From positions 1 to 64,000 of IMG/VR virus record IMGVR_UViG_3300012351_000008: a stretch of DNA of 64,000 nucleotides. One strand, 5' to 3'. Under the pieces are notes generated by a model. That model saw nothing but the letters and a program-made list of their open reading frames with translations, was not told the origin of the DNA and made no database searches. A program made the translations under genes and the position numbers. Below are positions 1 through 64,000 of the stretch, in pieces; within the stretch, counting starts at the first letter, position 1, and each line of letters starts with the position of its first letter. Origin of the DNA: a virus.

Positions 1-782
1 GTGGCGTCAAGATGGTTTTCCCCGGCTGGCGTCAAGGGAGTGCCAGGGGGTGTCTGTTCTGGCTGAGTGGTTATAGAGCCACCTGGGTCGGATGATAATG
101 GTGGTATATCAGTTGCTTGTAGGATGTGAGCAATCTGTGCTCTGAGATCTGCTACTTCTCTTTCAAGCTTTTTTTCTTTTTCAGATTGATGAGAGGGCGC
201 GTCGTCGCTAGACGACATATTACTTTCTTTAAGAGTATCTTTAGAAGTATCTTTATTAATATCTTTAGCACGCTCAACTTGTGCTTGATCTTGTTCACCA
301 AACGTATCAGGCTTGTCATTTTTCGTGAACAAGCTTGTATTGTTTCGTGAACAAGTTTGTTCTATTTCGTGAACAAGTTGAGCGCTAGGAACCTTTGCAA
401 GCTCAACTTGTTCTTTTTGTGAACAAGAAAAGAAGAGCCTGTTAATCTCCCAAATATCAATAATTGTAATGTGATATTTGGGCATACCTTTTTCCCGCCC
501 GTTCCTCGCTTTTTCTCTTTGTATCTCTGCATGGACAAGACCTGCATCGTGGAGACGTGGCAGCATCTTACTTAGTGCGCTGACAGAGTATCTGGTCTGC
601 CCACTTAGTTCTCTCAGGGAAACAAAGCGTGGTTTCATATCCCAATAAATGCGACGAAGATCGCTATAGAGGTATTTCTCCTCTTTGGTAAGATCGCAAT
701 AAGCGATAAATAGGATGTTGGGAACGCGGGTGAAGTTTTTGGAATAACTCTCGTTATCAACTTTCTCGTCTTTGATACTCAT
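1..782 (-). CDS. Replication-initiator-like wHTH protein, C-terminus cut by window edge
   Basis: The frame is open from ATG at 782 to base 1, about 260 residues, and runs off the window. It starts inside the ATGA overlap with the methylase gene upstream, so the two are translationally coupled. Residues about 15-115 look like a winged-helix domain of phage replication initiators (motifs FTRVPNILFIAYCDLTKEEK and SVSALSKMLPRLHDAGLV). A polar linker follows with KDxx tetrapeptide repeats (KDIN-KDTS-KDTL), then a short coiled-coil-like Lys/Glu stretch and a Pro-rich tail. The linker DNA contains an iteron-like array (see 236-427), which supports an initiator role by analogy with lambda O. The domain assignment is by eye; a transcriptional regulator is the main alternative. 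Confidence 0.65.
   Translation of the reverse strand, partial: MSIKDEKVDNESYSKNFTRVPNILFIAYCDLTKEEKYLYSDLRRIYWDMKPRFVSLRELSGQTRYSVSALSKMLPRLHDAGLVHAEIQREKARNGREKGMPKYHITIIDIWEINRLFFSCSQKEQVELAKVPSAQLVHEIEQTCSRNNTSLFTKNDKPDTFGEQDQAQVERAKDINKDTSKDTLKESNMSSSDDAPSHQSEKEKKLEREVADLRAQIAHILQATDIPPLSSDPGGSITTQPEQTPPGTPLTPAGENHLDA
236..427. repeat. Candidate replication origin: 22-bp iterons plus AT-rich 12-mers
   Basis: Three copies of TTTCGTGAACAAG have their CGTGAACAAG cores starting at 324, 346 and 368, exactly 22 bp apart. A degenerate copy (TGTGAACAAG) is at 418-427, and an inverted CTTGTTCAC lies at about 290-298. Because 22 is not a multiple of 3, the repeats are read in different frames and cannot be explained by protein repetition. 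Next to them TATCTTTA recurs at 236, 248 and 260, a 12-bp period in AT-rich DNA resembling an unwinding element. The arrangement inside an initiator-like gene matches the lambda O/ori layout; function as an origin is inferred. Confidence 0.55.
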
Positions 783-1393
783 GCAGCACCGCCCACTTCT
801 TCCGTAGAATTTATAGTGACATCCCACATTTTGAGTGTGGAGTATGTTTGTTTTATAGGGCTGACGTGTTCAACAACTACGCCAAACTGTGAAAAGACCT
901 CGATGAATCGTTGTGTATTAGGACCGAGATAAACAAAACAGGTGCCAAACATCTGTTTATAGTTATTGGCTGTTTTATGTGGCACCAGGAAAGTAACCCG
1001 GTGGTCTGGAATACAGATAGGGAATTGCCAGAGAGGATAAAACCATTTAGCATTGACTTCAGTGGTTACCAGGGCTATAGCCTGATGAACTTTGCCTTGC
1101 TCATACGACTGGAGTAACTTCTCGATGAATAAACCTATGGTACTCTTACGTGTGGCTTGCATTTTGGCTGTGCGACCATAAGGGGGGTTCAGCCACAGAG
1201 TACGTGCTTGCCAATCCTGATCGAGTCCATTTTGTTCTTTGGTGTAGTAGCGATCAGCTTTAACGATTTGATTGGCTGCAGCACACGATGCCGGGTCCAG
1301 TTCGATTGAACCCATAACTAGACGTGCTGCCTCGGTATACTTTGGGGGAGTATACCATTCGGCGCTTTTTGTGACAGGGAGTATTTCACTCAT
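779..1393 (-). CDS. Phage DNA N-6-adenine methyltransferase (Dam family)
   Basis: This is a 204-residue SAM-dependent methylase of the phage Dam type (Pfam Dam-like), expected to methylate adenine in DNA. The catalytic motif NPPY is at residues 69-72 (LWLNPPYGR), preceded by SAEWYTPP near the N-terminus and ELDPASCAAAN, which is typical of the family's SAM-binding region. ATG 1393 is chosen over an in-frame start at 1414 because GGAGGGAATATC directly precedes it. The stop overlaps the next gene as ATGA. It may protect phage DNA from restriction or mark the origin; the latter is a guess from its position next to the initiator-like gene. Confidence 0.85.
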   Translation of the reverse strand: MSEILPVTKSAEWYTPPKYTEAARLVMGSIELDPASCAAANQIVKADRYYTKEQNGLDQDWQARTLWLNPPYGRTAKMQATRKSTIGLFIEKLLQSYEQGKVHQAIALVTTEVNAKWFYPLWQFPICIPDHRVTFLVPHKTANNYKQMFGTCFVYLGPNTQRFIEVFSQFGVVVEHVSPIKQTYSTLKMWDVTINSTEEVGGAA

Positions 1394-1579
1394 GATATTC
1401 CCTCCGATCACCACCCAGGTCTATTAGCCCATCTGTTATACAAGGCTTGCATTTCCTTGCCAAAACAGTGCATAATAGAGTTAGGCGGCGTAGTGAACTA
1501 AGGGTGCTATCGAACCGGGTCCAAGCGATAGATAGCACCTGAGCTGCTAAAGTTTTATTTTGTTGGCTGATGTCAGCCC

Positions 1580-1777
1580 TTAATTGCCGTCTTGAGATTC
1601 CCTCTCTTCGATGTAACGCCTTAATTCTTCGGGTTTGATCTTCCACCGACCTGTACGTCCACCAAGTTTGAAGCCGCGTATTTCTCCACTCTTGAGTTTC
1701 TCTCTGACGCTGGCCTCTGTCATTCTGAGAATGCGAGCCACATCCTCTGGTGTAAGTAGTTCTTCCATCGCTAGCAT
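1580..1777 (-). CDS. Small excisionase/MerR-like HTH protein
   Basis: This 65-residue protein is essentially one HTH_17-type domain: LLTPEDVARILRMTEASVREKL forms the helix-turn-helix, and FKLGGRTGRWKIKPEELRRYI the wing and following helix. Such proteins act as excisionases or small regulators. ATG 1777 is chosen because AGGAGGGCTACA precedes it; two other in-frame ATGs lack this. An extended -10 element lies about 35 bases upstream, so the gene may start its own transcript together with the methylase. With the integrase 19 kb away, excisionase is only one possibility. Confidence 0.75.
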   Translation of the reverse strand: MLAMEELLTPEDVARILRMTEASVREKLKSGEIRGFKLGGRTGRWKIKPEELRRYIEERESQDGN

Positions 1778-1812
1778 TGTAGCCCTCCTGCTGTATTCCA
1801 TAACCTACAGAT

Positions 1813-1821
1813 AGTATACCA
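1813..1821 (-). promoter_or_regulatory. Extended -10 promoter candidate
   Basis: On the minus strand the sequence is TGGTATACT, an extended -10, in an AT-rich stretch just upstream of the HTH gene. No good -35 is visible. The remainder of 1822-2024 shows no gene that I can support. Confidence 0.4.
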
Positions 1822-2024
1822 TAGGATTTTATATATATCTGTACCTTGCGTTTATTGTGCGTATATCCGTTATACTCACTGTTACATGTTTTGTTGTGCG
1901 CAGTTGCGTTATTGTCGAAATAAGAAATAAGTGTCACGTTGTCCTGCTTCCCTGTTATTCAGTTGGTTGGTCGTGTTGTGTCTGCATTGCTCGTTGATGT
2001 GCTTGCTCGTTTTTCGTGTGCAGT

Positions 2025-2126
2025 TCAGCACAGAGCAGGGCACGCAGTATGCCGGTCATTGGCAGCCGCGTCCTGTAGGTCTTTGATTTGGGCCTGGATA
2101 GCTGCGTAGCGTTGTTCTTCGTTCAT
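2025..2126 (-). CDS. 33-residue coupled small protein
   Basis: A short frame starts at ATG 2126 inside an ATGA overlap with the stop of the preceding gene. It encodes a 33-residue, Gln/Ala-rich, mostly helical peptide (begins MNEEQRYAAIQAQIKDLQ) ending CPALC. The exact 4-base overlap, the junction used throughout this operon, is the main support. No family is recognised. Confidence 0.45.
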   Translation of the reverse strand: MNEEQRYAAIQAQIKDLQDAAANDRHTACPALC

Positions 2127-2611
2127 AGTTGTGTGCCCTCCGGTAACTCAGGCATATCTGGTATGGCGTTGGCAATCTCCGCGATGGTGAGTCCTTCGTA
2201 TTTGGCGATGGTGCTGCCACTGGCTGGTATTGTTCGCCAGACGGTATGCAGTACGAGATCATAGGCCCGACGTGCAAGGAGTTGTATAACTTCCTGTCTT
2301 TCATTTATTTCCCAGAAGCGTTTTGCATCGAGCATATCAAGTGCATTCGTTTCGAGTAGTTCATCGATAAGTTGGTCAGCAAAGCCTATGAAGTGTGTAT
2401 CACGTCGGTTGTTATCAGATGGGACAACAGTTATCTTCACTGGCGTGTAACCTGTGTAGACGACCCGCTTCTGCATCGCGCGTACCATCGTCCAGGCGTT
2501 AGGTGCTTGAGCAACGCCATCAATGATGTCGGCTTCAGCGATAGTTTGCCAACCAGCGCCGTTATTGATTTGAAATTGTGCTTTGGGATTGTTTGCATTC
2601 ATAATTGTCAA
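2123..2611 (-). CDS. Unknown early protein, 162 aa
   Basis: This soluble protein has an Asn-rich start (MTIMNANNPKAQFQINNG) and an acidic, helical C-terminal half. No family is recognised. The start is taken as TTG 2611: it overlaps the previous stop as TTGA and lies 4 bases after GGAGG within a perfect anti-16S match (GGAGGTGAT). ATG 2602 is the alternative, but its spacing of about 13 is long. Function unknown. Confidence 0.7.
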   Translation of the reverse strand: MTIMNANNPKAQFQINNGAGWQTIAEADIIDGVAQAPNAWTMVRAMQKRVVYTGYTPVKITVVPSDNNRRDTHFIGFADQLIDELLETNALDMLDAKRFWEINERQEVIQLLARRAYDLVLHTVWRTIPASGSTIAKYEGLTIAEIANAIPDMPELPEGTQL

Positions 2612-3000
2612 ATCACCTCCGTTGTTATGAGCAAAGAAAGACAGCCCTCTTTGTGCTGAAAGCCAGGGATAAGTTCAATGCGATCCTTGAAGGCACTGCT
2701 ATATCCTGCGTAATAGGCCCTACAATCACGGCAAGAGACTTCGATGTGACCTTCGTGGCCCTCCTCCACTGTGACTATGGTGGCTTGGATGTGTTGTACC
2801 ATGCGCTGGTAGACATCTGTGTCGATGCGAACCCATGGGGGCACTCCACCTTCTGCACTCATCACATTTTTGAGTCGAAAGGCTATGCTAGTAATGACTC
2901 TCTCGCGTTGTGCGGGATGAAGTGTGATAATATTGCCGCATTCTTGAAATAGCTCAGAAATAACGGTGCTAACGATTTCGCTCAGTCTCACGGTTGTCAT
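2608..3000 (-). CDS. Unknown protein with C-terminal Cys/His cluster
   Basis: About 130 residues. The N-terminal half is helical (SEIVSTVISELFQECGN). The C-terminal half has SCRDCRAYY and HKEGC, four possible zinc ligands that suggest a small metal-binding fold. ATG 3000 overlaps the previous stop as ATGA; ATG 3006 is an alternative. It belongs to the early operon. Function unknown. Confidence 0.7.
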   Translation of the reverse strand: MTTVRLSEIVSTVISELFQECGNIITLHPAQRERVITSIAFRLKNVMSAEGGVPPWVRIDTDVYQRMVQHIQATIVTVEEGHEGHIEVSCRDCRAYYAGYSSAFKDRIELIPGFQHKEGCLSLLITTEVI

Positions 3001-3272
3001 CTCCATGTAATAAATTGTCTCATCCAGTCTAGTTCTTGTTGGATTGCTGCGAATGAGGCATATTCTGCTCTGCTCAGTTCAATGAAATCGGTAATCAGGT
3101 CCCGCTTGAAATCGGCTATGGATTCGCCTTTGGTTGCGCCCAAACCGTAGACGGTCGTATGTTCATTGGTAACAGAGTACCAACCGTCAATGGTACGGTG
3201 AATGGTTACTACGATAGGTTGGGCAAACTTGCGATGAGAGGGCAGCCTGCCGGAGAGATGGTGTGTGCTCAT
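2997..3272 (-). CDS. Unknown 91-aa protein, HicB-like fold possible
   Basis: The segment VTIHRTIDGWYSVTNEHT, followed by GATKGESIADFKRDLITDFIEL, resembles the beta-beta-beta-alpha pattern of HicB-like proteins. No HicA partner is adjacent, so a toxin-antitoxin role is not supported. ATGA overlaps link it on both sides. Confidence 0.65.
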   Translation of the reverse strand: MSTHHLSGRLPSHRKFAQPIVVTIHRTIDGWYSVTNEHTTVYGLGATKGESIADFKRDLITDFIELSRAEYASFAAIQQELDWMRQFITWR

Positions 3273-3580
3273 GGTTGTGACTCCTCTGGTTTATCGATGA
3301 GGGTCTGACTATAAGGCTCAGAATATTCCAGCAATTGGAATTGCCATTTATCATCGAGCATTGAGATGACATTGACGAGATTATGCTTTGCCGATACATG
3401 GAGTTCTTCATTCTCGTACCATGCTTGTTCAACTTTGAAGTAGTAAAGAGTTGTCTCGAAGGTCACGACAATACGTTTGCCTACCAGTTGCGCAGGAAGG
3501 GTTTCATTTTCTTCTCGGGCAAATGGGTTTATGATAAAGCACATGTGTCTGTCGCGCATGTAAAGAATGCCTTTTTTCAT
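3269..3580 (-). CDS. Unknown early protein, 103 aa
   Basis: The start is set at ATG 3580, which overlaps the preceding stop as ATGA; a longer upstream frame would run into the neighbouring gene. The protein looks beta-rich (MRDRHMCFIINPFAREENE, RIVVTFETTLYYFKVEQAWYE). No family recognised. Confidence 0.65.
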   Translation of the reverse strand: MKKGILYMRDRHMCFIINPFAREENETLPAQLVGKRIVVTFETTLYYFKVEQAWYENEELHVSAKHNLVNVISMLDDKWQFQLLEYSEPYSQTLIDKPEESQP

Positions 3581-3855
3581 ACTGGTATCTCCATCTCCTC
3601 TTCCAACCAACGCAAAAAGCTTATGGCATCCTCAATTCCGTAGCCCTGCTCTAACACCTCCTCACTCAGCCACATGTCACGGATGAGGCGAGAGAGCCAT
3701 AAGCGTGGTACAAGTTCGCCTGGCTTAAGTGGCATGGCCTTGATAGTGGTAATGCACTTCTGACGAAGCACTTCATCGTGGATGCCACTGTCGGTTGCGC
3801 CTCCATCATAAGCGTAGAGGCCATCTAACGCGTCGCGTAGTTCTTGTTCTGTCAT
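3577..3855 (-). CDS. Unknown early protein, 92 aa
   Basis: Small acidic helical protein (MTEQELRDALDGLYAYDGG ... AISFLRWLEEEMEIPV). Start and stop both lie in 4-base overlaps with neighbours. Function unknown. Confidence 0.65.
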   Translation of the reverse strand: MTEQELRDALDGLYAYDGGATDSGIHDEVLRQKCITTIKAMPLKPGELVPRLWLSRLIRDMWLSEEVLEQGYGIEDAISFLRWLEEEMEIPV

Positions 3856-4280
3856 GACTCATCTCCATCAGGCTCTACCGTGACATTGCCACGCAGAATC
3901 ATCGTGCAACCATAACCACTCTTACATGAGCAGGCGTGTGGTGGTGTACGGGCCAGCCACACGTAGCCATCGCGTCCTGGTTTAGCCTCTTTGACAAAGC
4001 CACAGGGCTGCCCGTCTAGCGTGGACTTCCAGAAGCGAGGTAAAAGCCATTGCCGAACGCTGATAGTGCCCTCTTCTTGCTCTGGTATCTCTTCAGGGTG
4101 ACACTGCCAGCAAGAACACTCGTGATCCTGCGCAACTGCTGCAAGTTGGGTATGATTGCCTTGAGGTGTGATGGATATGCCCTCTAACACTATTTGGCGC
4201 GGGTGTGGTTGAAGTGCTAGGCCTCGCCTGGAGATGAGACCGTCCCATCTTACATCGAGAAAACCGCCATTTTTACTCAT
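3852..4280 (-). CDS. Unknown Cys-rich early protein, 142 aa
   Basis: Contains ECSCWQCHPEE in the middle and HACSCKSGYGC near the end, seven cysteines in two clusters, so metal binding is likely. The first part (FLDVRWDGLISRRGLALQPH) is unclassified. It starts at ATG 4280 after GGAAGGCAGCAGAGC. Function unknown. Confidence 0.65.
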   Translation of the reverse strand: MSKNGGFLDVRWDGLISRRGLALQPHPRQIVLEGISITPQGNHTQLAAVAQDHECSCWQCHPEEIPEQEEGTISVRQWLLPRFWKSTLDGQPCGFVKEAKPGRDGYVWLARTPPHACSCKSGYGCTMILRGNVTVEPDGDES

Positions 4281-4351
4281 GCTCTGCTGCCTTCCGTAAA
4301 TATTGGGTAACTATCATTTTCCGCTATCCGCCGAGCCGATTGCTACCGGGC

Positions 4352-4702
4352 TCACGCTTGACTGCCTGTCGTGCCAGCAGAACCTGAAAGCTCGTTGTTA
4401 CTCTCTTGCTCCAATGTCTTCAGCAACTCCACGATTTGCTCCTCGTTCAGCGATTCAATATCCCAACGCCAGCCGAGGCACAGCCAGATTGCGCCACCGG
4501 CTGAACGTGCCACCATGACTGCATTGGACTTGCGATAGTGTGGCGAACTAACAATATGGCGATCCGCTTCGATCAGATGAGGTGGAACTTTGTTCATCTG
4601 GCATGTCCAGCCATGTTTGGTACAGATTGCTTTGATTTGCCTCGTGCTAAGACGGGTTACATCTTTACCTGTCTCTAGCCCATTTTGCTTAGATATTTGC
4701 AT
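4352..4702 (-). CDS. Unknown early protein, 116 aa
   Basis: Start placed at ATG 4702 (MQISKQNGLETGKDVTRLST). The frame stays open further upstream to 4801, but that part overlaps a 20-bp palindrome and likely promoter sequence, so the short form is preferred. A basic N-terminal segment (RQIKAICTKHGWTCQMNKVP) could bind nucleic acid. The C-terminus is Ser/Gly-rich. Function unknown. Confidence 0.55.
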   Translation of the reverse strand: MQISKQNGLETGKDVTRLSTRQIKAICTKHGWTCQMNKVPPHLIEADRHIVSSPHYRKSNAVMVARSAGGAIWLCLGWRWDIESLNEEQIVELLKTLEQESNNELSGSAGTTGSQA

Positions 4703-4754
4703 GATTGTGTGTATCCACTTTCCACATATGATAATATTGTTCGTGATGTGTTGT

Positions 4755-4774
4755 ACCTGTGTAATTACACAGGT
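4755..4774. promoter_or_regulatory. Perfect 20-bp palindrome, operator candidate
   Basis: ACCTGTGTAATTACACAGGT is a perfect palindrome. On the minus strand a -35-like TTGCAC lies 18 bases upstream of TAATTA, which is the palindrome's centre, so a dimeric repressor bound here would cover the -10. This fits an internal operator controlling the genes below 4702. The binding protein is unknown. Confidence 0.5.
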
Positions 4775-4789
4775 GTGTGAAATAAGTGC

Positions 4790-4828
4790 AAGAGCCTGCA
4801 TTGACGGTTGAGAGTCGTGCAGGCTCTT
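4790..4828. terminator. 11-bp stem-loop after the 4834-5115 gene
   Basis: AAGAGCCTGCA at 4790-4800 pairs perfectly with TGCAGGCTCTT at 4818-4828. It sits just past the stop of the gene ending at 4834. The U-tract is weak on both strands, so it may be a pause or weak bidirectional terminator. Confidence 0.45.
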
Positions 4829-4833
4829 TGCGT

Positions 4834-5115
4834 TTAGTTTGTTCTCATTGCCGCCAGCCGCTTTTCATGGATAGCATTCAGCACTTGGCAACTCTGGCAC
4901 TGGCAATCAATAAAGTTGTAGCCTTTAGCGTAGTGAGTCCCACCACAGGGCACGATTACATCACCGCAGAACTCCACCATCTCAATGATACGGTTGCCAG
5001 TATGTAGGGCAACGCCCCAATCGGTAATGGGTTCGAGGGTGAACTGCTGGCCTTCTTTGACTTCGGGCAGTTCGTCAAGGGCCAGGGTGATAAGTTGCGC
5101 TAGGGCTTCAAACAT
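4834..5115 (-). CDS. Unknown early protein with CxCxxC motif, 93 aa
   Basis: Short protein with DCQCQSCQVL near the C-terminus and VIVPCGGTHYAKGYNF before it, so a small metal site is possible. The start overlaps the previous stop by one base (TAATG). Function unknown. Confidence 0.65.
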   Translation of the reverse strand: MFEALAQLITLALDELPEVKEGQQFTLEPITDWGVALHTGNRIIEMVEFCGDVIVPCGGTHYAKGYNFIDCQCQSCQVLNAIHEKRLAAMRTN

Positions 5116-5552
5116 TATTCATCCTCCTGAGAGTTGAGTATCTCATTCACTTTCTGGACATTTTCATCATCAGTGAGAAAGTTGCCGAGATGCCAACTGC
5201 GACGACGTATCTGCAGTGCTGTCATAGCAACTTGGAAGTTCTGTTCGTCCAGACTGGTCACGAAATCAACAGGAGAGGCCTGTGTGTATCCTGCGTTAAA
5301 CAAATTGCCTGCCAACTGAATGAGAGCAAGATAGCCACCAGACCAGTGCTCATTGGCTATTAGCTCATCAAACTTGATCCCATCGCGACCCACGTAACTC
5401 TTAGCTCGTTCCCACGTGCCACTATTGGAAGTCAAAATGTATAGTGCCGCCCCGTACTCCTCGTTAATGTGCCCTTCGTAGATTTTTCCGGTTTGTTGAA
5501 TGGCAACAAGGAAACGCTGTCTGTGATTCTCGGATTTGAAAATGATTTTCAT
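5115..5552 (-). CDS. DUF6075-like conserved protein, 145 aa
   Basis: MKIIFKSENHRQRFLVAIQQ at the start, then EEYGAALYILTS, GRDGIKFDELI, SGGYLALIQLAGNLFN, recalls a conserved family of plasmid- and phage-borne proteins annotated DUF6075. The match is from memory. No biochemical role is known to me. ATG 5552 overlaps the preceding stop as ATGA. Confidence 0.7.
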   Translation of the reverse strand: MKIIFKSENHRQRFLVAIQQTGKIYEGHINEEYGAALYILTSNSGTWERAKSYVGRDGIKFDELIANEHWSGGYLALIQLAGNLFNAGYTQASPVDFVTSLDEQNFQVAMTALQIRRRSWHLGNFLTDDENVQKVNEILNSQEDE

Positions 5553-5848
5553 TTGTGATCCTCGTACTGCTTGATAATGTGTTGCACCATCTTATGTACT
5601 CGCTCAATATCATCTGGTGTTGGTAACAATCCCTCGCGTTCGAGATAAGCGTGCTCTATCTCGCGCATCTTTGCAAAGAGTTCACTATCGTGTGCAGCCC
5701 GCTCTTCTAGCTCAATCGTCAGGTCAAGGTCGTGGTCATCCCACGGGTGTTTGTCGAAGAGTGCCTGATACAGTGCGATATCATTGGCTCTGCTCAGTTG
5801 TTCGCCACGTTGCGCGGCGGCGATGGCTTGCTCGAAAAAGTCTTTCAC
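5549..5848 (-). CDS. Unknown early protein, 99 aa
   Basis: Helical, strongly acidic protein (ERAAHDSELFAKMREIEHAY). ATGA overlaps on both sides. No family recognised. Confidence 0.65.
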   Translation of the reverse strand: MKDFFEQAIAAAQRGEQLSRANDIALYQALFDKHPWDDHDLDLTIELEERAAHDSELFAKMREIEHAYLEREGLLPTPDDIERVHKMVQHIIKQYEDHK

Positions 5849-6381
5849 AATATTTCCTCTTCATCCTCGGTGACTATGAGATCGTTTGCCTTGACCTCGA
5901 TTGTTCCCTTATCGGTGCGGCGTTCCCCTTGCCACTTCACGGAGCCATTCAGGGCATAGCCCCACGGGCTAAGAAAGTGCTGGATAAGAAATTGCAGCCA
6001 TTCTACGTAGTCGTAGAACTTCTCTGCTCCATTCCACTTAATGGCTGTCCCTTGCTCATTAGGTGCCCATTTGCACCATAAGCCAGGAACGCCAGCAGGA
6101 GTGGGGTTATAGTTAACCAGAGCAGGATGATAAGCTGGACGCCCATTGCAGCTATAGTGTGTGAGGCTGATACTGTAATCTGTAATCCCGGTAAAGTAGA
6201 TGCTGAATAAGCCTAATGGTAGTTCTGCTGCTTCGCGTATTGGATCGGGGATAGATGGTAACATGCTCTCATTCCACAGCATATGGCGCGTCTCCGCAAA
6301 ACGCTCAAGGTAGGCTTTGTGTCCTGGCGTTAGTGGTTTGTCTAAATCGAATTGTCCTTCAAATGTTGTCGTGTATCCCAT
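5845..6381 (-). CDS. Conserved phage/plasmid protein with GYTTTFEGQF start
   Basis: From ATG 6381 the 178-residue protein begins MGYTTTFEGQFDLDKPLTPG and contains GLWCKWAPNEQGTAIKWNG followed by EKFYDYVEWLQFLIQHFL. It belongs to a widely spread family of mobile-element proteins with no assigned function. The upstream open frame to 6453 is ignored because the family normally starts at this Met and it would overlap the previous gene. Confidence 0.75.
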   Translation of the reverse strand: MGYTTTFEGQFDLDKPLTPGHKAYLERFAETRHMLWNESMLPSIPDPIREAAELPLGLFSIYFTGITDYSISLTHYSCNGRPAYHPALVNYNPTPAGVPGLWCKWAPNEQGTAIKWNGAEKFYDYVEWLQFLIQHFLSPWGYALNGSVKWQGERRTDKGTIEVKANDLIVTEDEEEIL

Positions 6382-6398
6382 CGTTAACTTGCTTTCTG

Positions 6399-6908
6399 CT
6401 AGTGGTTGTAAATTGCCGGATTTTCGCAGTTCTTCAATGCCCACTTCACCCACCAGTCTAGCCAGACGAGTCTGGCTAGGATAGGGTCAAGTCCATTGCT
6501 AACGTAGTCATTGCCCCAATGGAATTCATCAAATCCAGGTTGCGCATCAGGGTGTCTTGCTTTCCATCGGTTGAGGGCCTGCTCAATAGCCAGAGCGTGT
6601 TCAACATGGAGTGCTGTATGTCCAGGGTGCTCACGCATAAGACCGGTTTCACGGTTGAAGAAGAGATCGCGGAGTCCCACCTCATCGCAGAACTCTCCCC
6701 ACTGGCTATAGCCGGGATGTCTGCCATTGCTGTTTTTCGTCATTTCATCGTTGGGGAATGTTGGCGCGTCCGGTTGGTGTATCTCTTTGACCATAGGATC
6801 GTAGTAACAAACTTTGCCATTGACGACGCGAGAGTAGCCTGTGGTGTACTCTTCGTCCTCTTCGATTGGCTCCATTTTGAGTTCGCCGATGTAGATTGAA
6901 TAACTCAT
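6399..6908 (-). CDS. Unknown early protein, 169 aa
   Basis: Soluble and Trp-rich at the C-terminus (ARLVWLDWWVKWALKNCEN). The central part (GHTALHVEHALAIEQALNRW) is helical with several His. No family recognised. ATG 6908 overlaps the preceding stop as ATGA. Confidence 0.65.
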   Translation of the reverse strand: MSYSIYIGELKMEPIEEDEEYTTGYSRVVNGKVCYYDPMVKEIHQPDAPTFPNDEMTKNSNGRHPGYSQWGEFCDEVGLRDLFFNRETGLMREHPGHTALHVEHALAIEQALNRWKARHPDAQPGFDEFHWGNDYVSNGLDPILARLVWLDWWVKWALKNCENPAIYNH

Positions 6909-7189
6909 GCTTGTGCCTCCTGAACTGTGGTTTGTTGCTTCTCTGCCATAATCGCGGCAATTTGACGATCAACCTTTTCCTGGTGCTTATCGTATCGGGC
7001 CTCAAGCAATGCCTGGTTCTCTGGTGTATCAGGGAGGACAGCATCAGATTTGCAAATGCTACGAACGCCTGTAGACCACTTGACGCGCACATACTCAGTA
7101 CTCTCGCGGGTCCAACTTTCAAGAACAAAGCCTTCGTAGATGCCATCACTGATGTTCTTCTTGAGCACTTTGTCAAATTCTGCGTACAT
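6905..7189 (-). CDS. Unknown early protein, 94 aa
   Basis: The first 50 residues look like a small beta-barrel (YEGFVLESWTRESTEYVRVK), followed by a charged helix (ALLEARYDKHQEKVDRQIAA). It starts at ATG 7189, 2 bases after the preceding stop. Function unknown. Confidence 0.65.
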   Translation of the reverse strand: MYAEFDKVLKKNISDGIYEGFVLESWTRESTEYVRVKWSTGVRSICKSDAVLPDTPENQALLEARYDKHQEKVDRQIAAIMAEKQQTTVQEAQA

Positions 7190-7191
7190 GA

Positions 7192-7398
7192 TTATTCCTC
7201 TCCCAGCATCTCCCTGATATCGAGGATGTCTCCCATCGCTTGTGTCAGATCCAGGTCTATTTTCTTGAGTGCCAAGTCCTTGTGTAGCGGCGAGAGTGTA
7301 TCTAAGGCACTCTGTACTGTAACCTCAAGATTGTAGATGAGATCACGTAGACGGTCTTCATCGATGCGACTTTGCTTCGTGGTTGCTTCAGCGTTCAT
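7192..7398 (-). CDS. Small helical protein, first gene after minus promoter
   Basis: A 68-residue, all-helical, Leu-rich acidic protein (DRLRDLIYNLEVTVQSALDT). It is the promoter-proximal gene of the leftward transcript from 7456-7485. Function unknown. Confidence 0.6.
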   Translation of the reverse strand: MNAEATTKQSRIDEDRLRDLIYNLEVTVQSALDTLSPLHKDLALKKIDLDLTQAMGDILDIREMLGEE

Positions 7399-7455
7399 AT
7401 CAGCCCTTTCTCATTATAATTCTTGTGTTCAATATCGTACAATCATATTGTCTAA

Positions 7456-7485
7456 ATTATAGATTATGGTACTACTGTATGTCAA
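7456..7485 (-). promoter_or_regulatory. Leftward sigma-70-type promoter
   Basis: On the minus strand TTGACA (7480-7485) is followed, after 18 bases, by a consensus TATAAT (7456-7461). It drives the genes from 7398 leftward. Confidence 0.75.
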
Positions 7486-7504
7486 GTGCTAACGTTTTAT
7501 CGGA

Positions 7505-7532
7505 TTGACGTGATATCATAATTGTGTATAAT
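7505..7532 (+). promoter_or_regulatory. Rightward promoter of the 7566 HTH gene
   Basis: TTGACG (7505-7510), 16-base spacer, TATAAT (7527-7532). It lies back to back with the leftward promoter, so the small HTH gene may regulate both. Confidence 0.7.
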
Positions 7533-7565
7533 TAAAGACAGAGTAATCAGCCTGAGGAGGGAATC

Positions 7566-7799
7566 ATGAACAAGCAGCAAGATACAATAACATCTCAAGA
7601 AGCAGCCGATATGTTGGGTGTTGAACTTGGCTATCTGTACTTTTTGAATAGAACAAACCAATTGTCGCCTATTCCGCAAAAAACAATAAAGCAAAAGCCA
7701 AGATTGAAATATCGCCGCTCTGATGTTCAGGCATTCTTGGAGAAACAAGAGCAAAAAGCCAAGGAGGATGACTTTCGACACCTCCAACCTGCCAGTTAA
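7566..7799 (+). CDS. Small excisionase-like HTH protein
   Basis: The 77-residue protein has TITSQEAADMLGVELGYLYFL followed by a basic wing (KPRLKYRRSDVQAFLEKQE), the HTH_17/excisionase layout. It stands alone as a plus-strand gene inside the leftward operon, with its own promoter and terminator and an SD (GAGGAGGGAATC). This suggests autonomous expression, perhaps as a regulator of the divergent leftward promoter. Excisionase is the alternative. Confidence 0.75.
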   Translation: MNKQQDTITSQEAADMLGVELGYLYFLNRTNQLSPIPQKTIKQKPRLKYRRSDVQAFLEKQEQKAKEDDFRHLQPAS

Positions 7800-7812
7800 A
7801 AATAAATGATAT

Positions 7813-7845
7813 GGGGCACGTTGCTCTGGTGCCCCGTTATATTTT
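7813..7845 (+). terminator. Rho-independent terminator
   Basis: GGGGCAC (7813-7819) pairs with GTGCCCC (7829-7835), followed by GTTATATTTT. It ends the 7566 gene. No gene is supported between here and 7934. Confidence 0.8.
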
Positions 7846-7934
7846 CCACACATACGATTCCCCAAATATACTTGTAAAGAGTAAGTTACTAAGTTTCGCA
7901 GTTGGTATAAACCCCGTAAAATCGGAGCCTTTTC

Positions 7935-8078
7935 TTACAAATCCTCATTCCAACACGAATACTCTCGCCACAATCCCGGCCAAAATACCAGCGGCCAGCC
8001 CAGCATCAGCAACACGATAGCCAGTGGTACGCTGCCCATGAGGCCGAGTGTGAAGAGTGCGCGATCTCTGCGGTTCAT
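7935..8078 (-). CDS. 47-aa single-pass membrane protein
   Basis: ATG 8078 lies in an ATGA overlap with the stop of the preceding gene. The peptide begins MNRRDRALF, has one hydrophobic segment from about residue 8 to 34 (PLAIVLLMLGWPLVFW), and ends YSCWNEDL. The positive N-terminus predicts N-in/C-out topology. It continues the run of small membrane proteins in this operon (8785, 9051, 9335). Function unknown. Confidence 0.6.
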   Translation of the reverse strand: MNRRDRALFTLGLMGSVPLAIVLLMLGWPLVFWPGLWREYSCWNEDL

Positions 8079-8350
8079 GATTGCTCCTGATATTCTGCGA
8101 GTGCATCAGTGACTCTTGATCGTAAGTCTGTTTCGTCTGTGTGTTCAATATGGGGCATGCACTCTCGCAAGAGACGCACGATCTTATCGTTCTCTTGTTG
8201 TGTGCGCTCAAAGCGGACAGCCCTCATCATAATCTGTGCCCACGGGAGATCGGCCCGGTCTTTGCGTTTGTGATAGAGATCGAGTAGTTCCGTGGTGGAT
8301 AGCTGAAATATGATGCTGTCGTTGACATTGTCTGCTGGCTGGTCTTTCAT
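8075..8350 (-). CDS. Unknown helical protein, 91 aa
   Basis: ATG 8350 has AGGAG 7 bases upstream and overlaps the preceding stop as ATGA; the longer frame is therefore rejected. It is a soluble, charged, helical protein (TTELLDLYHKRKDRADLPW). Function unknown. Confidence 0.65.
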   Translation of the reverse strand: MKDQPADNVNDSIIFQLSTTELLDLYHKRKDRADLPWAQIMMRAVRFERTQQENDKIVRLLRECMPHIEHTDETDLRSRVTDALAEYQEQS

Positions 8351-8556
8351 TGGGCACTCCTTGTCACCTCTGCTAGCTGCCACGCCTCGGTTACTTCGCT
8401 GAACGGCACGCTCAAATCCTGCAAGCAGAGCATCATCTGTACCAGAGCGCGGAAGCCTACTTTTTTTTGGTATCTCACTGCAATATCTTCTATTTGTTCT
8501 ATGGTGAATCCTGCTTCTTTGAGTTTTTGTAGTTCTTGAATATCCATCCTCGACAT
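8347..8556 (-). CDS. Unknown small protein, 69 aa
   Basis: MDIQELQKLKEAGFTIEQIE resembles the start of small helical DNA-binding or capping domains, but no family is clear. ATGA junction at its 3' end. Confidence 0.6.
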   Translation of the reverse strand: MSRMDIQELQKLKEAGFTIEQIEDIAVRYQKKVGFRALVQMMLCLQDLSVPFSEVTEAWQLAEVTRSAQ

Positions 8557-8572
8557 ATCCCTTCTATGGTAT

Positions 8573-8782
8573 TTATTTGACTCTTTTGTTGTCTTGTAGT
8601 TTCTGTTTACCTTTTTCTGTCAGCCGGTACGTGCCGTCTCCTCGGTTGTAGCTCACCCATCCGGGCAACTCCATCTGGTAGAGGCTCGGTAAGTTGCCTT
8701 CGTCTTTCATGTTTCGAATGGTTTGATTGATGCGTCCAAGCGTTGGGTTCCCGTTCCTTTGATACGTTCTCTGCGTATTCAT
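8573..8782 (-). CDS. Small winged-helix-like protein, 69 aa
   Basis: TLGRINQTIRNMKDEGNLP, then WVSYNRGDGTYRLTEKGKQK, reads like a winged helix with the wing at GDGTYRLTEKG. It could be a small transcription factor. A reading frame overlapping it in another phase (8607-8837) is judged spurious. Confidence 0.6.
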   Translation of the reverse strand: MNTQRTYQRNGNPTLGRINQTIRNMKDEGNLPSLYQMELPGWVSYNRGDGTYRLTEKGKQKLQDNKRVK

Positions 8783-8784
8783 AC

Positions 8785-9054
8785 CTATATATACTCTTTT
8801 GCTTGTTTACCTTCTTGTAGCCGTTCGCTACACTCAAACCGCTTGTTATAAATTATATCCAGATCAGGATTAGGCGGTCTGTTGAGCAGTGGGTTGTTGC
8901 TCTGTACCGGGCTGCGATAGCGCACTCCATACGGCGATGGTGGCTCCTGCCCGCGTTTATATCGTGGTCGGTAGCCCTTTGTATCGTTTCTGCACAATAC
9001 GAGCGATATGATGCAGCAGAACAGTAGTGCAGCCAGGAGTACTATAGCAATCAT
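8785..9054 (-). CDS. Membrane-anchored protein, 89 aa
   Basis: Residues 2-20 (IAIVLLAALLFCCIISLVL) form a transmembrane anchor, followed by a basic, Pro-rich soluble tail (YRPRYKRGQEPPSPYG). The start overlaps the previous stop as ATGA. Function unknown. Confidence 0.65.
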   Translation of the reverse strand: MIAIVLLAALLFCCIISLVLCRNDTKGYRPRYKRGQEPPSPYGVRYRSPVQSNNPLLNRPPNPDLDIIYNKRFECSERLQEGKQAKEYI

Positions 9055-9338
9055 GGCTCGTCCTGCACAGTCTCATAAAGTTCAGCGCACTCCTGGCACA
9101 TTCTGTTTATCTCTGTACTTAGCTGGTCTGTTGGCTTGCGTACGGCACAGTGCATACAGCAGAACGTCTCGTGTTGTGGCTCAGGTGGCAGTGCTGCTCT
9201 TTGCCAGCATTCCTCGCATACTTGCAGAACAAGTACAGCAAAGGCCCATGCAATGAGCGCCTCGACAAAGTGCCTACTAGAGATGAAATCAAAGCCTCTC
9301 GCCAGAATGATACCGAGTAGGGTGATGAGCACGATCAT
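9051..9338 (-). CDS. Membrane protein with Cys-rich tail, 95 aa
   Basis: An N-terminal hydrophobic stretch (MIVLITLLGIILARGF) and a second (ALIAWAFAVLVLQVC) are followed by a tail with FCCMHC and RMCQEC, a four-Cys zinc-ribbon-like pattern on the membrane. Function unknown. Confidence 0.65.
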   Translation of the reverse strand: MIVLITLLGIILARGFDFISSRHFVEALIAWAFAVLVLQVCEECWQRAALPPEPQHETFCCMHCAVRKPTDQLSTEINRMCQECAELYETVQDEP

Positions 9339-9523
9339 AGGGTTTGTTCCTGTTCCAATGGATCACTCGATGGGAAAATCTGTTGAATCTCTTCTTCCGT
9401 GACTCGTTCTCTCATTCTCCTGGTACGAGATCCCCAGGCATATCCAATGGTGCATCCAATGATGGTTATGACAATGGCTGCCAGGGCTGTCAACTCGTAG
9501 GCGGCAAATGCGGCGCTATTCAT
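9335..9523 (-). CDS. Single-pass membrane protein, 62 aa
   Basis: One transmembrane helix (LAAIVITIIGCTIGYAWG, residues about 14-31) is followed by an Arg-rich then acidic cytoplasmic tail. ATGA overlaps on both sides. Function unknown. Confidence 0.65.
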   Translation of the reverse strand: MNSAAFAAYELTALAAIVITIIGCTIGYAWGSRTRRMRERVTEEEIQQIFPSSDPLEQEQTL

Positions 9524-9735
9524 TTCAGTTCTCCTGTCAGGTAGTATCCCTCGCTATCTTCAGCAATGAGCCCTTTCGACAACATTTCATCGAGACGGGT
9601 TGCAACGCTCTCTCTGGTCGGGAAAAGAACAATGTCCCGGCTATCTGGGCCGATTGCATTGCTCCGAACCGTGGCGAACACATCGAATCTCCCATCTTTG
9701 TCCTGAAAGCCAATAATGAGGCTATGTTCGCTCAT
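9520..9735 (-). CDS. Unknown small protein, 71 aa
   Basis: From ATG 9735 the protein begins MSEHSLIIGFQDKDGRFDVF; the second half (VATRLDEMLSKGLIAEDSEG) resembles a winged-helix tail. It overlaps the previous gene by 14 bases. Function unknown. Confidence 0.6.
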   Translation of the reverse strand: MSEHSLIIGFQDKDGRFDVFATVRSNAIGPDSRDIVLFPTRESVATRLDEMLSKGLIAEDSEGYYLTGELK

Positions 9736-9928
9736 AGGGTACCTCGCTGATACTGCCTTCGACGTAGACGCCCATGTGATCGAAGTGGACATCCGTATTC
9801 ATGTTATTGTAGTTTGAACTTGAGAAAGTAAACGTTTGCTGCTGTTGACGTTGACGTAACTGTTCAATAATTGTGGCGTCCTGGCCGCGAGAATTTTCGA
9901 TGTTGATACTGGTCATATCGGAGTTCAC
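9722..9928 (-). CDS. Unknown Gln/Asn-rich protein, 68 aa
   Basis: The start is GTG 9928, which overlaps the previous stop as GTGA; ATG 9916 is possible. It contains LRQRQQQQTFTFSSSNYNN, a polar low-complexity middle. Function unknown. Confidence 0.55.
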   Translation of the reverse strand: MNSDMTSINIENSRGQDATIIEQLRQRQQQQTFTFSSSNYNNMNTDVHFDHMGVYVEGSISEVPYERT

Positions 9929-10074
9929 GGTTTATGCTCGCTTTCGGCCTGATCAGGTTCCTCTTTAAGTTTGTCAGACAGCACTTTGACATCGGCGATA
10001 AGTTGGTTGATCTGTGTTTGTTGTTGGAGCAGCATCTCTTCAATCCGCTCCAACGCTTCAAGAAAAAAATCCAT
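9925..10074 (-). CDS. 49-aa coiled-coil protein
   Basis: ATG 10074 follows AGGCAGGGGCAGC. The peptide (MDFFLEALERIEEMLLQQQT ...) has a regular heptad pattern and a charged tail (EEPDQAESEHKP). Its stop overlaps the next GTG by 4 bases, supporting real coupling. Function unknown. Confidence 0.6.
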   Translation of the reverse strand: MDFFLEALERIEEMLLQQQTQINQLIADVKVLSDKLKEEPDQAESEHKP

Positions 10075-10100
10075 GCTGCCCCTGCCTTTCTTCTGGTTGC

Positions 10101-10337
10101 CTAAGTCGATGGATTGAGCAAGGCGTCAAGTGTCGATTTTTTGATACGGTACGCCTGGCGTGCTCTCACATGGGGAAGTGTTACGGCCTCCAGTGCGCCA
10201 CTTTTAACCCAACGCCTGACCGTTGTATCGTCAACTCGTAACCGGCGCGCAACTTCGCGGACGGTTAGCAATTCATCCGTTGGCTGTTCTATTGACTGTT
10301 GTGCTTTCTGTTTCTTGGCAAGTTTTTCTTGGTTCAT
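10101..10337 (-). CDS. Excisionase/MerR-like HTH protein, 78 aa
   Basis: LLTVREVARRLRVDDTTVRR, then WVKSGALEAVTLPHVRARQA, is a clear HTH_17 domain, with a basic N-terminal arm (NQEKLAKKQKAQQ). It is the third such protein in the first 11 kb, so individual roles (excisionase or regulator) cannot be told apart. Confidence 0.75.
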   Translation of the reverse strand: MNQEKLAKKQKAQQSIEQPTDELLTVREVARRLRVDDTTVRRWVKSGALEAVTLPHVRARQAYRIKKSTLDALLNPST

Positions 10338-10549
10338 TTCGGTATTTCTACTTTCTTTAATTGTTGCGTTGACATTGGCTCAGTAACATAATCTGATTTG
10401 ATAGCGCGGTGGCTGGTAGTGAGAAGTCCATCATCTTCATCTTCGTAATCGCCAGGTGGGACATCTTCGCCTATGGCCCGGTAGCTGCGCCAGAGGCGAA
10501 AGGGATTAACAGGATTGATTGATCGATGTTTCCGAGAGAATAATTTCAA
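10334..10549 (-). CDS. Unknown basic/acidic small protein, 71 aa
   Basis: TTG 10549 is chosen because GAGGATTCA precedes it and it begins 7 bases after the upstream stop; a longer frame to 10594 would overlap that gene by 38 bases. It has a basic N-terminus (KLFSRKHRSINPVNPFRLWR) and an acidic middle. Function unknown. Confidence 0.5.
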   Translation of the reverse strand: MKLFSRKHRSINPVNPFRLWRSYRAIGEDVPPGDYEDEDDGLLTTSHRAIKSDYVTEPMSTQQLKKVEIPK

Positions 10550-10556
10550 TGAATCC

Positions 10557-11222
10557 TCATTCGCAAATGAATTGGTCTCCAAGATACTTGTCAATCACGA
10601 CAAGCACACGCGTACCGGGAAAGAACTTGCCTTCATCCAGCAAGGGACTTAGCGTCAGGTTATTTATAGCCGTCATTTTGATGATGTGAGGCATACAATC
10701 AAAATCTTCAAAAAACTCTTTGTCGGGGTGCAAAGTGATAAAACGTGCCTGGTAGCAGTTGCGTATGGTTTCCTGCCCCTGTTCTATAAGCTTTTGTTGG
10801 ATGTGTTTGAGTTCATCCAGTGCGTCCTGGTAGGTATGATGGTTGCTTGTCGGCTTGTTTGGTTGTTGATCTTGTGTAATATTTTCCATGATTTCTCCGG
10901 TGTTCGGTAATGGTCGCGGTGTATTCGCTTTCTCGATGATGCTATGTGGAAGTGGTGTAATGGGATGCATGATAGTATCTTGATCAGCTAATTGCTGCAT
11001 GGTGGGAGACCACGGCGAGATCAGGGGATCAGTATCAGGAAACAGCGTCGTGTCTCTCCTGCTTAGCAACGTCATGAGTTTAGCGTGATACAACTCTAAC
11101 TGTTTTTTGACAACAGTCTCGATATACCATTGTCGTTTTTGACGATCATCTTCTTTTCTGCGTAGTTCAGATTCGTCTTTTGTCAATTTGCGTAAAGAGG
11201 ATTGGTTGTCGTGGGTCGCCAT
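10557..11222 (-). CDS. Unknown early protein, 221 aa
   Basis: The N-terminal third is a charged helix (SSLRKLTKDESELRRKEDDR). The middle is Pro/Asn-rich linker. The C-terminal part (NNLTLSPLLDEGKFFPGTRV then LVVIDKYLGDQFICE) is beta-like. No family recognised. Function unknown. Confidence 0.65.
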   Translation of the reverse strand: MATHDNQSSLRKLTKDESELRRKEDDRQKRQWYIETVVKKQLELYHAKLMTLLSRRDTTLFPDTDPLISPWSPTMQQLADQDTIMHPITPLPHSIIEKANTPRPLPNTGEIMENITQDQQPNKPTSNHHTYQDALDELKHIQQKLIEQGQETIRNCYQARFITLHPDKEFFEDFDCMPHIIKMTAINNLTLSPLLDEGKFFPGTRVLVVIDKYLGDQFICE

Positions 11223-11291
11223 AATATTTTCACTTCTTCTACATCCTCACGTCAACGCGAAACAGCCGCGTAGGGCGTTGTGGGTGCTAAA

Positions 11292-11723
11292 CTATAGCTC
11301 TACAATGTCAATGTTGTAGATCTCCTTCATCAGCTTCTTGCACCGTTTGTGTTCCTGAGACTTCCGTGTTTCAGGAGACTTGATATCTTCGACAATATGT
11401 CTGCCACCAGCTTCCAGATCGTCATAATTGGCATCATCGATGTAGCGCCCTACTTCCACACCGCTAATGACCAGTGGATAGACTGTATGAAATCTAAGGT
11501 TGGTGATTTTACCTGCAGCGGATAGTGCTCGCAGGTCTTTCATTCGCCGATACTCTCGCAGCGAACTAAATGTAACGCTGGGCTCTGTGACACTCTCAGC
11601 GTTACTAGCGTGAAACGGACAGTACTTGCACCGCTTGATCAGAGGATTCCATTCTTCTGGAGTGATATATGCCCCGCAACTACGAGGACATCGATAAATG
11701 TGTGGAACGTACACTTTTGTCAT
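11292..11723 (-). CDS. DUF1064-like nuclease with N-terminal zinc finger
   Basis: 143 residues from ATG 11723. CPRSCGAYITPEEW ... RCKYCPFH forms a probable zinc finger at about residues 11-40. The rest (ALSAAGKITNLRFHTVYPLV, GRYIDDANYDDL, HIVEDIKSPETRK) matches the order of DUF1064 phage proteins, thought to have a PD-(D/E)xK-type nuclease fold (ExK-like EDIK). It is the promoter-proximal gene of the early leftward operon. Function beyond a nuclease-like fold is unknown. Confidence 0.7.
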   Translation of the reverse strand: MTKVYVPHIYRCPRSCGAYITPEEWNPLIKRCKYCPFHASNAESVTEPSVTFSSLREYRRMKDLRALSAAGKITNLRFHTVYPLVISGVEVGRYIDDANYDDLEAGGRHIVEDIKSPETRKSQEHKRCKKLMKEIYNIDIVEL

Positions 11724-12235
11724 CCGGACACCCCTTCGTTGAGAGAGCCGTGTTCGACAAGGAAGCATACAAGCGCCTGACGCCACTGGTTTGATCGGAA
11801 TGAGTGGTACTTTTGGTATAACCTGAGCAAGTAACCAGACTCCAACCGTGTAAAATCTGAATTGGAATATTCGAGACTTGACCACACAGTCATGGAGAAA
11901 TCATGACTGAAAATTGTGGGAAGGAAGATGTGAGTATGTGGAACCCTGGCGTGTCTCATGTGAGAACGCCTTGGAAGGAAGTAACCAATACCAGTAATAT
12001 CAAGAGATGCCCAAATATACAAATACATAACGTCTATCCACACATCAACTATCCAGGAAACGACATCTAAAGCCAATAGGATATGATATACTGTGTGTTG
12101 TTATAATTAACAACGACAACTTGCTAAGTATAGTCCGCTGTTATCGGACTTGTCAAGGGAAAATCTATCATTCTCTTATCATTTTCTTAACAGTGTTTTT
12201 GTATGTAATAGTCTCATTAAAGGAGAGACATTCTT
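11724..12235. promoter_or_regulatory. Divergent control region between leftward operon and plus-strand regulators
   Basis: About 510 bases with no well-supported gene. At 12097-12114 GTTGTTA-TAAT-TAACAAC is a hyphenated 7-bp palindrome that contains an extended -10 (TGT-TATAAT, TATAAT at 12102-12107) on the plus strand. A repressor on the palindrome would mask this promoter, which may be controlled by one of the two HTH proteins downstream. A minus-strand frame at 11720-12076 overlaps the next gene as ATGA but starts at TTG without an SD; I left it out. Confidence 0.55.
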
Positions 12236-12676
12236 GTGATCCAACATCAGCCGCCACCAGGCATTTGCTATGAAGACTATGATGGAAAGCGTTTTTGTGA
12301 GGTAATTGCCTCCTTTGTGCAGCAGTCCGGTCTCTCTCAGTCTAGGATTGTTGAGCGAGCTAATGAACGATCTCGCGAAAGCGCCATTTACATGCTTGCT
12401 CCAAATTTACAGCGTTCCACGTTGAGCCGTCTTGTACGAGGCATTGATTCAGTGAGTAATCTCACGCTCTACCGTATTGCACGCCTTGGGCTGGGTCTTC
12501 CTGAAGAGACGTGTACTTGGCTCGAACGATTACGGCAGATGGAAGCACCTGTTAACCACACGACGCAGCCTCGCAACGTCGTTGTAGCCCCACAAAAGCA
12601 TACTTCGCACAAAGATGGTGAGTCCGAACCCCCAAAAGTGCCTTTCTGGATAAACGAAATCTCTATTGTTCTCTAG
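12236..12676 (+). CDS. XRE-like HTH regulator, 146 aa
   Basis: Starts at GTG after AAAGGAGAGA. Residues about 18-75 (EVIASFVQQSGLSQSRIVER, then RSTLSRLVRGIDSVSNLTLY) look like a Cro/CI-type helix-turn-helix with an inserted loop. The C-terminus is basic and flexible. Probably binds the palindrome upstream; a lysogeny or early-gene regulator. Confidence 0.7.
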   Translation: MIQHQPPPGICYEDYDGKRFCEVIASFVQQSGLSQSRIVERANERSRESAIYMLAPNLQRSTLSRLVRGIDSVSNLTLYRIARLGLGLPEETCTWLERLRQMEAPVNHTTQPRNVVVAPQKHTSHKDGESEPPKVPFWINEISIVL

Positions 12677-12793
12677 TCTTGTTACACTACCATGCTGTAT
12701 CATGCTAGTGGCTTGAAATTCAACAAACTGTGTTCTCAAGCCGATTGATAGTCAATGTAGTCAGGAGATACCGGACTATTATGGAGCATGAGT

Positions 12794-13297
12794 ATGGAGG
12801 TGCTGAGATTGTCTGACTTGCCTACCGGCGAGGGAAAGACGTTCAGACAGAAGGAAAACTTGAATAGGTTAGGTCGGTGGGTAGAGGCGCTCAATACCAT
12901 CCTGGGCACAAACCAAACAGAAATGGCCGGGCGCATTGGCATCGTGAAACAAACGCTTTCAGATGCGACGCGGGGGAAAGGTGGAGCTGGAAGAGAAACG
13001 ATTCTTGCGCTTGCCGAAAAGTATCGCTTGTTGGCAGAGTCCAGGGGTGTAACACTACCTGTGGCATGGGAACTCTTCTTTAGTGTCTCCTGGTTTGATA
13101 GTAGCGAGGTAATTGGTGGTGCGGATCAGACACTAGAAAGTTTGGAGTTTGTAGCGTCAGTTATCAAGGAACGTGACATGCTTAGGCGTAACATTGTAAA
13201 AGAACGAACAAGAAAGGAAGAATTAGCTCGTGAGAATCAGATTTTGCGTCGAGAGAACCGTGCCATGAAAAAGGAGATTGAGCGACTCAGGGGATAA
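12794..13297 (+). CDS. HTH regulator with C-terminal coiled coil
   Basis: 167 residues. LGTNQTEMAGRIGIVKQTLS is a helix-turn-helix. From about residue 120 a long charged helix with heptads (KEELARENQILRRENRAMKK) should dimerise. ATG 12794 has GGAG 7 bases upstream; ATG 12788 is an alternative. It is followed by a strong terminator. With the 12236 gene it forms a regulator pair. Confidence 0.7.
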   Translation: MEVLRLSDLPTGEGKTFRQKENLNRLGRWVEALNTILGTNQTEMAGRIGIVKQTLSDATRGKGGAGRETILALAEKYRLLAESRGVTLPVAWELFFSVSWFDSSEVIGGADQTLESLEFVASVIKERDMLRRNIVKERTRKEELARENQILRRENRAMKKEIERLRG

Positions 13298-13396
13298 GAG
13301 GGAACTCTTAGCTTATCTGGCTTTTCAAACTAATGGTTCCCTCTCAAAAAAACATATCCAGTTGATTATAACGTCTTTCCATGTTTTGTAAAGTGA

Positions 13397-13428
13397 GGCC
13401 GCTTCTCATGCGAGATAGCGGCCTTTTT
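13397..13428 (+). terminator. Rho-independent terminator
   Basis: GGCCGC (13397-13402) pairs with GCGGCC (13418-13423), followed by TTTTT. It ends the two-gene regulator unit. Confidence 0.85.
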
Positions 13429-13517
13429 GTTTGAAGATTCCCCATTGGACGATAACATTGTTAACTACTTGTTAACGCGTTGTTGCGGCAGCTTGTATGC
13501 TATTGCAACTTGGCTGA

Positions 13518-13757
13518 TTATGATTGCCGCTTTTGTTCTGTACTGTCGTTTTCAGTTTCGCTCTCTTGTTTCGGTTTGTAGCCAGCGATGAGCCCGTCTT
13601 TGTAATGGACTCGCATAATCATTGGCAGGTCTTGTCTATCTGCTTCTCGCTCGGCTTCTTCACGTAGTTGAGCAACCCGATAACTGGGAAAGCGTGCATA
13701 GAGACGTTGCCCGGCTTCATAGCCCTGATTAAAAGTTAACTGATAATTGATTGACAC
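13518..13757 (-). CDS. Unknown small protein, 79 aa
   Basis: GTG 13757 has GGGAGG 8 bases upstream; an ATG at 13802 lacks an SD. The protein has a central charged helix (VAQLREEAEREADRQDLPMI) and a polar tail. Function unknown. Confidence 0.6.
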   Translation of the reverse strand: MSINYQLTFNQGYEAGQRLYARFPSYRVAQLREEAEREADRQDLPMIMRVHYKDGLIAGYKPKQESETENDSTEQKRQS

Positions 13758-13868
13758 CGGTTCTACCTCCCTGTGATACAATCTAACGTGCTGGATGCCC
13801 ATCCTAAAGTGCTAGCCGACGCTCTGAATGCGACCAGAGCGTTAGGCAGTGCTGAACTCTATAACCCC

Positions 13869-14138
13869 TCACAAACTAGAATGCTCGTCTTCCATCGCCT
13901 CAGACAACGAACCACCATCCAAGGCAAAACGATCATCTGTAATGTGGTCTGTTCCGATGTCGGCTGCATGAGGCATTTCTATCAACTCTAGCCCGTATGC
14001 CTTGAGGTTGCCAAGTTGAGGTGCGTCTTCTGGAATTGTCCACGTCTTAGTGAGTGAGTCCCATTTGCAGAGACGTTTAGCATATTTGAGTCCTCTGGCA
14101 TAATCGTTTTTAATTGGCCTGACAGCGATTAGTAACAT
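13869..14138 (-). CDS. DUF5710-like small protein, 89 aa
   Basis: The start (IAVRPIKNDYARGLKYAKRL, then CKWDSLTKTWTIPED) resembles the DUF5710-type module found on DNA primases and mobile-element proteins (pattern K..AK.LGA.WD...K.W..P). ATG 14138 follows GAGGAG with spacing 8. Role unknown. Confidence 0.6.
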   Translation of the reverse strand: MLLIAVRPIKNDYARGLKYAKRLCKWDSLTKTWTIPEDAPQLGNLKAYGLELIEMPHAADIGTDHITDDRFALDGGSLSEAMEDEHSSL

Positions 14139-14151
14139 TGCTATTGCTCCT

Positions 14152-14415
14152 CTACATCTCGATCTTCTGGTGTTCATTAATATGTTGTGCGAACTGCTCA
14201 TAAGAGAGTCGTGTTACGTTGCTATCGGTACCAAAGCAAGCAGTACTGGCAATGCGTACCGTCCCCTGTCCATCAGACTCAAAGTTGACACTCTTACGCC
14301 CCAGGATGTTTGCACCGAATAATTCACGCTGTTGTGCTGCTGTCAACTTGTGATAGTCGTCGCCTTCCAGATCGTTCATCGCTGCGATTGCCGCTACATC
14401 GTACTTGGTAATCAT
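14152..14415 (-). CDS. Unknown protein, 87 aa
   Basis: Ala-rich N-terminal helix (VAAIAAMNDLEGDDYHKLTA), then mixed alpha/beta. It is transcribed from the promoter at 14482-14511. Function unknown. Confidence 0.6.
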   Translation of the reverse strand: MITKYDVAAIAAMNDLEGDDYHKLTAAQQRELFGANILGRKSVNFESDGQGTVRIASTACFGTDSNVTRLSYEQFAQHINEHQKIEM

Positions 14416-14481
14416 CCCATCTCTCCTTAATTGAATTGTTGGGAGTAATCCGTTTTCAAAACAGGAAACCTCCTTAATTTA

Positions 14482-14511
14482 ATAATACCGTACATACGTT
14501 GATTTTGTCAA
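14482..14511 (-). promoter_or_regulatory. Leftward promoter with shared AAAATCAACGTATG spacer
   Basis: On the minus strand TTGACA (14506-14511), 18-base spacer, TATTAT (14482-14487). The spacer AAATCAACGTATGTACGG is nearly the same as in the plus-strand promoter at 15667, pointing to a common operator. Confidence 0.75.
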
Positions 14512-14512
14512 G

Positions 14513-14962
14513 TCAAGAGGCTTTAGATTTTTGTATCCAATAGTTAACGATTTGGTTAGTAATTCCCAAATGTTCAGCTACTTCTCTATTGGTCAAACCT
14601 TGTTCATGCAATTGCAATGCTCGCTCTCGCATCTCTGGAGGATAGGTTTTTGAGCGTCCGACCTCTGGCGATAACTCAACTGACTTGAGGCTATCAACAT
14701 AATAGAGATTAGCTACATCTGTACGTACGCCCTCTATTTTCCCTGTAACAAAAAGCCGATACACCGCATCTCTGGAATAATCTCGTCCCGTCCGCTCTTT
14801 CAGGATTGCGCGTGCGCCTTTCGTCGTCGTTGCCTCTTTTCCGTTGATTGTGATAGTTTTTATTACATCGCCAGGTCTGTTTTGCTTTGGCTGGCCCTTA
14901 GATGCTTTCAATTCTCTCTCCTCTAATAATTCCAACTTATGTTGTATTTGTAAGTCTACCAT
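14513..14962 (-). CDS. HTH protein, candidate regulator of neighbouring promoters
   Basis: 149 residues with a charged N-terminus, an HTH-like middle segment (ATTTKGARAILKERTGRDYS, then VYRLFVTGKIEGVRT) and a C-terminal resolvase/transposase-like HTH (TNREVAEHLGITNQIVNYWI). Two DNA-binding modules in one short protein suggest a regulator. It lies between three promoters that share sequence (14482, 14994, 15667), so it is the best candidate to bind them. Inference only. Confidence 0.65.
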   Translation of the reverse strand: MVDLQIQHKLELLEERELKASKGQPKQNRPGDVIKTITINGKEATTTKGARAILKERTGRDYSRDAVYRLFVTGKIEGVRTDVANLYYVDSLKSVELSPEVGRSKTYPPEMRERALQLHEQGLTNREVAEHLGITNQIVNYWIQKSKAS

Positions 14963-14993
14963 AGCGTTTCTCCTCTCTCAAGTTCAAGTATAT

Positions 14994-15033
14994 TTGACAA
15001 AATCATCATACCATGATATTATGACAAATACAA
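14994..15033. promoter_or_regulatory. Overlapping divergent promoters with 13-bp palindrome
   Basis: Plus strand: TTGACA (14994-14999), 17 bases, TATTAT (15017-15022). Minus strand: TTGTAT (15028-15033), 17 bases, TATGAT (15005-15010) with extended TGG. The overlap contains ATCAT-ACC-ATGAT (15005-15017), a likely operator that could shut both at once. Confidence 0.7.
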
Positions 15034-15054
15034 CATAAGTATGGAGGTTTGGTA

Positions 15055-15630
15055 ATGGACACGTATGAACTTGCACGTTTGCGAGGAGATATTGCACTAC
15101 TTGCACGAACCCCGAATAAAGCACGTGAAATAGTGCAGACGCTTACCGAAACTGATTGGGAATATGTTATCGGTGAGCAGGACGAGCCACATGTGGAGTG
15201 TTTAATCTGCAAGAATCTCTACTTGCCGGGGCACTATGATATTCTTTCTTGTCATTTTAATATGTGTCACGACTGTAGAGAGAAAAGGGGGTGGGATAAT
15301 AGGAAAACCTTGAATAAGGAAAATAGAAAGTTTCATTTTAATCTGGAAAGAGCGAGGGTGAAAGGTCTTCCTGCTACCTTGACATTTCCTGAATGGATTA
15401 TGACGCTTGAGCACTTTCAATGGAAATGTGCCATTTGCCAGATCAACCCCTATCAGGTGGAGGATCATTTTGTACCTCTTATTCATAGTGGAGGTACAAC
15501 GCGAGGAAACATCATTCCTCTTTGTCGCGCTTGTGACAAGCACAAAGGGTGGAAACTTCCCGGTGAAATCACTGGACTCTCTCAAGATGCTATACAGCGT
15601 GTATATACCTACCTCCAGCAATTTTCCTGA
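15055..15630 (+). CDS. HNH endonuclease with N-terminal zinc site
   Basis: 191 residues from ATG 15055 (GGAGG 7 bases upstream). An N-terminal zinc site is suggested by C49, C52, C71 and C74. The C-terminal HNH domain has CAIC (C125/C128), the DH of EDHFVPL (residues 137-138), the central Asn of GNIIPLC (N152), and CRACDKHKG (C157, C160, H163). It could be a free-standing homing or DNA-processing nuclease. It is the first gene of a rightward module. Confidence 0.85.
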   Translation: MDTYELARLRGDIALLARTPNKAREIVQTLTETDWEYVIGEQDEPHVECLICKNLYLPGHYDILSCHFNMCHDCREKRGWDNRKTLNKENRKFHFNLERARVKGLPATLTFPEWIMTLEHFQWKCAICQINPYQVEDHFVPLIHSGGTTRGNIIPLCRACDKHKGWKLPGEITGLSQDAIQRVYTYLQQFS

Positions 15631-15640
15631 ATCTTAGAAA

Positions 15641-15696
15641 ATACGTTGATTTTACCCTCAAAAACATTGACAAAATCAACGTATGTATGGTATTAT
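15641..15696 (+). promoter_or_regulatory. Rightward promoter plus 13-bp inverted repeat
   Basis: TTGACA (15667-15672), 18-base spacer, TATTAT (15691-15696). ATACGTTGATTTT (15641-15653) and AAAATCAACGTAT (15672-15684) form a perfect inverted repeat whose right arm is the promoter spacer. The same spacer sequence occurs at 14482-14511 on the other strand. Confidence 0.75.
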
Positions 15697-15776
15697 TAGA
15701 GAGTAAGAAGAAACAAAAACGCTCGCCGAGCGACCAAGCATCAAGCGAGCGAAACATCCTAAGAAGGAGTATTCAA

Positions 15777-16286
15777 ATGGTACAGCAGACAGAGAAGATG
15801 AGCAACCTACTAGCCTATTTTGAGAGGGCAATTGACCAGATCGTTATTGATGTAGATTTTGCCGAAAAGAGCCGTGGAACCATCGCAATCGTCCCGGCCT
15901 CCGGTGGTGATGACCCATACATCGTTACTGTTGATGAGAGTGGCGACGTGCCGTGTGCCGTGAATTGTACCTGCAATGATCGGTATTATCGCAAAAGCTA
16001 CTGCAAGCATATGCAAATAATAGACCTCTACTATCAGCGTATCGCTGATATCTTCGCTCACGATGAGCCAGTTGTCACCGAGCCAACCCCAGATGAGATT
16101 GCTGCCCAGCATGATCTCTCATACATTGAGGCGATCACTGCTGCGTACGAAATGATCGGGGCTGAGAAACATGTCCATTGTGGAGGCTGTAGGCAGATTT
16201 GCGGCGAGGGCAAGGGCGACCGATGTAAGCCCGGCTTCTGCTTCTGGAATAGCTTCTGGACAGAGGCGCAGCGCAATGCTGCATGA
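15777..16286 (+). CDS. SWIM-type zinc-finger protein, 169 aa
   Basis: CTCNDRYYRKSYCKH (residues about 64-78) fits the SWIM pattern CxC...CxH, a domain that binds DNA or protein. A second Cys cluster lies near the C-terminus (CGGCRQICGEGKGDRC). ATG 15777 has AAGGAG 7 bases upstream; an open frame from 15687 overlaps the promoter. The gene may help recombination, as SWIM proteins sometimes do; that is inference. Confidence 0.7.
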   Translation: MVQQTEKMSNLLAYFERAIDQIVIDVDFAEKSRGTIAIVPASGGDDPYIVTVDESGDVPCAVNCTCNDRYYRKSYCKHMQIIDLYYQRIADIFAHDEPVVTEPTPDEIAAQHDLSYIEAITAAYEMIGAEKHVHCGGCRQICGEGKGDRCKPGFCFWNSFWTEAQRNAA

Positions 16287-16707
16287 CGTAATGACGAACG
16301 GAGATGGTGATGATTGGTATTGCCATCTCAGCAATTCGATAGAGAATGGAGAGCTAACGGTGGAAATCACTTTAGAACAGTACGAGCAAGCCATAGCCGA
16401 GCATAAGCAAAAGGTTATAGAGCACAAGGATCATATCGTCGCACTGATACGTGAAGAGGACGATTTGATTGCGCTGTCAGAGCAGTACAGAGATTGGCCT
16501 CTAGAAGAGTTACGCAGTGAGTACGCGAAGTATGGTGGTGAGAGAGACACTGACAACAAAAACATGATGGCCCATTTCATCGTCATCACACGACAAGCGG
16601 ACCTGTCTAGCAAAATTGATGCCAGCGAGCATGCTATTCAAGAGTTGTGGGAAGAAGTGGTTGAGTTTGAGCGCGAAGTCAAGCGGTTCAAGTCTGAAAT
16701 TTCGTAG
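16276..16707 (+). CDS. Coiled-coil protein, 143 aa
   Basis: Long charged helices (YEQAIAEHKQKVIEHKDHIV; LWEEVVEFEREVKRFKSEI) dominate. The start is either ATG 16276, overlapping the previous gene by 11 bases, or ATG 16291. No enzyme motif. It may be an accessory factor of the recombination genes beside it. Confidence 0.6.
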   Translation: MLHDVMTNGDGDDWYCHLSNSIENGELTVEITLEQYEQAIAEHKQKVIEHKDHIVALIREEDDLIALSEQYRDWPLEELRSEYAKYGGERDTDNKNMMAHFIVITRQADLSSKIDASEHAIQELWEEVVEFEREVKRFKSEIS

Positions 16708-16763
16708 CGAGAAGAATAGTAGCAGGACAGACACAACGCTGCTCTGCGAGGAGAAGAAAGTCA

Positions 16764-17543
16764 ATGTTCAATCCACGAGAACACCTTATGCAGCTAAAAA
16801 GTCGTGAAGGCAGCAAGGATTATCTACCAGTTGCTTGGAGACTTGTTTGGTTCAGGGAGGCATTTCCCCAGGGCTTAATTGAAACGGAATTGGTTCACCT
16901 CGATCTCGACAAGGACACCGAGGATGAGGTCTTTGCTTGGAATAGCGAAAAGCGTCGTAGCGAGAAGGTGGTAAAGACTGCCAAGGGTATCGCGGTTTTT
17001 AAGGCAACGGTGAAAGATGGCATAGGTGGTGTAGCTACTGGCACTAAGTCAGAGAAAGCAGCCTCATTCGCTGATTTTATAGAGAAAGCGGAGACGGGTG
17101 CGATTGGGCGTGCCCTGGCCGCTCTTGGCTATGGTACGCAGTTTGCGCCTGAGATGGACGAGGCCCATCGTATTGTTGACGCGCCGGTAGAACGTCTTGC
17201 CGATGAGCCAGCGCCACCACGCCCACTACCAGCTTCAAGACCTATCCAGAATGCCCCTGTAAATACGTCTAAATCACAACAGAATGGCGCTGGTGAGCCC
17301 GTAACGGAACAACAAGAGAAGAAGCCGCTCTCTGTTAAAGAATACTTTAGCGTGGTCTACAGGCACGCGCTAGCCCTGAAGCAATTCAGTTTTGGTGAAA
17401 CTGCTGGTGACAAAGAGAAGATGCAGGCGTTTCTCGATTTCGCTGGCCCGGTTGTTGGCACAACTCTTACCAGTGTTGGACATCTTACGAAGTCACGGCT
17501 GGATGACATTGAAGCGTATCTGAACGCCAAAGACGCGGCATAG
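16764..17543 (+). CDS. Candidate Rad52-like single-strand annealing protein
   Basis: The N-terminal 140 residues contain DYLPVAWRLVWFREAFPQG, GGVATGTKSEKAASFADFIE and KAETGAIGRALAALGYG. Similar AxxFxxxEKAETGAIGRALA segments occur in phage proteins thought to be Rad52/Sak-type annealing proteins. A Pro/Gln-rich linker (about 150-195) leads to a helical C-terminal domain. GAGGAG precedes ATG 16764. The neighbourhood (HNH, SWIM, methylase) fits recombination. Assignment is by motif and context, not certain. Confidence 0.6.
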   Translation: MFNPREHLMQLKSREGSKDYLPVAWRLVWFREAFPQGLIETELVHLDLDKDTEDEVFAWNSEKRRSEKVVKTAKGIAVFKATVKDGIGGVATGTKSEKAASFADFIEKAETGAIGRALAALGYGTQFAPEMDEAHRIVDAPVERLADEPAPPRPLPASRPIQNAPVNTSKSQQNGAGEPVTEQQEKKPLSVKEYFSVVYRHALALKQFSFGETAGDKEKMQAFLDFAGPVVGTTLTSVGHLTKSRLDDIEAYLNAKDAA

Positions 17544-17545
17544 TG

Positions 17546-18416
17546 TAGTGAGTTGGGCCGGTTCGCGCTGGCCCCTCGAAAGGAATCATCATGACAACAA
17601 GGACAAATAGACAACAGTTCGTCAAGACAGAAGTACTCAACGTGTTAAGACAAGGATCAACGAAAGAGACGTTCTATTACCTCCCATCGGGCCAACTAGA
17701 GCGCAAGCTTTACCAGGAAGTCAACGAAGTGCTTGAGCGAATCGGCGGCAAATGGAACGGGAAAGCAAAAGCGCATGTGTTTGAGATTGACCCGGCCCAA
17801 CTACTTGAACTTGTCTCTACCACTGGCGAGATGCCACCAAAGAACCCGACTGCATTCTTTCCTACACCTGAGCCTGTGATCGCTGAACTGTTGCGTGGTG
17901 GTATTCCGGCCCATGCATGGCACATTCTTGAGCCATCAGCAGGGAAGGGAAACATTGCTGAAGCGATACGCACCTACTGTCTTGACCACAATGTCGATGC
18001 TGTGTTCGGTTGCTGTGAGATTGTTCCGCGCTTCCGTGATGTGTTGCAGGAGAAGGGTTTTAGGGTTCTGGACGAGCCTGATTTCCTTCAGTATCAACCC
18101 GACTTCCTCTATGACTTCATAATTATGAATCCCCCTTTTGCCGTAGAGGGTGATGCGCTAGCATATGTGACCCACATAGAGCACGCATGGTCACTGTTAG
18201 CCCCTGGTGGTGAGCTACGTGCGGTTGCACCGGCTGGCTTCGCGTTCAGAGACGATAAGCGGGTTGTCCATTTACGTAGCCTTGTAGAGAAGTACGGAAC
18301 GTGGGAAAAGTTGGAAGGCAAGTCATTTACTGAGAGTGGTACAGGAGTAGCAACCGTGATACTCTCCATGCAAAAAGCATCGTAGCGCATAGTAGTGAGC
18401 AGGGCCGGTTCGTGTT
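17546..18416 (+). repeat. Duplicated intergenic leader (copies at both ends of this span)
   Basis: A 24-base sequence, TAGTGAG-NN-GGGCCGGTTCG-Y-G-Y-T, occurs at 17546-17569 before the methylase gene and again at 18393-18416 before the 18445 gene; 20 of 24 bases agree. Each copy can form a GGGCC/GGCCC-type hairpin just upstream of the SD. Coordinates span both copies; the methylase gene lies between them. Confidence 0.6.
17591..18385 (+). CDS. N6-adenine DNA methyltransferase
   Basis: 264 residues. SAM-binding motif I is LEPSAGKGNIAEAI (about 113-126) and the catalytic motif is NPPF (180-183). The N-terminal 70 residues (LPSGQLERKLYQEVNEVLER) form a helical module often found before such plasmid/phage methylases. 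It probably methylates adenine in DNA, giving the phage a second methylase besides the Dam-type one. Restriction evasion is the likely use. SD AAAGGAATCATC. Confidence 0.85.
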   Translation: MTTRTNRQQFVKTEVLNVLRQGSTKETFYYLPSGQLERKLYQEVNEVLERIGGKWNGKAKAHVFEIDPAQLLELVSTTGEMPPKNPTAFFPTPEPVIAELLRGGIPAHAWHILEPSAGKGNIAEAIRTYCLDHNVDAVFGCCEIVPRFRDVLQEKGFRVLDEPDFLQYQPDFLYDFIIMNPPFAVEGDALAYVTHIEHAWSLLAPGGELRAVAPAGFAFRDDKRVVHLRSLVEKYGTWEKLEGKSFTESGTGVATVILSMQKAS

Positions 18417-18444
18417 CGGGCTGGCTCTGCAGGAAAGGATAACC

Positions 18445-18687
18445 ATGAAGATAGCCGGATATATTATCCATACCGAGGTTTTAGAGTGGGGAGCTTTTGA
18501 GCCAAAGACGGTGCGATCAATCGTGCATCGCCAGTGTGCTTGGAATGGCGATATGCTCTATCCTGAAGATGAAATGGACCTGCAGAAGATTCCGATAGAG
18601 CAAGCGCCACAATATGCTTGTTCGGCTTGTGGGAAATTGCTTTCTGAGCCTGCATGGTTTACTTTCCAAGCGGAGAGGATACGTTAA
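18445..18687 (+). CDS. Unknown 80-aa protein with Cys pair
   Basis: ATG 18445 follows AGGAAAGGATAACC. Contains ACSACGKLLSEPAW, half of a zinc ribbon, and RQCAWNGDML earlier. Function unknown. Confidence 0.6.
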   Translation: MKIAGYIIHTEVLEWGAFEPKTVRSIVHRQCAWNGDMLYPEDEMDLQKIPIEQAPQYACSACGKLLSEPAWFTFQAERIR

Positions 18688-18827
18688 TGTGTGATTGCCC
18701 TGATTGCACGATAACAATGGCAATTGTGCTATGGTACATCTCAACTGAAGTGTGGCTAGGTCGTCGGCGTCGGTATCATCACAAGCCTGCAGAAAGCGGT
18801 GTGATCAGGATATGGGCCAGGAGGTAG
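18687..18827 (+). CDS. 46-aa small protein, coupled
   Basis: ATG 18687 overlaps the previous stop (TAATG) and has an SD (GAGAGGATACGTTA). The peptide begins MCDCPDCTITMAIVLWYIST: a CxCxxC motif and a short hydrophobic stretch, then a basic tail (RRRRYHHKPAESG). Role unknown. Confidence 0.5.
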   Translation: MCDCPDCTITMAIVLWYISTEVWLGRRRRYHHKPAESGVIRIWARR

Positions 18828-18831
18828 CACA

Positions 18832-19329
18832 GTGGTATATATGCTGAAAGAGTGGGAACCGCAAGAAGGGAAGATGCCTTGCCTGTCCATTGCGCAGCCT
18901 TTCGCTATGGCGATTATTCAGCGCAAGAAGAAAATCGAACTGCGCACATGGGGCACACACTACAAAGGGCTCATTGCTCTCCAAGCTGGAAAGACATGGT
19001 ACGGAGGCGTGAAGATACCGGGACACCCTACCGAAGCACAAATGCGCCCGATCAAAGAGTTTGCGCGGAAGTATCAGCTCCCGGCCTGCGTTGGCGATTA
19101 TCCCACTGGCGCGATTGTTGGCGTGGCTCGTTTAGTGAAGTGCGCCACGTTTACCAGGGAGGGCTATGAACGGTTGCGTGATCAGCACTGTTCGGATTGT
19201 GACTGGACACCGGGGGAGTATGGCTGGCAGTTCGAGGATGTGCAAGCGTTGCCAGAACCGATCTATGGCGTTCGTGGGTATCTCGGATTGTTCGCAGTTG
19301 ATGAGATCGTGCTAGGATGCGATTTGTAG
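18832..19329 (+). CDS. ASCH-domain (PUA-like) protein
   Basis: 165 residues. MPCLSIAQPFAMAIIQRKKK, IELRTWGTHYKGLIALQAGK and the later GAIVGVARLVKC follow the ASCH/PUA-like beta-barrel pattern, an RNA- or modified-base-binding fold found in many phage genomes. GTG 18832 has AGGAGG 7 bases upstream, which overlaps the end of the preceding small gene. The exact ligand is unknown. Confidence 0.8.
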   Translation: MVYMLKEWEPQEGKMPCLSIAQPFAMAIIQRKKKIELRTWGTHYKGLIALQAGKTWYGGVKIPGHPTEAQMRPIKEFARKYQLPACVGDYPTGAIVGVARLVKCATFTREGYERLRDQHCSDCDWTPGEYGWQFEDVQALPEPIYGVRGYLGLFAVDEIVLGCDL

Positions 19330-19426
19330 CGTTTAAAATGTAGTTAGTGAATTATACGTCGAGCGTTACACAGGGCGTCTGTTGCCGATTGTGGCGCGAT
19401 GAAAATTGAGAGAAAGAGGTTGATTG

Positions 19427-19858
19427 ATGAGAAACAAAGATCGAAAAGATAAGTATGAGCACATCGATGAGGCAACAATGTTAGGCTTCCTAGCCAATGC
19501 TCTGTTTGATCGTGGCAATGATCGTGGCGCAACATTCCCACGATCAGATGCCGAAGATATGAGCCGTGGGTTGCGGTTCATCCCTGGTGAAGTCACTGTA
19601 GCGCGACGGAAAGGCGATAATGTTGCCTTTGTTGACCAACACTGCCATCATTCCTGCTGCTGGTATTGGCAATTCCCAGACGGCTCGCGTACGTACTACT
19701 GGGAGCGCGGCGACTACGAGCAGATTGCCGAAGCGAACGGCAAAGTGAAAGATGATGAGGGCAAGTATCCCGATGCTGTTGGGCCCTGTCCTGATTGCGG
19801 GAATATCCATACCAGGGGAGGCCATGTGAAGGCTGAGTCTGTAGGAAAGGATGCCTGA
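19427..19858 (+). CDS. Unknown protein, 143 aa, with Cys/His motifs
   Basis: ATG 19427 has GAGG 7 bases upstream. The centre has HCHHSCCWYWQFPDG and the C-terminus GPCPDCGNIHTRGGH, each capable of metal binding. The N-terminus is helical (DEATMLGFLANALFDRGNDR). Last gene before a terminator. Function unknown. Confidence 0.65.
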   Translation: MRNKDRKDKYEHIDEATMLGFLANALFDRGNDRGATFPRSDAEDMSRGLRFIPGEVTVARRKGDNVAFVDQHCHHSCCWYWQFPDGSRTYYWERGDYEQIAEANGKVKDDEGKYPDAVGPCPDCGNIHTRGGHVKAESVGKDA

Positions 19859-19907
19859 TTACCGCTTTTTCACACCGCCACAAGAATCACCTGGCAGCGG
19901 TATCCTG

Positions 19908-19946
19908 AAAGCCCTGGTTGAGATCGACAACCAGGGCTTTTCTTTT
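19908..19946 (+). terminator. Strong terminator between convergent genes
   Basis: AAAGCCCTGGTTG (19908-19920) pairs with CAACCAGGGCTTT (from 19928), followed by TCTTTTTG. It ends the rightward module; the convergent DUF3761-like gene stops at 19950. Confidence 0.85.
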
Positions 19947-19949
19947 TGT

Positions 19950-20261
19950 TCAGTGGGCGTACAGTGCTTGCCAATTCCCTCGATGTCCTGAACAACTTCC
20001 CGGCCTGCCACCACTCTTGCTATACAACCCATCATGACACTCAATCACGTAGCCTATGCCACGGGGGAAGTTCGGGATGCATCGGAAGTAGCGGCCATTG
20101 CAAAACGCTGGATTGGGCGCGTAGATGAGCCGACCACGGGCCGCTACAAACGAGTAGTTCCAGGGATTATTATTGACGCCAGCCGCGTAAGTTGGCGTGC
20201 TACATGAGAATGTGGCGACGAGGGCGATAGTGAGAGTGATGGATGCGATGAGACGTTTCAT
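19950..20261 (-). CDS. Secreted DUF3761-like protein (possible lysogenic conversion gene)
   Basis: 103 residues. Signal peptide: MKRLIASITLTIALVATFSC with a likely AYA|AG cleavage near residue 27. The C-terminal motif ECHDGLYSKSGGRPGSCSGH matches the Cys/His signature of DUF3761 secreted proteins. It is a single minus-strand gene between a terminator and the integrase promoter, the typical position of a cargo gene. Expression from the prophage could alter the host surface; that is inferred. Confidence 0.75.
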   Translation of the reverse strand: MKRLIASITLTIALVATFSCSTPTYAAGVNNNPWNYSFVAARGRLIYAPNPAFCNGRYFRCIPNFPRGIGYVIECHDGLYSKSGGRPGSCSGHRGNWQALYAH

Positions 20262-20395
20262 ATATTCCCCTTCAATTGTTGTGTTTTGCCTATCATATCA
20301 TTGCTGAGAAGCGCCTCCAATGGGATGCCTAAAGGTCCATTATTTCGAGCAAACTACTCTGTACGGTTGTTGGATTGGCCTGTCAAATGGTTGTA

Positions 20396-20424
20396 TTTAC
20401 AAAGCGAAAAGCCTATGCTATACT
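20396..20424 (+). promoter_or_regulatory. Integrase promoter
   Basis: TTTACA (20396-20401), 17-base spacer, TATACT (20419-20424), about 55 bases before the integrase ATG. An attachment site may lie in 20262-20480 or just beyond the integrase gene; none can be identified without the integrated junctions. Confidence 0.6.
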
Positions 20425-20480
20425 CATGTATGACGACTAACAGTCCTTAGATGACATGGTAAAATCAGGGAAGAAGAAGC

Positions 20481-21440
20481 ATGCAAGACATCGTAATTTA
20501 TCAAACAAAAGAGGTTATGACGCTAGATCAATGTATTCTAGCCTGGATTGCCGCCAAGAAAGGGAGATCAAACAGTAGCAAGACAGAAAAAGCCTATCGA
20601 GAAACACTTGGACAGTTTCGTTTGCTGTTGCAGGGGTATAAACGTGATCTCGATAGTGATCCTGGTATTATTGCGCCGCTGGCCCAGGGGTGGGCAGAGC
20701 AGACCACCAGTACACGACGTACTGAGGTGACACCTGCAACGTATAACCAGCGTCTAGCAATTCTCTCAAGCTTCTATGAGTATGCGATCAAAAATGAAGT
20801 GCTGCAGCGTAACCCGATTGAACGTGTAGAGCGGCGTAATCCAAACAAACAATATCAAGCCAAACAAATTGATACCAAGAAAGTTAAAACCGGCCTGGCT
20901 GCCATTGATCGCTCTACAGATGAAGGTAAGCGGGATTATGCAATCCTGAGTATTATGCTGGCAACTGGAAAGCGTGTGTCAGAAATTGCCAATATTCTTT
21001 ATGGGGATATCCAAAAGCAGGGTGATACTGTGCTTCTCTCCTGGCCTCGATGTAAGGGAAACAAAAAACTTGATCCTGACGTGCTGAAAGAAAAGACAAC
21101 GAGGGTTCTATACGAATATCTCCATATGTCTTATGGCTCAAAACTTGGACATTTGGCAAATGATGCGCCGATCTGGCTTTCCTTCTCAGATCGCAATAAA
21201 GGAAAGCAGATAGGAGCACGAACAATCCAGCGAATCTGCGAGACATATCTTGGTACGTCAAAAGCGCACGCGACTAGACACACCTGGGCCGTTGCTATGA
21301 TGAACCAGAATGCTACCCTTGCTCAAATTGGGCGCGGGCTCGGACACTCCAATTTGAAAACAACCTCAGACTACCTTGAAGAGTTGAGCGCCTATGAGAA
21401 TCCGTATGCAAGCGCGTTAGAAGATATGTTTGGGATATAG
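20481..21440 (+). CDS. int: Tyrosine recombinase / integrase
   Basis: 319 residues. N-terminal SAM-like core-binding domain (about 14-120), then the catalytic domain with R165 (ATGKRVSEIANI), K192 (CKGNKK), H263/R266 (HATRHTWA), H289 (LGHSNLKTTSDY) and nucleophile Y298. All catalytic positions are present, so it should be active. It would integrate and excise the phage with help from an excisionase. It is placed mid-genome, as expected if the phage circularises through an attP next to it. Confidence 0.92.
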   Translation: MQDIVIYQTKEVMTLDQCILAWIAAKKGRSNSSKTEKAYRETLGQFRLLLQGYKRDLDSDPGIIAPLAQGWAEQTTSTRRTEVTPATYNQRLAILSSFYEYAIKNEVLQRNPIERVERRNPNKQYQAKQIDTKKVKTGLAAIDRSTDEGKRDYAILSIMLATGKRVSEIANILYGDIQKQGDTVLLSWPRCKGNKKLDPDVLKEKTTRVLYEYLHMSYGSKLGHLANDAPIWLSFSDRNKGKQIGARTIQRICETYLGTSKAHATRHTWAVAMMNQNATLAQIGRGLGHSNLKTTSDYLEELSAYENPYASALEDMFGI

Positions 21441-21452
21441 GGAGATGAAGAG

Positions 21453-21737
21453 ATGACAAAGTGCCTTGAACAATTACCCCTCTTTGGGCGATTGGAACTT
21501 TCTGATGATGGGAAGCAACTCCTTCTTGATGGCATACTGCTTGCTCCAGATCAGGTGATTACGTATCACTGCAAGAATGGAAGCGAGCAAGTACCAGCAC
21601 GGGTCACCTATGATAGCCGGTACGGCTGGTATCTTCGCTTTGAAGAGTTTCTAGGTCATACATATCTTAATAGACCACTCACTCACAAGAGTATTCAGTA
21701 TATAGTTGCGAGTAGTCAAGGAGAAAATAGCTTATGA
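21453..21737 (+). CDS. Unknown protein, 94 aa
   Basis: Beta-rich small protein (YDSRYGWYLRFEEFLGHTY). It follows the integrase by 12 bases with its own SD (GGGAGATGAAGAG). No family is certain. Confidence 0.6.
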   Translation: MTKCLEQLPLFGRLELSDDGKQLLLDGILLAPDQVITYHCKNGSEQVPARVTYDSRYGWYLRFEEFLGHTYLNRPLTHKSIQYIVASSQGENSL

Positions 21738-21997
21738 GCCAACCGACTACAAACCCACGCCTACTAGAACAACGCAATGGCATATCCTTTGTTCAATGTT
21801 TGCAGATGTGCCTCCAACAACGCGATCTGGTCACCGAGTGGCAACGGCTCTCAGGCAAGAAGCTCGTAGCCAGCAGCCCTCTAGACCGCATGATTGACGA
21901 GGCCACCGGCTACGACATGGCGATCATGCAAGAGTTTGCTGATTTTGTCTATGAATTTGTATGGCAGTCATTTGGATTGGAGGAAGTAAAGCCATGA
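21734..21997 (+). CDS. Unknown protein, 87 aa
   Basis: Helical protein (SFVQCLQMCLQQRDLVTEWQ; AIMQEFADFVYEFVW). Joined by 4-base overlaps to both neighbours. Function unknown. Confidence 0.65.
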   Translation: MSQPTTNPRLLEQRNGISFVQCLQMCLQQRDLVTEWQRLSGKKLVASSPLDRMIDEATGYDMAIMQEFADFVYEFVWQSFGLEEVKP

Positions 21998-22458
21998 GTG
22001 AGTACGAAACACTCGATCTGGACGAAGAGGAAGAAGAAGAAACCGATGAAGGGTGGCAAGAATACTGGCTTGTGGTTGGAGGCGTGAGCAAGAAATCTGA
22101 ACAGGCTATTGAATCAGTCGATGGCAAAGTCTTACGTATGACAGCATCCACTCGTGGCTACACACGACAACTTCAGGAGACAAGAATCAATACTTATTAC
22201 CCTGGGGTTCCTCCTATCTATGCCGTGTGCCTGCTCTACCTTCCAGACGATGATGATCAGGGATTCAGTTTCTTTACCGATGATGGAGAGAAGGCCCGTC
22301 ATTTTTTCATTGCCTCTGCTGATGAGCACCATGATCTGTATATCTATTGCGACGATGGTTCTATTCCACGATTTGAATCAGATACAACGCAGCTCCGCTT
22401 AGTTACCGAGGAAGAATGGTTTGCTATTGCAGACGCGAAGGGGGAAAGTAAGTCATGA
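21994..22458 (+). CDS. Unknown acidic protein, 154 aa
   Basis: ATG 21994 overlaps the previous stop (ATGA) and has an SD. An Asp/Glu run (DLDEEEEEETDEG) precedes a beta-rich body (YPGVPPIYAVCLLYLPDDDD). No family recognised. Confidence 0.65.
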   Translation: MSEYETLDLDEEEEEETDEGWQEYWLVVGGVSKKSEQAIESVDGKVLRMTASTRGYTRQLQETRINTYYPGVPPIYAVCLLYLPDDDDQGFSFFTDDGEKARHFFIASADEHHDLYIYCDDGSIPRFESDTTQLRLVTEEEWFAIADAKGESKS

Positions 22459-22739
22459 GTGAGAGGTTTCAAGCTCTATCAGATGGCTATAGCTGGAAAG
22501 TCATTGACACCGAAATCACACATTTTATCCGTGGGCGCGGACATGTCGTCCATCACGTCCAGTGGTGCCAGGATGAGCAAGAAGCGTGCAGCATCGCTGA
22601 TAACCTTAATAAGACACGAGGGCACGCAGCTAACGAACCGAAATGTTGTGTTTGCGGCTCGCAACCTGCCGGGCCTGCCGGTGAAGAGAATCCGCGTTGT
22701 GGCCCCTGCTGGTCCAAATTGGCAGACATGCATGGATAG
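22455..22739 (+). CDS. Zinc-ribbon protein, 94 aa
   Basis: C-terminal KCCVCGSQPAGPAG then PRCGPCWSK gives two CxxC pairs, a zinc ribbon. The N-terminal 50 residues are a small alpha/beta module. ATGA coupled to its neighbour. Function unknown. Confidence 0.7.
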   Translation: MSERFQALSDGYSWKVIDTEITHFIRGRGHVVHHVQWCQDEQEACSIADNLNKTRGHAANEPKCCVCGSQPAGPAGEENPRCGPCWSKLADMHG

Positions 22740-22953
22740 AGAAACGATGAGGCAAGAACTACAAACCCGTCTCTGGCAACACGACAACCTCTGGCGCATT
22801 CAGTCCCTTCGCCAACTACAGGACCGTCACGGCACGCTGCAAGATGCCTGGGAGAGCCGCCGTGACGAGGATGGGCACGTTCTGTTCTTCGAGACGGAGG
22901 AGCAGGCCAGGGAGCATATGGACAGTGAAGCAAAGAAAGTTGAGGAAGAATAA
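22732..22953 (+). CDS. Unknown charged helical protein, 73 aa
   Basis: ATG 22732 overlaps the previous gene by 8 bases; ATG 22747 is also possible. Helical (ETMRQELQTRLWQHDNLWRI) with an acidic tail. Its stop overlaps the next start as TAATG. Confidence 0.55.
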   Translation: MDRETMRQELQTRLWQHDNLWRIQSLRQLQDRHGTLQDAWESRRDEDGHVLFFETEEQAREHMDSEAKKVEEE

Positions 22954-23228
22954 TGGAAGACGAAATAGCATCACGTGACCTACCAGATGGACGCCGGGCC
23001 TATATCATCCACTTAACCTATGGTCGGGCCCGTATCTGCATTGCTAACAAATATTGTCCCATGAGCATCGACAACTCGTATTGATATGCTACTCCTGAGC
23101 TTGCAGTTAGCAAGTTAAACGAGTGGGACGTTGAAAAAGAAGCAGAACCCGATGGCTGGTTCCGTAGCCCCAATACTGGCAGGCGAAGACCAGATGGTGA
23201 CGCGAGCAAAGAATATATCTCATGGTGA
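22953..23228 (+). pseudogene. Conserved phage protein gene with in-frame TGA at codon 44
   Basis: From ATG 22953 (TAATG coupled) the frame encodes MEDEIASRDLPDGRRAYIIH ... SIDNSY, then TGA at 23082-23084, then continues in the same frame for 47 codons: YATPELAVSKLNEWDVEKEA ... GWFRSPNTGRRRPDGDASKE, ending at 23228. The second half carries the GWxRxPxTGRRRPDGDxxxEY motif that I recall from intact homologues in other phages. So the gene is either a recent nonsense mutant, a sequencing error, or uses readthrough. Confidence 0.7.
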
Positions 23229-23239
23229 TCGCTAGTACA

Positions 23240-23280
23240 ATAAAGGTGCCCGTATGTCTCCCCAGACCCGGCACCTTTAT
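23240..23280 (+). terminator. 11-bp stem-loop
   Basis: ATAAAGGTGCC (23240-23250) pairs perfectly with GGCACCTTTAT (23270-23280). It closes the integrase-side gene cluster. The U-tract is short, so it is a moderate terminator. Confidence 0.6.
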
Positions 23281-23928
23281 CGCTGCTATTGCCAACTGAG
23301 AGGACAATTTAGCTCTATTGCTCAGATAATACAGCCTATCGAGCAACGATGTATACACTATAGATGAATCATCGACACTTGTCTATAGAGGTTCATTGAA
23401 CGCAAAAGCACCAGGCCAACAATCCGCTTTCTGGTTGTGCTATGAAATTTAATTAACATGCACAGAATCGTTGCCCTGGTGCCTTCGCTTGAGTGGGATA
23501 CCTTACTGCCTGGCAAATTCTCAAAATGTGTACCCTCTTTGGATACCGCAGCCATTATACCAGTTACCCACACTCTTGTATAGCCACATTGCATAGCATC
23601 ATGCTATCACCACGAATCACGCACATTCACGGTCCTGCACTGCTTTCTCGTCGTGGCAGGGCTTTTTGTGTTGCTTTAGTACTACGTATGACTAACCCAT
23701 GCAACGACGTGAATTCTCTCTACAGGCTGATTCACTTGATTTTATCTCATCAGTAATGTTATAACTTGTATGGTTGTTCTAAATACATTTGTACGGTTGT
23801 ATTATCAAGACCGTTTGAGGTTCCTCGATAGCGATAGAGGAATAACTATTGTTAGGTGATTGATACGGTTTGGAACATGTGCGCCTGAAGAGTAAGTGGT
23901 AGACACATTTTCACGAAAGGGAAACATC
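23281..23928. other. Non-coding stretch with inverted repeats
   Basis: I see no convincing gene in about 650 bases; the open frames here have no SD and no recognisable pattern. It holds an imperfect inverted repeat (GCACCAGG near 23410, CCTGGTGC near 23477), a weak hairpin followed by TTTTTG at 23635-23676, and a 22-bp near-palindrome TTCCTC...GAGGAA (23821-23842). It may contain promoters for the 23929 gene or an attachment region. Confidence 0.4.
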
Positions 23929-24111
23929 ATGACGCAACGTAACCAGTACACACAATTGTCTTTCTGGCAAGAACCAGAACAGCAGTCCTTGTGGACAGAT
24001 GAAGAATTGGACAACTTACCTGTAGAGTGGCCCATGAAACCGTTGGCAGAAGTGCGGCAGATCGTACAATTGGAGTTGCCGTTTGAGTATGAGGATGAAA
24101 CTGTAGGGTAA
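23929..24111 (+). CDS. Acidic 60-aa protein
   Basis: Begins MTQRNQYTQLSFWQEPEQQS with SD GAAAGGG. Trp/Glu-rich, no hydrophobic segment, with a strong terminator right after. Small acidic solo genes in phages are sometimes inhibitors of host enzymes, but nothing specific supports that here. Confidence 0.6.
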   Translation: MTQRNQYTQLSFWQEPEQQSLWTDEELDNLPVEWPMKPLAEVRQIVQLELPFEYEDETVG

Positions 24112-24118
24112 AAAAAGA

Positions 24119-24150
24119 GCCTACCCTTCTTGTTGGGTAGGCATTTATTT
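24119..24150 (+). terminator. Rho-independent terminator
   Basis: GCCTACCC (24119-24126) pairs with GGGTAGGC (24135-24142), followed by ATTTATTTTG. Confidence 0.85.
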
Positions 24151-24167
24151 TGCTTTAACTGGGTGGC

Positions 24168-24671
24168 TTAGGCTGATATATCATCTCTTTCAGTCCACTC
24201 GTCAAAAGTTGGCGTTCCAATCAGCGTACACCCTCGGAAATACCCAAAGAGATGACCGATACTGAACTCAATAGGCATATCTCTTCCTTGCAGCATCACC
24301 ACGTCTGTAGCTGTACTCACAAAAGCGTTAATAATGTGTTGCTCAGTAAAGGACTGCTCTCCGTAGTCTGATTCTTCATACGCTGCAACCATGCCATAAA
24401 AGTAACCGCTAACGAAGTCCTCGCTCGCTACCAGTACGCCGGGAACCTCTTCAGTGATGATGTGAGGCCTGGCTATTCCATCATCACCAACAACCAGGCC
24501 AGTGTTAATCGTCATGGCATGTGGGTTGCCAAGTACCATTTGTGGCTCAGATCGCTTCTCAGGTGGGAAGGCCTCGCCAGCCGCGATGTTGCGACGTTGC
24601 AGAGGTGTATATTCGAGGATACAATACTTGTTGTCGGTGTCTAACCTTCGTGGAAGTGGAGAGTGATTCAT
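24168..24671 (-). CDS. Unknown protein, 167 aa, downstream of the repressor
   Basis: SD AAGGAG before ATG 24671. Residues 60-165 look alpha/beta (VVGDDGIARPHIITEEVPGV; FSIGHLFGYFRGCTLIGTPT). It follows the repressor gene on the same strand, separated by a leader with two hairpins, so it could be expressed in the lysogen, for example as an immunity or exclusion protein. No family recognised. Confidence 0.6.
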   Translation of the reverse strand: MNHSPLPRRLDTDNKYCILEYTPLQRRNIAAGEAFPPEKRSEPQMVLGNPHAMTINTGLVVGDDGIARPHIITEEVPGVLVASEDFVSGYFYGMVAAYEESDYGEQSFTEQHIINAFVSTATDVVMLQGRDMPIEFSIGHLFGYFRGCTLIGTPTFDEWTERDDISA

Positions 24672-24696
24672 GGTAAGATACTCCTTGGAAATAGAT

Positions 24697-24762
24697 GTAG
24701 TCCCTCGGTTCCAAGCTTAGGACTACCTACTGGCGGCGACTCGTAAAGGGTCGCCATTTTTT
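24697..24762. other. Two stacked hairpins with a plus-strand U-tract
   Basis: GTAGTCC/GGACTAC (24697-24703, 24720-24726) and GGCGAC/GTCGCC (24735-24740, 24750-24755). On the plus strand the second is followed by ATTTTTT, as in a terminator, yet no plus-strand gene ends here. Read on the minus strand, the pair forms the leader of the 24168-24671 gene. It may be a small plus-strand RNA or a leader element. Confidence 0.4.
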
Positions 24763-24982
24763 AGTCTTTAACGTACAAATTTTCGACGTTTTCCAAAGTG
24801 AGCTTTTCGCCAAGCTTTTCACTAAGCGTATTTAACACTTTGTAAGCGAACAGAGTAGACACTGCGTTCTTTTCCTTCCCACTCTCCAACCGATTTACGG
24901 TTGATATGGACACTCCGGCGTTGCTAGCCAGATCAAACACAGACCATCCTGCTCTTTTTCGTAATTCTTTCAAATTAGACAT
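24761..24982 (-). CDS. Cro/CI-like HTH repressor, 73 aa
   Basis: ATG 24982 has AGGAG 8 bases upstream; a longer frame is rejected. MSNLKELRKRAGWSVFDLAS, then NAGVSISTVNRLESGKEKN, is a standard XRE helix-turn-helix filling most of the protein; the C-terminus (LGEKLTLENVENLYVKD) may dimerise. It is transcribed away from the strong promoter at 25102 and faces repeated 16-bp sites, the arrangement of a phage repressor controlling the lytic promoter. Confidence 0.8.
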   Translation of the reverse strand: MSNLKELRKRAGWSVFDLASNAGVSISTVNRLESGKEKNAVSTLFAYKVLNTLSEKLGEKLTLENVENLYVKD

Positions 24983-25008
24983 GCGAATATCTCCTTTTTT
25001 AATTTGAA

Positions 25009-25161
25009 ATATCTGTGGCATGCCTATGGTATCTACCGAGTACGACACTGTCAATAAATGCTCCCTTATGTTCCTATGTCAGATATATCTGTGATACACC
25101 ATTGACAAAACGAAGTATAACAGGTATAATTGTGATTGTCAAGATGTATCTCTGATATGTC
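25009..25161. promoter_or_regulatory. Immunity switch: consensus promoter with three 16-bp repeats
   Basis: Three related sites, ATATCTGTGGCATGCC (25009-25024), ATATCTGTGATACACC (25085-25100) and GTATCTCTGATATGTC (25146-25161), fit RTATCTSTGRYAYRYC. The plus-strand promoter TTGACA (25102-25107), 17 bases, TATAAT (25125-25130) is a full consensus match. The second site abuts the -35; the third covers the start of the transcript. The first lies just upstream of the repressor ATG, suggesting autoregulation. Confidence 0.75.
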
Positions 25162-25181
25162 TGAAGATCAGCCGAAATAAA

Positions 25182-25258
25182 GCCTTAGTTTCCACAACTA
25201 AGGCCCTAGCTCAAGTGATGAAGCCCTCGGTCTGCAAAACCAAAGCTTCATCTAGGAG
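25182..25258 (+). other. Structured leader before the 25268 gene
   Basis: GCCTTAG/CTAAGGC (25182-25188, 25198-25204) and GATGAAGC/GCTTCATC (25217-25224, 25245-25252) form two hairpins between the promoter and the SD (AGGAG, 25254-25258). The second hairpin ends 1 base before the SD and may modulate translation. Confidence 0.5.
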
Positions 25259-25267
25259 AATTCTATC

Positions 25268-25657
25268 ATGCAAAAGATTGTTAATCAAGCAGCAACCGGG
25301 CAACCTGCAGTAACCAGAATCGTCAGCATCGAACCCTTCATCCCTCGCAGTTACCACGTCCTACTGGTAGAGATGGACACCACAGAGAAGCATGTAATTG
25401 TTTCCTCGCCCGATGTACTCAACCTGAAAGTTTGCTACGTTCACTGTATGACCAAAGAAGTCAAGCACGCCACTGTATTTCACCTGACAGGGCCTATCAC
25501 AATTCATCTCCTCTCAGCCAAAAAGTTTCCCGGCTATTACTACGTGTGCAAGTGGTCAGAGCGCCATCACCGTTATGCCTGTAGCTCTCTAGAGGGTAAA
25601 CAATGCGGTTTCTGCTCTCACATTGATGAATTGGCACAACTTCATCCTGTAGCTTAG
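25268..25657 (+). CDS. Unknown first gene of the replication operon, 129 aa
   Basis: Begins MQKIVNQAATGQPAVTRIVS. The C-terminal part has CKWSERHHRYACSS then KQCGFCSHIDELAQ, a probable zinc-binding SWIM-like or ribbon site with four Cys and several His. It follows the strongest promoter of the window and is followed by a terminator, so its product may be abundant early after induction, for example as an antirepressor; no direct support. Confidence 0.65.
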   Translation: MQKIVNQAATGQPAVTRIVSIEPFIPRSYHVLLVEMDTTEKHVIVSSPDVLNLKVCYVHCMTKEVKHATVFHLTGPITIHLLSAKKFPGYYYVCKWSERHHRYACSSLEGKQCGFCSHIDELAQLHPVA

Positions 25658-25665
25658 TTTTCCAT

Positions 25666-25705
25666 GGCTGGTACAAACGATGTACCAGCCCTCTTTGTAT
25701 TTTTG
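25666..25705 (+). terminator. Terminator between first gene and replication initiator
   Basis: GGCTGGTACA (25666-25675) pairs perfectly with TGTACCAGCC (25681-25690), followed by CTCTTTGTATTTTTG. Downstream replication genes would need readthrough or antitermination, as in lambda. Confidence 0.8.
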
Positions 25706-25724
25706 AGATAGACGAGGTGTTGTT

Positions 25725-26750
25725 ATGGAAAGTGCAATTATCCCCACGCAGGAACAACTCATCAAGTTCTTTGAGCGTTGCCCCAATATCATCCTCTATG
25801 GGTTCCCCCACGGGGCGGTACAAGACCGATGGGCATTGCTCGCCCTGGTAAGTTACTGTCATGTTGGGATGCATCCCAATTGGACCCTAGACGAGCTAGA
25901 AGGCCCATATAAGTTGTCACTAAGAGAGATAGCCACGATCACTGGGATTGACCATACAGCACTGCGTAAGAGGGCAGGCAAGGACAAGCGAGATGGTGCA
26001 CTAGATCGCTTGCAGCAGTTAGGATATGTCACAATCCTTGACGCCCGACCCATTGATTTCATCAATGGGCAACCCACAGGAAAGCCGCAAACGTACCTCT
26101 ACATTCATCTTAGAAAGCTCTGGGAGGACAATCTTACCTTCAGTGAGACACACCGTATGCCGATGGGGAGGCCCGTGAATCCTCGTGATATTGAAATCGT
26201 TGTGAGTGCCGGTGTTGACGTGGTCAACACACAAAGTACCCCTTCCACTGTTGACCAGGGCAACACCTATGTTGACGACAACAACACACCCGTTGACCAC
26301 GTCAACAAGAACGTTGACAGGGGCAACAACCGTGTTGACGACGCACGCTCAAACTCTGCACAAGACTATATAAGACCTATAAGACAAATAAAAGAAAAAG
26401 AAAGACCGTCTCCAGTTTTTGAAATTGAAGATCAGGAACCGGAACCACCACAGAGGGAAGAGTTATCCTTTTCCTTCAAAGCTGACATCACAAGAACATC
26501 TAACGCATTCGGTGAGGCTCATCTAAGCAAAGACACTAGAGAGGCAATCACGCAGATATACAACGAGGAGAAGGGTCATATTGATATGGCTATGTTTCGG
26601 ATAAAGTACGATACAGCAAAAGAAGAGACAAATAGAGCAACATTAGAGCAAGTACAACAATTAGGTTTTTCAGATAAAAGTTCTTATTTGCTACATTGTC
26701 TTCATAAGAAATGCAAACTATTTCATACGTCTATCAACGTATCAGCATGA
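25725..26750 (+). CDS. Phage replication initiator with internal iterons (lambda O-like)
   Basis: 341 residues. Residues about 30-135 form a winged helix (RWALLALVSYCHVGMHPNWT; LSLREIATITGIDHTALRKR). Residues about 160-205 are a linker of seven-residue units (VDQGNTY, VDDNNTP, VDHVNKN, VDRGNNR) that encode the iteron array 26214-26339. The C-terminal domain (from about 240) is acidic and charged and would contact the helicase loader. The next gene is a DnaC-like loader, so the pair corresponds to lambda O and P in role. Confidence 0.8.
   Translation: MESAIIPTQEQLIKFFERCPNIILYGFPHGAVQDRWALLALVSYCHVGMHPNWTLDELEGPYKLSLREIATITGIDHTALRKRAGKDKRDGALDRLQQLGYVTILDARPIDFINGQPTGKPQTYLYIHLRKLWEDNLTFSETHRMPMGRPVNPRDIEIVVSAGVDVVNTQSTPSTVDQGNTYVDDNNTPVDHVNKNVDRGNNRVDDARSNSAQDYIRPIRQIKEKERPSPVFEIEDQEPEPPQREELSFSFKADITRTSNAFGEAHLSKDTREAITQIYNEEKGHIDMAMFRIKYDTAKEETNRATLEQVQQLGFSDKSSYLLHCLHKKCKLFHTSINVSA
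26214..26385. repeat. Candidate replication origin: GTTGAC-N3-GTCAAC iterons and AT-rich repeats
   Basis: GTTGAC starts at 26214, 26250, 26271, 26292, 26313 and 26334; the last five are exactly 21 bp apart. Most units are 15-bp palindromes, with perfect GTTGAC-N3-GTCAAC at 26214-26228 and 26292-26306. TATAAGAC repeats at 26369 and 26378 start an AT-rich, purine-rich stretch to about 26400, a likely unwinding site. Confidence 0.75.
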
Positions 26751-26763
26751 AAGGTAAGGAAAG

Positions 26764-27612
26764 ATGAGACGGAGACAGAAACTCATTGTAGGCAGGAAAC
26801 AACCGCCTAAGAACACGCACGCCGTCAGAAACGAACAGCGTATTCAAGAGTTGCGAACCATGTCCTATCAGGAATACCTACAAACGCCAGAGTGGGCAGC
26901 CAAACGCCAGCAAATCTTAATACGAGATGAGCACCGATGCCGAGTGTGCAATGGCGGTGAGCAATTAAATGTGCACCATCGCACTTACGAGAGACGTGGA
27001 GACGAAGATTTAAACGACCTGACCACGTTATGCCAGCCCTGCCATGAGTACTTTCATAACCGAAAAGAGCAGGTATCACTTGAACAATTCATAGACCCAT
27101 TCAGACGTAACAGTTTTAGAACGTTCAATCCGCGCGTCCCCGGTGTGCAAGAAGCATTTCAGGAATGCGCTGAGTACGCCCGTGACCCGGACGGCTGGTT
27201 ACTCCTGGTAGGGCCATCCGGTTGTGGTAAAACACACTTAGCAACGGCTATAGCCAAGCAGTGCAAAGAAAGAGGAGCGAGTGTATTAAGTTATTCTGTC
27301 CCTGATCTCTTAGATTTCTTGCGCTCAACATCTACCTACTATGAAACATTCAAGCAGATAAAAGAGGTTGAAGTACTGGTATTAGACGACCTGGGAATGC
27401 AACAAGGTTCACCGTGGGTAACAGAAAAGCTTTTCCAACTTTTTAATCATCGTTACATTTCAGGTTTGCCAACGATTATTATAGCTAGCATTAAAGGATT
27501 GCAAGAACTTGACGAGCGTATTCGCTCCCGCCTCTCCGACAATAGCTTAGTAACGCCGATCATTTTCGAAGATACGCGTGATTATCGGCCCAATCACCCA
27601 CAGCGAGACTAA
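26764..27612 (+). CDS. HNH nuclease fused to DnaC/IstB-type AAA+ helicase loader
   Basis: 282 residues in one frame. A basic N-terminus leads to an HNH domain at about 36-100: CRVC (C59, C62), NVHHR (H71, H72), the Asn of DLNDL (N84), CQPCH (C90, C93, H94). The AAA+ domain follows at about 120-282: Walker A GPSGCGKT (150-157), Walker B VLVLDDLG (204-211), sensor region IIIASIK, and arginines in ERIRSRLSD (254, 256). DnaC-like proteins load the replicative helicase. Position right after the initiator supports the loader role; the fused HNH is unusual. Confidence 0.85.
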   Translation: MRRRQKLIVGRKQPPKNTHAVRNEQRIQELRTMSYQEYLQTPEWAAKRQQILIRDEHRCRVCNGGEQLNVHHRTYERRGDEDLNDLTTLCQPCHEYFHNRKEQVSLEQFIDPFRRNSFRTFNPRVPGVQEAFQECAEYARDPDGWLLLVGPSGCGKTHLATAIAKQCKERGASVLSYSVPDLLDFLRSTSTYYETFKQIKEVEVLVLDDLGMQQGSPWVTEKLFQLFNHRYISGLPTIIIASIKGLQELDERIRSRLSDNSLVTPIIFEDTRDYRPNHPQRD

Positions 27613-27625
27613 AAGGGTGCTCCAT

Positions 27626-27925
27626 ATGCCAGGACCGACAGAAACGCCAGAGCCAGCACAAGCCATTCACCGCGAACATGCGTCGTTGCCAGTGGATATG
27701 CAAATGTGGATGGTTGACACAGCAAGTGAGTTTGGGGAGGATGAGACTGTGTGTGTGAATGAGTTGGTATGGTGTTTCCAGCATACCGGATGTACCGAGG
27801 AGGAGTTCTATAGTAAACTGATTCACGCGTATGGCATAACTGAGAGAAGTAAACGTATGGATATGTTATTCGCAGAGTTCAAGCAATCATTGTTACTGGT
27901 GGTTGACGCCGTGATGGTGTCCTGA
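27626..27925 (+). CDS. Unknown protein, 99 aa
   Basis: From ATG 27626 (upstream AAAAGGG): Pro/Glu-rich N-terminus, then helices (EEEFYSKLIHAYGITERSKR; FAEFKQSLLLVVDAVMV). Lies directly after the loader gene. Function unknown. Confidence 0.6.
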   Translation: MPGPTETPEPAQAIHREHASLPVDMQMWMVDTASEFGEDETVCVNELVWCFQHTGCTEEEFYSKLIHAYGITERSKRMDMLFAEFKQSLLLVVDAVMVS

Positions 27926-27936
27926 GAGGTGAAAGC

Positions 27937-28206
27937 ATGAATTGGGGTCACATTATCGACCTAATGACGGGCAATATTGAAGCGCTAGCGTTTAACCGGC
28001 AACAAGAGGCGAACACATGGGAGCCGATGATCTTAGCTGAAATGGACCCACCATCCAGCCCTGATGGAAAGATGCGTATCAAATTTGTGCCAAATCGGTG
28101 CAGTCCAGCCTTTCCCGGTGATATGACCTACTACTGGACGAGGGAAGAACTGCTGAAGCGTACACGAAAAGTAGCAGAGACAACGATAGCAGAGGTGAAA
28201 GAGTGA
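27937..28206 (+). CDS. Unknown protein, 89 aa
   Basis: Soluble; NTWEPMILAEMDPPSSPDGK and PAFPGDMTYYWTREELLKR are its distinctive segments. SD AGAGGTGAAAGC. The stop is coupled to the next gene by GTGA. Function unknown. Confidence 0.6.
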   Translation: MNWGHIIDLMTGNIEALAFNRQQEANTWEPMILAEMDPPSSPDGKMRIKFVPNRCSPAFPGDMTYYWTREELLKRTRKVAETTIAEVKE

Positions 28207-28445
28207 GTCAGGAAGTCAATTCAATTGAAGAACTTATAGCAGCAGGGACCAGTGAATTACAAATGCTGGCTGATGCGGGTAACACAGTCGCGCAACGTTG
28301 GCTATGGGCTATACGGAACCAGCCCATAACGCCGATGAAACTCAAAGCGTTTGGTGAGATGCGTGTTGCGCTGATGGGTGATGAAAGTGCAGAGGCGAGG
28401 CAAGTATACGAGGCATTATGGCCGAAAGAGGAGAGTGAACAGTGA
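28203..28445 (+). CDS. Unknown helical protein, 80 aa
   Basis: GTG 28203 in a GTGA overlap. Residues 7-60 have a Sel1/ankyrin-like feel (EELIAAGTSELQMLADAGNT, VAQRWLW) but are too short to assign. Function unknown. Confidence 0.55.
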   Translation: MSQEVNSIEELIAAGTSELQMLADAGNTVAQRWLWAIRNQPITPMKLKAFGEMRVALMGDESAEARQVYEALWPKEESEQ

Positions 28446-28750
28446 GCGAACAAGAAAAGAAGCCAACTACTCACATAGAAGTTACTGAAGAACAAAAAAT
28501 AAAATTGCGTGGTTATCTCAAGTTGATGGATGAGGCCGAACGAACTGGTAGGGACTTCAATCTCTTTGATTATCTTTTTCATGACGATATGTGTTCTGTT
28601 GGCCCGTTTCCGATTTTATCGCAAGAGGGTGATAGAGGGACGTATCGTTGTGAAGCCTGTGGTGCGACTTTCATTCGTCGTGTGAGTGTCGCTGAGAAAG
28701 ATTGGAAACACTATCTGCCAGGGCACGAACCGGAGAAAGAAGGATGGTGA
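28442..28750 (+). CDS. Unknown protein, 102 aa
   Basis: GTG 28442 in a GTGA overlap. Helical acidic N-terminus; the C-terminal half has TYRCEACGATFIRRVSV, one CxxC. Function unknown. Confidence 0.6.
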   Translation: MSEQEKKPTTHIEVTEEQKIKLRGYLKLMDEAERTGRDFNLFDYLFHDDMCSVGPFPILSQEGDRGTYRCEACGATFIRRVSVAEKDWKHYLPGHEPEKEGW

Positions 28751-29124
28751 GCGAGCAAGAACGCTTTATGCTTGATGTGTTACGCCTCTTCTCGCTGGAC
28801 GAGACAGATTGCTATAGTATGCTGTTCTGGCGCTGTAAGGAGGCTGGTGGTGTCGAGTTCTTTGTAATTGTCAACGACGTGTTCTGGTGGGCTACAGCCG
28901 ATCTAGAACCAATTATGCCAAAGGACTTGCCAGTGATACGTCAAGCCATAGAGGATGTGCGTAGAGTAGCAGGCAGTAACGCTGGTATGTGCGAAGCATT
29001 TGAATTGTGGGCTGCAAGGAAACGCAAGATGCGACCACAGCAGCCAGCATATCCACAGGATGAGCGATTGAGGGCGCTGTTCGATGAGTGCGGACCTGAG
29101 AGAGCGCCAACTGAAGAGGGGTGA
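28747..29124 (+). CDS. Unknown protein, 125 aa, last of the replication operon
   Basis: GTG 28747 in a GTGA overlap, matching the two genes before it; ATG 28744 is possible. Begins MSEQERFMLDVLRLFSLDET and contains EFFVIVNDVFWWATADLEP. Function unknown. Confidence 0.6.
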   Translation: MSEQERFMLDVLRLFSLDETDCYSMLFWRCKEAGGVEFFVIVNDVFWWATADLEPIMPKDLPVIRQAIEDVRRVAGSNAGMCEAFELWAARKRKMRPQQPAYPQDERLRALFDECGPERAPTEEG

Positions 29125-29130
29125 ATCGAA

Positions 29131-29171
29131 AAATCGGCGTCCCTGCTGCCATCAGGCAACCAGGAAGCGCC
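29131..29171. terminator. Long imperfect hairpin between convergent operons
   Basis: TCGGCG near 29131 pairs with CGCCGA near 29166, with further pairing inside (TCC/GGA, TGCC/GGCA). It separates the rightward replication operon from the leftward lysis genes. No U-tract is evident. A further inverted repeat CATTACA/TGTAATG lies at 29227-29255. Confidence 0.5.
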
Positions 29172-29266
29172 GAATGTTTGTGTGTCCAGCGCGATGCTTG
29201 TAGGCAGACAAGCGCTGCTTTGTAAACATTACATGTACAGTGTAGCGCTGTAATGAAATCCAAGGC

Positions 29267-29497
29267 TCACGCTGGAGGGCCACTCGCATTCGTTGGTGGC
29301 AATTGCCGGGCCTGTGGTGGTGCTGACCCTGGTTGCCATTTAAAAGCGCCTCCAATAAACCAAAAAGCGATAACTGGCGAGACGATAGCCAGGGCATCGC
29401 TCACGTTGACATGGGCAATGATGATGAGTACGGTTGCCATTGCGAGAACGGCGAGTGTGATAATAAGTGCGGGTAGTTCTTGGATGAATGAGTCCAT
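29267..29497 (-). CDS. Candidate holin, 76 aa
   Basis: Residues about 8-28 (LPALIITLAVLAMATVLIII) and 33-52 (SDALAIVSPVIAFWFIGGAF) are hydrophobic, giving two transmembrane helices and a Pro-rich tail. It lies 12 bases after the amidase on the same strand, which is where a holin is expected. Assigned from size, topology and context. Confidence 0.6.
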   Translation of the reverse strand: MDSFIQELPALIITLAVLAMATVLIIIAHVNVSDALAIVSPVIAFWFIGGAFKWQPGSAPPQARQLPPTNASGPPA

Positions 29498-29509
29498 GAT
29501 GTCTCCTCT

Positions 29510-30520
29510 CTACGACGGCTCCAGGTCTTTGATAACGGTTTGTATAGCCGTACCAGCCGATTGTAGCGCTGGTAGAAGACCCTGTAACGTGGTAATGGCG
29601 GCCTGGGTATTGATGGTCACAATGGGGGTTGTAGGGGTCGTTGTGGACGATTGCTTGTCAATGTGAGCCGGATAGCAGGGACCGCTAATCCCTGGTACGC
29701 TATCCATTTCTTTCTGCGGATCATAGGCGATAATTCCACGCTCAAAATGCTGCTGCGTCACTGCCTTGTACCCTGGCATCTTTTGCTCACCACTGGTAGG
29801 CAATCCGAATTGAGAGAGGCCGTTCAGCCCGGTAGCGGTGCAGGTGCGATAGTAGGTCAGGATGCCGAAGGCGATATCGAAGCCAGTGGACTTGCAGTGC
29901 CATCTGGTGTCTTTTGTGGTCCCGGTATCAATGAAGTATTGGCTGGCTTGGCTAATGTCTAACACGGTGTCACCTCCTGCTGATTGTGAGCCTCCGAGGT
30001 AGGCTATCAATTCGTCCCACGGATAGGGACCTGGACATCTGGCACGATTGACTTGATCGAAGTCGGCATGAGACACAATACCCGATTGTAGGTCACCACG
30101 CCGTTTTGCTATGCCGTAGTAGTCGCAAATTGCCTGGATGACCTGGAATGAAGCCTGCTTTTGTGGTTCAGTGAGCTGATCGCTATTGTTCGTTGAGGCC
30201 TTGCAGTGCTCGATTGAAATAGTGTAGTAGTTTGGGTTGATGTTGGCGGGCCAGGGCATTGTAGGTTGATCAATCAATCCATTGGACCAGGCCGCTACAT
30301 CCATGCTAATTCCCTGAACCACTTCACCGTCTGTACCGATGATGATGTGAGCACTTGCATCAGCCGTATCTCGAAAGAAGTTGGCGATGGCCTCCGCACT
30401 GGTGCCTCCTGCCGTACCGTGTAGGCACACGTGGGTTGGTTTATAGCCCTGCCGGTCCATACTCTTATTGCCATAATCAATCTCGGTAGCTGTGTCAATC
30501 CAACCATTAACTATTTTCAA
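29510..30520 (-). CDS. N-acetylmuramoyl-L-alanine amidase (endolysin)
   Basis: 336 residues. Residues 25-175 form an Amidase_2 domain: zinc ligand H34 in CLHGTAGG, then SAHIIIGTDGEVVQGI, SIEHCKAS and the second ligand region SHADFDQVNRARCPGPYPWD. It cuts the amide bond between MurNAc and L-Ala to lyse the host. Residues 180-290 are a Cys-containing linker or binding module; the C-terminus is a Thr/Pro linker plus helix (LQGLLPALQSAGTAIQTVIK). The start is TTG 30520. A long structured leader precedes it. Confidence 0.9.
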   Translation of the reverse strand: MKIVNGWIDTATEIDYGNKSMDRQGYKPTHVCLHGTAGGTSAEAIANFFRDTADASAHIIIGTDGEVVQGISMDVAAWSNGLIDQPTMPWPANINPNYYTISIEHCKASTNNSDQLTEPQKQASFQVIQAICDYYGIAKRRGDLQSGIVSHADFDQVNRARCPGPYPWDELIAYLGGSQSAGGDTVLDISQASQYFIDTGTTKDTRWHCKSTGFDIAFGILTYYRTCTATGLNGLSQFGLPTSGEQKMPGYKAVTQQHFERGIIAYDPQKEMDSVPGISGPCYPAHIDKQSSTTTPTTPIVTINTQAAITTLQGLLPALQSAGTAIQTVIKDLEPS

Positions 30521-30539
30521 TGCGGCACCTCTATATAAA

Positions 30540-30781
30540 CAAAAAAACCACCTTGCGTTTTCGCTGGTGGCTCACGGGCTCGTCTGTTTGGACAGCCCGG
30601 TAGCATTCCAAAATACCGGGCCGTGGTCCGCTTGATAGCATCGTCGTAGCAAACAATAAAGTAGCGGACCCATGGGCAGTGTAGCAGATTGAGGGGAGCA
30701 AGGCAACCGAGCATGGGGGATGGTTGCCTTGCTGTAGCCGGTAGATGTGTAGTTGGGCGTTGTTGCCTCGAACATTATAGC
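30540..30781 (-). promoter_or_regulatory. Lysis promoter and multi-hairpin leader ending in a terminator
   Basis: On the minus strand TTGTGT, 17 bases, TATAAT (30774-30779, extended TGC) starts a leader of about 240 bases. In transcript order it folds into GCAAGGCAACC/GGTTGCCTTGC (30722-30732 with 30698-30708), GTCCGCT/AGCGGAC (30663-30669 with 30626-30632), CCCGGTA/TACCGGG (30614-30620 with 30596-30602) and a terminator CCACC/GGTGG (30566-30570 with 30548-30552) followed by TTTTTTT. The amidase start is only 20 bases past the U-tract, so readthrough must be controlled. Confidence 0.65.
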
Positions 30782-30969
30782 AAATTACCGGCGCGTACAC
30801 AACCGAAAACGGCGCGTCAGGATGAGCAACAGACGACCTTGCTGAGTTGTGACGACTGATTAGCTTACCGTTCAGAGATGGCTTGTCAGAATGATTGTAG
30901 CGAGAAAGTGGAGAGTGAGGGATGAGAGGGCAATTTTGAGAGAGTGCGAACTATTAGTGTGAAAACCTC

Positions 30970-31007
30970 TTGACAACAGTGTGTACACATTGTATGATGT
31001 AGACATC
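30970..31007 (+). promoter_or_regulatory. Promoter with palindromic operators for the RHH gene
   Basis: TTGACA (30970-30975), 17 bases, TATGAT (30993-30998). TGTGTACACA (30980-30989) in the spacer is a perfect palindrome and GATGT-AG-ACATC (30996-31007) overlaps the -10. Both suit autoregulation by the ribbon-helix-helix protein just downstream. The preceding 30790-30960 shows no gene. Confidence 0.7.
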
Positions 31008-31039
31008 AGATGAATGTGAAACAAAGTGAGGCAAGAAAT

Positions 31040-31438
31040 ATGGCAAACAGAAAACAGCGCATTAATGTAATGTTAGAAGAGTCTACAGTCGAAGAACTGG
31101 AAAAACAGTATCCAGAGAAACAGCGCAGCGATTTCATTGAACAACAGGTTAGGAGGGGTCTGGGTATGCCAGAAGCAGAAGGGCAAAAAGGATTTGCTGT
31201 ATACGAACGTAGCATTGATGATGGTTTCGGTTCTCAGATTGTCTATGTCAAAGATGGCCGGATAGTGCATCAGTATCTTAGTGCCAGGCAAGGCCACTAT
31301 ACTGGTGATGGCAATCCTGAGTGGATAGGGCAAAAAGTCAACGTCTTGTATGGCAATGGCTTCAAAAAGCTGAGAAGTGCGGCAAGAATTCAAGAAATTG
31401 AGATGGAGTGGTTGCAAGAAGAGGTGCTTGAACCATGA
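31040..31438 (+). CDS. Ribbon-helix-helix regulator, 132 aa
   Basis: ATG 31040 has GAGG 8 bases upstream. The first 45 residues (RKQRINVMLEESTVEELEKQ, then RSDFIEQQVRRGLG) are a ribbon-helix-helix fold. The rest (YVKDGRIVHQYLSARQGHYT; GQKVNVLYGNGF) is a beta-rich domain of unknown ligand. Probably represses its own promoter. Confidence 0.75.
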   Translation: MANRKQRINVMLEESTVEELEKQYPEKQRSDFIEQQVRRGLGMPEAEGQKGFAVYERSIDDGFGSQIVYVKDGRIVHQYLSARQGHYTGDGNPEWIGQKVNVLYGNGFKKLRSAARIQEIEMEWLQEEVLEP

Positions 31439-31650
31439 GTAACGACGAATTGTTTCGTGATGCTGAGTTCATAGCCTCAGAAGCTGAGTTGCACCAACGC
31501 AAGAACGAGCCGCTTAATACAGAATTGCGCTGCTACATTCAGCCGCACACGATGGAACGTCTGCGTGAGATGGTTGAGGAGCGAAAAACGAGTACTGATG
31601 TTGTTGTGAATATGGCGCTACGGGCGCTGTTGTACGATCAAGGATTTTGA
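31435..31650 (+). CDS. Second small RHH-like protein, 71 aa
   Basis: Coupled by ATGA to the previous gene. RCYIQPHTMERLREMVEERK, then TSTDVVVNMALRALL, has the strand-helix-helix pattern of RHH proteins. Possibly a partner of the first regulator. Confidence 0.6.
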   Translation: MSNDELFRDAEFIASEAELHQRKNEPLNTELRCYIQPHTMERLREMVEERKTSTDVVVNMALRALLYDQGF

Positions 31651-31683
31651 ACGCAGCCAAGCTGCAAAGAAAGGACAGAAACG

Positions 31684-31977
31684 ATGTCAGGTCAATGGAA
31701 TAGTGAAGCACAGCGATACGAAGTATTCTCAACATTAGAGGGTGGCATGGTCCCCACTGGCAAGCCTATGGACTATCAGATGCAGCCAGGGGTTGATTAT
31801 TGTGGTTATTGTAAACACGGTTTTGATGATCAGGGCAATTGTGTTTGCGATGGGCTTGGTGGAGGTCATACGCCTACTTGTAGTTACTGTCACTCCGCCT
31901 ATGATGGCAAAGGCAACTGTAATTGTGATGGCTTCGGCAATGATCCTGAGACGGGCGAGCCATTACCATACGCTTGA
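31684..31977 (+). CDS. Cys-rich protein with duplicated CxxC...GNCxCDG module
   Basis: 97 residues. Two tandem modules, CGYCKHGFDDQGNCVCDGLG (about 40-59) and CSYCHSAYDGKGNCNCDGFG (about 66-85), each with four cysteines in the same spacing, suggest two metal sites. The N-terminus (QWNSEAQRYEVFSTLEGGMV) is unassigned. No family recognised. Confidence 0.65.
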   Translation: MSGQWNSEAQRYEVFSTLEGGMVPTGKPMDYQMQPGVDYCGYCKHGFDDQGNCVCDGLGGGHTPTCSYCHSAYDGKGNCNCDGFGNDPETGEPLPYA

Positions 31978-32005
31978 GCAACCACAATGCCCACGCTAGT
32001 CTACA

Positions 32006-32041
32006 AGCCGCTTCAGTAGTGAGAAGCGGCTCTTCTATTTC
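32006..32041 (+). terminator. Terminator of the RHH cassette
   Basis: AGCCGCTTC (32006-32014) pairs with GAAGCGGCT (32023-32031), followed by CTTCTATTT. It also overlaps the 3' end of the convergent gene at 32035. Confidence 0.8.
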
Positions 32042-32655
32042 CCCTGCTCACTCTTCAGATATCTCCTCGCCAGAACCTCTACCGTCACCACAAACGTGAT
32101 CTTAATCACAATCAAGATTCCACCTGCCAACTCACCAAAGACAGTGATCGTGATTCTACTGCTGTACTCCTGCTGCAGTAGTTCATTGGCGACCTGAGAG
32201 ATAGCCAGAAAATACGGTCGCTCTTGCATATGGATAATCTGCGTCTGGACGATATCAATCGTTTGAGGATGCGCAAGAATAGCCCTGACCGCAGCGTCGA
32301 TGCTCACGTAGTTGGTGGTAGAAGAGATTAGTAGTGTTTGTGCGGTGCCAGATAGGTTGCTGTTCTGTAGATTGGCCTGATCACTCTCCCATGTCGGCAA
32401 CATGTTCTGTAGTTCGCTGATTGCCTGAGCATTGTTGTCTGCTGGCCCGTATTGCAGGATAAGTGCGTCTTTGGCGATACGCTGCGAGATGGACTGCTGT
32501 AGCGTAGCGTAGTGGAGGATAGCATCGTTGTTGGAGATGGTGAGTGGAATAGCTTGAAATATCATGATGGCACCAACAGCCACGAATGCGAGCGTTTCGA
32601 TGATGCGGACGAACGCCAGGAAACCTTGAGGTGTACTGAGTAATTTGATCATCAC
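32035..32655 (-). CDS. Two-TM protein with PilJ-like sensor domain
   Basis: 206 residues. TM1 about 13-37 (FVRIIETLAFVAVGAIMIFQ), an external domain of about 130 residues, and TM2 about 172-198 (GELAGGILIVIKITFVVTVE). The external part (LHYATLQQSISQRIAKDALI, ELQNMLPTWESDQANLQ) resembles the PilJ-type sensory domain of type IV pili chemotaxis transducers, but no signalling output domain follows. It lies between tail genes and lysis genes; a role in lysis or exclusion is possible. Confidence 0.55.
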   Translation of the reverse strand: MMIKLLSTPQGFLAFVRIIETLAFVAVGAIMIFQAIPLTISNNDAILHYATLQQSISQRIAKDALILQYGPADNNAQAISELQNMLPTWESDQANLQNSNLSGTAQTLLISSTTNYVSIDAAVRAILAHPQTIDIVQTQIIHMQERPYFLAISQVANELLQQEYSSRITITVFGELAGGILIVIKITFVVTVEVLARRYLKSEQGK

Positions 32656-32696
32656 ATATTGTTACCTTCCTTGGTTATTTAATGCAATACGGTTAT

Positions 32697-33050
32697 CTAG
32701 TGCAACACGTGGGCCGCGTAGGCTCCGATAATACTCAAAAGAATCGCTATGAAAATACTGACGATGCCAGCCAGGACACGTATTTGCATCTGGTTTTGAT
32801 TTTCCTTCAGTGCCGAGTCACGTTTTTGTGCCTCAACTTCTGAATCGGCTAGTTTTGTGTTGAGATCGGTCAGTTGTGATTTGGCGCTACTGACCTCGCG
32901 CTCGATCCGCTCAACCGTTTCACGAATGCTTCGAAGCTGCAGCTCGTTCTCTTTGGCGGGCACATATTGTTGTAACTGGTTCTGTAACTGCTGCACCATT
33001 TTTTCGAGTGCCTCAATCCGAAAAGTTAGTGTCGATTGGTCCTGCTGCAT
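32697..33050 (-). CDS. XhlA-like coiled-coil membrane protein (holin accessory candidate)
   Basis: 117 residues from ATG 33050 (GAGG 8 bases upstream). A long coiled coil (LEKMVQQLQNQLQQYVPAKE; IEREVSSAKSQLTDLNTKLA) precedes a single C-terminal TM helix (VLAGIVSIFIAILLSIIGAY). This is the layout of XhlA-type proteins that work with holins in Gram-positive phages. Position next to lysis genes agrees. Confidence 0.6.
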   Translation of the reverse strand: MQQDQSTLTFRIEALEKMVQQLQNQLQQYVPAKENELQLRSIRETVERIEREVSSAKSQLTDLNTKLADSEVEAQKRDSALKENQNQMQIRVLAGIVSIFIAILLSIIGAYAAHVLH

Positions 33051-33067
33051 CCCTTGTTCCTCATGTA

Positions 33068-33110
33068 ACATGCATTATATGATTAAAGTAAACAATCATA
33101 TAATGCATGT
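33068..33110. repeat. 17-bp perfect inverted repeat
   Basis: ACATGCATTATATGATT (33068-33084) and AATCATATAATGCATGT (33094-33110) are exact complements around a 9-base loop. It separates the 1945-residue tail gene (stop at 33127) from the next gene. AT-rich, no U-tract; could be an RNA processing or termination structure. Confidence 0.7.
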
Positions 33111-33126
33111 ATTGTACATATTATAG

Positions 33127-36100
33127 CTAGAACCACACTCGTGCATAATTAGTAAGATTAGGGCCTGTTGTGGCGTCCACGCTGTATAAATAAATTATTC
33201 CGTTTTGTCCCTGGTATCCAGTGGTTGTAACTTTCACAATTGGCACCTGAGAATTAAAGATAGACATTATCTCTGGTAACATGAGTCCCACTGTCGTTCC
33301 CGGCGCAAGTCCAGCATACAACGTCGTCCCCACCAACTCAATCGTGCTATTGCTACCGTACCTCGTGAGCAGGCCATTTCCAAACGCTGTTGCCTGATCG
33401 GTGGTCATACCACTTGCTGTACTATTGAGCGCAGTTTGGATTTGCGCAACGATGCCACTATTGCCTTCAAGCGCGGCCTGTGCTGCCTGACTGCCGCTAT
33501 TCTCGAGGTTGACATTGACGCTAGAAGTGCCGACGTATGTGAAAGAGAGAATAGTGCCAGCAGGAAGTTTAGGAAGCGTGCTATCGTACGAGATGCTCGA
33601 TGAGAGCGGCTGCCAATAGAACTGCCGGTTGTTGTCTACACCCTGATACCCGACCGTCGCCCCCTGTCCATTTACGAGGATGGTCGGCGCGCTATAGACA
33701 GGATACCCAAGCGTCCATGATGTAGTGCTTCCATCAGCCACCTTGATCTCAGTTGGTGGGCTAACGAGTCCAGTTACGCCAGTGATGACCTGTTCATTGC
33801 GGAAAATATCAGCCGAAGAGAGGACCGTCACTTGTGGTAGGTAAAGGAGATACCCGCTGCTATTCGCCGGGTCCGCAACGCTTTGCACTGGGAATGCCCC
33901 TGGACGTGCTAAACGCGGTCCAAAGTGCAGTTGCCGCCACTTGTCCACGTACCAGTAATAGTCTCCGCTCATCTGGACAAGATTGTCCATTTCAGATGAG
34001 TAGTACGCAGCAAACGGTGTAGTGATCGGATGAAGCTGTGAAACTGTCGCCCCGGTGCCGATAGATGGGCCTCTCACGCAGGCCACGAGAGTAAAGAGTT
34101 GAGGCATCATGGATGGGTCACTTGTCGTCATGGTGACTTTTGTGTATAAAACTTGCCCGGTTAAATTGGAGCCTAAAGGCTGTATCCATAACTGGTAGTA
34201 GCGTGATGTACCGCCGTCATTGCGCAATCCGCACTCGCCGGAACCGAGCGCCGACGTGTCCAGGTATGACTGTTTGCAGGTGCCGTCCCAATAGACGCTG
34301 ATCAGCCCTCCTTGCATTGTCACTCTGATTCTGTGGAATGTGCCCCTGGTAAACGTGATAGTGGAAGCGCTTCCAATTAATGACCGTGTGCCACTGGCTA
34401 CTTTGTAGAGTCGTAGTTGATTGGTAAAACCGCCACTAGAGCTAGCATCGTAGACACCTAGCTCATAGTAGTTCGTTGTGCTTACTTCGCGCCATACTAG
34501 TCCACCTGCGTCAGATTCGTCCATATCACAGAGCAGATCCACATCGCTCGTAGAGATAGAGTTGTTAACGTAGAGCCCACCAGAACCACCTGAGAGCGTT
34601 ATACGGCTATTGGTTGTGTCATAGGTAACAGTTGCAGCACTTCCACCGCTCTTGCTGATGTTGGTATAGCTGGCGCTGGTGTTGCTATTGAATAAGTCCT
34701 GCGTGCTGGCTGGCTGATTCGCCCAGTATGTCAGCGCCTCACCGGCTCCGTTGTTCCCTACCGTATGGTAAGTGGAGAGGTCTTGTGTGGTCTGTACAGT
34801 CAGGCTGGTGTTTGTGGGAATGTTGGCATTCCACGCCACATTGTTGCTGGAAACATAACCAACTGGCGAGAGTGAGAGAGCAGGACTGATGCGCGTACCG
34901 GAGACAGTGCCATAATTCCCACAGACACGAGCATACAGACCCATAATAATCGGCGTTGAGATGGGCGGCTTTGAACTAGAAAGGATTATCTGGAAAACAA
35001 GATTGACACTTGAAACAGTAGTTCCTCTTGATAATTGGGGGATTTCAGCGCCGTTTGTACATTGTAGCCAGGATGATCCATTATCAATAGAGGCAAGTAC
35101 AATCGCAGCAGTTTCTGGATGGCCTGTACCATCCAAATCCGACCAGCACACTTGATTGTATCCGCATGTTCCCAATGATGCTAACGAGGTAGATGGGGAA
35201 GTCCAGATGCCAGATGTTGACGCGAGTATTGAAAAGTTCTCAATACTCGCTGTAAACGAGTTTGTCGTATTCGTAGCGCAGCGAAAACCCACTTGTCCGG
35301 CAGATAGGTAGGTATTATCTAAAACGTCTATATCAGGTGTGCTTGAATGATTAAAGTAAACGGTATGTCTGTTTCCTTTCACCACAAGCTTTATGTGATA
35401 GTACGTATTCGCGGCTATCGTTTTCGTTACTTGGGCTATGTTGGTAAACGATCCAACGGTACTATTATTCCAGCTATTATCTGAAAAGCCGACGACTAGC
35501 GTGTTCGCCTGAGAGATTGCTACGTAGTAGGCCATATGATAGTTGGCATTTCCCCAACCAGTTTGCCGGTAAATAATGCCTGTATCACAATAGAAGCTTG
35601 ATGTACTCAGTTTTATATCGGCCTCGATAGTTCCATCCAGAATATATCCTGCAAAATCAAAACGAGACTGACACCACGTTCCTAGAGGGTTAGTACCAGA
35701 GTTTGCACCAGGAGTCATTGAATAGACTCCTCCTGAAGCTGCTTGTGTTCCAGAGTTGGCAAATCCGGCAAAAAATGACTGGAGCGAAAGCGAGGGAGTA
35801 CCGCTCCATGATGAGGCAATAGCATTGGCAGTTCCAGTAAGCGTTAAATCTCCATTTGAATTTGGTCCGATGAGTAGCTGAGTACCCGTATTCCACTCTG
35901 TGCTTGTACCGTATGTCGTAACAATATCACTCACTGTCTGAGCTGCGGCACTATTAATCGTGATCTGCACTTGTTCGAGAGATGGGATAGCAGAAGGATC
36001 AGAGCCACAAGCAAATTGTTCGCGAAGATAGAAAGATAACCCACTCACATTGCCACCAGCGGGCAAACCAGGAAGGGCTTGAGAGTTTTGGCATGTGAGC

Positions 36101-38964
36101 CATGTTGTGTTGTCGTAGGAGGCAAATAATACCATGCCTGGACTTATCCCACCACCGCTTGATGTGGTTGCTGCTGTTGTACCCGGTGGATAAGTTACTT
36201 GAGGCGCGCCTGATGTCGGGAGACTGGCAGTCCATGTAATATTACTATTCTGTACAAGCCCTACCCCTGATAGAGAGTGTGCCGGTGAAATCCTATAACT
36301 TCCTAATGGATCGTAGACCTGTACTACAGATGTGGTAATAGAGTTAGAAACGTAGCCTCCAAATACTGATTGCAGTAGAGGTGGATTGAGTTGTGGAGCC
36401 GTGGCGCTTACGCCAAAAAATGGACTACCACTCTGACTCCCCAGATAACAGTTTTTCCCATACACGGTGTAGGTTCCAGAACTCGAACCTGCCAGGAATA
36501 TATCAACAGCTGTGATGGTTTTTCCATTTAGTCCAGTAAGCGTGATATTACGTGTGTACCATGTATCTTTGGCATGTCCGCTCAAATCTTGCAGACAATC
36601 TACGCTGACACCATTTTGATCATAAATGGCAACTGAATTGTTCAAGCAAAGCGTTCCGATGTGATCGGACAGAAATGACTTATCGCTAAATTCGATATCC
36701 ATTCCGGCTAAGAATTCAGGACTCGTTGAAGAAATCCAGAAGTCATAATTAAAGGTATCGTTCGTCCCAACGGTCATACTTCCAGACCAGATCCTTATGT
36801 AAGCAAGGTTTGCAAAATATTCTCCACTTGTTGCGGTGCCTGTAAAGGGAGAAGAAGCACCGGATGTGCCCTCTTGTGAAATTTGATTTTGCGCAGTTGC
36901 AACCGGGGAAAGGAGAGCTTCAAGTTTCAAAGCACTCTGAGTTGTTGGCGTGAGCATGTTGTTGCTAGCAGTCATATTCGTCAATGTGCCACTACTAAAG
37001 TCACTGGTAACACTCTCAGTCAGCATGAATTGTGTACCGGCACGCACCAACTCTAAATCCCCTGTATTCGATGTGATTGGTGGGGTCGCCGTATTGGGTG
37101 CATAGACAAACGGTGTAGTGGTTGTAGTCGCTACGGTGCCGCTTAACGTACCCTGTCCAAATGTGGCCGGTGTATAATCGGACTCTAACGCGAAGGCCCC
37201 TGTAATGCCCTCCTGGCTAAGTGTCTGTTGCGCAAAGTCGCACACCATATCGCCAGCAGTCCAGTTGAGGTAGTTCGTCTCGTTGGCCCGTTTATCAACA
37301 TCATAGTGATGGTCCATTATCGTTAGTTGATGCTCAAGTTGTGCTGCACCACCAGCAGCCGGTTTGCTCACTTTGTCAGAATTGACGTAGCCGGTGTAGA
37401 GCAACCCTTGATTTGAGTCTGAGAACATGACAGGCATACCGCGCTGATAGGACAGCGTACCAGCAGTATCCTCGACGGTAAGTGTCAGGATCGATCTTTG
37501 GTCGAGCGCATCGGCAAGTGTGAATGACTGATCGCGCACGGGAGCCCCACTGCCACTCTGGAAACTAGATGCCCCAACGAGATTTGAAAGACCTGCAGGC
37601 GTACTAATCATCGTAGGCGCAATGGTGGTGCCATCGTTATATACGCCTTGGCTTGCACTGTTAGAAACATAGATAGTGAAAACGTTGCTTGCCCAGGCCG
37701 TCGTGGTATTAAGTACAAACGCATCCATATACAAAGTGTCACCTGCGACAAATTGCCAGAGCGAAGCCAAAACTGATGGAAGTGTATAGGTTGTTTTCGT
37801 AGTTGAGAATGTTTGACTGGTAATTGAAGAGATGGCAATTGGATAATATGTACCATCCATTGTACGCCGGGACCAACGAGCATAGACCGCGCCGCCGCTC
37901 ATACTTGTTCCTGATTTGGACAGCGTGAAAATACCCGACCAGGAACCGGCAACGATAGTATTACCTGCCAATGAGATAGACCAGCCCTTGCCGGTTGGCG
38001 CTGGAAGGGCAGACGTTGATCCTGGTGTTCCTCCCTGGCTTGTCAATTCCACATAAGCATTCGTGCCCGAGCTCGGAGCAGTGACGGTGAAACTTGTTTC
38101 TGTCCCACCTGAAACCTGAGACATCTGATCAGATTGAGTTAGTCCACCTATGGCGGAAGCCACATTCGATGCGTAAAATACAGCACTTGTTTGCAAGGAT
38201 GCGGACGCCGGGATAGCGCGCGTGCTTGTGAATATAAGAGAGGCTGATGCGGGAATGGTTCGTATACTTGTCGGCGCTAGAAGTGATGCATTAGCAGGAA
38301 TGGTTCTTATTGGTGTGCTCACGAGAGCAATAGCGGCAGGAATGGTTCTGGTAGAGGTGGTAGTACTGATATAACCAGGGGTTGTTATTGAAACGCTTGT
38401 ATAACCAAGCGTGGAACTACTTGACATGTGGACGCGTACATTGCCAGTTGTGCTATTTGTGGTGATATTGAGAGTTACATCTGTATAGGTTTTATCTCCG
38501 GTGGCAAAGGTATTACTTGCAGAAGCCCCGCTAGCCGTAACCGTAAACTGTGTATAGGCTGTGCTTATAATTGTTTGACTGGTGGCGATGCCCTCCGCAA
38601 TGAGTGTGTAGGTGCCCCCGCTTGAACGCTGATAGGCTCGACAGTGGATATCACAGGTAAAGGTGCCTGTGGTAGTTGTCTCAAGTTCAACAGTCCAGGT
38701 CCAAGTGCCACTTTGAAAGTGGTTTCCCTCGATAAGGGTCGTATCCTCTAGCCACCCATGATTAGAGGGTGAGGGTTGCGAACCTGCGCCCGTTTGTGCT
38801 GATGCGTCTCCTTGCGACCATAACTCTACCCACCCGGTTGTACCAGAAGTGAGGTTAGTATTCAGATTGACTGCCGTTGCGCCCGTTGATGGATTTTCTA
38901 ATAGTTTATTTGCTGTACTCAAACTGGAAGCAACGTTGTTTGGGTAGAGTGTAAGAGCCGTCAT
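33127..38964 (-). CDS. Giant tail-tip / minor tail protein, 1945 aa
   Basis: Very long Ser/Thr/Gly-rich virion protein. About residues 200-255 hold four to five repeats with a TIPA core (RTIPAAIALVSTPI, RTIPANASLLAPTS). Later segments include two LamG/DUF1080-like jelly rolls (one containing GTIEADIKLSTSSFYCDTGI, one with TRGTFHRIRVTMQGGLISVY), and modules of the RISPAxSLSxVG type appear twice. The C-terminus (FTYVGTSSVNVNLENSGSQA onward) resembles a baseplate hub/tip domain. Lying after the tape measure on the late strand, it should form the tail tip and bind carbohydrate on the host. Confidence 0.75.
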   Translation of the reverse strand: MTALTLYPNNVASSLSTANKLLENPSTGATAVNLNTNLTSGTTGWVELWSQGDASAQTGAGSQPSPSNHGWLEDTTLIEGNHFQSGTWTWTVELETTTTGTFTCDIHCRAYQRSSGGTYTLIAEGIATSQTIISTAYTQFTVTASGASASNTFATGDKTYTDVTLNITTNSTTGNVRVHMSSSSTLGYTSVSITTPGYISTTTSTRTIPAAIALVSTPIRTIPANASLLAPTSIRTIPASASLIFTSTRAIPASASLQTSAVFYASNVASAIGGLTQSDQMSQVSGGTETSFTVTAPSSGTNAYVELTSQGGTPGSTSALPAPTGKGWSISLAGNTIVAGSWSGIFTLSKSGTSMSGGAVYARWSRRTMDGTYYPIAISSITSQTFSTTKTTYTLPSVLASLWQFVAGDTLYMDAFVLNTTTAWASNVFTIYVSNSASQGVYNDGTTIAPTMISTPAGLSNLVGASSFQSGSGAPVRDQSFTLADALDQRSILTLTVEDTAGTLSYQRGMPVMFSDSNQGLLYTGYVNSDKVSKPAAGGAAQLEHQLTIMDHHYDVDKRANETNYLNWTAGDMVCDFAQQTLSQEGITGAFALESDYTPATFGQGTLSGTVATTTTTPFVYAPNTATPPITSNTGDLELVRAGTQFMLTESVTSDFSSGTLTNMTASNNMLTPTTQSALKLEALLSPVATAQNQISQEGTSGASSPFTGTATSGEYFANLAYIRIWSGSMTVGTNDTFNYDFWISSTSPEFLAGMDIEFSDKSFLSDHIGTLCLNNSVAIYDQNGVSVDCLQDLSGHAKDTWYTRNITLTGLNGKTITAVDIFLAGSSSGTYTVYGKNCYLGSQSGSPFFGVSATAPQLNPPLLQSVFGGYVSNSITTSVVQVYDPLGSYRISPAHSLSGVGLVQNSNITWTASLPTSGAPQVTYPPGTTAATTSSGGGISPGMVLFASYDNTTWLTCQNSQALPGLPAGGNVSGLSFYLREQFACGSDPSAIPSLEQVQITINSAAAQTVSDIVTTYGTSTEWNTGTQLLIGPNSNGDLTLTGTANAIASSWSGTPSLSLQSFFAGFANSGTQAASGGVYSMTPGANSGTNPLGTWCQSRFDFAGYILDGTIEADIKLSTSSFYCDTGIIYRQTGWGNANYHMAYYVAISQANTLVVGFSDNSWNNSTVGSFTNIAQVTKTIAANTYYHIKLVVKGNRHTVYFNHSSTPDIDVLDNTYLSAGQVGFRCATNTTNSFTASIENFSILASTSGIWTSPSTSLASLGTCGYNQVCWSDLDGTGHPETAAIVLASIDNGSSWLQCTNGAEIPQLSRGTTVSSVNLVFQIILSSSKPPISTPIIMGLYARVCGNYGTVSGTRISPALSLSPVGYVSSNNVAWNANIPTNTSLTVQTTQDLSTYHTVGNNGAGEALTYWANQPASTQDLFNSNTSASYTNISKSGGSAATVTYDTTNSRITLSGGSGGLYVNNSISTSDVDLLCDMDESDAGGLVWREVSTTNYYELGVYDASSSGGFTNQLRLYKVASGTRSLIGSASTITFTRGTFHRIRVTMQGGLISVYWDGTCKQSYLDTSALGSGECGLRNDGGTSRYYQLWIQPLGSNLTGQVLYTKVTMTTSDPSMMPQLFTLVACVRGPSIGTGATVSQLHPITTPFAAYYSSEMDNLVQMSGDYYWYVDKWRQLHFGPRLARPGAFPVQSVADPANSSGYLLYLPQVTVLSSADIFRNEQVITGVTGLVSPPTEIKVADGSTTSWTLGYPVYSAPTILVNGQGATVGYQGVDNNRQFYWQPLSSSISYDSTLPKLPAGTILSFTYVGTSSVNVNLENSGSQAAQAALEGNSGIVAQIQTALNSTASGMTTDQATAFGNGLLTRYGSNSTIELVGTTLYAGLAPGTTVGLMLPEIMSIFNSQVPIVKVTTTGYQGQNGIIYLYSVDATTGPNLTNYARVWF

Positions 38965-38975
38965 ACTTTTCCTGC

Positions 38976-39347
38976 CTAAACTGCCTGTAAATCATTCGTG
39001 CGGAATGTTTCGCCACTGTCAGATACAAATAAGTACACAGCCTCGTCACCATGTTTCCATCCGATACAGTGCGTTGTTTTCCCCTGCTGCATACTCTCAT
39101 CATTTGGATTGATAATCACCGTTCGACGCCGAAAGAACACAGGTTCAGCACCTTCTGGAATGGGTATGCGGTATTCCCTGTCATCGAATGGTTCCCACGT
39201 CATCAGGACAATCTCGGAAACAGATTTCTCATCGCGCTCTGCAAAACCACGACCATCGCGCCTGGTATCGTCAAACTCATCGGTGACAGAACCATCCCGG
39301 TAGATAATGCGCCATTGATATGCATCTTTTGTTTTGTTTTGTATCAT
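38976..39347 (-). CDS. Unknown virion-region protein, 123 aa
   Basis: Basic/acidic soluble protein (YQWRIIYRDGSVTDEFDDTR; PEGAEPVFFRRRTVIINPND). It sits between two tail genes, after a terminator-like leader, and may be a tail accessory protein. No family recognised. Confidence 0.6.
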   Translation of the reverse strand: MIQNKTKDAYQWRIIYRDGSVTDEFDDTRRDGRGFAERDEKSVSEIVLMTWEPFDDREYRIPIPEGAEPVFFRRRTVIINPNDESMQQGKTTHCIGWKHGDEAVYLFVSDSGETFRTNDLQAV

Positions 39348-39378
39348 GTCCTACTCAAATCAAACAATAATTGCAAAT

Positions 39379-39411
39379 AAAAAAGCCGATGGCTCTTGTG
39401 GCTCATCGGCT
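39379..39411 (-). terminator. Hairpin/U-tract 30 bases before the 39347 start
   Basis: On the minus strand AGCCGATG/CATCGGCT (39404-39411, 39384-39391) followed by TTTTTT, preceded by ACGAGCC. One of a family of similar elements at 30.5, 47.5, 54.4 and 63.4 kb. Confidence 0.8.
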
Positions 39412-39467
39412 CGTTGAAATGTGTAAAACTAATCTCTATTATGGCATACAGAATCAATCCTTGGGTT

Positions 39468-39989
39468 TTACGCTTCATCGTAGCGTAAAATAATTGAAGG
39501 TAGTGATATAGCAGAACCGGCACCACCGACATAATTCACATCCACACCCAAAACCGTCACAGCCATGTCTCCGTTTGGCCCTGATGCTGATGTAGCGTGG
39601 CTAGTGTTGTCATAGACAGCGGGACTCGTCGTCATGAGTGTGTAACCTGCTGGCGTGGCCCCATTGGAACCGCTAGAGGCTGGTCTGTTACCGCTCGCTG
39701 CCTGTACGTAGCTCGCCACGGCAACATCCTTCCAGAAGAGTTGCAAGCCTGTTGACGTGGCTCCTGACATGTAGATGTTTCTGTTGGTAATGTTCGTTGT
39801 CCCTGTGGCGGTGACAGATAACGTGAGATTCTTAATCCATGAGAAGTTAGTGCCTGTCGCCGTTGGGATGGAGATAGGTGTTGTTGAGGTTGCACTATCA
39901 GCTAAGTTGAATGTACATCCTGTTTCCACGTTAGCCCAGGAGACTGATGAACCAGTACCTATCTGGGCTTGGCAGGTGGCGGCTCCCAT
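39468..39989 (-). CDS. Ser/Thr-rich virion protein, 173 aa
   Basis: Beta-rich (ISIPTATGTNFSWIKNLTLS; GYTLMTTSPAVYDNTSHATS) with few charges, like small tail proteins following the tape measure. Possible distal tail component. No family recognised. Confidence 0.6.
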   Translation of the reverse strand: MGAATCQAQIGTGSSVSWANVETGCTFNLADSATSTTPISIPTATGTNFSWIKNLTLSVTATGTTNITNRNIYMSGATSTGLQLFWKDVAVASYVQAASGNRPASSGSNGATPAGYTLMTTSPAVYDNTSHATSASGPNGDMAVTVLGVDVNYVGGAGSAISLPSIILRYDEA

Positions 39990-40040
39990 ATTGTCGACCT
40001 TTCTTTGCTAATCTAGCATAATTAAACTCATGAAAATACT

Positions 40041-43000
40041 CTAAAAACCCCTCATGCCGGTACTGAGCCTTACATTCTGACTTAGTGGTACTCCAATCGC
40101 TGAAATAATGGCTTGACTATCAAGCATGACGGTAATGTTGGCTGTTTGCGGACCGCTACCACCTCCCAATGAACTATCACCACCACCTACGCCCGCTCCA
40201 GTTGACATAGGGTACACATTCGAACCGCTTGGAAGCATTACTAGCTCAGGTCCAGCCTCACCGACAAGGGCTAAACCAGATGCGCCTCCAGGCTGAAAGT
40301 TCTGTACGCCGCTTGCAAAGCCAGGCAGGCCAAACGTACTGATTGAGATACTCGGCATAGGAGGCCAGTGGAATTCAGGTAAAGCAGGCCAGTGAAACTC
40401 AGGAAGTGACGGCCACTTAAATTCTGGAAGCGCAGGCCATTTGATTTCAGGGAGTGACGGCCACTGAATGGATGGCAACGAAGGCCATGTAAACGTTGGC
40501 AACGAGGGCCAGGTGATTGTAGGTAAAGAAGGCCAGGTGATAGTAGGCAACGAGGGCCATTGAATCGTTGGCAGAGAAGGCCAGGTGATAGTAGGCAACG
40601 AGGGCCAATGAATCTCAGGGAGCGAGGGCCATTTAATCTCTGGCAACGAGGGCCACTTTATCTCTGGCAAGGAGGGCCACTTTATCTCTGGCAGTGACGG
40701 CCATTTGATTGCCGGTAACGTGGGCCACTTTATCTCTGGCAGTGACGGCCACTTGATTTCAGGAAGTGACGGCCACTTTATCTCTGGCAAACCGGGCCAC
40801 TTGATTTCCGGTAGGCTAGGCCATTTTATTTCAGGAAGTGACGGCCATTTGATCTCAGGCATCGCAGGCCAGTGAAACTCTCCACCGGCACCAATACTCT
40901 GTGCGCCACCGGAACTATCTAATTTGGCGTTGTGTACCAGTACATTATTCGCGTAGTAGGTGTGTGAGCCATCAACCGTGATGTTATATACCTGGACAAT
41001 ATCACGCATCTGGATAGCGATAAGCGTGCATGTGCCATCAACTGTGTGGACATGATCGCCAACCTGAAGGGGAGTTGTGATAAGATTGGGATTCTCCTCT
41101 TTTGTACTTTCAGGGGAAAGTGATTTCCACCCCTGCGTGGTTGCGAGAGGATGTGAGTCTGTTGTCGTAAGTGTATTGCCATCAGAAAACGTTAGCTCAT
41201 AAACCTGCTTCTGAGGCAACACAATACGAGCTAGTATAGTTGTAGGTACTTGTGCCGTGCCATCATACGCAAGAACCTGCTCACCTTCTTGCAGCGTTTC
41301 AATTGGTTTCTCTGTACCATTAGCCATAAGTACGCGTGTGCCAGCAACAAAACAACCACCGGCAAAGGAACCACCTGCACCACTGGCACCGCCTCCACCA
41401 GTCAGATTATTCCATAACTGTCCTATACCTCCAAAGGTTTGACCTGCACCACCAAACATCTGACCGATATCTTGCCCAATTGCTGAACCTTGAAAGGCTT
41501 GCCCTATACCACCAAAATCAATACCTTTACCGGGGCCAAATAATGCACTACCACTGCCTCCACCACTACCACTACCTCCACCGACGAAATTGCTAAAGGC
41601 GCTGCCTATACTGTTTCCAACTTTACCCCAATCACCCTGCTGAATTGCTGATCCTATATCTTGCGCGTATGTTGGCGGGTTGGTATTATAATTTGTCATT
41701 GCCTGTTCATCGGCCCGCGTAGCCTGATCATTGTTATACTTTACTGCCTCTTGCTGTGGCGATACATAATGTGAAGCATTATAGGACGACTGTCGCTGTT
41801 GCAAGAACTTTTGAGCCGCGCCAGCATCATCCTGTGATTGAAGATAATTGGGATCGAGTGCGTCAGCCATTATTGTTGCGGTTTGCGCTTGTGATTGTAG
41901 GGTTTGCGCTGCAACTGTTTGAGGAAGTTGCGCCATTTGCTGTTGATAGTTTATTTGCGCTTGTGCTTGCGGTCCTGGTCCTTGGAATGGTTCAGGGAGT
42001 CCAAGCATTTGAGCACCCTGGTTAATCCATCCTTCAGTACCACTTTGAATCATCGACATTCCAAGTCCCTGCATACCAGGAACAGTCATTGAAACCAATC
42101 CACCCACTACTTGAAGGTTGTTTGCAATATCACTTGTCAACCCACCTAAAAACCCCCCAACTCCGCCAGCGCCACCCTGGTTCATCTGATAATTTATCGC
42201 GTCTAAGGTCGGCATTATCTGCTTGCCGAAACTTTCAGAAAACGTTTCTCCTGCTTGCTGTGCTGACTGCCCGAGCGCATCGACGCTACCCGTGAATGTG
42301 CCCATGCTATGCGCCGCTGGCCCCTCAGCGATTGCCGCAGCATCATAGATACCCTGCCCTACTTGCTGGACAGCCATACCAACCATTTGTACCGCCATGA
42401 GTGGCATGATAAACTGGCTTACGCTGTTGACAACACCGCCAACATCACCGAGTGCCCCCATGAGTGTTTCACCTAAACTCATGGATTCCATTGCCTTGCC
42501 CGCACCTGCTACCGCTCCGCTTGTTTCTCCTGCGGCCTTCCCTGCACTTGCTATTATTCCGCCTGTTTCTCCTACAGACTTACCCGCATCTTCCGCTGCG
42601 CTACCCATCGCATTGAACTGATCAGTAAATGCCTGCGTCTCCCCGCGTGATTCACTAAAAACCTGCCCTGTTGACTCTGCATTCGTGTTGAGTTTATTCA
42701 GCGATTCACCGGCAACATTGGCATTTTGAGCCATGTCATGAAGCGCCGCAGTATTCTCCCCACCGATGCTACTGTTAAAATCACTCCATGTTTGCCCTGT
42801 CTCGCCCAAGTAACTATTAATCATGGAAAAGGGGTAAGGGTTAGATAACGCATCCTGAAAGACGCCCATGTTTTCGGCAAAGGTATCCAGGCCAAATTGC
42901 TTGGGGTCGAACGCCTGGCTAACTTCGTGGAGAGAGTCTGCAAACTGTGGCAACATCGGGGCCGCTTGCGAGAGTGAATCCCCAAGTTGCGCGAAGTTAT

Positions 43001-43433
43001 CACTGACCGGCTGTATTTGTGTTGCTAGAGATTGCGCATTTTCAGTAAGAGCAGCCATAGGAGACGATGCAGCCTCTATCTGCTTGACAGTTGCGCCTAG
43101 TGGCTCTTGCAATGCCTCATAAGCGCTTCCAGTGTCAAGCAAAGCCTGTTGATGCTCTCCAAGTACACCTGATACTTCGGAAACCATCGTTCCGCCTTCT
43201 TGAAGCGAACCGAATGTATTTTTAGCTGCTTCACCGAGCGGAACAATCGCCTTTGTCGCCTCCTCTGCCTGACCACCCAATGCAGTCAGTGCATTCCCAA
43301 CGCCACCTACACCTTCTCCCGCCCCACCCGCTACACCTTGCAGCGCTGCGAGAGCGGCTGCGGCCTCTTCCGCTCCAGACGTGTCTGCCTCAATCCGTAC
43401 TTTGGCTATTATATCGTCACTAATCTTTATCAC
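40041..43433 (-). CDS. Tail tape measure protein with Hint domain and WPSLPEIK repeats
   Basis: 1130 residues, starting at GTG 43433. Residues 1-400 are Ala/Gly-rich helices of the tape-measure type (TSGAEEAAAALAALQGVAGG). A hydrophobic Met/Val/Gly stretch at about 330-360 (FIMPLMAVQMVGMAVQQVG) is the usual membrane-active part. An intein-like Hint domain spans 694-835, then 22 octapeptides (855-1030), then a C-terminal domain (GGASGLALVGEAGPELVMLP) typical of phage tape measures. It sets tail length and is ejected with the DNA. The G/GT chaperone genes lie just upstream, confirming the assignment. Confidence 0.88.
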   Translation of the reverse strand: MIKISDDIIAKVRIEADTSGAEEAAAALAALQGVAGGAGEGVGGVGNALTALGGQAEEATKAIVPLGEAAKNTFGSLQEGGTMVSEVSGVLGEHQQALLDTGSAYEALQEPLGATVKQIEAASSPMAALTENAQSLATQIQPVSDNFAQLGDSLSQAAPMLPQFADSLHEVSQAFDPKQFGLDTFAENMGVFQDALSNPYPFSMINSYLGETGQTWSDFNSSIGGENTAALHDMAQNANVAGESLNKLNTNAESTGQVFSESRGETQAFTDQFNAMGSAAEDAGKSVGETGGIIASAGKAAGETSGAVAGAGKAMESMSLGETLMGALGDVGGVVNSVSQFIMPLMAVQMVGMAVQQVGQGIYDAAAIAEGPAAHSMGTFTGSVDALGQSAQQAGETFSESFGKQIMPTLDAINYQMNQGGAGGVGGFLGGLTSDIANNLQVVGGLVSMTVPGMQGLGMSMIQSGTEGWINQGAQMLGLPEPFQGPGPQAQAQINYQQQMAQLPQTVAAQTLQSQAQTATIMADALDPNYLQSQDDAGAAQKFLQQRQSSYNASHYVSPQQEAVKYNNDQATRADEQAMTNYNTNPPTYAQDIGSAIQQGDWGKVGNSIGSAFSNFVGGGSGSGGGSGSALFGPGKGIDFGGIGQAFQGSAIGQDIGQMFGGAGQTFGGIGQLWNNLTGGGGASGAGGSFAGGCFVAGTRVLMANGTEKPIETLQEGEQVLAYDGTAQVPTTILARIVLPQKQVYELTFSDGNTLTTTDSHPLATTQGWKSLSPESTKEENPNLITTPLQVGDHVHTVDGTCTLIAIQMRDIVQVYNITVDGSHTYYANNVLVHNAKLDSSGGAQSIGAGGEFHWPAMPEIKWPSLPEIKWPSLPEIKWPGLPEIKWPSLPEIKWPSLPEIKWPTLPAIKWPSLPEIKWPSLPEIKWPSLPEIKWPSLPEIHWPSLPTITWPSLPTIQWPSLPTITWPSLPTITWPSLPTFTWPSLPSIQWPSLPEIKWPALPEFKWPSLPEFHWPALPEFHWPPMPSISISTFGLPGFASGVQNFQPGGASGLALVGEAGPELVMLPSGSNVYPMSTGAGVGGGDSSLGGGSGPQTANITVMLDSQAIISAIGVPLSQNVRLSTGMRGF
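40344..40871 (-). repeat. 22 x 24-bp repeat encoding WPSLPEIK octapeptides
   Basis: Exactly 528 bases = 22 units of 24 bp. Protein consensus W-P-S-L-P-E-I-K; the first and third prolines and W never vary, while positions 6-8 shift from EIK to TIT/TIQ/TFT in the centre and back to EIK/EFH. DNA units differ at synonymous positions (mixed codons), so selection is on the protein. Confidence 0.95.
40929..41354 (-). other. Intein-like Hint domain (BIL-type) inside the tape measure
   Basis: Residues 694-835 of the tape measure. N-terminal block CFVAGTRVLMANG (C694), internal DSHPLATTQGW (the HP is the usual block B His), block F/G VYNITVDGSHTYYANNVLVH then N835. The residue after HN is Ala, not Cys/Ser/Thr, as in bacterial intein-like domains rather than true inteins. 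Expected outcome is self-cleavage or splicing by an altered route; no endonuclease domain is inserted. Confidence 0.8.
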
Positions 43434-43456
43434 CCCCTTTCTCTGCTTGTTTTGTG

Positions 43457-43807
43457 TTAGCCCATGATTATTTGTGTGCCCCTGGCTGGCAATCGTTGTG
43501 GTTGCTGTTGTTGTGCCTGTGGCGTTCCTGTAAAGCCCTTGAACTGTTCTACAAACTTTGGATCTGTCGTGTCAACAACAGGCTCTTCATCATTGTCAAT
43601 AGGGCTTGCTTGTGCCTTCTTATCGCCATTAAACGCCAGCACAATGGCTTGCCTGAGCATGGCTATCTGCCTCTCTTCCTCCATCTGTTCATAAACAATC
43701 CAGTTGGTTAGTTCCACGCTACTCTGATCTGCCAGAAGATCTGCTACATGCTGATAATGCAGATCTTTTGTAAGCCGATGGACATAGAAGAGATCAGAGC
43801 ACTCTAG
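43457..43807 (-). CDS. Tail assembly chaperone T part, made by -1 frameshift (GT-like)
   Basis: The frame begins without its own start after the slippery site and reads LECSDLFYVHRLTKDLHYQH, then VADLLADQSSVELTNWIVYE and on to 43457, about 116 residues after the shift. A GTG at 43717 could start it alone but has no clear SD. In lambda and relatives the fused GT protein helps assemble the tape measure and tail tube; length and position fit. Confidence 0.8.
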   Translation of the reverse strand, partial: LECSDLFYVHRLTKDLHYQHVADLLADQSSVELTNWIVYEQMEEERQIAMLRQAIVLAFNGDKKAQASPIDNDEEPVVDTTDPKFVEQFKGFTGTPQAQQQQPQRLPARGTQIIMG

Positions 43808-44241
43808 TTTTTTTTGATTTGCTCCACTGTGCTTGAAAGCATTCCTGAAAGCCGCAAAATAGCCAGTGCGAGCCGTTCAATAGCTCCACCGTCCACCTGG
43901 CGCATCAGCAAATCACGATGGGATTCAGTGAAGATCTTGCGCTGTGTTGTCGGATTGTAACAACCCGCCATGATAATCTGAGCAAACACATTGCGATAAT
44001 CTGTTTTCTTTGATTTTTCATCATAAGCAAACATCTGGATTTTGATACGTGTCTCTGCATTCATTGCCCGGCAAAGCACTTTTACGCCCCACTCAGGGAC
44101 CTCAATCACTTCCTCCGCAGGCTTTTTAGCAAGGATGTGTTTTAAGAACGCCTGATCATCATCAAAGGCTTTCCACGTATCATCATGCCCATTGGCCGAT
44201 ACCACTTCTTGTGTCGTGTCAATCTCGGCTGTTTCTGTCAT
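43804..44241 (-). CDS. Tail assembly chaperone (gpG-like), 145 aa
   Basis: Acidic helical protein (DTWKAFDDDQAFLKHILAKK; EVPEWGVKVLCRAMNAETRI) ending ...VEQIKKN. Placed between the tail tube and the tape measure, as G-type chaperones are. The last codons contain the slippery run. Confidence 0.8.
   Translation of the reverse strand: MTETAEIDTTQEVVSANGHDDTWKAFDDDQAFLKHILAKKPAEEVIEVPEWGVKVLCRAMNAETRIKIQMFAYDEKSKKTDYRNVFAQIIMAGCYNPTTQRKIFTESHRDLLMRQVDGGAIERLALAILRLSGMLSSTVEQIKKN
43807..43815 (-). promoter_or_regulatory. -1 frameshift slippery site AAAAAAAAC
   Basis: On the minus strand eight A then C, giving the heptamer A-AAA-AAC in the zero frame, with the TAG stop (43804-43806) next. The -1 frame is open from here into the T-like frame without a stop. 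Confidence 0.85.
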
Positions 44242-44262
44242 AAATTGTTGTTTGCTTTCTTG

Positions 44263-44961
44263 CTATTCCTGTATAACCGTAGTTGTAGAGAATGTGTTCG
44301 ATGTCACCATGTAGACCGGCCCGGTTGCCGAGAAATTGACTGATTGCTTATCCACATCATTGGACACGATGGTATCCATGATGCTCGTTGGGAAAGCGTA
44401 GAATTGCCAACGCTTGCCGTTCGCCTCATCCCACCAGAGTTGACATGAGATAATTCCACCAGAGATGTTCGTTGCGCCAACCCCTGTCACCATCTCATTC
44501 AAAATCCTGGCGTCATATCTGAAACAATCCACCGAAAACGTCATGTTTTTAATGGTTGCCAGATTGATGGCCCAATTGCCCGATGCCTGAAACGGCGTCA
44601 CGTCCTTGGTTTGGCCCTTCATCTGCATCTTCCAGGCATGCGAACCATCCAGGGCGGTCATGGTAAAGTAACTACCTGCATTGATGCGTGTGAAGTTATT
44701 GGTGCCTGGCACTCTGGCCGTGTTAAACACAATCTCGCCAACAGGCCAATACATGATGTAATCAGTGACAGTGGCCCATCCAGAACTCCCGTTCGGCGAA
44801 TTCTGCACCGTGAAGGTTTGAGTCGGGTCCCACGTCTGGTGGGTCGCTGTAAAATAGTGGATGTGATCGCCGGAATCGGTACAAGACTCCGGCGAGCCCA
44901 ATGCTGTAGGTGGACTGGTCGAAGTCCAAACATCCCCATTTATCCCGGCAATTGCACTCAT
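44263..44961 (-). CDS. Tail tube protein paralogue 2, 232 aa
   Basis: Beta-rich protein. The central segment MKGQTKDVTPFQASGNWAIN, then LATIKNMTFSVDCFRYD, closely matches the 44983 gene, indicating a tandem paralogue. The longer N-terminus (DHIHYFTATHQTWDPTQTF) is extra. Located just before the G/GT chaperones, so major tail (tube) protein is the best call; which copy dominates is unknown. Confidence 0.75.
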   Translation of the reverse strand: MSAIAGINGDVWTSTSPPTALGSPESCTDSGDHIHYFTATHQTWDPTQTFTVQNSPNGSSGWATVTDYIMYWPVGEIVFNTARVPGTNNFTRINAGSYFTMTALDGSHAWKMQMKGQTKDVTPFQASGNWAINLATIKNMTFSVDCFRYDARILNEMVTGVGATNISGGIISCQLWWDEANGKRWQFYAFPTSIMDTIVSNDVDKQSVNFSATGPVYMVTSNTFSTTTVIQE

Positions 44962-44982
44962 TATATAATCCTATACACTATT

Positions 44983-45366
44983 TTACGAATACGTGATTGC
45001 GCCTGTGCCTGTGAAGCTGAAATCTACCGTTTCTGCGTTCTGGACATCGACGTTTGGGTCAATGCCCGTAAGTATTGCCGACCCAGTAAATGCGTGCGGG
45101 GTACTTTGAATAGTGAACGTCATCGAAACCGTTGAATTGAGTAGCGCAAACAAATTTGTTTGCGCCGTATCGCTCGAATCGATAAAGGCGGTGATCTTTC
45201 CAGACCAGGATTTGAGTGTGGCGAGGTTCACCGTCCAGTTGCCCGAAGCCCCAAAAGGCGTGACATCTTTTGTTGCACCTTTTAGTGATAATGTCCACTT
45301 AGATGCATCGGTGAATGCAGTTGCGGCTTCTGACACAGAAGCCCCGATACCTGCGAGTGCAGCCAA
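44983..45366 (-). CDS. Tail tube protein paralogue 1, 127 aa
   Basis: TTG 45366 follows AAGGAGTAAAAAA (spacing 7). Segment SLKGATKDVTPFGASGNWTV and the C-terminal DVQNAETVDFSFTGTGAITY are typical of small phage tail tube proteins. A longer frame to 45435 would run through a terminator and is rejected. Confidence 0.8.
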   Translation of the reverse strand: MAALAGIGASVSEAATAFTDASKWTLSLKGATKDVTPFGASGNWTVNLATLKSWSGKITAFIDSSDTAQTNLFALLNSTVSMTFTIQSTPHAFTGSAILTGIDPNVDVQNAETVDFSFTGTGAITYS

Positions 45367-45404
45367 TTTTTTACTCCTTCTTAAAGGTAAAGGAGGATAT
45401 GGCA

Positions 45405-45452
45405 CATAAAAACAAGCCATACCTCGAAATGTCAATTTTCGATCGGTATGGC
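45405..45452 (-). terminator. Long stem terminator before the tail tube gene
   Basis: On the minus strand GGCCATACC pairs with GGTATGGC (45445-45452, 45416-45423), with an inner TCGAAAA/TTTCGA stem, then TTGTTTTTATG. It reduces transcription into the tube genes or ends the connector operon. Confidence 0.75.
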
Positions 45453-45494
45453 CTCTAGGACTCCGGGTGTGTATTCAGTTATAAAATCTATATA

Positions 45495-45707
45495 TTATCT
45501 CCGGTCAGCGATATCTGACCACAAAATGTGATGTTCCATATGACAGCCGCGACACCAGCACCATTGTCCACCTGATACACTCGCTAACTGTGTAAGACTT
45601 GCCGTGTCAATACGTGTGAGCAGCTTCTTTGTCTGCTTGCAAAAGATCGGTGTGCGTTCTAGTTGAGTGCTGGCTCCATTATACTGTATACTTGTGTTTG
45701 TTGCCAT
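45495..45707 (-). CDS. Small zinc-finger-like protein, 70 aa
   Basis: C-terminal CWCRGCHMEHH offers CxCxxCxxxH ligands, and FCKQTKKLLTR earlier a further Cys. Begins directly after the HK97 gp10-like gene. Function unknown. Confidence 0.6.
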   Translation of the reverse strand: MATNTSIQYNGASTQLERTPIFCKQTKKLLTRIDTASLTQLASVSGGQWCWCRGCHMEHHILWSDIADRR

Positions 45708-46121
45708 CTAATCTCCCAGATCGTCTACGGCTTTTTCGAGATATTTCCCAACATTTCCCTTAAGGAATTCCACAAGTTTCTCGCTCATAAATTTACCTGG
45801 AACATGGGATATTCTTTTTGCAGGAATAATGCGCCCATGTCGTCTAAAGTATGATCTTGTGCGATGCCCACGATCCACAAACGGAAAGTAAAAAACGGCA
45901 TTCCTAAACGTAATACTCAGCCCTCCCACATCTCCTGCATTCCCCCCTTTCAACCTACCCGACCTCACAGGCGTTACGGCATCCAAGGCATCTTTTCCAG
46001 CCCTGCCTAACGCTTGTGTTTGGTTCTCAAGATTATTGGTTAATTTCTCACCCATCGTTGAGAAACGCGAGATGGCTCCATCTAGCCCTTCCCACTCAAT
46101 AGTGACTGTGTAGCCCATCAT
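45708..46121 (-). CDS. HK97 gp10-like head-tail / tail completion protein
   Basis: 137 residues. GKDALDAVTPVRSGRLKGG and later YFPFVDRGHRTRSYF give the gp10 signature (a V-x-TGxLR-like segment followed by a Y...E/DxGH loop). Such proteins join head and tail. The gene lies in the expected place before the tail terminator and tube genes. Confidence 0.8.
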   Translation of the reverse strand: MMGYTVTIEWEGLDGAISRFSTMGEKLTNNLENQTQALGRAGKDALDAVTPVRSGRLKGGNAGDVGGLSITFRNAVFYFPFVDRGHRTRSYFRRHGRIIPAKRISHVPGKFMSEKLVEFLKGNVGKYLEKAVDDLGD

Positions 46122-46444
46122 GACACCTCCGAGACGATAGCAGAGAATGACAATTCAATATTATCGCGTAGTGTGACTTTTTCGGTTGGGCAGGGACCAT
46201 CAGGTTCTACCAGATCAAAGCGATAGAGCGTAATTTTCACCTGAATGATATCTTGGGGTTCAACGATCAATTCAAGCTTGCACGCATTGTCTACCGTCTC
46301 ATCGTCAGCAATAATTATCAGAGCGTGCGCAACAGGTAATCCATTCTTTTTAGGCGCTGGACACTCAATTCTCACACGTCGCCCAACCAATTCCTCAGCA
46401 GTAAAATTGCGTCCTTTGGCACCGCCAGCCTGAATTGTAACCAT
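46118..46444 (-). CDS. Head-tail region protein, 108 aa
   Basis: ATG 46444 overlaps the preceding stop by one base. Beta-rich (NFTAEELVGRRVRIECPAPK; LIVEPQDIIQVKITLYRFDL). Probable connector-region component; no family recognised. Confidence 0.6.
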   Translation of the reverse strand: MVTIQAGGAKGRNFTAEELVGRRVRIECPAPKKNGLPVAHALIIIADDETVDNACKLELIVEPQDIIQVKITLYRFDLVEPDGPCPTEKVTLRDNIELSFSAIVSEVS

Positions 46445-46653
46445 CAACCTTGCCCTCCTGCAACTTGCACCGTCTCATCAATTAGCGACTTCAGTTGCTC
46501 ATCAGGCAGAGAGAGCGCGTAGAGCACCCCGCAAATGAGAAGACCTTTTATACGCAGCATCACTATCTCATCTTCACCAGGCTCTATCTGAAAATCTGGA
46601 TAGCCCGAACCTGTAAGCTTCTCATGTAGTTCTTGTTCTTGCTCCGGTGCCAT
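46444..46653 (-). CDS. Small acidic connector-region protein, 69 aa
   Basis: ATG 46653 follows AAGGAGGCACGC. Acidic and helical (PEQEQELHEKLTGSGYPDFQ). Function unknown. Confidence 0.6.
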   Translation of the reverse strand: MAPEQEQELHEKLTGSGYPDFQIEPGEDEIVMLRIKGLLICGVLYALSLPDEQLKSLIDETVQVAGGQG

Positions 46654-46663
46654 GCGTGCCTCC

Positions 46664-47107
46664 TTAGTTGGCATTGTTCCATATGTGCCAACTCCCTTCG
46701 ATGTGTCGGGTAATATCATCAGGCTCAGGTATTTTTTTTGCCGACAGGAACATTACCCCGTTTGTCGCATTGGTAAAGTTGCCACCAAGTAGGTTCAGTG
46801 TCTTCGCTTCAATCACGCTGTTAATCACGTCAAGGATTGTCATGGTTTCCTGATACGATTGTTGGCTATAGATATGGATAATAAAATCAATCTGCTTACT
46901 TGGCTTCTGGAATTGATACCAGTTTGTTTCGACATGATCGCCAAACGCCACATAGGGAAACGCTTGATTGATTTGTGACGCTGGATTGAGCAGGGCTGTA
47001 TCCAAAGGTCCACCACAGATGGTAGGAAAGGTAGCGTCAGACGTGAGAGCGGTTTGAATTGCATTTTGTGTAACCAGGAGTGATGAATGACCTGTGATGG
47101 TCGTCAT
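46664..47107 (-). CDS. Tail terminator-like protein (DUF3168 type), 147 aa
   Basis: ATG 47107 follows AAGGAGGGGAAC. Segment AFPYVAFGDHVETNWYQFQK, then IDFIIHIYSQQSYQETMTIL, has the DUF3168/gpU pattern (yPyv.ig ... h...i.iys). Tail terminators cap the tube. Moderately sure. Confidence 0.7.
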   Translation of the reverse strand: MTTITGHSSLLVTQNAIQTALTSDATFPTICGGPLDTALLNPASQINQAFPYVAFGDHVETNWYQFQKPSKQIDFIIHIYSQQSYQETMTILDVINSVIEAKTLNLLGGNFTNATNGVMFLSAKKIPEPDDITRHIEGSWHIWNNAN

Positions 47108-47430
47108 GTTCCCCTCCTTGTGCGAACAGCTGCAAACTTCCAATCACCAGTCGTGATATCACAAGATGGATCACTGATGATCTGCCATCTTCGGTACAGG
47201 CCAGTCGTAGCGTCAGTACTGACCTGATCAATAATGTAATCCTCAAACAAGATGAGTTGTGGATTGTTGAGTGGCAGCATGGTTGTATAGCAGTTTACAT
47301 ACAAAAGTTGATCAATCCCTTGCTGTGCAGCCACAAGTGGAGTGACTTTAGACATCTGTACGATAATGTTGCTTGCTATTGGATCTGTAACATTCGTACG
47401 TAAAATATTACAAATGACATCCTCGGCCAA
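47104..47430 (-). CDS. Head-tail adaptor candidate, 108 aa
   Basis: TTG 47430 (GGAG 7 bases upstream). Beta-rich with ICNILRTNVTDPIASNIIVQ and YRRWQIISDPSCDITTGDW. Context suggests a head completion or adaptor protein. ATGA junction at its 3' end. Confidence 0.6.
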   Translation of the reverse strand: MAEDVICNILRTNVTDPIASNIIVQMSKVTPLVAAQQGIDQLLYVNCYTTMLPLNNPQLILFEDYIIDQVSTDATTGLYRRWQIISDPSCDITTGDWKFAAVRTRRGT

Positions 47431-47452
47431 ACCATTTCTCCGCTTTCGCCAT

Positions 47453-47484
47453 AAAAAAACGCCACAACCGTTGCAGGTGTGGCG
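47453..47484 (-). terminator. Hairpin/U-tract before the 47430 start
   Basis: On the minus strand CGCCACA/TGTGGCG (47478-47484, 47460-47466) then TTTTTTT. Preceded by ACGAGC and, 50 bases upstream, by an extended -10 TGCTATACT. Confidence 0.8.
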
Positions 47485-47541
47485 TGATAGCTCGTAGACT
47501 TCCCTCTATTGCTCATAGTATAGCATGAATCGGCTCTGTTA

Positions 47542-47868
47542 TCACCTCGCAATAATATTGAATGAGATGCCATCGGATGGATAAGGACCGGTAACAAAAG
47601 TTGCCACGACGTACAAGAGGTACGCCCCAGCCGTTGCCACATCCTGCGAAACGAACTGGTACTGCACGACTCCCTGTAGGGCATTCATGATGGTAAATGT
47701 GCCTCCACCGGTAATGTCTGAGCCCCCGGTAGCCGGATGGAGCAACAATGCAAGATTTGCACCAACCAATCCGGTCATATCCACCGGTTGCTTATTGTCT
47801 TTCGTACAAATGATGGTCAATTGCGGTGTTGTCTGCCCTACTCCCCACTGAACTGGTGCTTGTCTCAT
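47542..47868 (-). CDS. BppU-like N-terminal domain protein, 108 aa
   Basis: Pattern PQLTIICTKDNKQPVDMTGL, then VVQYQFVSQDVATAGAYLLY, corresponds to the BppU N-terminal/DUF2479 beta-sandwich of phage fibres. Probably a fibre adaptor next to the 900-residue fibre gene. Confidence 0.65.
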   Translation of the reverse strand: MRQAPVQWGVGQTTPQLTIICTKDNKQPVDMTGLVGANLALLLHPATGGSDITGGGTFTIMNALQGVVQYQFVSQDVATAGAYLLYVVATFVTGPYPSDGISFNIIAR

Positions 47869-47886
47869 TTTTTACTCTTTCTTTTC

Positions 47887-50589
47887 CTATCTAAACTTAG
47901 CAGTCAATACACCGTCACGATAGGTCGTTGCCGCAATGACGTTGTTACGGAAGGTTGCGAAGATGACACCGTCACGGAAAGTTGCCGTGACAACTCCACT
48001 GTGGAACAACGCAGATATAACGCCATCACGAAAGGTTGCTTGAAGGATAACTTGTGCAATGAATTGTGGTGGCAGTTCCGCAGTCTGGAATGTCTCAATA
48101 ATTGTGAGCAAATCAGTCCACCTGATTTGCTCTGCCGCCAGTAATTGATCAAGCGCGGTCTGCAGTTCTAGCGAAATGAAGGTGCTGATAATCCGCATAC
48201 CATCCGAGACGATGAGCACATCACTGGTAGATATGCCGCTAGATGACACTGAGAGGTCGCTGAGTATGGTTGTGTCGATAGGGAGGTATCTATCAGTAAG
48301 CAGGTCTGTATCACTCGCTACGAGCGGCTCAGTCGTACTCATTAACAGTGCATAGGATGCGGTATCAATGGCGATCAATCCATCAACCGGCCACCTTTGC
48401 ATATTGCTAAAATCGCTGGAGGTCAAGGTATCAGTTGGGAGCGTTTTGTCAATTGCCAGGATGGAATCAACTGTCGCAAGGCTCTCGGTTTGTATTGTGC
48501 CTGACACCATTACGTATGTATCCGTTACAGTTAGATTATCCACAAACGTCATCTGATTGTTGGTGACGCTCGTTATAACTTGTGTCCAGACGGCACTATC
48601 ACTTACACTGAGCGCATCAGTTGTATTGTATCCATCTATCTCCAGAGGCGTAGAGGTTGCTGTAAACCCATCAAAAAGGATACTTCCATCCGTGGAAAGT
48701 GAGGTATCGGCAATGGTCAGTGCATCAACCGGCCTGGCCGTGTCCATCGCAATAACACTATCCACAATGCTGCTTGGCTCTGTGAATAACCCACTTTCAA
48801 CACCCAAAACAACGTCTGCAACACTGTTGGCATCAGTGAATAACCCAACAGTTGTTGAGAGGATGTTCTCAGTGACAGAGAGCACATCGAGAGGAGTGGT
48901 ACGCTCTATGTAGAGCGTGGTGTCACTCACTGTAAGAAGATCAATTCCCCATGCTTGCAGGTTCCCAAGATCAGTAATGGTCAGTGTATCAGCAACACCT
49001 GCGCCATCTGTTATGAGCACAGTATCAGTAACAGCAAGTCCATCAGTCGGAATGGCTACCTGAATAACGCTAAGGGCGTCGGTAACAACAAGGTCATCTT
49101 CAAACGTCATCAGATTCGTGTTGACGCCTAGACTGACCTGTGTCCAGACCGCGCTATCACTGATGAGATTCACTTCATTTTGTACGATTGGGAAATCAAT
49201 CGTACCAGCAAAAGCACGCATCACCCAGTTTTGTGTCGGTGGGAGATTGCTCAGGATAAGCGTGTAGAATGGGCTATCGGCATTTGTGAGCGCTTCAGCC
49301 CGTATCGTTGTATCGGTTATCAGCGCCGCATCTACAACACTGTTACTATCAATCAGCACCGTGCTATCAGTAAACAGTGCCGTCTCTGTACCAGTAAGCG
49401 CATCAAGCGAGAGGGCCATTGAGATGGCAAACAATGTATCAACACCTGAGAGTGCGTCTATGGATAGGGCAACCGTTGTGTTGAATACTGTGTCTGTAAG
49501 AGTGAGTGTGTCAATAAATAGGGCTACATTTATTGTGAGGGGCGTGCTATCAGAGGCTACAAGCGCGTCCACCAGCGATGCACTATCACTAGCCAGTGTG
49601 GTATCTATAGCGGTTAACGCATCAACAGGAATGACATTATCAGCAACAAGTACCGTATCGGCAATGGTCAGTGCATCAACCGGCCATGCTTGTATCTCTC
49701 CTCTATCAGTAATTGTATTGGCATCAATTGACAGTGCCGTATCAGTTTGCAGAAGTGTATCGCCAACAGCAAGAGTCTCTATACTCAGGTAAGTCGTTGT
49801 CTGGACCAGCGTATCAGTAGCACTTAAACCATTATCCTGCGGCCAGTTCAGTACGTTCTCAAAATCCTGTACATATATTCCTGCAGCGTAGTGTGTAGCA
49901 ACCTGAGTACTGTTGAGTGCTTTGCGATACACAACAGCTTCATTGATGTTCCCTGTAAAAGTGTCATTGACTGTGAATGGATAGGTTGCTGGTGTTGGGT
50001 TGCTGGTGATCGCTTGCGATGTTGAAAGCACACCATCAACATAAAATAAAATTGAAGCACCGTCAAAGACACCAACAAGGTGATGCCATTTATTAACGGC
50101 AAGTGAGTTATCATACCCAAAGGCATAGGTGGAAGAGTTACTTAATTGTGCAATTAAGAAGAGTGCCGAATTCGTTGGGGCAGTCGTCAAATACATCCAG
50201 CACTCGACACTCCAGACGGGCCAGCCAGTAGGATCGAGAGTAATCGGAGAAGTTACTTCTCCCCCAGAGGAAAACCCTATAGAAGTTTCGCTGCTACTAG
50301 CAATGGCTCCAGGTTGATTATAGGAAATCCCTGAAGAGCTATAAGAAGCATTTTGGCTATTGAGGCTAGAATCAATAGCAACTAAACCAGAAGATTCATT
50401 CAGACGGTAATAGGCAGCAGGCACGTCTGAGAGAATCGTTGCCGCATAATTTGCCAGTGCATCCTGAAAAATCATCCGGTTGTTTACAGGATAATCGAGT
50501 GTAGCCGCAAAAGAGCGAATATCCCAATGCCCTGCTAAAAGGTCTGTATCAATTGTACCAGCGAAGGCGCGTTCAATCCATGTTGGCAT
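47887..50589 (-). CDS. LamG-containing fibre protein with long SIDALT-type repeats, 900 aa
   Basis: Residues about 60-235 form a LamG jelly roll (VWSVECWMYLTTAPTNSALF; WHHLVGVFDGASILFYVDG). Residues about 255-820 are dozens of 17-20-residue repeats with core D(A/T)L-x-x-x-DT, probably a fibre shaft. The C-terminus has five nine-residue repeats (TFRDGVISA, LFHSGVVTA, TFRDGVIFA ...). It should be a receptor-binding or side-fibre protein. Antisense open frames at 48.5-49.8 kb are shadows of these repeats. Confidence 0.75.
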   Translation of the reverse strand: MPTWIERAFAGTIDTDLLAGHWDIRSFAATLDYPVNNRMIFQDALANYAATILSDVPAAYYRLNESSGLVAIDSSLNSQNASYSSSGISYNQPGAIASSSETSIGFSSGGEVTSPITLDPTGWPVWSVECWMYLTTAPTNSALFLIAQLSNSSTYAFGYDNSLAVNKWHHLVGVFDGASILFYVDGVLSTSQAITSNPTPATYPFTVNDTFTGNINEAVVYRKALNSTQVATHYAAGIYVQDFENVLNWPQDNGLSATDTLVQTTTYLSIETLAVGDTLLQTDTALSIDANTITDRGEIQAWPVDALTIADTVLVADNVIPVDALTAIDTTLASDSASLVDALVASDSTPLTINVALFIDTLTLTDTVFNTTVALSIDALSGVDTLFAISMALSLDALTGTETALFTDSTVLIDSNSVVDAALITDTTIRAEALTNADSPFYTLILSNLPPTQNWVMRAFAGTIDFPIVQNEVNLISDSAVWTQVSLGVNTNLMTFEDDLVVTDALSVIQVAIPTDGLAVTDTVLITDGAGVADTLTITDLGNLQAWGIDLLTVSDTTLYIERTTPLDVLSVTENILSTTVGLFTDANSVADVVLGVESGLFTEPSSIVDSVIAMDTARPVDALTIADTSLSTDGSILFDGFTATSTPLEIDGYNTTDALSVSDSAVWTQVITSVTNNQMTFVDNLTVTDTYVMVSGTIQTESLATVDSILAIDKTLPTDTLTSSDFSNMQRWPVDGLIAIDTASYALLMSTTEPLVASDTDLLTDRYLPIDTTILSDLSVSSSGISTSDVLIVSDGMRIISTFISLELQTALDQLLAAEQIRWTDLLTIIETFQTAELPPQFIAQVILQATFRDGVISALFHSGVVTATFRDGVIFATFRNNVIAATTYRDGVLTAKFR

Positions 50590-50638
50590 ACTACGCTCCT
50601 TCTACCCGATACACTCTAGTCAAAAACTATTACCTCTT

Positions 50639-51136
50639 CTAAGTCCCGATTAAAGATGCGGAAAAAGTAAACGAGGGACTTGTTCCTGTTATCACCCAGC
50701 GCAGCCTGATAACAGTTCCTATACTTTGTGCTATAGCACATCCTGGACCTATAGAAGTGCTGACCATTGCTACTGCGGTTTGTGGTGGACTCTGCCAAAG
50801 TGGATAGTAAATACCATCCACTCCTTTCCTGTCCACATAAAATACTGCCGTTGGTGTTACTGTTCCAGAAATGACTGTAATATTGATGTCAACAGAAACT
50901 TCTCCATAGGCAGTAACAGCTAAATCAGCACTATTCCCATTTGTTGTTTGAGCAGCACTGACCTGGTTCAATAAACTTGCCGACGCCTCCTGGAAAACTG
51001 CCGCTGCTGATTGATTACTTGAGCCATCAGTGTTGGTAATTACTGAGCCTTGCAGGGCTACAAAACCAACACCCGGAACATATGTTTGTGCGATAGGGAC
51101 ATTGCCAGAGTCCCTAATTGATGATCCAAATGCCAC
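50639..51136 (-). CDS. Virion fibre-region protein, 165 aa
   Basis: Ser/Ala-rich with a beta-sandwich-like middle (VSVDINITVISGTVTPTAVF; DGIYYPLWQSPPQTAVAMV). No charge clusters. Likely a fibre or decoration protein. No family recognised. Confidence 0.6.
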   Translation of the reverse strand: MAFGSSIRDSGNVPIAQTYVPGVGFVALQGSVITNTDGSSNQSAAAVFQEASASLLNQVSAAQTTNGNSADLAVTAYGEVSVDINITVISGTVTPTAVFYVDRKGVDGIYYPLWQSPPQTAVAMVSTSIGPGCAIAQSIGTVIRLRWVITGTSPSFTFSASLIGT

Positions 51137-51171
51137 TTATACGCCTCCTCACTAGTTAGTGTTAACACTAA

Positions 51172-52500
51172 CTATTCTTCTGTGAATTCCATATACACAT
51201 CGATAGAGCCTCCGGTTACCAATGCGCTTGCAACAACAGCAAAGTACTGCGTTGTGCCTCTTAGGATAGGAGCCTGCGCCGGGCGAATACCAAAATCCCA
51301 GGTAACAGGATTTCCCGCAACTGTCGTTAAATTGCAGCAGAGCTTTCCTGTTCGCACCGTACCTACGACTGTTCCTGTGGTTGGAGCAACGGTATAGATG
51401 GAAGCCACAGCCGTACCAGCCGCATTTGTACTGTCGTGTGGTGTGATAACAGGCGCAGTCCCCGTTGTTCCTGCTGACGGTGCGGAGGACCATTTCACCA
51501 GAGAAATATCTATCGTCACTGCCGTTGTGCCAATACCACTCACATCGCACTTTGTTAGGCGGATAGTTTTCGTAGAGCTTCCTTGCAAAACAAACAAGGC
51601 ACCAGCCGTAGTGGCCTGCACAATAGGTACTGAAGAAGCACTATACGTTGGTTTCGCACCATCGTTAGAAGGAGTAACCTGAGCACTTCCCCCAATCGTG
51701 ACTGTTTGCTGTCTCCATGGGTATGTGGCATCTGAAACCTGAAAACTGTTTTTAGCGGTGTCTGCTAAAGTGACGGTATTCACCTGAAGGACACCGCTAC
51801 TACCAGGACCAGTGGAACCAGCAATAGCGGTGAATTTTATTGGGAGTATGTTGACATCCGGGCCTGGAGCACCTGTAGTTGTTTGAGCGACCACATTATC
51901 GTTTCCGTCAATAGCCCAAATAATGTTATCACCCTTATAGTACATATAGTACTTATGCGTGTTGGAGTCTGTAGGCTGTTTATTATTGCCACTAGATGAA
52001 AGGTCTTGAACAACCACGCGAGTACCTGATTGATACGTAATCGCAAACAGCTTGCCAGCCGTGGTCACTTCGAAGCCTGCCGCATTGGTTAATGGGGCTG
52101 CTGCTGTTGGTGATCCAGGGGATGTTCCAAGGCCCCAAAAGAAATATTGATTGGCGACGACCGGATACGTAATATTAATACCTGTGTAGAACATTAACCA
52201 ACCAGGGTTGACCGGGGCAAACGTTGCAACACTTTCCAGGTAAGAATAACCATTAGCTGTTGTACCAGTGCCAAGCGTCGTATTCGTTAATGCATTAGAG
52301 GCTGCGACTCCACCGCCTGAAGCTGTTGGTGATTTCCAGCGGTTTGTTACATCTAAGGTAGAGGTATCGAACCCATCCTGGAATAACTGCGTTGGTTCCA
52401 GAGCAGCCCGGATATATCCCGGCGCAAAAATAGAAACCGGGTACGTATTTGTTGAATCGATAATATTGACCGATGGTGGTGTCTGTGATGGAACTGGCAT
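51172..52500 (-). CDS. Virion protein paralogous to 58532-59866, 442 aa
   Basis: Residues about 28-265 (LEPTQLFQDGFDTSTLDVTN ... GAPGPDVNILPIKFTAIAG) match the other gene almost residue for residue and look like a LamG/concanavalin-type sandwich. The C-terminal 170 residues differ. One copy sits beside fibres, the other beside the capsid, so they may be decoration or fibre proteins binding sugars. Confidence 0.7.
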   Translation of the reverse strand: MPVPSQTPPSVNIIDSTNTYPVSIFAPGYIRAALEPTQLFQDGFDTSTLDVTNRWKSPTASGGGVAASNALTNTTLGTGTTANGYSYLESVATFAPVNPGWLMFYTGINITYPVVANQYFFWGLGTSPGSPTAAAPLTNAAGFEVTTAGKLFAITYQSGTRVVVQDLSSSGNNKQPTDSNTHKYYMYYKGDNIIWAIDGNDNVVAQTTTGAPGPDVNILPIKFTAIAGSTGPGSSGVLQVNTVTLADTAKNSFQVSDATYPWRQQTVTIGGSAQVTPSNDGAKPTYSASSVPIVQATTAGALFVLQGSSTKTIRLTKCDVSGIGTTAVTIDISLVKWSSAPSAGTTGTAPVITPHDSTNAAGTAVASIYTVAPTTGTVVGTVRTGKLCCNLTTVAGNPVTWDFGIRPAQAPILRGTTQYFAVVASALVTGGSIDVYMEFTEE

Positions 52501-52513
52501 ATTTCCTCCCTAT

Positions 52514-54163
52514 CTATGCATGATACCACTTAGATACACTACTATCCCATTTAAAGAACATACATCTATTAGCAGCAATCACTGCTGATACACCATCAGC
52601 CACGTTACTTGTGCCAACAACTGCAAACGTAACAGTAAAAGCGCTTTCGTTCGTAACAACGCATTCCTGACCTACTATCGTTCCAGCTTGCATAATTACT
52701 CCAGTAACATTGCCGGTCGGTGCAACGCGTGCCTCTCCTATATTCGCAGTTGTTATGGTGCCAGCAGTGGCAATGGCTGCCGCACTCGCGCTTTGTCCAG
52801 TAGCCAGAACACCACTTGATGTGATATTTCCTGTACTGGCATCAAGATTATATTTAAGAGTCGACCCATTATCAGAGTAGCCGCTAAACGCGAAGCCGTT
52901 CTTGAGTTGGAACACGGAATCATAGGTATCAAGGGAAAAAAGGACAGACCCGGAATTATTGATAACTTGTAGACCATAGAAGCTCCCATTGCCAATTTGG
53001 AAAAATCCACCCTTGCCCGGTGTTCCGTCAGAAGTGACCCCATTCATTTTGAGGTATCCGCTCGAACCTCCTACTGGATAACCGCTATTGCTAAAAATGC
53101 CTGTCCCGGCAGTTTGATAGGCATTTATCTCGTAGACATTCCCTGTAGTATTTCTTTCGTCAAGTACACCTGTATTGCAGCTAAACGATTTCCCTGAGAT
53201 ATTGCAGATATTAGCTGTAGCAGCAGTTGTTACCCCTGCCGATTGGAATGTTTGACTCGTGTACGGAGTTTGCCCTGCGGCCTGCCCAAATTGAATACCA
53301 CGTCCTTGTCGAGTTGCGTCTCCAGTACTTCCAACTTCAAGATTTACTGCCTGGCAATCATTTGCCAGGAGTACAAGGGCACACGTATCGGACCCTTCAA
53401 TCTGGCAGCTTGTGAGAATAAGTTCAGATGATTCATTGAGCAAAGTTACCGCGCTGACACCAGTTGGCGTTGCCCAGAAGTGACAGTGGCTCATTCTCAG
53501 TGCAATACAGTTCGGGGCAATATGCACAACATGCGAACCGCTTGCGAAACCAGAGACAGCATCCCACTGCATGTCGGTTGGACCACCTATTTCGATAGCC
53601 ATTCCGTTACAGTCATGAGACATAACATCATACCAATGTGGCATAAAAGCGTTATTTGGTGCAGTTGGGTTCGCACTTGCATACCAATCTAACAAGATAT
53701 TTCCACTGTATCCACTGCGTATCTCAACATGCTCAAAGATATGCCCATACCCGTAACAGCGTATAGGATAACTTGGTCCCGCTGTCTGGTTGGCTTTATT
53801 GCCATCCAGCGTCAGATCACGAAATCCCCAATAATTTGTACCCGTTGAAGAACCAGCCCCGTTTACCCCTGCAAGATTGATGTTTGCTGTGTTTGCACTG
53901 AAAAGGTCGGCATTTGCTCCGTTTTTTAATTTAATGGTAGTGACACCTTCTCCTGCACCTACATATTGCACATTGGCTTTTATTGCCTGGTTCGTACTAA
54001 TGTAAGTACCCGGAGGAAAGAAGAGTATACCCCCTGCTACCGCAACAGCCGTATTCGCCGCAGCAATGGCTGTGGTATCATCTGTTGAACCGTCACCAAG
54101 AGCACCGTAGTCCTTCACATTGGTGAAAAAACTATTCTTTTGTTGAAATAACCATACAGGCAT
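52514..54163 (-). CDS. Tailspike with pectate-lyase-3 beta-helix, 549 aa
   Basis: The N-terminus NVKDYGALGDGSTDDTTAIA is the signature of Pfam Pectate_lyase_3, followed by a right-handed beta-helix (GGILFFPPGTYIS; VGAGEGVTTIKLKNGANADL). The C-terminal 100 residues are a Thr/Ala trimerisation-like domain. It should degrade or bind host surface polysaccharide. Confidence 0.85.
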   Translation of the reverse strand: MPVWLFQQKNSFFTNVKDYGALGDGSTDDTTAIAAANTAVAVAGGILFFPPGTYISTNQAIKANVQYVGAGEGVTTIKLKNGANADLFSANTANINLAGVNGAGSSTGTNYWGFRDLTLDGNKANQTAGPSYPIRCYGYGHIFEHVEIRSGYSGNILLDWYASANPTAPNNAFMPHWYDVMSHDCNGMAIEIGGPTDMQWDAVSGFASGSHVVHIAPNCIALRMSHCHFWATPTGVSAVTLLNESSELILTSCQIEGSDTCALVLLANDCQAVNLEVGSTGDATRQGRGIQFGQAAGQTPYTSQTFQSAGVTTAATANICNISGKSFSCNTGVLDERNTTGNVYEINAYQTAGTGIFSNSGYPVGGSSGYLKMNGVTSDGTPGKGGFFQIGNGSFYGLQVINNSGSVLFSLDTYDSVFQLKNGFAFSGYSDNGSTLKYNLDASTGNITSSGVLATGQSASAAAIATAGTITTANIGEARVAPTGNVTGVIMQAGTIVGQECVVTNESAFTVTFAVVGTSNVADGVSAVIAANRCMFFKWDSSVSKWYHA

Positions 54164-54166
54164 AAT

Positions 54167-54355
54167 TTACGCTATCTGCACCGTCCCTATATATCCAGTC
54201 ATACCCTGAGCTGTTGCCAGATCAGCCGGTGCCGGATTGACCCAATGCCACACGTATGCGGTATCAGTCCCGCGCACAAGCTCAGTGCCGTCCAGATCAT
54301 TCATGGCAACACGGACGGCATGGTTCATAGCAGTGATCAGAATATATTCAGTCAT
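54167..54355 (-). CDS. Small paralogue A of a 62-aa pair
   Basis: MTEYILITAMNHAVRVAMND ... GMTGYIGTVQIA is clearly similar along its length to the upstream 62-residue gene (54450-54638). Possibly small fibre/tailspike chaperones. A terminator lies between the two. Confidence 0.7.
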   Translation of the reverse strand: MTEYILITAMNHAVRVAMNDLDGTELVRGTDTAYVWHWVNPAPADLATAQGMTGYIGTVQIA

Positions 54356-54381
54356 GAAATGCTTCTTTCCTCACATAAAAC

Positions 54382-54412
54382 AAAAAACACCACAACTAGC
54401 GAACTAGTGTGG
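54382..54412 (-). terminator. Hairpin/U-tract between the paired small genes
   Basis: On the minus strand CCACACTAG/CTAGTTGTGG (54404-54412, 54390-54399, one bulge) around TTCG, then TTTTTTG. Preceded by ACGAGCCATTGC. Confidence 0.85.
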
Positions 54413-54449
54413 CGCAATGGCTCGTAAAATAAACTATGCTGGCAACCGG

Positions 54450-54638
54450 TTAACTCACTTGCACTTTTCCGATGTAACCAGTCATACCCTCAACATCGGT
54501 TAAATCAGTCGAGGATGGATTGAACCAGTCCCAACAAATAAAGGTGGACTGGGCCGCAATAAGCTCAGGACTACTAAGCGCATTCATTGCTGAGATGACG
54601 GTGCTGTCGTTCAAGGTCACGATGATATATTCAGCCAT
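54450..54638 (-). CDS. Small paralogue B of a 62-aa pair
   Basis: MAEYIIVTLNDSTVISAMNA ... GMTGYIGKVQVS. ATG 54638 with AGGAGAT upstream; the longer frame to 54767 crosses the endonuclease promoter and is rejected. Same length and motif order as 54167-54355. Confidence 0.7.
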   Translation of the reverse strand: MAEYIIVTLNDSTVISAMNALSSPELIAAQSTFICWDWFNPSSTDLTDVEGMTGYIGKVQVS

Positions 54639-54713
54639 AAAGAAATATCTCCTGTAGTGTGTTAATTGCCGGGAAAAGACGAAGAGATAATAGGCATGTA
54701 AAAGCACGTAAAG

Positions 54714-54742
54714 TTGCTTGTAGAGCCGTTTTGTGGTATACT
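54714..54742 (+). promoter_or_regulatory. Promoter of the homing endonuclease
   Basis: TTGCTT (54714-54719), 17 bases, TATACT (54737-54742) with extended TGG. Gives the plus-strand endonuclease its own transcription against the late operon. Confidence 0.65.
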
Positions 54743-54819
54743 TGAGGTACATATTGTTGAGGCCCACAGGTACTCGAAATACCTATGAGCCGGTGATACA
54801 TCTGGATTGGAGATGCATC

Positions 54820-56157
54820 GTGACTACTATACTCGATTCTACCAGTGAACAACAACCCCGGAGCGACTTTTACACATACATGTTGCGCAGACCCGCTGGC
54901 CCTGATACCCCTCCTGAGATAATCTTTCCCGATGGCACTGTTCCCTTTTATATTGGAAAGGGGCATGGAAGACGTATTAAAGGTCATGAAATGTGTGCTC
55001 AAAAGAGAGAAGACTGCCGACACATTTCTTGTAGAGTTATTCGTAAAGTTTGGCGTGAAGATGGTGAAATAGTTTCTGATAAGATGGAAGAACATCTTAC
55101 AGAAGTAGAAGCATTTAAGCAAGAAAAAAGCTGGATTGCATATGGACGTAAAATTGGATGGCCCTTGAGAAACCTGACTGATGGTGGAGAAGGTACCTCT
55201 GGATATAAGACTGCCCCTGCTCAGATTGAAAGACACCGACAACAGATGAAAGAACTGTTTTCTGCGTCTGAGAGGGTTGAAAATCAACGCCAAATAATGT
55301 TGCAATATTGGGAGGAACATCCAGAGATACGTGAACAATACCGCATCAAATGCGCTGATCCTGTTGCGCGTGCTAAACTCGGAGAACCCAACATTGGCAA
55401 CGCATACAACGCTAAATCTTATGAAGGTTTTATGAATCCTCTGGGAGAGGTCTTCATAGGCATTTTTAATCTTGCTCAATTTGCCAGAGAACATAACCTT
55501 GACAGGGTTCATTTGGGTGAAGTAGATCAGGGAACCCGCATTTCTCACAAAGGCTGGACACGCTACCCACCGTTGGAACGAGAGGAGAAACCACCGACTT
55601 ATGCAAAATCGGGATTCAAGTCCCCTGATGGAACTATCTATGAGGCTGAAGTCGTTCCAAACCTTACTAGCTTTTGTGCGCAGCATGGACTGGAAAGAAG
55701 GTGTATGGGACAACTTGGGAAGGGCGAACTTCATTCCTACAAAGGCTGGACACGTCACCCAGAGATCAAGCCAGAAAGAGATTATCATAACACCTATACA
55801 GGCCCATCTTTGATAAGCCCTGAAGGTGTTATCTATACCCCTGAAATGATTGATAATCTGACTCAATTTTCTCTCACTCATAGTTTGCAAACGAGCAATA
55901 TGTCATTAGTTGCTCAAGGTAAACAAGTTGCACACAAAGGCTGGACACGCTACCCACCGCTTGAAAAGCCATCTAAGTATATTCCTGTCAAATCTCCTAA
56001 TGGAACGATCTATACCATTGATAATATGTCCGAATTTTGCCGCCAACACGGACTTCATAGTAGTGCTATGTCAGCAGTAAATCTTGGCAAACTACCATCT
56101 TATAAGGGATGGACTAGGTGTGATCCTGATGTTACTCAGCCGCCCCTGTTTGAATAG
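54820..56157 (+). CDS. GIY-YIG homing endonuclease with four NUMOD-like repeats
   Basis: 445 residues from GTG 54820 (GGAG 7 bases upstream). GIY-YIG domain at about 16-110: FYTYMLRR, PFYIGKGHGRR (Y44, G46, R51), H56, and an acidic helix EAFKQEKSW for the metal Glu. Four modules of about 60 residues follow, each with (S)P-x-G-x-I/V-Y/F, a helix with L/F-x-x-F, and ending KGWTR at 244, 308, 374 and 429, like NUMOD DNA-binding repeats. It is the only plus-strand gene in the late region and ends 30 bases from exon 2 of the intron-split gene. Confidence 0.88.
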   Translation: MTTILDSTSEQQPRSDFYTYMLRRPAGPDTPPEIIFPDGTVPFYIGKGHGRRIKGHEMCAQKREDCRHISCRVIRKVWREDGEIVSDKMEEHLTEVEAFKQEKSWIAYGRKIGWPLRNLTDGGEGTSGYKTAPAQIERHRQQMKELFSASERVENQRQIMLQYWEEHPEIREQYRIKCADPVARAKLGEPNIGNAYNAKSYEGFMNPLGEVFIGIFNLAQFAREHNLDRVHLGEVDQGTRISHKGWTRYPPLEREEKPPTYAKSGFKSPDGTIYEAEVVPNLTSFCAQHGLERRCMGQLGKGELHSYKGWTRHPEIKPERDYHNTYTGPSLISPEGVIYTPEMIDNLTQFSLTHSLQTSNMSLVAQGKQVAHKGWTRYPPLEKPSKYIPVKSPNGTIYTIDNMSEFCRQHGLHSSAMSAVNLGKLPSYKGWTRCDPDVTQPPLFE

Positions 56158-56187
56158 CAGAATTTATCAGTCATAATTATTCTATAT

Positions 56188-57348
56188 CTACAATTTAATT
56201 GTGACTGAAACTGAAATATTGTTACTATTGTTGCAAATCATGGATGTGTTCACCTCATGTGCCACAAAATTACCTACAAAGTTACCTGTTGTCGTATTTG
56301 TGGCACCAGACGCCACATTCGTAATCCACGCATCGGTGTAGCTCAATACATTTGTTACTCACTCCTAAGAGTGGGGCTAATCGTTTCTGTTCCGTTAGCC
56401 TCTCTGGTTTCTTTGTTAGGTCATTTCCCAGAGTTCAGACTGTATCTTGGCTTTCGCCCCTGCATTCAGTCGTTCGCGGGTTTGGTGCTACTCTTCATTT
56501 GAGCAATCTTCCTGAACCAAACTTCCGTCGGGATTATCTGCCTCCAGACTTTCCCCGATATAGCAAGTGTTTCATGCTAGCTCATGTTATGCGACCAGCA
56601 AGCGGCAGCTATGTTTACCGTTTGTTGCGGAACCTCCATTTGTTGCATTGGCAAATGTAAATGAAATTACAAGTGAACGGTTGCCTGCACCTGTAGTGGC
56701 AGTATAAACGAACGCGCCTGCTGAAAGGTTGCCACTATACGACTCAACCGGCGTAGTTGCATTCACCTTCAAGTTACCGTTAGTTGGGTTTTCACCAACA
56801 TTCGGCAGTGGTACAACGTTCGTGCCAATGGCATATGCAGCATTGCTTGTGTATGAAACAGTAGTTAATGCTGTTGCAGCTTGTGATGCTGATGCATTCA
56901 TGCTGACAACTTGAGTCTGAGCTGTCCCGTATCCTACTGTTAGCTGTGTTACCGTACTTGAAATTGGGGCCGGGTAGTCCAAAGAGATAGCTGCTGGAAT
57001 AGCTGCTACTGCCAGAGAAATCACACTTGTCTGCCCGTTCGTAAGTGCAGTTGTGAGTGTTGTGCTCCCTGAATTGTTGTTGATGTACAGGTTGTTCCAC
57101 TGGCTAGAGTTGGAAGCGGCAGCAATGGCAGAGGCAAGGATATTGATTGCGCCCTTGTCAGTTATTACGTTTTTGGTTATTTCGCGCTTCCTGATCTCGC
57201 CTGTTTTCGGGTCCCACTGCTTCCACTCCCAAATACCGGTAGGTGCTCCGTGTGTCTCTACCATGTCACACAGTTCAGTGAAACCGCGAGGCCGTACTGA
57301 TGTGCAACGCCAGTACTCAGGGATATTGATAAGCTCTTGAGTTGGCAT
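56188..57348 (-). CDS. Virion structural protein split by a group I intron
   Basis: Exon 1 is 56617-57348 (TTG 57351 is an alternative start) and exon 2 is 56188-56343; splicing joins ...ATNG to SYTDAWITNV. Spliced length is about 295 residues. The N-terminal 75 residues (IWEWKQWDPKTGEIRKREIT) resemble phage proteins that bind the head-tail region; the remainder is beta-rich, ending SVSVTIKL. Without splicing the frame stops 8 codons into the intron. It lies among connector and fibre genes, so it is a virion component of unknown exact role. Confidence 0.85.
56344..56616 (-). ncRNA. Group I self-splicing intron, 273 nt, no internal ORF
   Basis: Minus-strand core: P4 UCGGG/CCCGA, P6 GUUUGGU/ACCAAAC, P7 GACUG/CAGUC, P8 GGC-GAAA-GCC; R-like ACGACTGAATGC (56462-56473), S-like AAGATACAGTC (56438-56448). 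P1: exon CAAACGGU with intron GCCGCUUG, one mismatch and the required U.G at the splice site. P10: UAGCU just 5' of that guide pairs with exon 2 AGCUA. The intron ends in G. P9-type stems CUCUGG/CCAGAG and GGCUAA/UUAGCC follow S. Confidence 0.92.
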
Positions 57349-57387
57349 CAAATGAATACTCCTTCCACGATGTGGATGAGTGACGAA

Positions 57388-58278
57388 TTAAAACATTGCA
57401 TACGTATCAAGCATTTTATAGGCACGCTTTGCCCATAAGCTCTCACCGGAAAAGTCTCCTCGTAGCGCTGCTACAACCCGCCGATCTCCACTACTAATAT
57501 CTGCGGCTCCAAGCGGGTTGAGCCTCTTCGCTAGAATATCGCTCGTCAAGAGGACACACGCCTCACGCACGTCACCCGGCATGGATGCAGCAGGATAGCC
57601 AGCCGTGTATGTGATGGTCAAGAACAGATTGGTGGTTCTTGATATCGCTGGTAATAGGCTGTATGTACTTCCCCCGCCACCACTACCGGCAACAAGCCAC
57701 GGCACACACACGACCTGCTGGCTGGCATCAACGAGCGCTTGCGTGGAGTCATAGCTCACTGGCGTGGCATTGTTTTGCTTGATGGTAATACCTGTTTCCG
57801 TTGAGACTGGGAAGTGTCGAGGGCGGAACACCAGCATACTTTGGTTATCGATACTTGCGCGATACGATGGCATACGAAGCGTCTCTGTGTACGTTGCCTG
57901 GAAAATTGCCTGCTGCAAGTAGTTCTCTAGTGCTGCCGATGCGGCCACGATCTGATCTGCGAGACTGCCCATAACACCATCACTACATAACACCGTATAT
58001 TGCGCGTGGGCATAGACAAGCCCCGGAGCCTGAATAGTGATGCTAGACGAGCCCGGTGTGACAGGGGTAGCAACGATAACCACCTCACTACTTGAGCCAT
58101 CAAAGATAGTAATGTGATCATTACTATTCAGTGCTACCGTGGTAACTGGCGTAACAGATAGTGAGGTTGCCCCAATACTTGCAGCAGCCAACAGACGTAC
58201 AACATTGCCAATGAGTGAGCCGAGTTCTAAGCCTGTCGGGTTGCGCTGAACATCAAGAACCGTCGCATACAGATTCAT
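57388..58278 (-). CDS. Head-tail connector-like protein, 296 aa
   Basis: From ATG 58278. Contains SLSVTPVTTVALNSNDHITI, then DGVMGSLADQIVAASAALEN, and DVREACVLLTSDILAKRLNP, a helical segment typical of head-tail connector proteins after a beta-rich N-terminal domain. Position between capsid region and tail genes fits. Confidence 0.65.
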   Translation of the reverse strand: MNLYATVLDVQRNPTGLELGSLIGNVVRLLAAASIGATSLSVTPVTTVALNSNDHITIFDGSSSEVVIVATPVTPGSSSITIQAPGLVYAHAQYTVLCSDGVMGSLADQIVAASAALENYLQQAIFQATYTETLRMPSYRASIDNQSMLVFRPRHFPVSTETGITIKQNNATPVSYDSTQALVDASQQVVCVPWLVAGSGGGGSTYSLLPAISRTTNLFLTITYTAGYPAASMPGDVREACVLLTSDILAKRLNPLGAADISSGDRRVVAALRGDFSGESLWAKRAYKMLDTYAMF

Positions 58279-58288
58279 CGGTGCTTGT

Positions 58289-58516
58289 TTATTCCTCTCG
58301 TAAGGCACGCCTTTGTGCTCGTTGTGCCTGCCTGGCGAGCCGATCAACTTGCGGCTCGCTGGAATCGCCACGAACAGGTTCGAGATTCTCCAATGCTTCT
58401 AGACGCTCCTCTAGATCGTCTATTCTCTCCTCAAGTGAGTTAAGCGTGGGCGGTTCGAGTACTAACGGATCAACGGAAATAGACTCTGACTTCACCTGAT
58501 CTTCTTTCTTTGTCAT
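58289..58516 (-). CDS. Coiled-coil protein, 75 aa
   Basis: ATG 58516 follows AAAGGAAAATGTTT. A heptad helix (LNSLEERIDDLEERLEALEN) and a basic C-terminus (RLARQAQRAQRRALREE). Possible internal head or assembly protein. Function unknown. Confidence 0.6.
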   Translation of the reverse strand: MTKKEDQVKSESISVDPLVLEPPTLNSLEERIDDLEERLEALENLEPVRGDSSEPQVDRLARQAQRAQRRALREE

Positions 58517-58531
58517 AAACATTTTCCTTTA

Positions 58532-59866
58532 TCATGTGAGCATGCTAGCGCCAACAGAATATGTACAGCTATTTGCGTTGTTTGCAACAACCTTGACGCG
58601 CCATGTATGCGACAACACATCGGACGCAACCGAGTTAGCAGCGGCGGTCAGCCCGGGATACACCACATAGACATTCGTGCTATTGGTGATCACTGCTGCC
58701 CCAGTCAATTGAGCAACATACTTGCCTGACGCCACATCTTTCGCGTCAATTTCTAGCGTTACTGAACCTGTGCCAACAACAGTCATATCCAACACGACAC
58801 GCACACCGCGCCCACTGGTATTGATCTGGTCAACGGTGGTTTGTGTCGTGGTAAAGGCTGCCGAGGGGATAAGCACAAGATCATTGCCACCACTCACTTT
58901 CACCTGAAGGTTTCCACCTGCATCAACCGTTGCCTGCCGCCACGGATACGTCCCGTCTGAAATCTGAATGTTGTTTCCACCAGTATCAGCCAAGTTAACG
59001 GTATTGACTGTCAACACGCCACTACTCACGGGAGCCACAGCCCCGGCTATGGCGGTAAACTTGATCGGAAGGATGTTCACATCAGGACCGGGCGCACCGG
59101 TCAAGGTTGAGCCTACAACATTGTCAATTCCATCAATACACCAGTAGATGTTATCGCCTTTGTAGTAGATGAAATACTTGTGAACACTGCTATCCTGGGG
59201 TTGCTTACCACTTCCGGTAGCGGCAGAGAGGTCTTGTACTGCCACCCTTGTCCCTGACTGATAGGTGACACACATCATCTTGCCGGTAACACCGACCTCG
59301 AATCCACAGGCATTCGTGAGAGGAGCCGCCGCCGTAGGGCTGCCTGGACTGGTGCCCATTCCCCAGAAGAAGTACTGATTGGCGACGATAGGCCAAACGA
59401 TGTTAACACCCGTATAGAACAGCAGCCAGCCAGGGTTAGCTGGCGGGAATGATACCGCACTTTCCAGATACGAGTAGCCTGAAATGGTTGTTCCCGTACC
59501 CAATTGCGTGTTTGTTAAAGTATTACTGGCAGCTACTCCACCTCCCGCAGCTACAGGGGCAAGCCATTTATTGGTGATGTCCAAAGTTGCCGTATCAAAG
59601 CCATCCTGGAAGAGTTGCGATGGCTCCAATGCCACGCGCAACTCACCAGCCGCCATGATACTTGCACTTGCACTTCCGGTAGCCGTTCCAGTAATGGTGG
59701 TTTGTGTAATCATGGGTGCCGACTTCTGCCCACTAGCACCCGCCGTATTGTCGGCAACAGGCGTACCCAATTGAACCGGGAGTACGCCCGCACCGGGTGC
59801 CCACCCGGTAGCGCCTGCACGAGCACCCGCACTATCAGTCGGTGTTGGACCGGATGAAAGTGTCAT
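58532..59866 (-). CDS. Virion protein paralogous to 51172-52500, 444 aa
   Basis: Residues about 75-310 (LEPSQLFQDGFDTATLDITN ... DVNILPIKFTAIAGAVAP) match the other copy. It has a distinct Gly/Ala-rich N-terminus and a beta-rich C-terminus (VEIDAKDVASGKYVAQLTG-like). Directly after the capsid gene, so a head decoration protein is likely. Confidence 0.7.
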   Translation of the reverse strand: MTLSSGPTPTDSAGARAGATGWAPGAGVLPVQLGTPVADNTAGASGQKSAPMITQTTITGTATGSASASIMAAGELRVALEPSQLFQDGFDTATLDITNKWLAPVAAGGGVAASNTLTNTQLGTGTTISGYSYLESAVSFPPANPGWLLFYTGVNIVWPIVANQYFFWGMGTSPGSPTAAAPLTNACGFEVGVTGKMMCVTYQSGTRVAVQDLSAATGSGKQPQDSSVHKYFIYYKGDNIYWCIDGIDNVVGSTLTGAPGPDVNILPIKFTAIAGAVAPVSSGVLTVNTVNLADTGGNNIQISDGTYPWRQATVDAGGNLQVKVSGGNDLVLIPSAAFTTTQTTVDQINTSGRGVRVVLDMTVVGTGSVTLEIDAKDVASGKYVAQLTGAAVITNSTNVYVVYPGLTAAANSVASDVLSHTWRVKVVANNANSCTYSVGASMLT

Positions 59867-59910
59867 AACGTACTCCTATCTCACTGTATCTGAATGATAC
59901 ACGTAATACA

Positions 59911-61668
59911 CTAGTTAAGACTTATTCCAGTGATTAAACTCCATCCACCTAAAAACTGGTTGATGAGCGTAATGTTGATGTAAGCAGCGTATCCCCACTG
60001 CGTCCAGTGAGACTGGTCAGGCGGGTATTCTACAGCGAACATCTCACGATTGACACCAACGCGGAATGGAGGCTTGTCAATGGCGGATACAGGGAAGGGG
60101 ATGGTAAAGGAGCCGATCATGATTGTGCCTTGCATCAGGTAGGGCAGCATAATCACATCAATCACTTTGCCTGTGGTCTGATTGATGTATTTGGTCACGC
60201 GCTGGCCTGCTGTCAACTGGGACATGCCATCACCGATCTGCTGAGTGACGCGGAAGTTCGTACCTGCTGCCACAAGATTAGAGAGCTTTTTGTGATCCTT
60301 GATGCTAACAAACATGTACTCGGGATCAGCGTGGGCACTGAGGTACATATTTTCCAGGACAGTATCAATATCAGCAAGGGCAAGTGCGCCATTGGTCGCC
60401 GATGGCATCGCAATAATTGGCGTTTCACCAGCGATACCGAGTGAGCCGGGAGTGCCATAGGTGTTGTAGATGAGGGCCTGCGCGCCATCAATAGTCAATG
60501 GCATGTTCAACGTGTTGGCATCAGTGGACTTGACCACAATAGCCGTGTTGGTAGCCGTGACCACTGTAGAATAAGCCGTACCAGAAGTAAGGGCCGCAGC
60601 CAGTCCAAGGGTAACGGTGAAGTAGCCTTGTCGGATAGTGTTGGCAGGCTGGTTCAGTGTGTTCGCGGAGCCACCAATGAACTGGGTTGCACTACCCTGG
60701 AGCCACATGGCAGAGTTAGCTGGCTGTGTTGCACCAATGCCTGCGTACACCTGATACTTCGTAGCCGATGGTACACAGTTGATATTCATCGTGATGGTAC
60801 TGGTCGAGCCTGTGGTCACAATGGACGTGGCAACTGCTGTTGCACCACCAAAGGCCAGTGTTTCACCGTTTGCATTGAGCGCTGTCACAAGAATCCAGTA
60901 CGTACCAGCGGTTAACAATCCGCCAGTGGTGGCAGTAGTAAGACCGCCTACTGGAGGTGGGGACCATAACCGCTGTCCTGAGTTAATGAGCCAGAACTCT
61001 TCCTCTTGCATCAGGGCCGGGATAAGTTTAGCCGCAACGGTTGCGCGCACATCCCCCTGCCACATTTTGCCGTAGATCTCACTCTCGAACGATACCACGT
61101 CACGGTATGCAAGCAACTTGGCGACGTTGGACAGGCTAGCGAACTGATAGGAAAGCGCCGATGGTGTGCCAAACTGCTGTACAGCGGCACCTGCGACGGT
61201 TGGACCTGTACCACCGAAGTAGTCCAATACTGTACGCCAGTTGATGGTATCAATGCCGGGCATTGGGTCACGTGGCGTCATGTTGAGTAGCGGGGTCATC
61301 TGTGGAATGACAAACTTGGCGGCAGGCTCTAAGTAGTAGCCCGTGAAGTTGGCATTGTTGCCAGCAAAGGTACCATCACGAGTGATTTCACCACCTTGCA
61401 ATGCATCAATGGTTTCCTTGTTGAAGTTCGTAATGCCCTGGTAGGTATTTGTTCTGACTCGTTCAATGATGTCAGGCGAGAAGTTCGCACCCTCCTGATA
61501 CGTTTGTGCTCCACTCATGCGTTGCGCGGCGAAGCGTTCGGCTTGAGCCGCGAGCACGTCACGATCAGCGACCATGCCTTCCTCAATCACACCTACCGGG
61601 TCTTTGGTGTTGCCTGATGCGATTCGCGCCCCTTCCGGTAACGAATCCTTTGGTACAGTGATAGCCAT
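59911..61668 (-). CDS. HK97-fold major capsid protein with inserted Ig-like domain, 585 aa
   Basis: Core segments: N-terminal arm (AERFAAQRMSGAQTYQEGAN), YYLEPAAKFVIPQMTPLLNM, E-loop region PMPGIDTINWRTVLDYFGGT, A-domain ALADIDTVLENMYLSAHADP then YMFVSIKDHKKLSNLV. Residues about 230-355 (LLTAGTYWILVTALNANGET ...) are a fibronectin/Ig-like insert, absent from simple HK97 capsids and probably exposed. Gene order protease-capsid supports it. Confidence 0.85.
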   Translation of the reverse strand: MAITVPKDSLPEGARIASGNTKDPVGVIEEGMVADRDVLAAQAERFAAQRMSGAQTYQEGANFSPDIIERVRTNTYQGITNFNKETIDALQGGEITRDGTFAGNNANFTGYYLEPAAKFVIPQMTPLLNMTPRDPMPGIDTINWRTVLDYFGGTGPTVAGAAVQQFGTPSALSYQFASLSNVAKLLAYRDVVSFESEIYGKMWQGDVRATVAAKLIPALMQEEEFWLINSGQRLWSPPPVGGLTTATTGGLLTAGTYWILVTALNANGETLAFGGATAVATSIVTTGSTSTITMNINCVPSATKYQVYAGIGATQPANSAMWLQGSATQFIGGSANTLNQPANTIRQGYFTVTLGLAAALTSGTAYSTVVTATNTAIVVKSTDANTLNMPLTIDGAQALIYNTYGTPGSLGIAGETPIIAMPSATNGALALADIDTVLENMYLSAHADPEYMFVSIKDHKKLSNLVAAGTNFRVTQQIGDGMSQLTAGQRVTKYINQTTGKVIDVIMLPYLMQGTIMIGSFTIPFPVSAIDKPPFRVGVNREMFAVEYPPDQSHWTQWGYAAYINITLINQFLGGWSLITGISLN

Positions 61669-61681
61669 TATTTATCCTTAT

Positions 61682-63340
61682 TTATTGTGTGCGGCCCCGC
61701 GTCGGCTGTGCGGCCAGTGCAGCAGCGGCCACTTGTTTTTCAATCGTGTCGAGTGCGCCCATGCGTTGCAACCGGTTCAGCACGTCAAGCGTTGTTTCCT
61801 GCTGTGGTTGCGATAGTTGTGATGGGCGTGGGTCGGTAGCAAGCGTTTTATCCACTGGACGAGCGCCGTTGAGAATCGGGCCTCCGCTTGCAGGCTGCCT
61901 GGCTATCACTTCCACCTGACCTTTTACTTCCGCCAACGCGGAACGTACTTCGTCGAGGCTGGATTGAGTTGGGACAGTCTCAAGCCGGGTCACAATCGTC
62001 TCAAGGCTCGTTTGAATGGGGGAGAAATCTATCTCAGGAGTATGTGAACGGGCAAAGGTGCCAGCTATGGCATGCATCCTGGTGATTGGCGTGTGTAATT
62101 CTTGAGTGATGCGCGTAAGCAGGACTTCAGCAATACGATCAGCCATCTTGCCTGCATCCTGATCAGGGTCTAGTGTCTTATCAGCACCGGGCAGGTCCAC
62201 GTCATTATCGTTGTCGGGGTCCATAGCGTTGCGCATTGCAATACAATCAGGGCATCCACACGTTTTCATAAGTTGCATCGCGCTTTGTAGGGCACTATCG
62301 CGAGCACCATGTAAGGCTGATTGTGTGTCAGAAGAGAGACGTGCACCCGCACGCTCTACCTCTGGCTCTTTTGGTGTTGCGATGACAGCAGGCTCAACTG
62401 GTGGTGGTGTCTCGGGCTCAGTCACGTCGATAAGATCAGTCAGACCATCGGCGCGACAAATGGAAAGGCCGTGTCCATCAGGATTGCTTGCATTATCCAC
62501 AACTGAGAGTTCAGCCAGCTCATAGGAGGTCAGGTAAGGATAGGTTTGCCCGTTCCTCTCGATACTCTCCCACGTGTAGGGCTTGCCAGCGCCAACACTC
62601 AGTCCTGATAGTACGCCCTCCTGAATCTTTGTCCAGGTGTCAGGAGCACCTTTAGAGACACGCAACCTGACAATGACTTGTTTTTGCTCATCATCAAACT
62701 GGACACCAACGCCTTTACCTACAGCCTTCCTGTCGTGCATCTCGCGTACATTGGCAGTGCGCTCAATCCACTTCTGAAAAGCTTTCTTTGAGGCTTCGTA
62801 GGAAAATATCGTGTTAAAACTGTCTACGGCCTCGGAGGTTGCAATGCCCTCCACTTCCCACTTCTGATCGTCAATGCGCGTGATCGGGACATAGAGCATG
62901 GGGCACTCTGGCATAACGGCGCGTGTGGTATCATCTTTGCTGGTATCAGGAGTATCAGTCATTGATTCATGATTGTCGGTGGATTCTACTGTCCGGCTAC
63001 CATCATCTTTTTTGCCTGTTTCCCAACTATCCGGCAACTTCCATCCGTTCGCTTTTGCTTTACCTCGGATACATGCTCGAACAGCATCAGGATTATCTGC
63101 GTGTCCTGCTAAACTTGCAGCGTTATCAACGTCTTTCTGATTTCTCACCGGAAATGAGCGATGTGGACCACAAAACGCTGATGCTGGAATAGCATCTCTT
63201 TCCTTCTGTGGAATGTATCGCTCAATACCTTCTTCATTCTCAGGCCATACGGCTACACGCTCAACCTCTGGCGTTGCGGTAACGGGCTCAATAGGTGGTG
63301 CTACTGTCTGCTGTTCTGTATCGGTGTCAATTTGTGCCAT
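61682..63340 (-). CDS. Prohead protease fused to scaffold, 552 aa
   Basis: From ATG 63340. N-terminal module (SFPVRNQKDVDNAASLAGHA, RACIRGKAKANGWKLP) of the DUF6582 type, then an HK97/XkdF-like protease: REMHD with H202, GVLSGLSVGA with S248, ELAELSVVDNASNPDG with an Asp. The C-terminal 200 residues are helical scaffold (SPIQTSLETIVTRLETVPTQ; LDVLNRLQRMGALDTIEKQV). It cleaves scaffold and capsid arm in assembly. A longer frame to 63406 crosses a terminator. Confidence 0.85.
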   Translation of the reverse strand: MAQIDTDTEQQTVAPPIEPVTATPEVERVAVWPENEEGIERYIPQKERDAIPASAFCGPHRSFPVRNQKDVDNAASLAGHADNPDAVRACIRGKAKANGWKLPDSWETGKKDDGSRTVESTDNHESMTDTPDTSKDDTTRAVMPECPMLYVPITRIDDQKWEVEGIATSEAVDSFNTIFSYEASKKAFQKWIERTANVREMHDRKAVGKGVGVQFDDEQKQVIVRLRVSKGAPDTWTKIQEGVLSGLSVGAGKPYTWESIERNGQTYPYLTSYELAELSVVDNASNPDGHGLSICRADGLTDLIDVTEPETPPPVEPAVIATPKEPEVERAGARLSSDTQSALHGARDSALQSAMQLMKTCGCPDCIAMRNAMDPDNDNDVDLPGADKTLDPDQDAGKMADRIAEVLLTRITQELHTPITRMHAIAGTFARSHTPEIDFSPIQTSLETIVTRLETVPTQSSLDEVRSALAEVKGQVEVIARQPASGGPILNGARPVDKTLATDPRPSQLSQPQQETTLDVLNRLQRMGALDTIEKQVAAAALAAQPTRGRTQ

Positions 63341-63394
63341 ACATACCTCAGTTAGCGGTGTGGCACAACTGCCGCCGCCGCGAAAATGTGCAAT

Positions 63395-63423
63395 AAAAAA
63401 CACCATCGATTGTGGCTCGATGG
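63395..63423 (-). terminator. Hairpin/U-tract 55 bases before the protease start
   Basis: On the minus strand CCATCGA/TCGATGG (63417-63423, 63403-63409) then TTTTTT. An extended -10 TGCTATACT lies about 60 bases upstream, next to GCTAGC-N7-GCTAGC (63491-63509). Confidence 0.8.
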
Positions 63424-63557
63424 CGCGTGATTTGTGTTTGTTTAGTTCTTAGCCCTGATGAGGGTTATCATTGCTTGCAGTATAGCATGGGCTAGCAAGA
63501 TATGCTAGCGATGTATGAACAAGAGACTTGTAGCAACTTCCAATCAATCATAGTGGC

Positions 63558-63791
63558 TCATGGCCTTCCTCTCATCACTCCCTTCATACGCTGAAACACC
63601 ATCATGAACTGTTTATACACCACGTGGTCCTTGTGATCTTCCCGAATGAGCCAGTACACCAACAACGCCATGCCCATCGGTGAAGTGGTCAGGCCATGAC
63701 AGAGCGTGCCGATGGTCGTCTCAATTAATACTGGTGTGCAATCCATCGAATGTGCAATATCCTGGTAGATGATCTGTGTCTCTTCTCTCAT
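63558..63791 (-). CDS. Unknown protein between portal and protease, 77 aa
   Basis: Helical with a hydrophobic middle (TTSPMGMALLVYWLIREDHK). ATG 63791 overlaps the portal-like gene by 71 bases; ATG 63746 would reduce this to 26. Function unknown. Confidence 0.5.
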   Translation of the reverse strand: MREETQIIYQDIAHSMDCTPVLIETTIGTLCHGLTTSPMGMALLVYWLIREDHKDHVVYKQFMMVFQRMKGVMRGRP

Positions 63792-64000
63792 GAAGCAACT
63801 TCGTCAAGATTTCGCGCACGATTGAACACTTCACGTACCTGATCAGGCGTTGTACACTCGACCAGTTCGTCACTAATCCGTCGATGAGTGTCTGGAGGTA
63901 TCAATGTTGTGGTAAAGCCGCGTAGTGTACGACCCGCCTTCACATCATCTATTGCCCTGGTCCGCCATTTACGGTAATCGGGCGAGGCGTCATGTGTCGC
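63721..64000 (-). CDS. Portal-like protein, C-terminus only
   Basis: Open from the right edge (64000) to TGA at 63721, 92 codons seen. DYRKWRTRAIDDVKAGRTLR, then FTTTLIPPDTHRRISDELVE and CTTPDQVREVFNRAREI, matches the charged C-terminal end of phage portal proteins. It comes directly before the protease and capsid, as portals do. Confidence 0.65.

Follow-up and report, generated by a model that had tools for sequence, protein, structure and literature searches.

An ORF-less group I intron in a probable phage structural gene, with a GIY-YIG nuclease-like gene beside it

The window analysed here, 64,000 bases out of a 79,961-base virus record, contains a gene that is very probably interrupted by a self-splicing group I intron of 273 nucleotides. 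The 273-base segment almost certainly removes itself from the message, as judged from its sequence and from comparison with relatives: the insertion is exact, the fold is accompanied by covariation, intronless alleles and sister introns exist, and in three lineages a nuclease gene is adjacent. The transcript would fold into a standard ribozyme with helices P1 to P10. A guanosine bound in P7 would attack on the 3′ side of the U that forms the U.G pair of P1 (position 56617), the freed exon 1 would then attack after the omega-G (56344), and the exons would join in frame to encode a protein of 295 amino acids. The intron belongs to a small family whose members are found in several structural genes of related phages. 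It may have been spread, or may be maintained, through homing with the help of a free-standing GIY-YIG gene 30 bp downstream.

The interrupted gene lies on the minus strand. Exon 1 (57348-56617) comprises 244 codons, ends with ATNG and has U as its last base; it is homologous to sequences in eight intronless contigs. Exon 2 (56343-56188) provides 51 codons (SYTDAWITNV...SVSVTIKL, followed by the stop) that are colinear with the intronless homologues. The 273 nt between them (56616-56344, last base G) contain no ORF and are missing from the intronless alleles. An earlier note on this DNA had placed the intron at precisely these coordinates, which are exact to the base, and had predicted a joined frame in phase 0; joining 56617 to 56343 indeed leaves the frame open across the junction and yields the 295 aa translation. 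In an unspliced message, translation would run into a stop codon some ten codons past the 5′ splice site.

When viral contigs were searched with exon 1, two intronless homologues emerged (L001 and L002), and an alignment search added six (L068, L069, L070, L071, L073 and L074). Since L069 and L070 are near-duplicates, the eight contigs were counted as seven lineages. In all eight, one ORF runs through the position of the junction without a gap or an added residue, and the residues G, Y and T around it are invariant. Intronless homologues failing to join at ATNG/SYTD would, according to the earlier note, have refuted the intron; every one of these contigs joins there.

Related introns were found in four further contigs. 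The neighbouring nuclease gene, used as a query, led to L064, a contig from another metagenome than the window, in which the same gene is cut at the identical codon boundary by a 237-nt intron (5355-5591, minus strand). Two more came from pattern searches: L065 has its intron in the major capsid gene (9506-9734, minus strand), and the joined capsid protein aligns with those of the window and of L002 unbroken through the junction, while L023 has its intron at the beginning of a tape-measure-like ORF of 1076 aa, with the end of an HNH nuclease ORF just 5′ of the 5′ splice site. The patterns were partly derived from the window intron, so that they are biased in favour of the P7-P8 stretch and not of the other helices. 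In the fifth family member, L086, the intron is situated in yet another gene, and an HNH gene follows downstream. A strict P7 pattern search for intron cores found nothing, and the looser core pattern that yielded L023 matched 57 contigs, mostly with other subtypes. Two matches of a P4-based pattern in bacterial genomes lacked intron context and were judged by eye to be chance. Comparison of the introns with isolated phage genomes gave only short, weak matches. One viral contig, L021, carries a pair of group I-like matches (5230-5350 and 6287-6419, minus strand) that lie roughly 1 kb from each other.

Hand reading of the minus strand revealed a P7 with a bulged base, a P8 with a GAAA loop, the J8/7 segment AAGAUA and the omega-G. 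The 3′ strand of P1 is the internal guide sequence GCCGCUU (56600-56606), which is paired with CAAACGGU of the exon (56617-56624); six of the seven positions are paired, one is mismatched, and a U.G pair is found at the splice site. This U.G is present in all four introns (window, L064, L065 and L023), with exon 1 ending in U and the guide sequence starting with G. The 5′ side of P10, UAGCU (56607-56611), pairs with AGCUA of exon 2 (56339-56343). P2 is a hairpin (GCUGG...CUAGC, 56576-56599) that has five to nine pairs in the four introns. P4 and P5 (UCGGGG/UCCCGA and GUCUG/CAGAU, 56528-56558) show compensatory changes in L064 and L065, and P5 also in L023. P6 and P6a (CGG/CCG and GUUUGGU/ACCAAAC, 56477-56527) are followed by P7-P3′-P8-P7′ (A(c)GACUG...GCAGG GGC GAAA GCC AAGAUA CAGUCU, 56437-56473) and by the hairpins P9, P9.1 and P9.2 (56360-56433). 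The putative guanosine-binding G-C opens the GACUG/CAGUC helix after the bulge and is G-C in all four introns. The P3-P9 core contains the P3/P7 pseudoknot and the P4-P6 domain. P3 and P9.2 are likewise paired in all four, and the P3 of L086 consists of other bases (UCGGC/GCCGA). No P7.1/P7.2 extension was seen between P7 and P3.

The fold of the intron RNA is better than that of shuffled sequence (z about -3). A descriptor of P3, P4, P7 and P8 matched twice on both strands of the 64 kb, and with J8/7 fixed as AAGATA it matched only the intron. Altogether, 115 of 119 comparable helix positions in the sisters are paired, 36 of them by a two-sided change relative to the window, in an alignment of the four introns that leans towards structure because it was fitted by eye to structure. 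These 36 compensatory changes are spread over P4, P5, P6, P7, P8, P9 and P9.1. The P7 of L064 and L065 reads GAUCG/CGAUC, for L064 a two-pair compensatory change from the GACUG/CAGUC of the window; P8 is altered in all three sisters, and P9 (in L023) and P9.1 (in L064 and L023) have been swapped for other complementary sequences. P10 follows the exon: the four introns form 5, 6, 5 and 4 Watson-Crick pairs with their own 3′ exons (chance values 0.016, 0.007, 0.016 and 0.069), and the own-exon assignment is the best of 24, scoring 20 as against at most 16 for the other permutations. The U.G pair, the UAGCU/AGCUA pairing and the exon-matched P10 of the sisters agree with the previous proposal that P1 and P10 fix both splice sites.

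A stricter test than the hand alignment is a covariance model trained on L023, L064 and L065 alone, with the window excluded and with P4, P5 and P7 to P9 as pairs. At E values up to 10, it matches the window only at 56402-56567 on the minus strand (84.4 bits, E 4.9e-24), which is the catalytic core from P3 to P9, and the intronless genomes gave no match. Model R1 also picks up L086, at 71.9 bits. Together with the P1-P10 fold and its covariation, the held-out match bears out the original reading of group I elements within the 273 bases. Rfam, by comparison, detected no group I intron in the window at gathering or permissive thresholds, and the group I model RF00028 was absent up to E=10; nor did it detect the sisters L023, L064 and L065 up to E 1. 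It matches L086 at 45.6 bits (E 1e-8), just below the cut-off of 50, and L029, which model R1 found as well, at 72.6 bits. The architecture of the window intron is the same as that of RF00028, and the Rfam miss is a detection failure. The covariance search that the earlier note had suggested is thus negative with Rfam RF00028 and positive with the held-out sister model.

The missing Rfam match is what would be expected if there were no intron at all and the segment were an insertion or an assembly error between two separate genes. This explanation is hardly credible: the intronless homologues span both parts as one ORF, L064, an independent contig from another metagenome, carries a homologous segment inserted at exactly this point, and the held-out model finds the window intron. 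On these three grounds it was ruled out.

Another possibility is that the intron is degenerate and no longer splices, which would leave a split gene with exon 2 as a dead remnant. The mismatch in P1 could be taken as a sign of decay, but the core helices are all intact, P10 is matched to its exon, and the omega-G and the U.G are in place. In both alleles that carry the intron (window and L064), exon 2 has remained open and colinear. Furthermore, between exon 2 of L064 and that of intronless L071 there are 14 silent and 6 amino acid-changing codons, a ratio unlike that expected of a dead remnant; exon 2 therefore appears to be still under purifying selection and expressed. The junction-spanning homologues, the held-out model and these codon changes led us to reject a degenerate intron, which we regard as very improbable, and to retain the self-splicing one.

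The protein encoded by the exons matched nothing in Pfam, PHROG or PDB, and no homologues were found in isolated phage genomes. An AlphaFold model of an intronless homologue was poor (pLDDT 40). The gene is located in a cluster of head genes, with genes for a maturation protease, a capsid protein and a head-tail adaptor, and its homologue in L002 is also close to a capsid gene. From this position it likely encodes a virion protein, as had been proposed; the label derives from the location near the major capsid gene, no family or structure match having been found for the product of the exons. The major capsid protein gene itself (59911-61668, minus strand) matches phrog_13692, a family without a named function, and we infer its capsid role from its position and the upstream maturation protease. 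Its homologue in L065 is the one that carries the sister intron.

Several other genes of the window were noted. Two minus-strand ORFs of the structural region (51172-52500 and 58532-59866) are paralogues with 61% identity over 340 aa and without a Pfam match. A pectate-lyase-type tail spike is encoded at 52514-54163 (minus strand), and a similar ORF is found near the related intron of L023 (9395-10954). The 900-aa protein encoded at 47887-50589 (minus strand) contains many DALTxxDT-like repeats and a laminin-G-like domain; repeat proteins of this kind are also present in L001, L002 and L064. At 26764-27612 (plus strand) an HNH domain is fused to an IstB/DnaC-like AAA+ ATPase, which is an unusual pairing.

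Downstream of exon 2, on the plus strand and convergent with the interrupted gene, lies a GIY-YIG homing-endonuclease-like gene, which the earlier note did not mention. It ends 30 bases from the exon 2 stop (54820-56157 from the putative start; the ORF opens at 54733), matches Pfam PF22945 (E 1.1e-6) as well as PHROG homing/HNH endonuclease families, and encodes repeated C-terminal HKGWTR modules. L064 has a 58-60% identical GIY-YIG gene at the same place. The number of HKGWTR modules differs between the two nucleases, as if DNA-binding modules had been gained or lost. A GIY-YIG gene of about 36% identity (~6901-8163, minus strand) is also found in L069/L070, beside a gene copy without the intron. 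In L001, L002, L068, L071 and L073 no such gene is present at the locus, and the L074 contig ends before the site. Thus, both intron-bearing lineages and one of six scorable intronless lineages have the nuclease (approximately P=0.11, by hand), numbers that are too small to prove an association.

An ORF-less intron next to a free-standing nuclease gene is the arrangement of collaborative homing, which has been described for F-CphI and psbA (PMC6083498; review PMC3984707), and the locus resembles that case. On this evidence, the chances that the nuclease drives the mobility of the intron are about even. Slightly less than an even chance can be given to the view that the GIY-YIG gene is unrelated to the intron and targets its own intergenic site, with the intron spreading through vertical descent, by general recombination or by occasional reverse splicing. 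Such independence would explain why L069/L070 have the nuclease without the intron and why the L065 intron has no nuclease gene within its contig. The genome also holds other free-standing nuclease genes, among them at least three HNH genes, so that the adjacency could be due to chance. An unrelated gene would not readily account for its recurrence close to the insertion site, with place and orientation unchanged, in three lineages and for its absence there from five intronless ones, nor for the HNH genes that lie close to the introns of the family members L023 and L086. With nuclease-assisted homing, the arrangement in F-CphI/psbA of cyanophage S-PM2 is a close parallel: there, too, the gene that carries a group I intron has a free-standing nuclease gene as its neighbour (PMC6083498). 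However, the motif of F-CphI is of the Endo VII type and its cutting of the allele without the intron has been proved (PMC6083498), whereas the window gene encodes a predicted nuclease of the GIY-YIG type, and the host gene is psbA in the cyanophage and a head-cluster gene in the window.

The introns of L064 and L065, which share neither the gene, nor the phage, nor the source metagenome, agree at 131 of the 132 positions aligned in the core (P3-P9), with one 4-base indel besides. Their ends (P1-P2 and P9.1-P9.2) match at only 65 of 92 positions (core versus ends, Fisher P = 5e-11), and each P10 is fitted to its own exon. The difference between core and ends is absent from the pairs window-L064 (P = 0.87) and window-L023 (P = 1.0). 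Near-identical cores with diverged ends are not predicted by simple descent or by a recent jump of the whole intron, but would be by a core exchange between introns already in residence. They raise the possibility, which we consider rather unlikely and, being based on one pair, offer as a lead, of an intron lineage in phage structural genes that evolves by swapping catalytic cores between non-homologous sites. If true, each resident intron would retain the ends specific to its site, while recombination exchanged the ribozyme cores.

Introns in phage structural genes have been described previously. Cluster J mycobacteriophages contain spliced introns in the major capsid gene (LittleE) and in a minor tail gene (BAKA and Optimus), in a report that also cites the lactococcal phage Tuc2009 (PMC3706429). 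As at the window junction, intronless relatives join exactly; one of these introns is short (265 bp, compared with 273 nt here), and a 156-bp segment is 98% identical between the capsid and the tail gene introns, similar to the cores of L064 and L065 (PMC3706429). The Cluster J phages are different phages, the LittleE capsid intron has its own nuclease ORF whereas the window intron is ORF-less, and splicing was proved there by RT-PCR and protein sequencing (PMC3706429), while for the window intron it is predicted from sequence. Twort orf142, which encodes the tail tube protein, is likewise a structural gene with group I intron(s), but in a different phage group and with reported exon skipping (PMC11878797). 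The Jug phages are similar to the window in having short introns (~206 nt) and many stand-alone nucleases in the same genomes; they differ in being huge gut phages with introns in terL, nrdD and DNA polymerase (PMC12363816). The claim that an intron in a virion gene is uncommon agrees with a 2025 survey (PMC11878797) and does not hold in an absolute sense, given Cluster J and Twort orf142. With these precedents the window intron is a further case of a kind already described, and the added interest is that related introns are found in several structural genes.

The majority of phage group I introns described so far lie in genes of nucleotide and DNA metabolism, and why they are otherwise limited to such genes was raised as an open question in the 2025 survey (PMC11878797). 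The introns in the major capsid gene, in its neighbour and in a tape-measure-like gene are a counter-example to a pattern restricted to DNA metabolism, and a timing role in DNA replication cannot explain everything. Because the sister set was missed by Rfam, the number of introns of this kind is probably underestimated, with their host genes mis-annotated as truncated. With a pair of introns at the same site, intronless alleles, and the nuclease gene present both with and without the intron, collaborative homing becomes directly testable in these phages.
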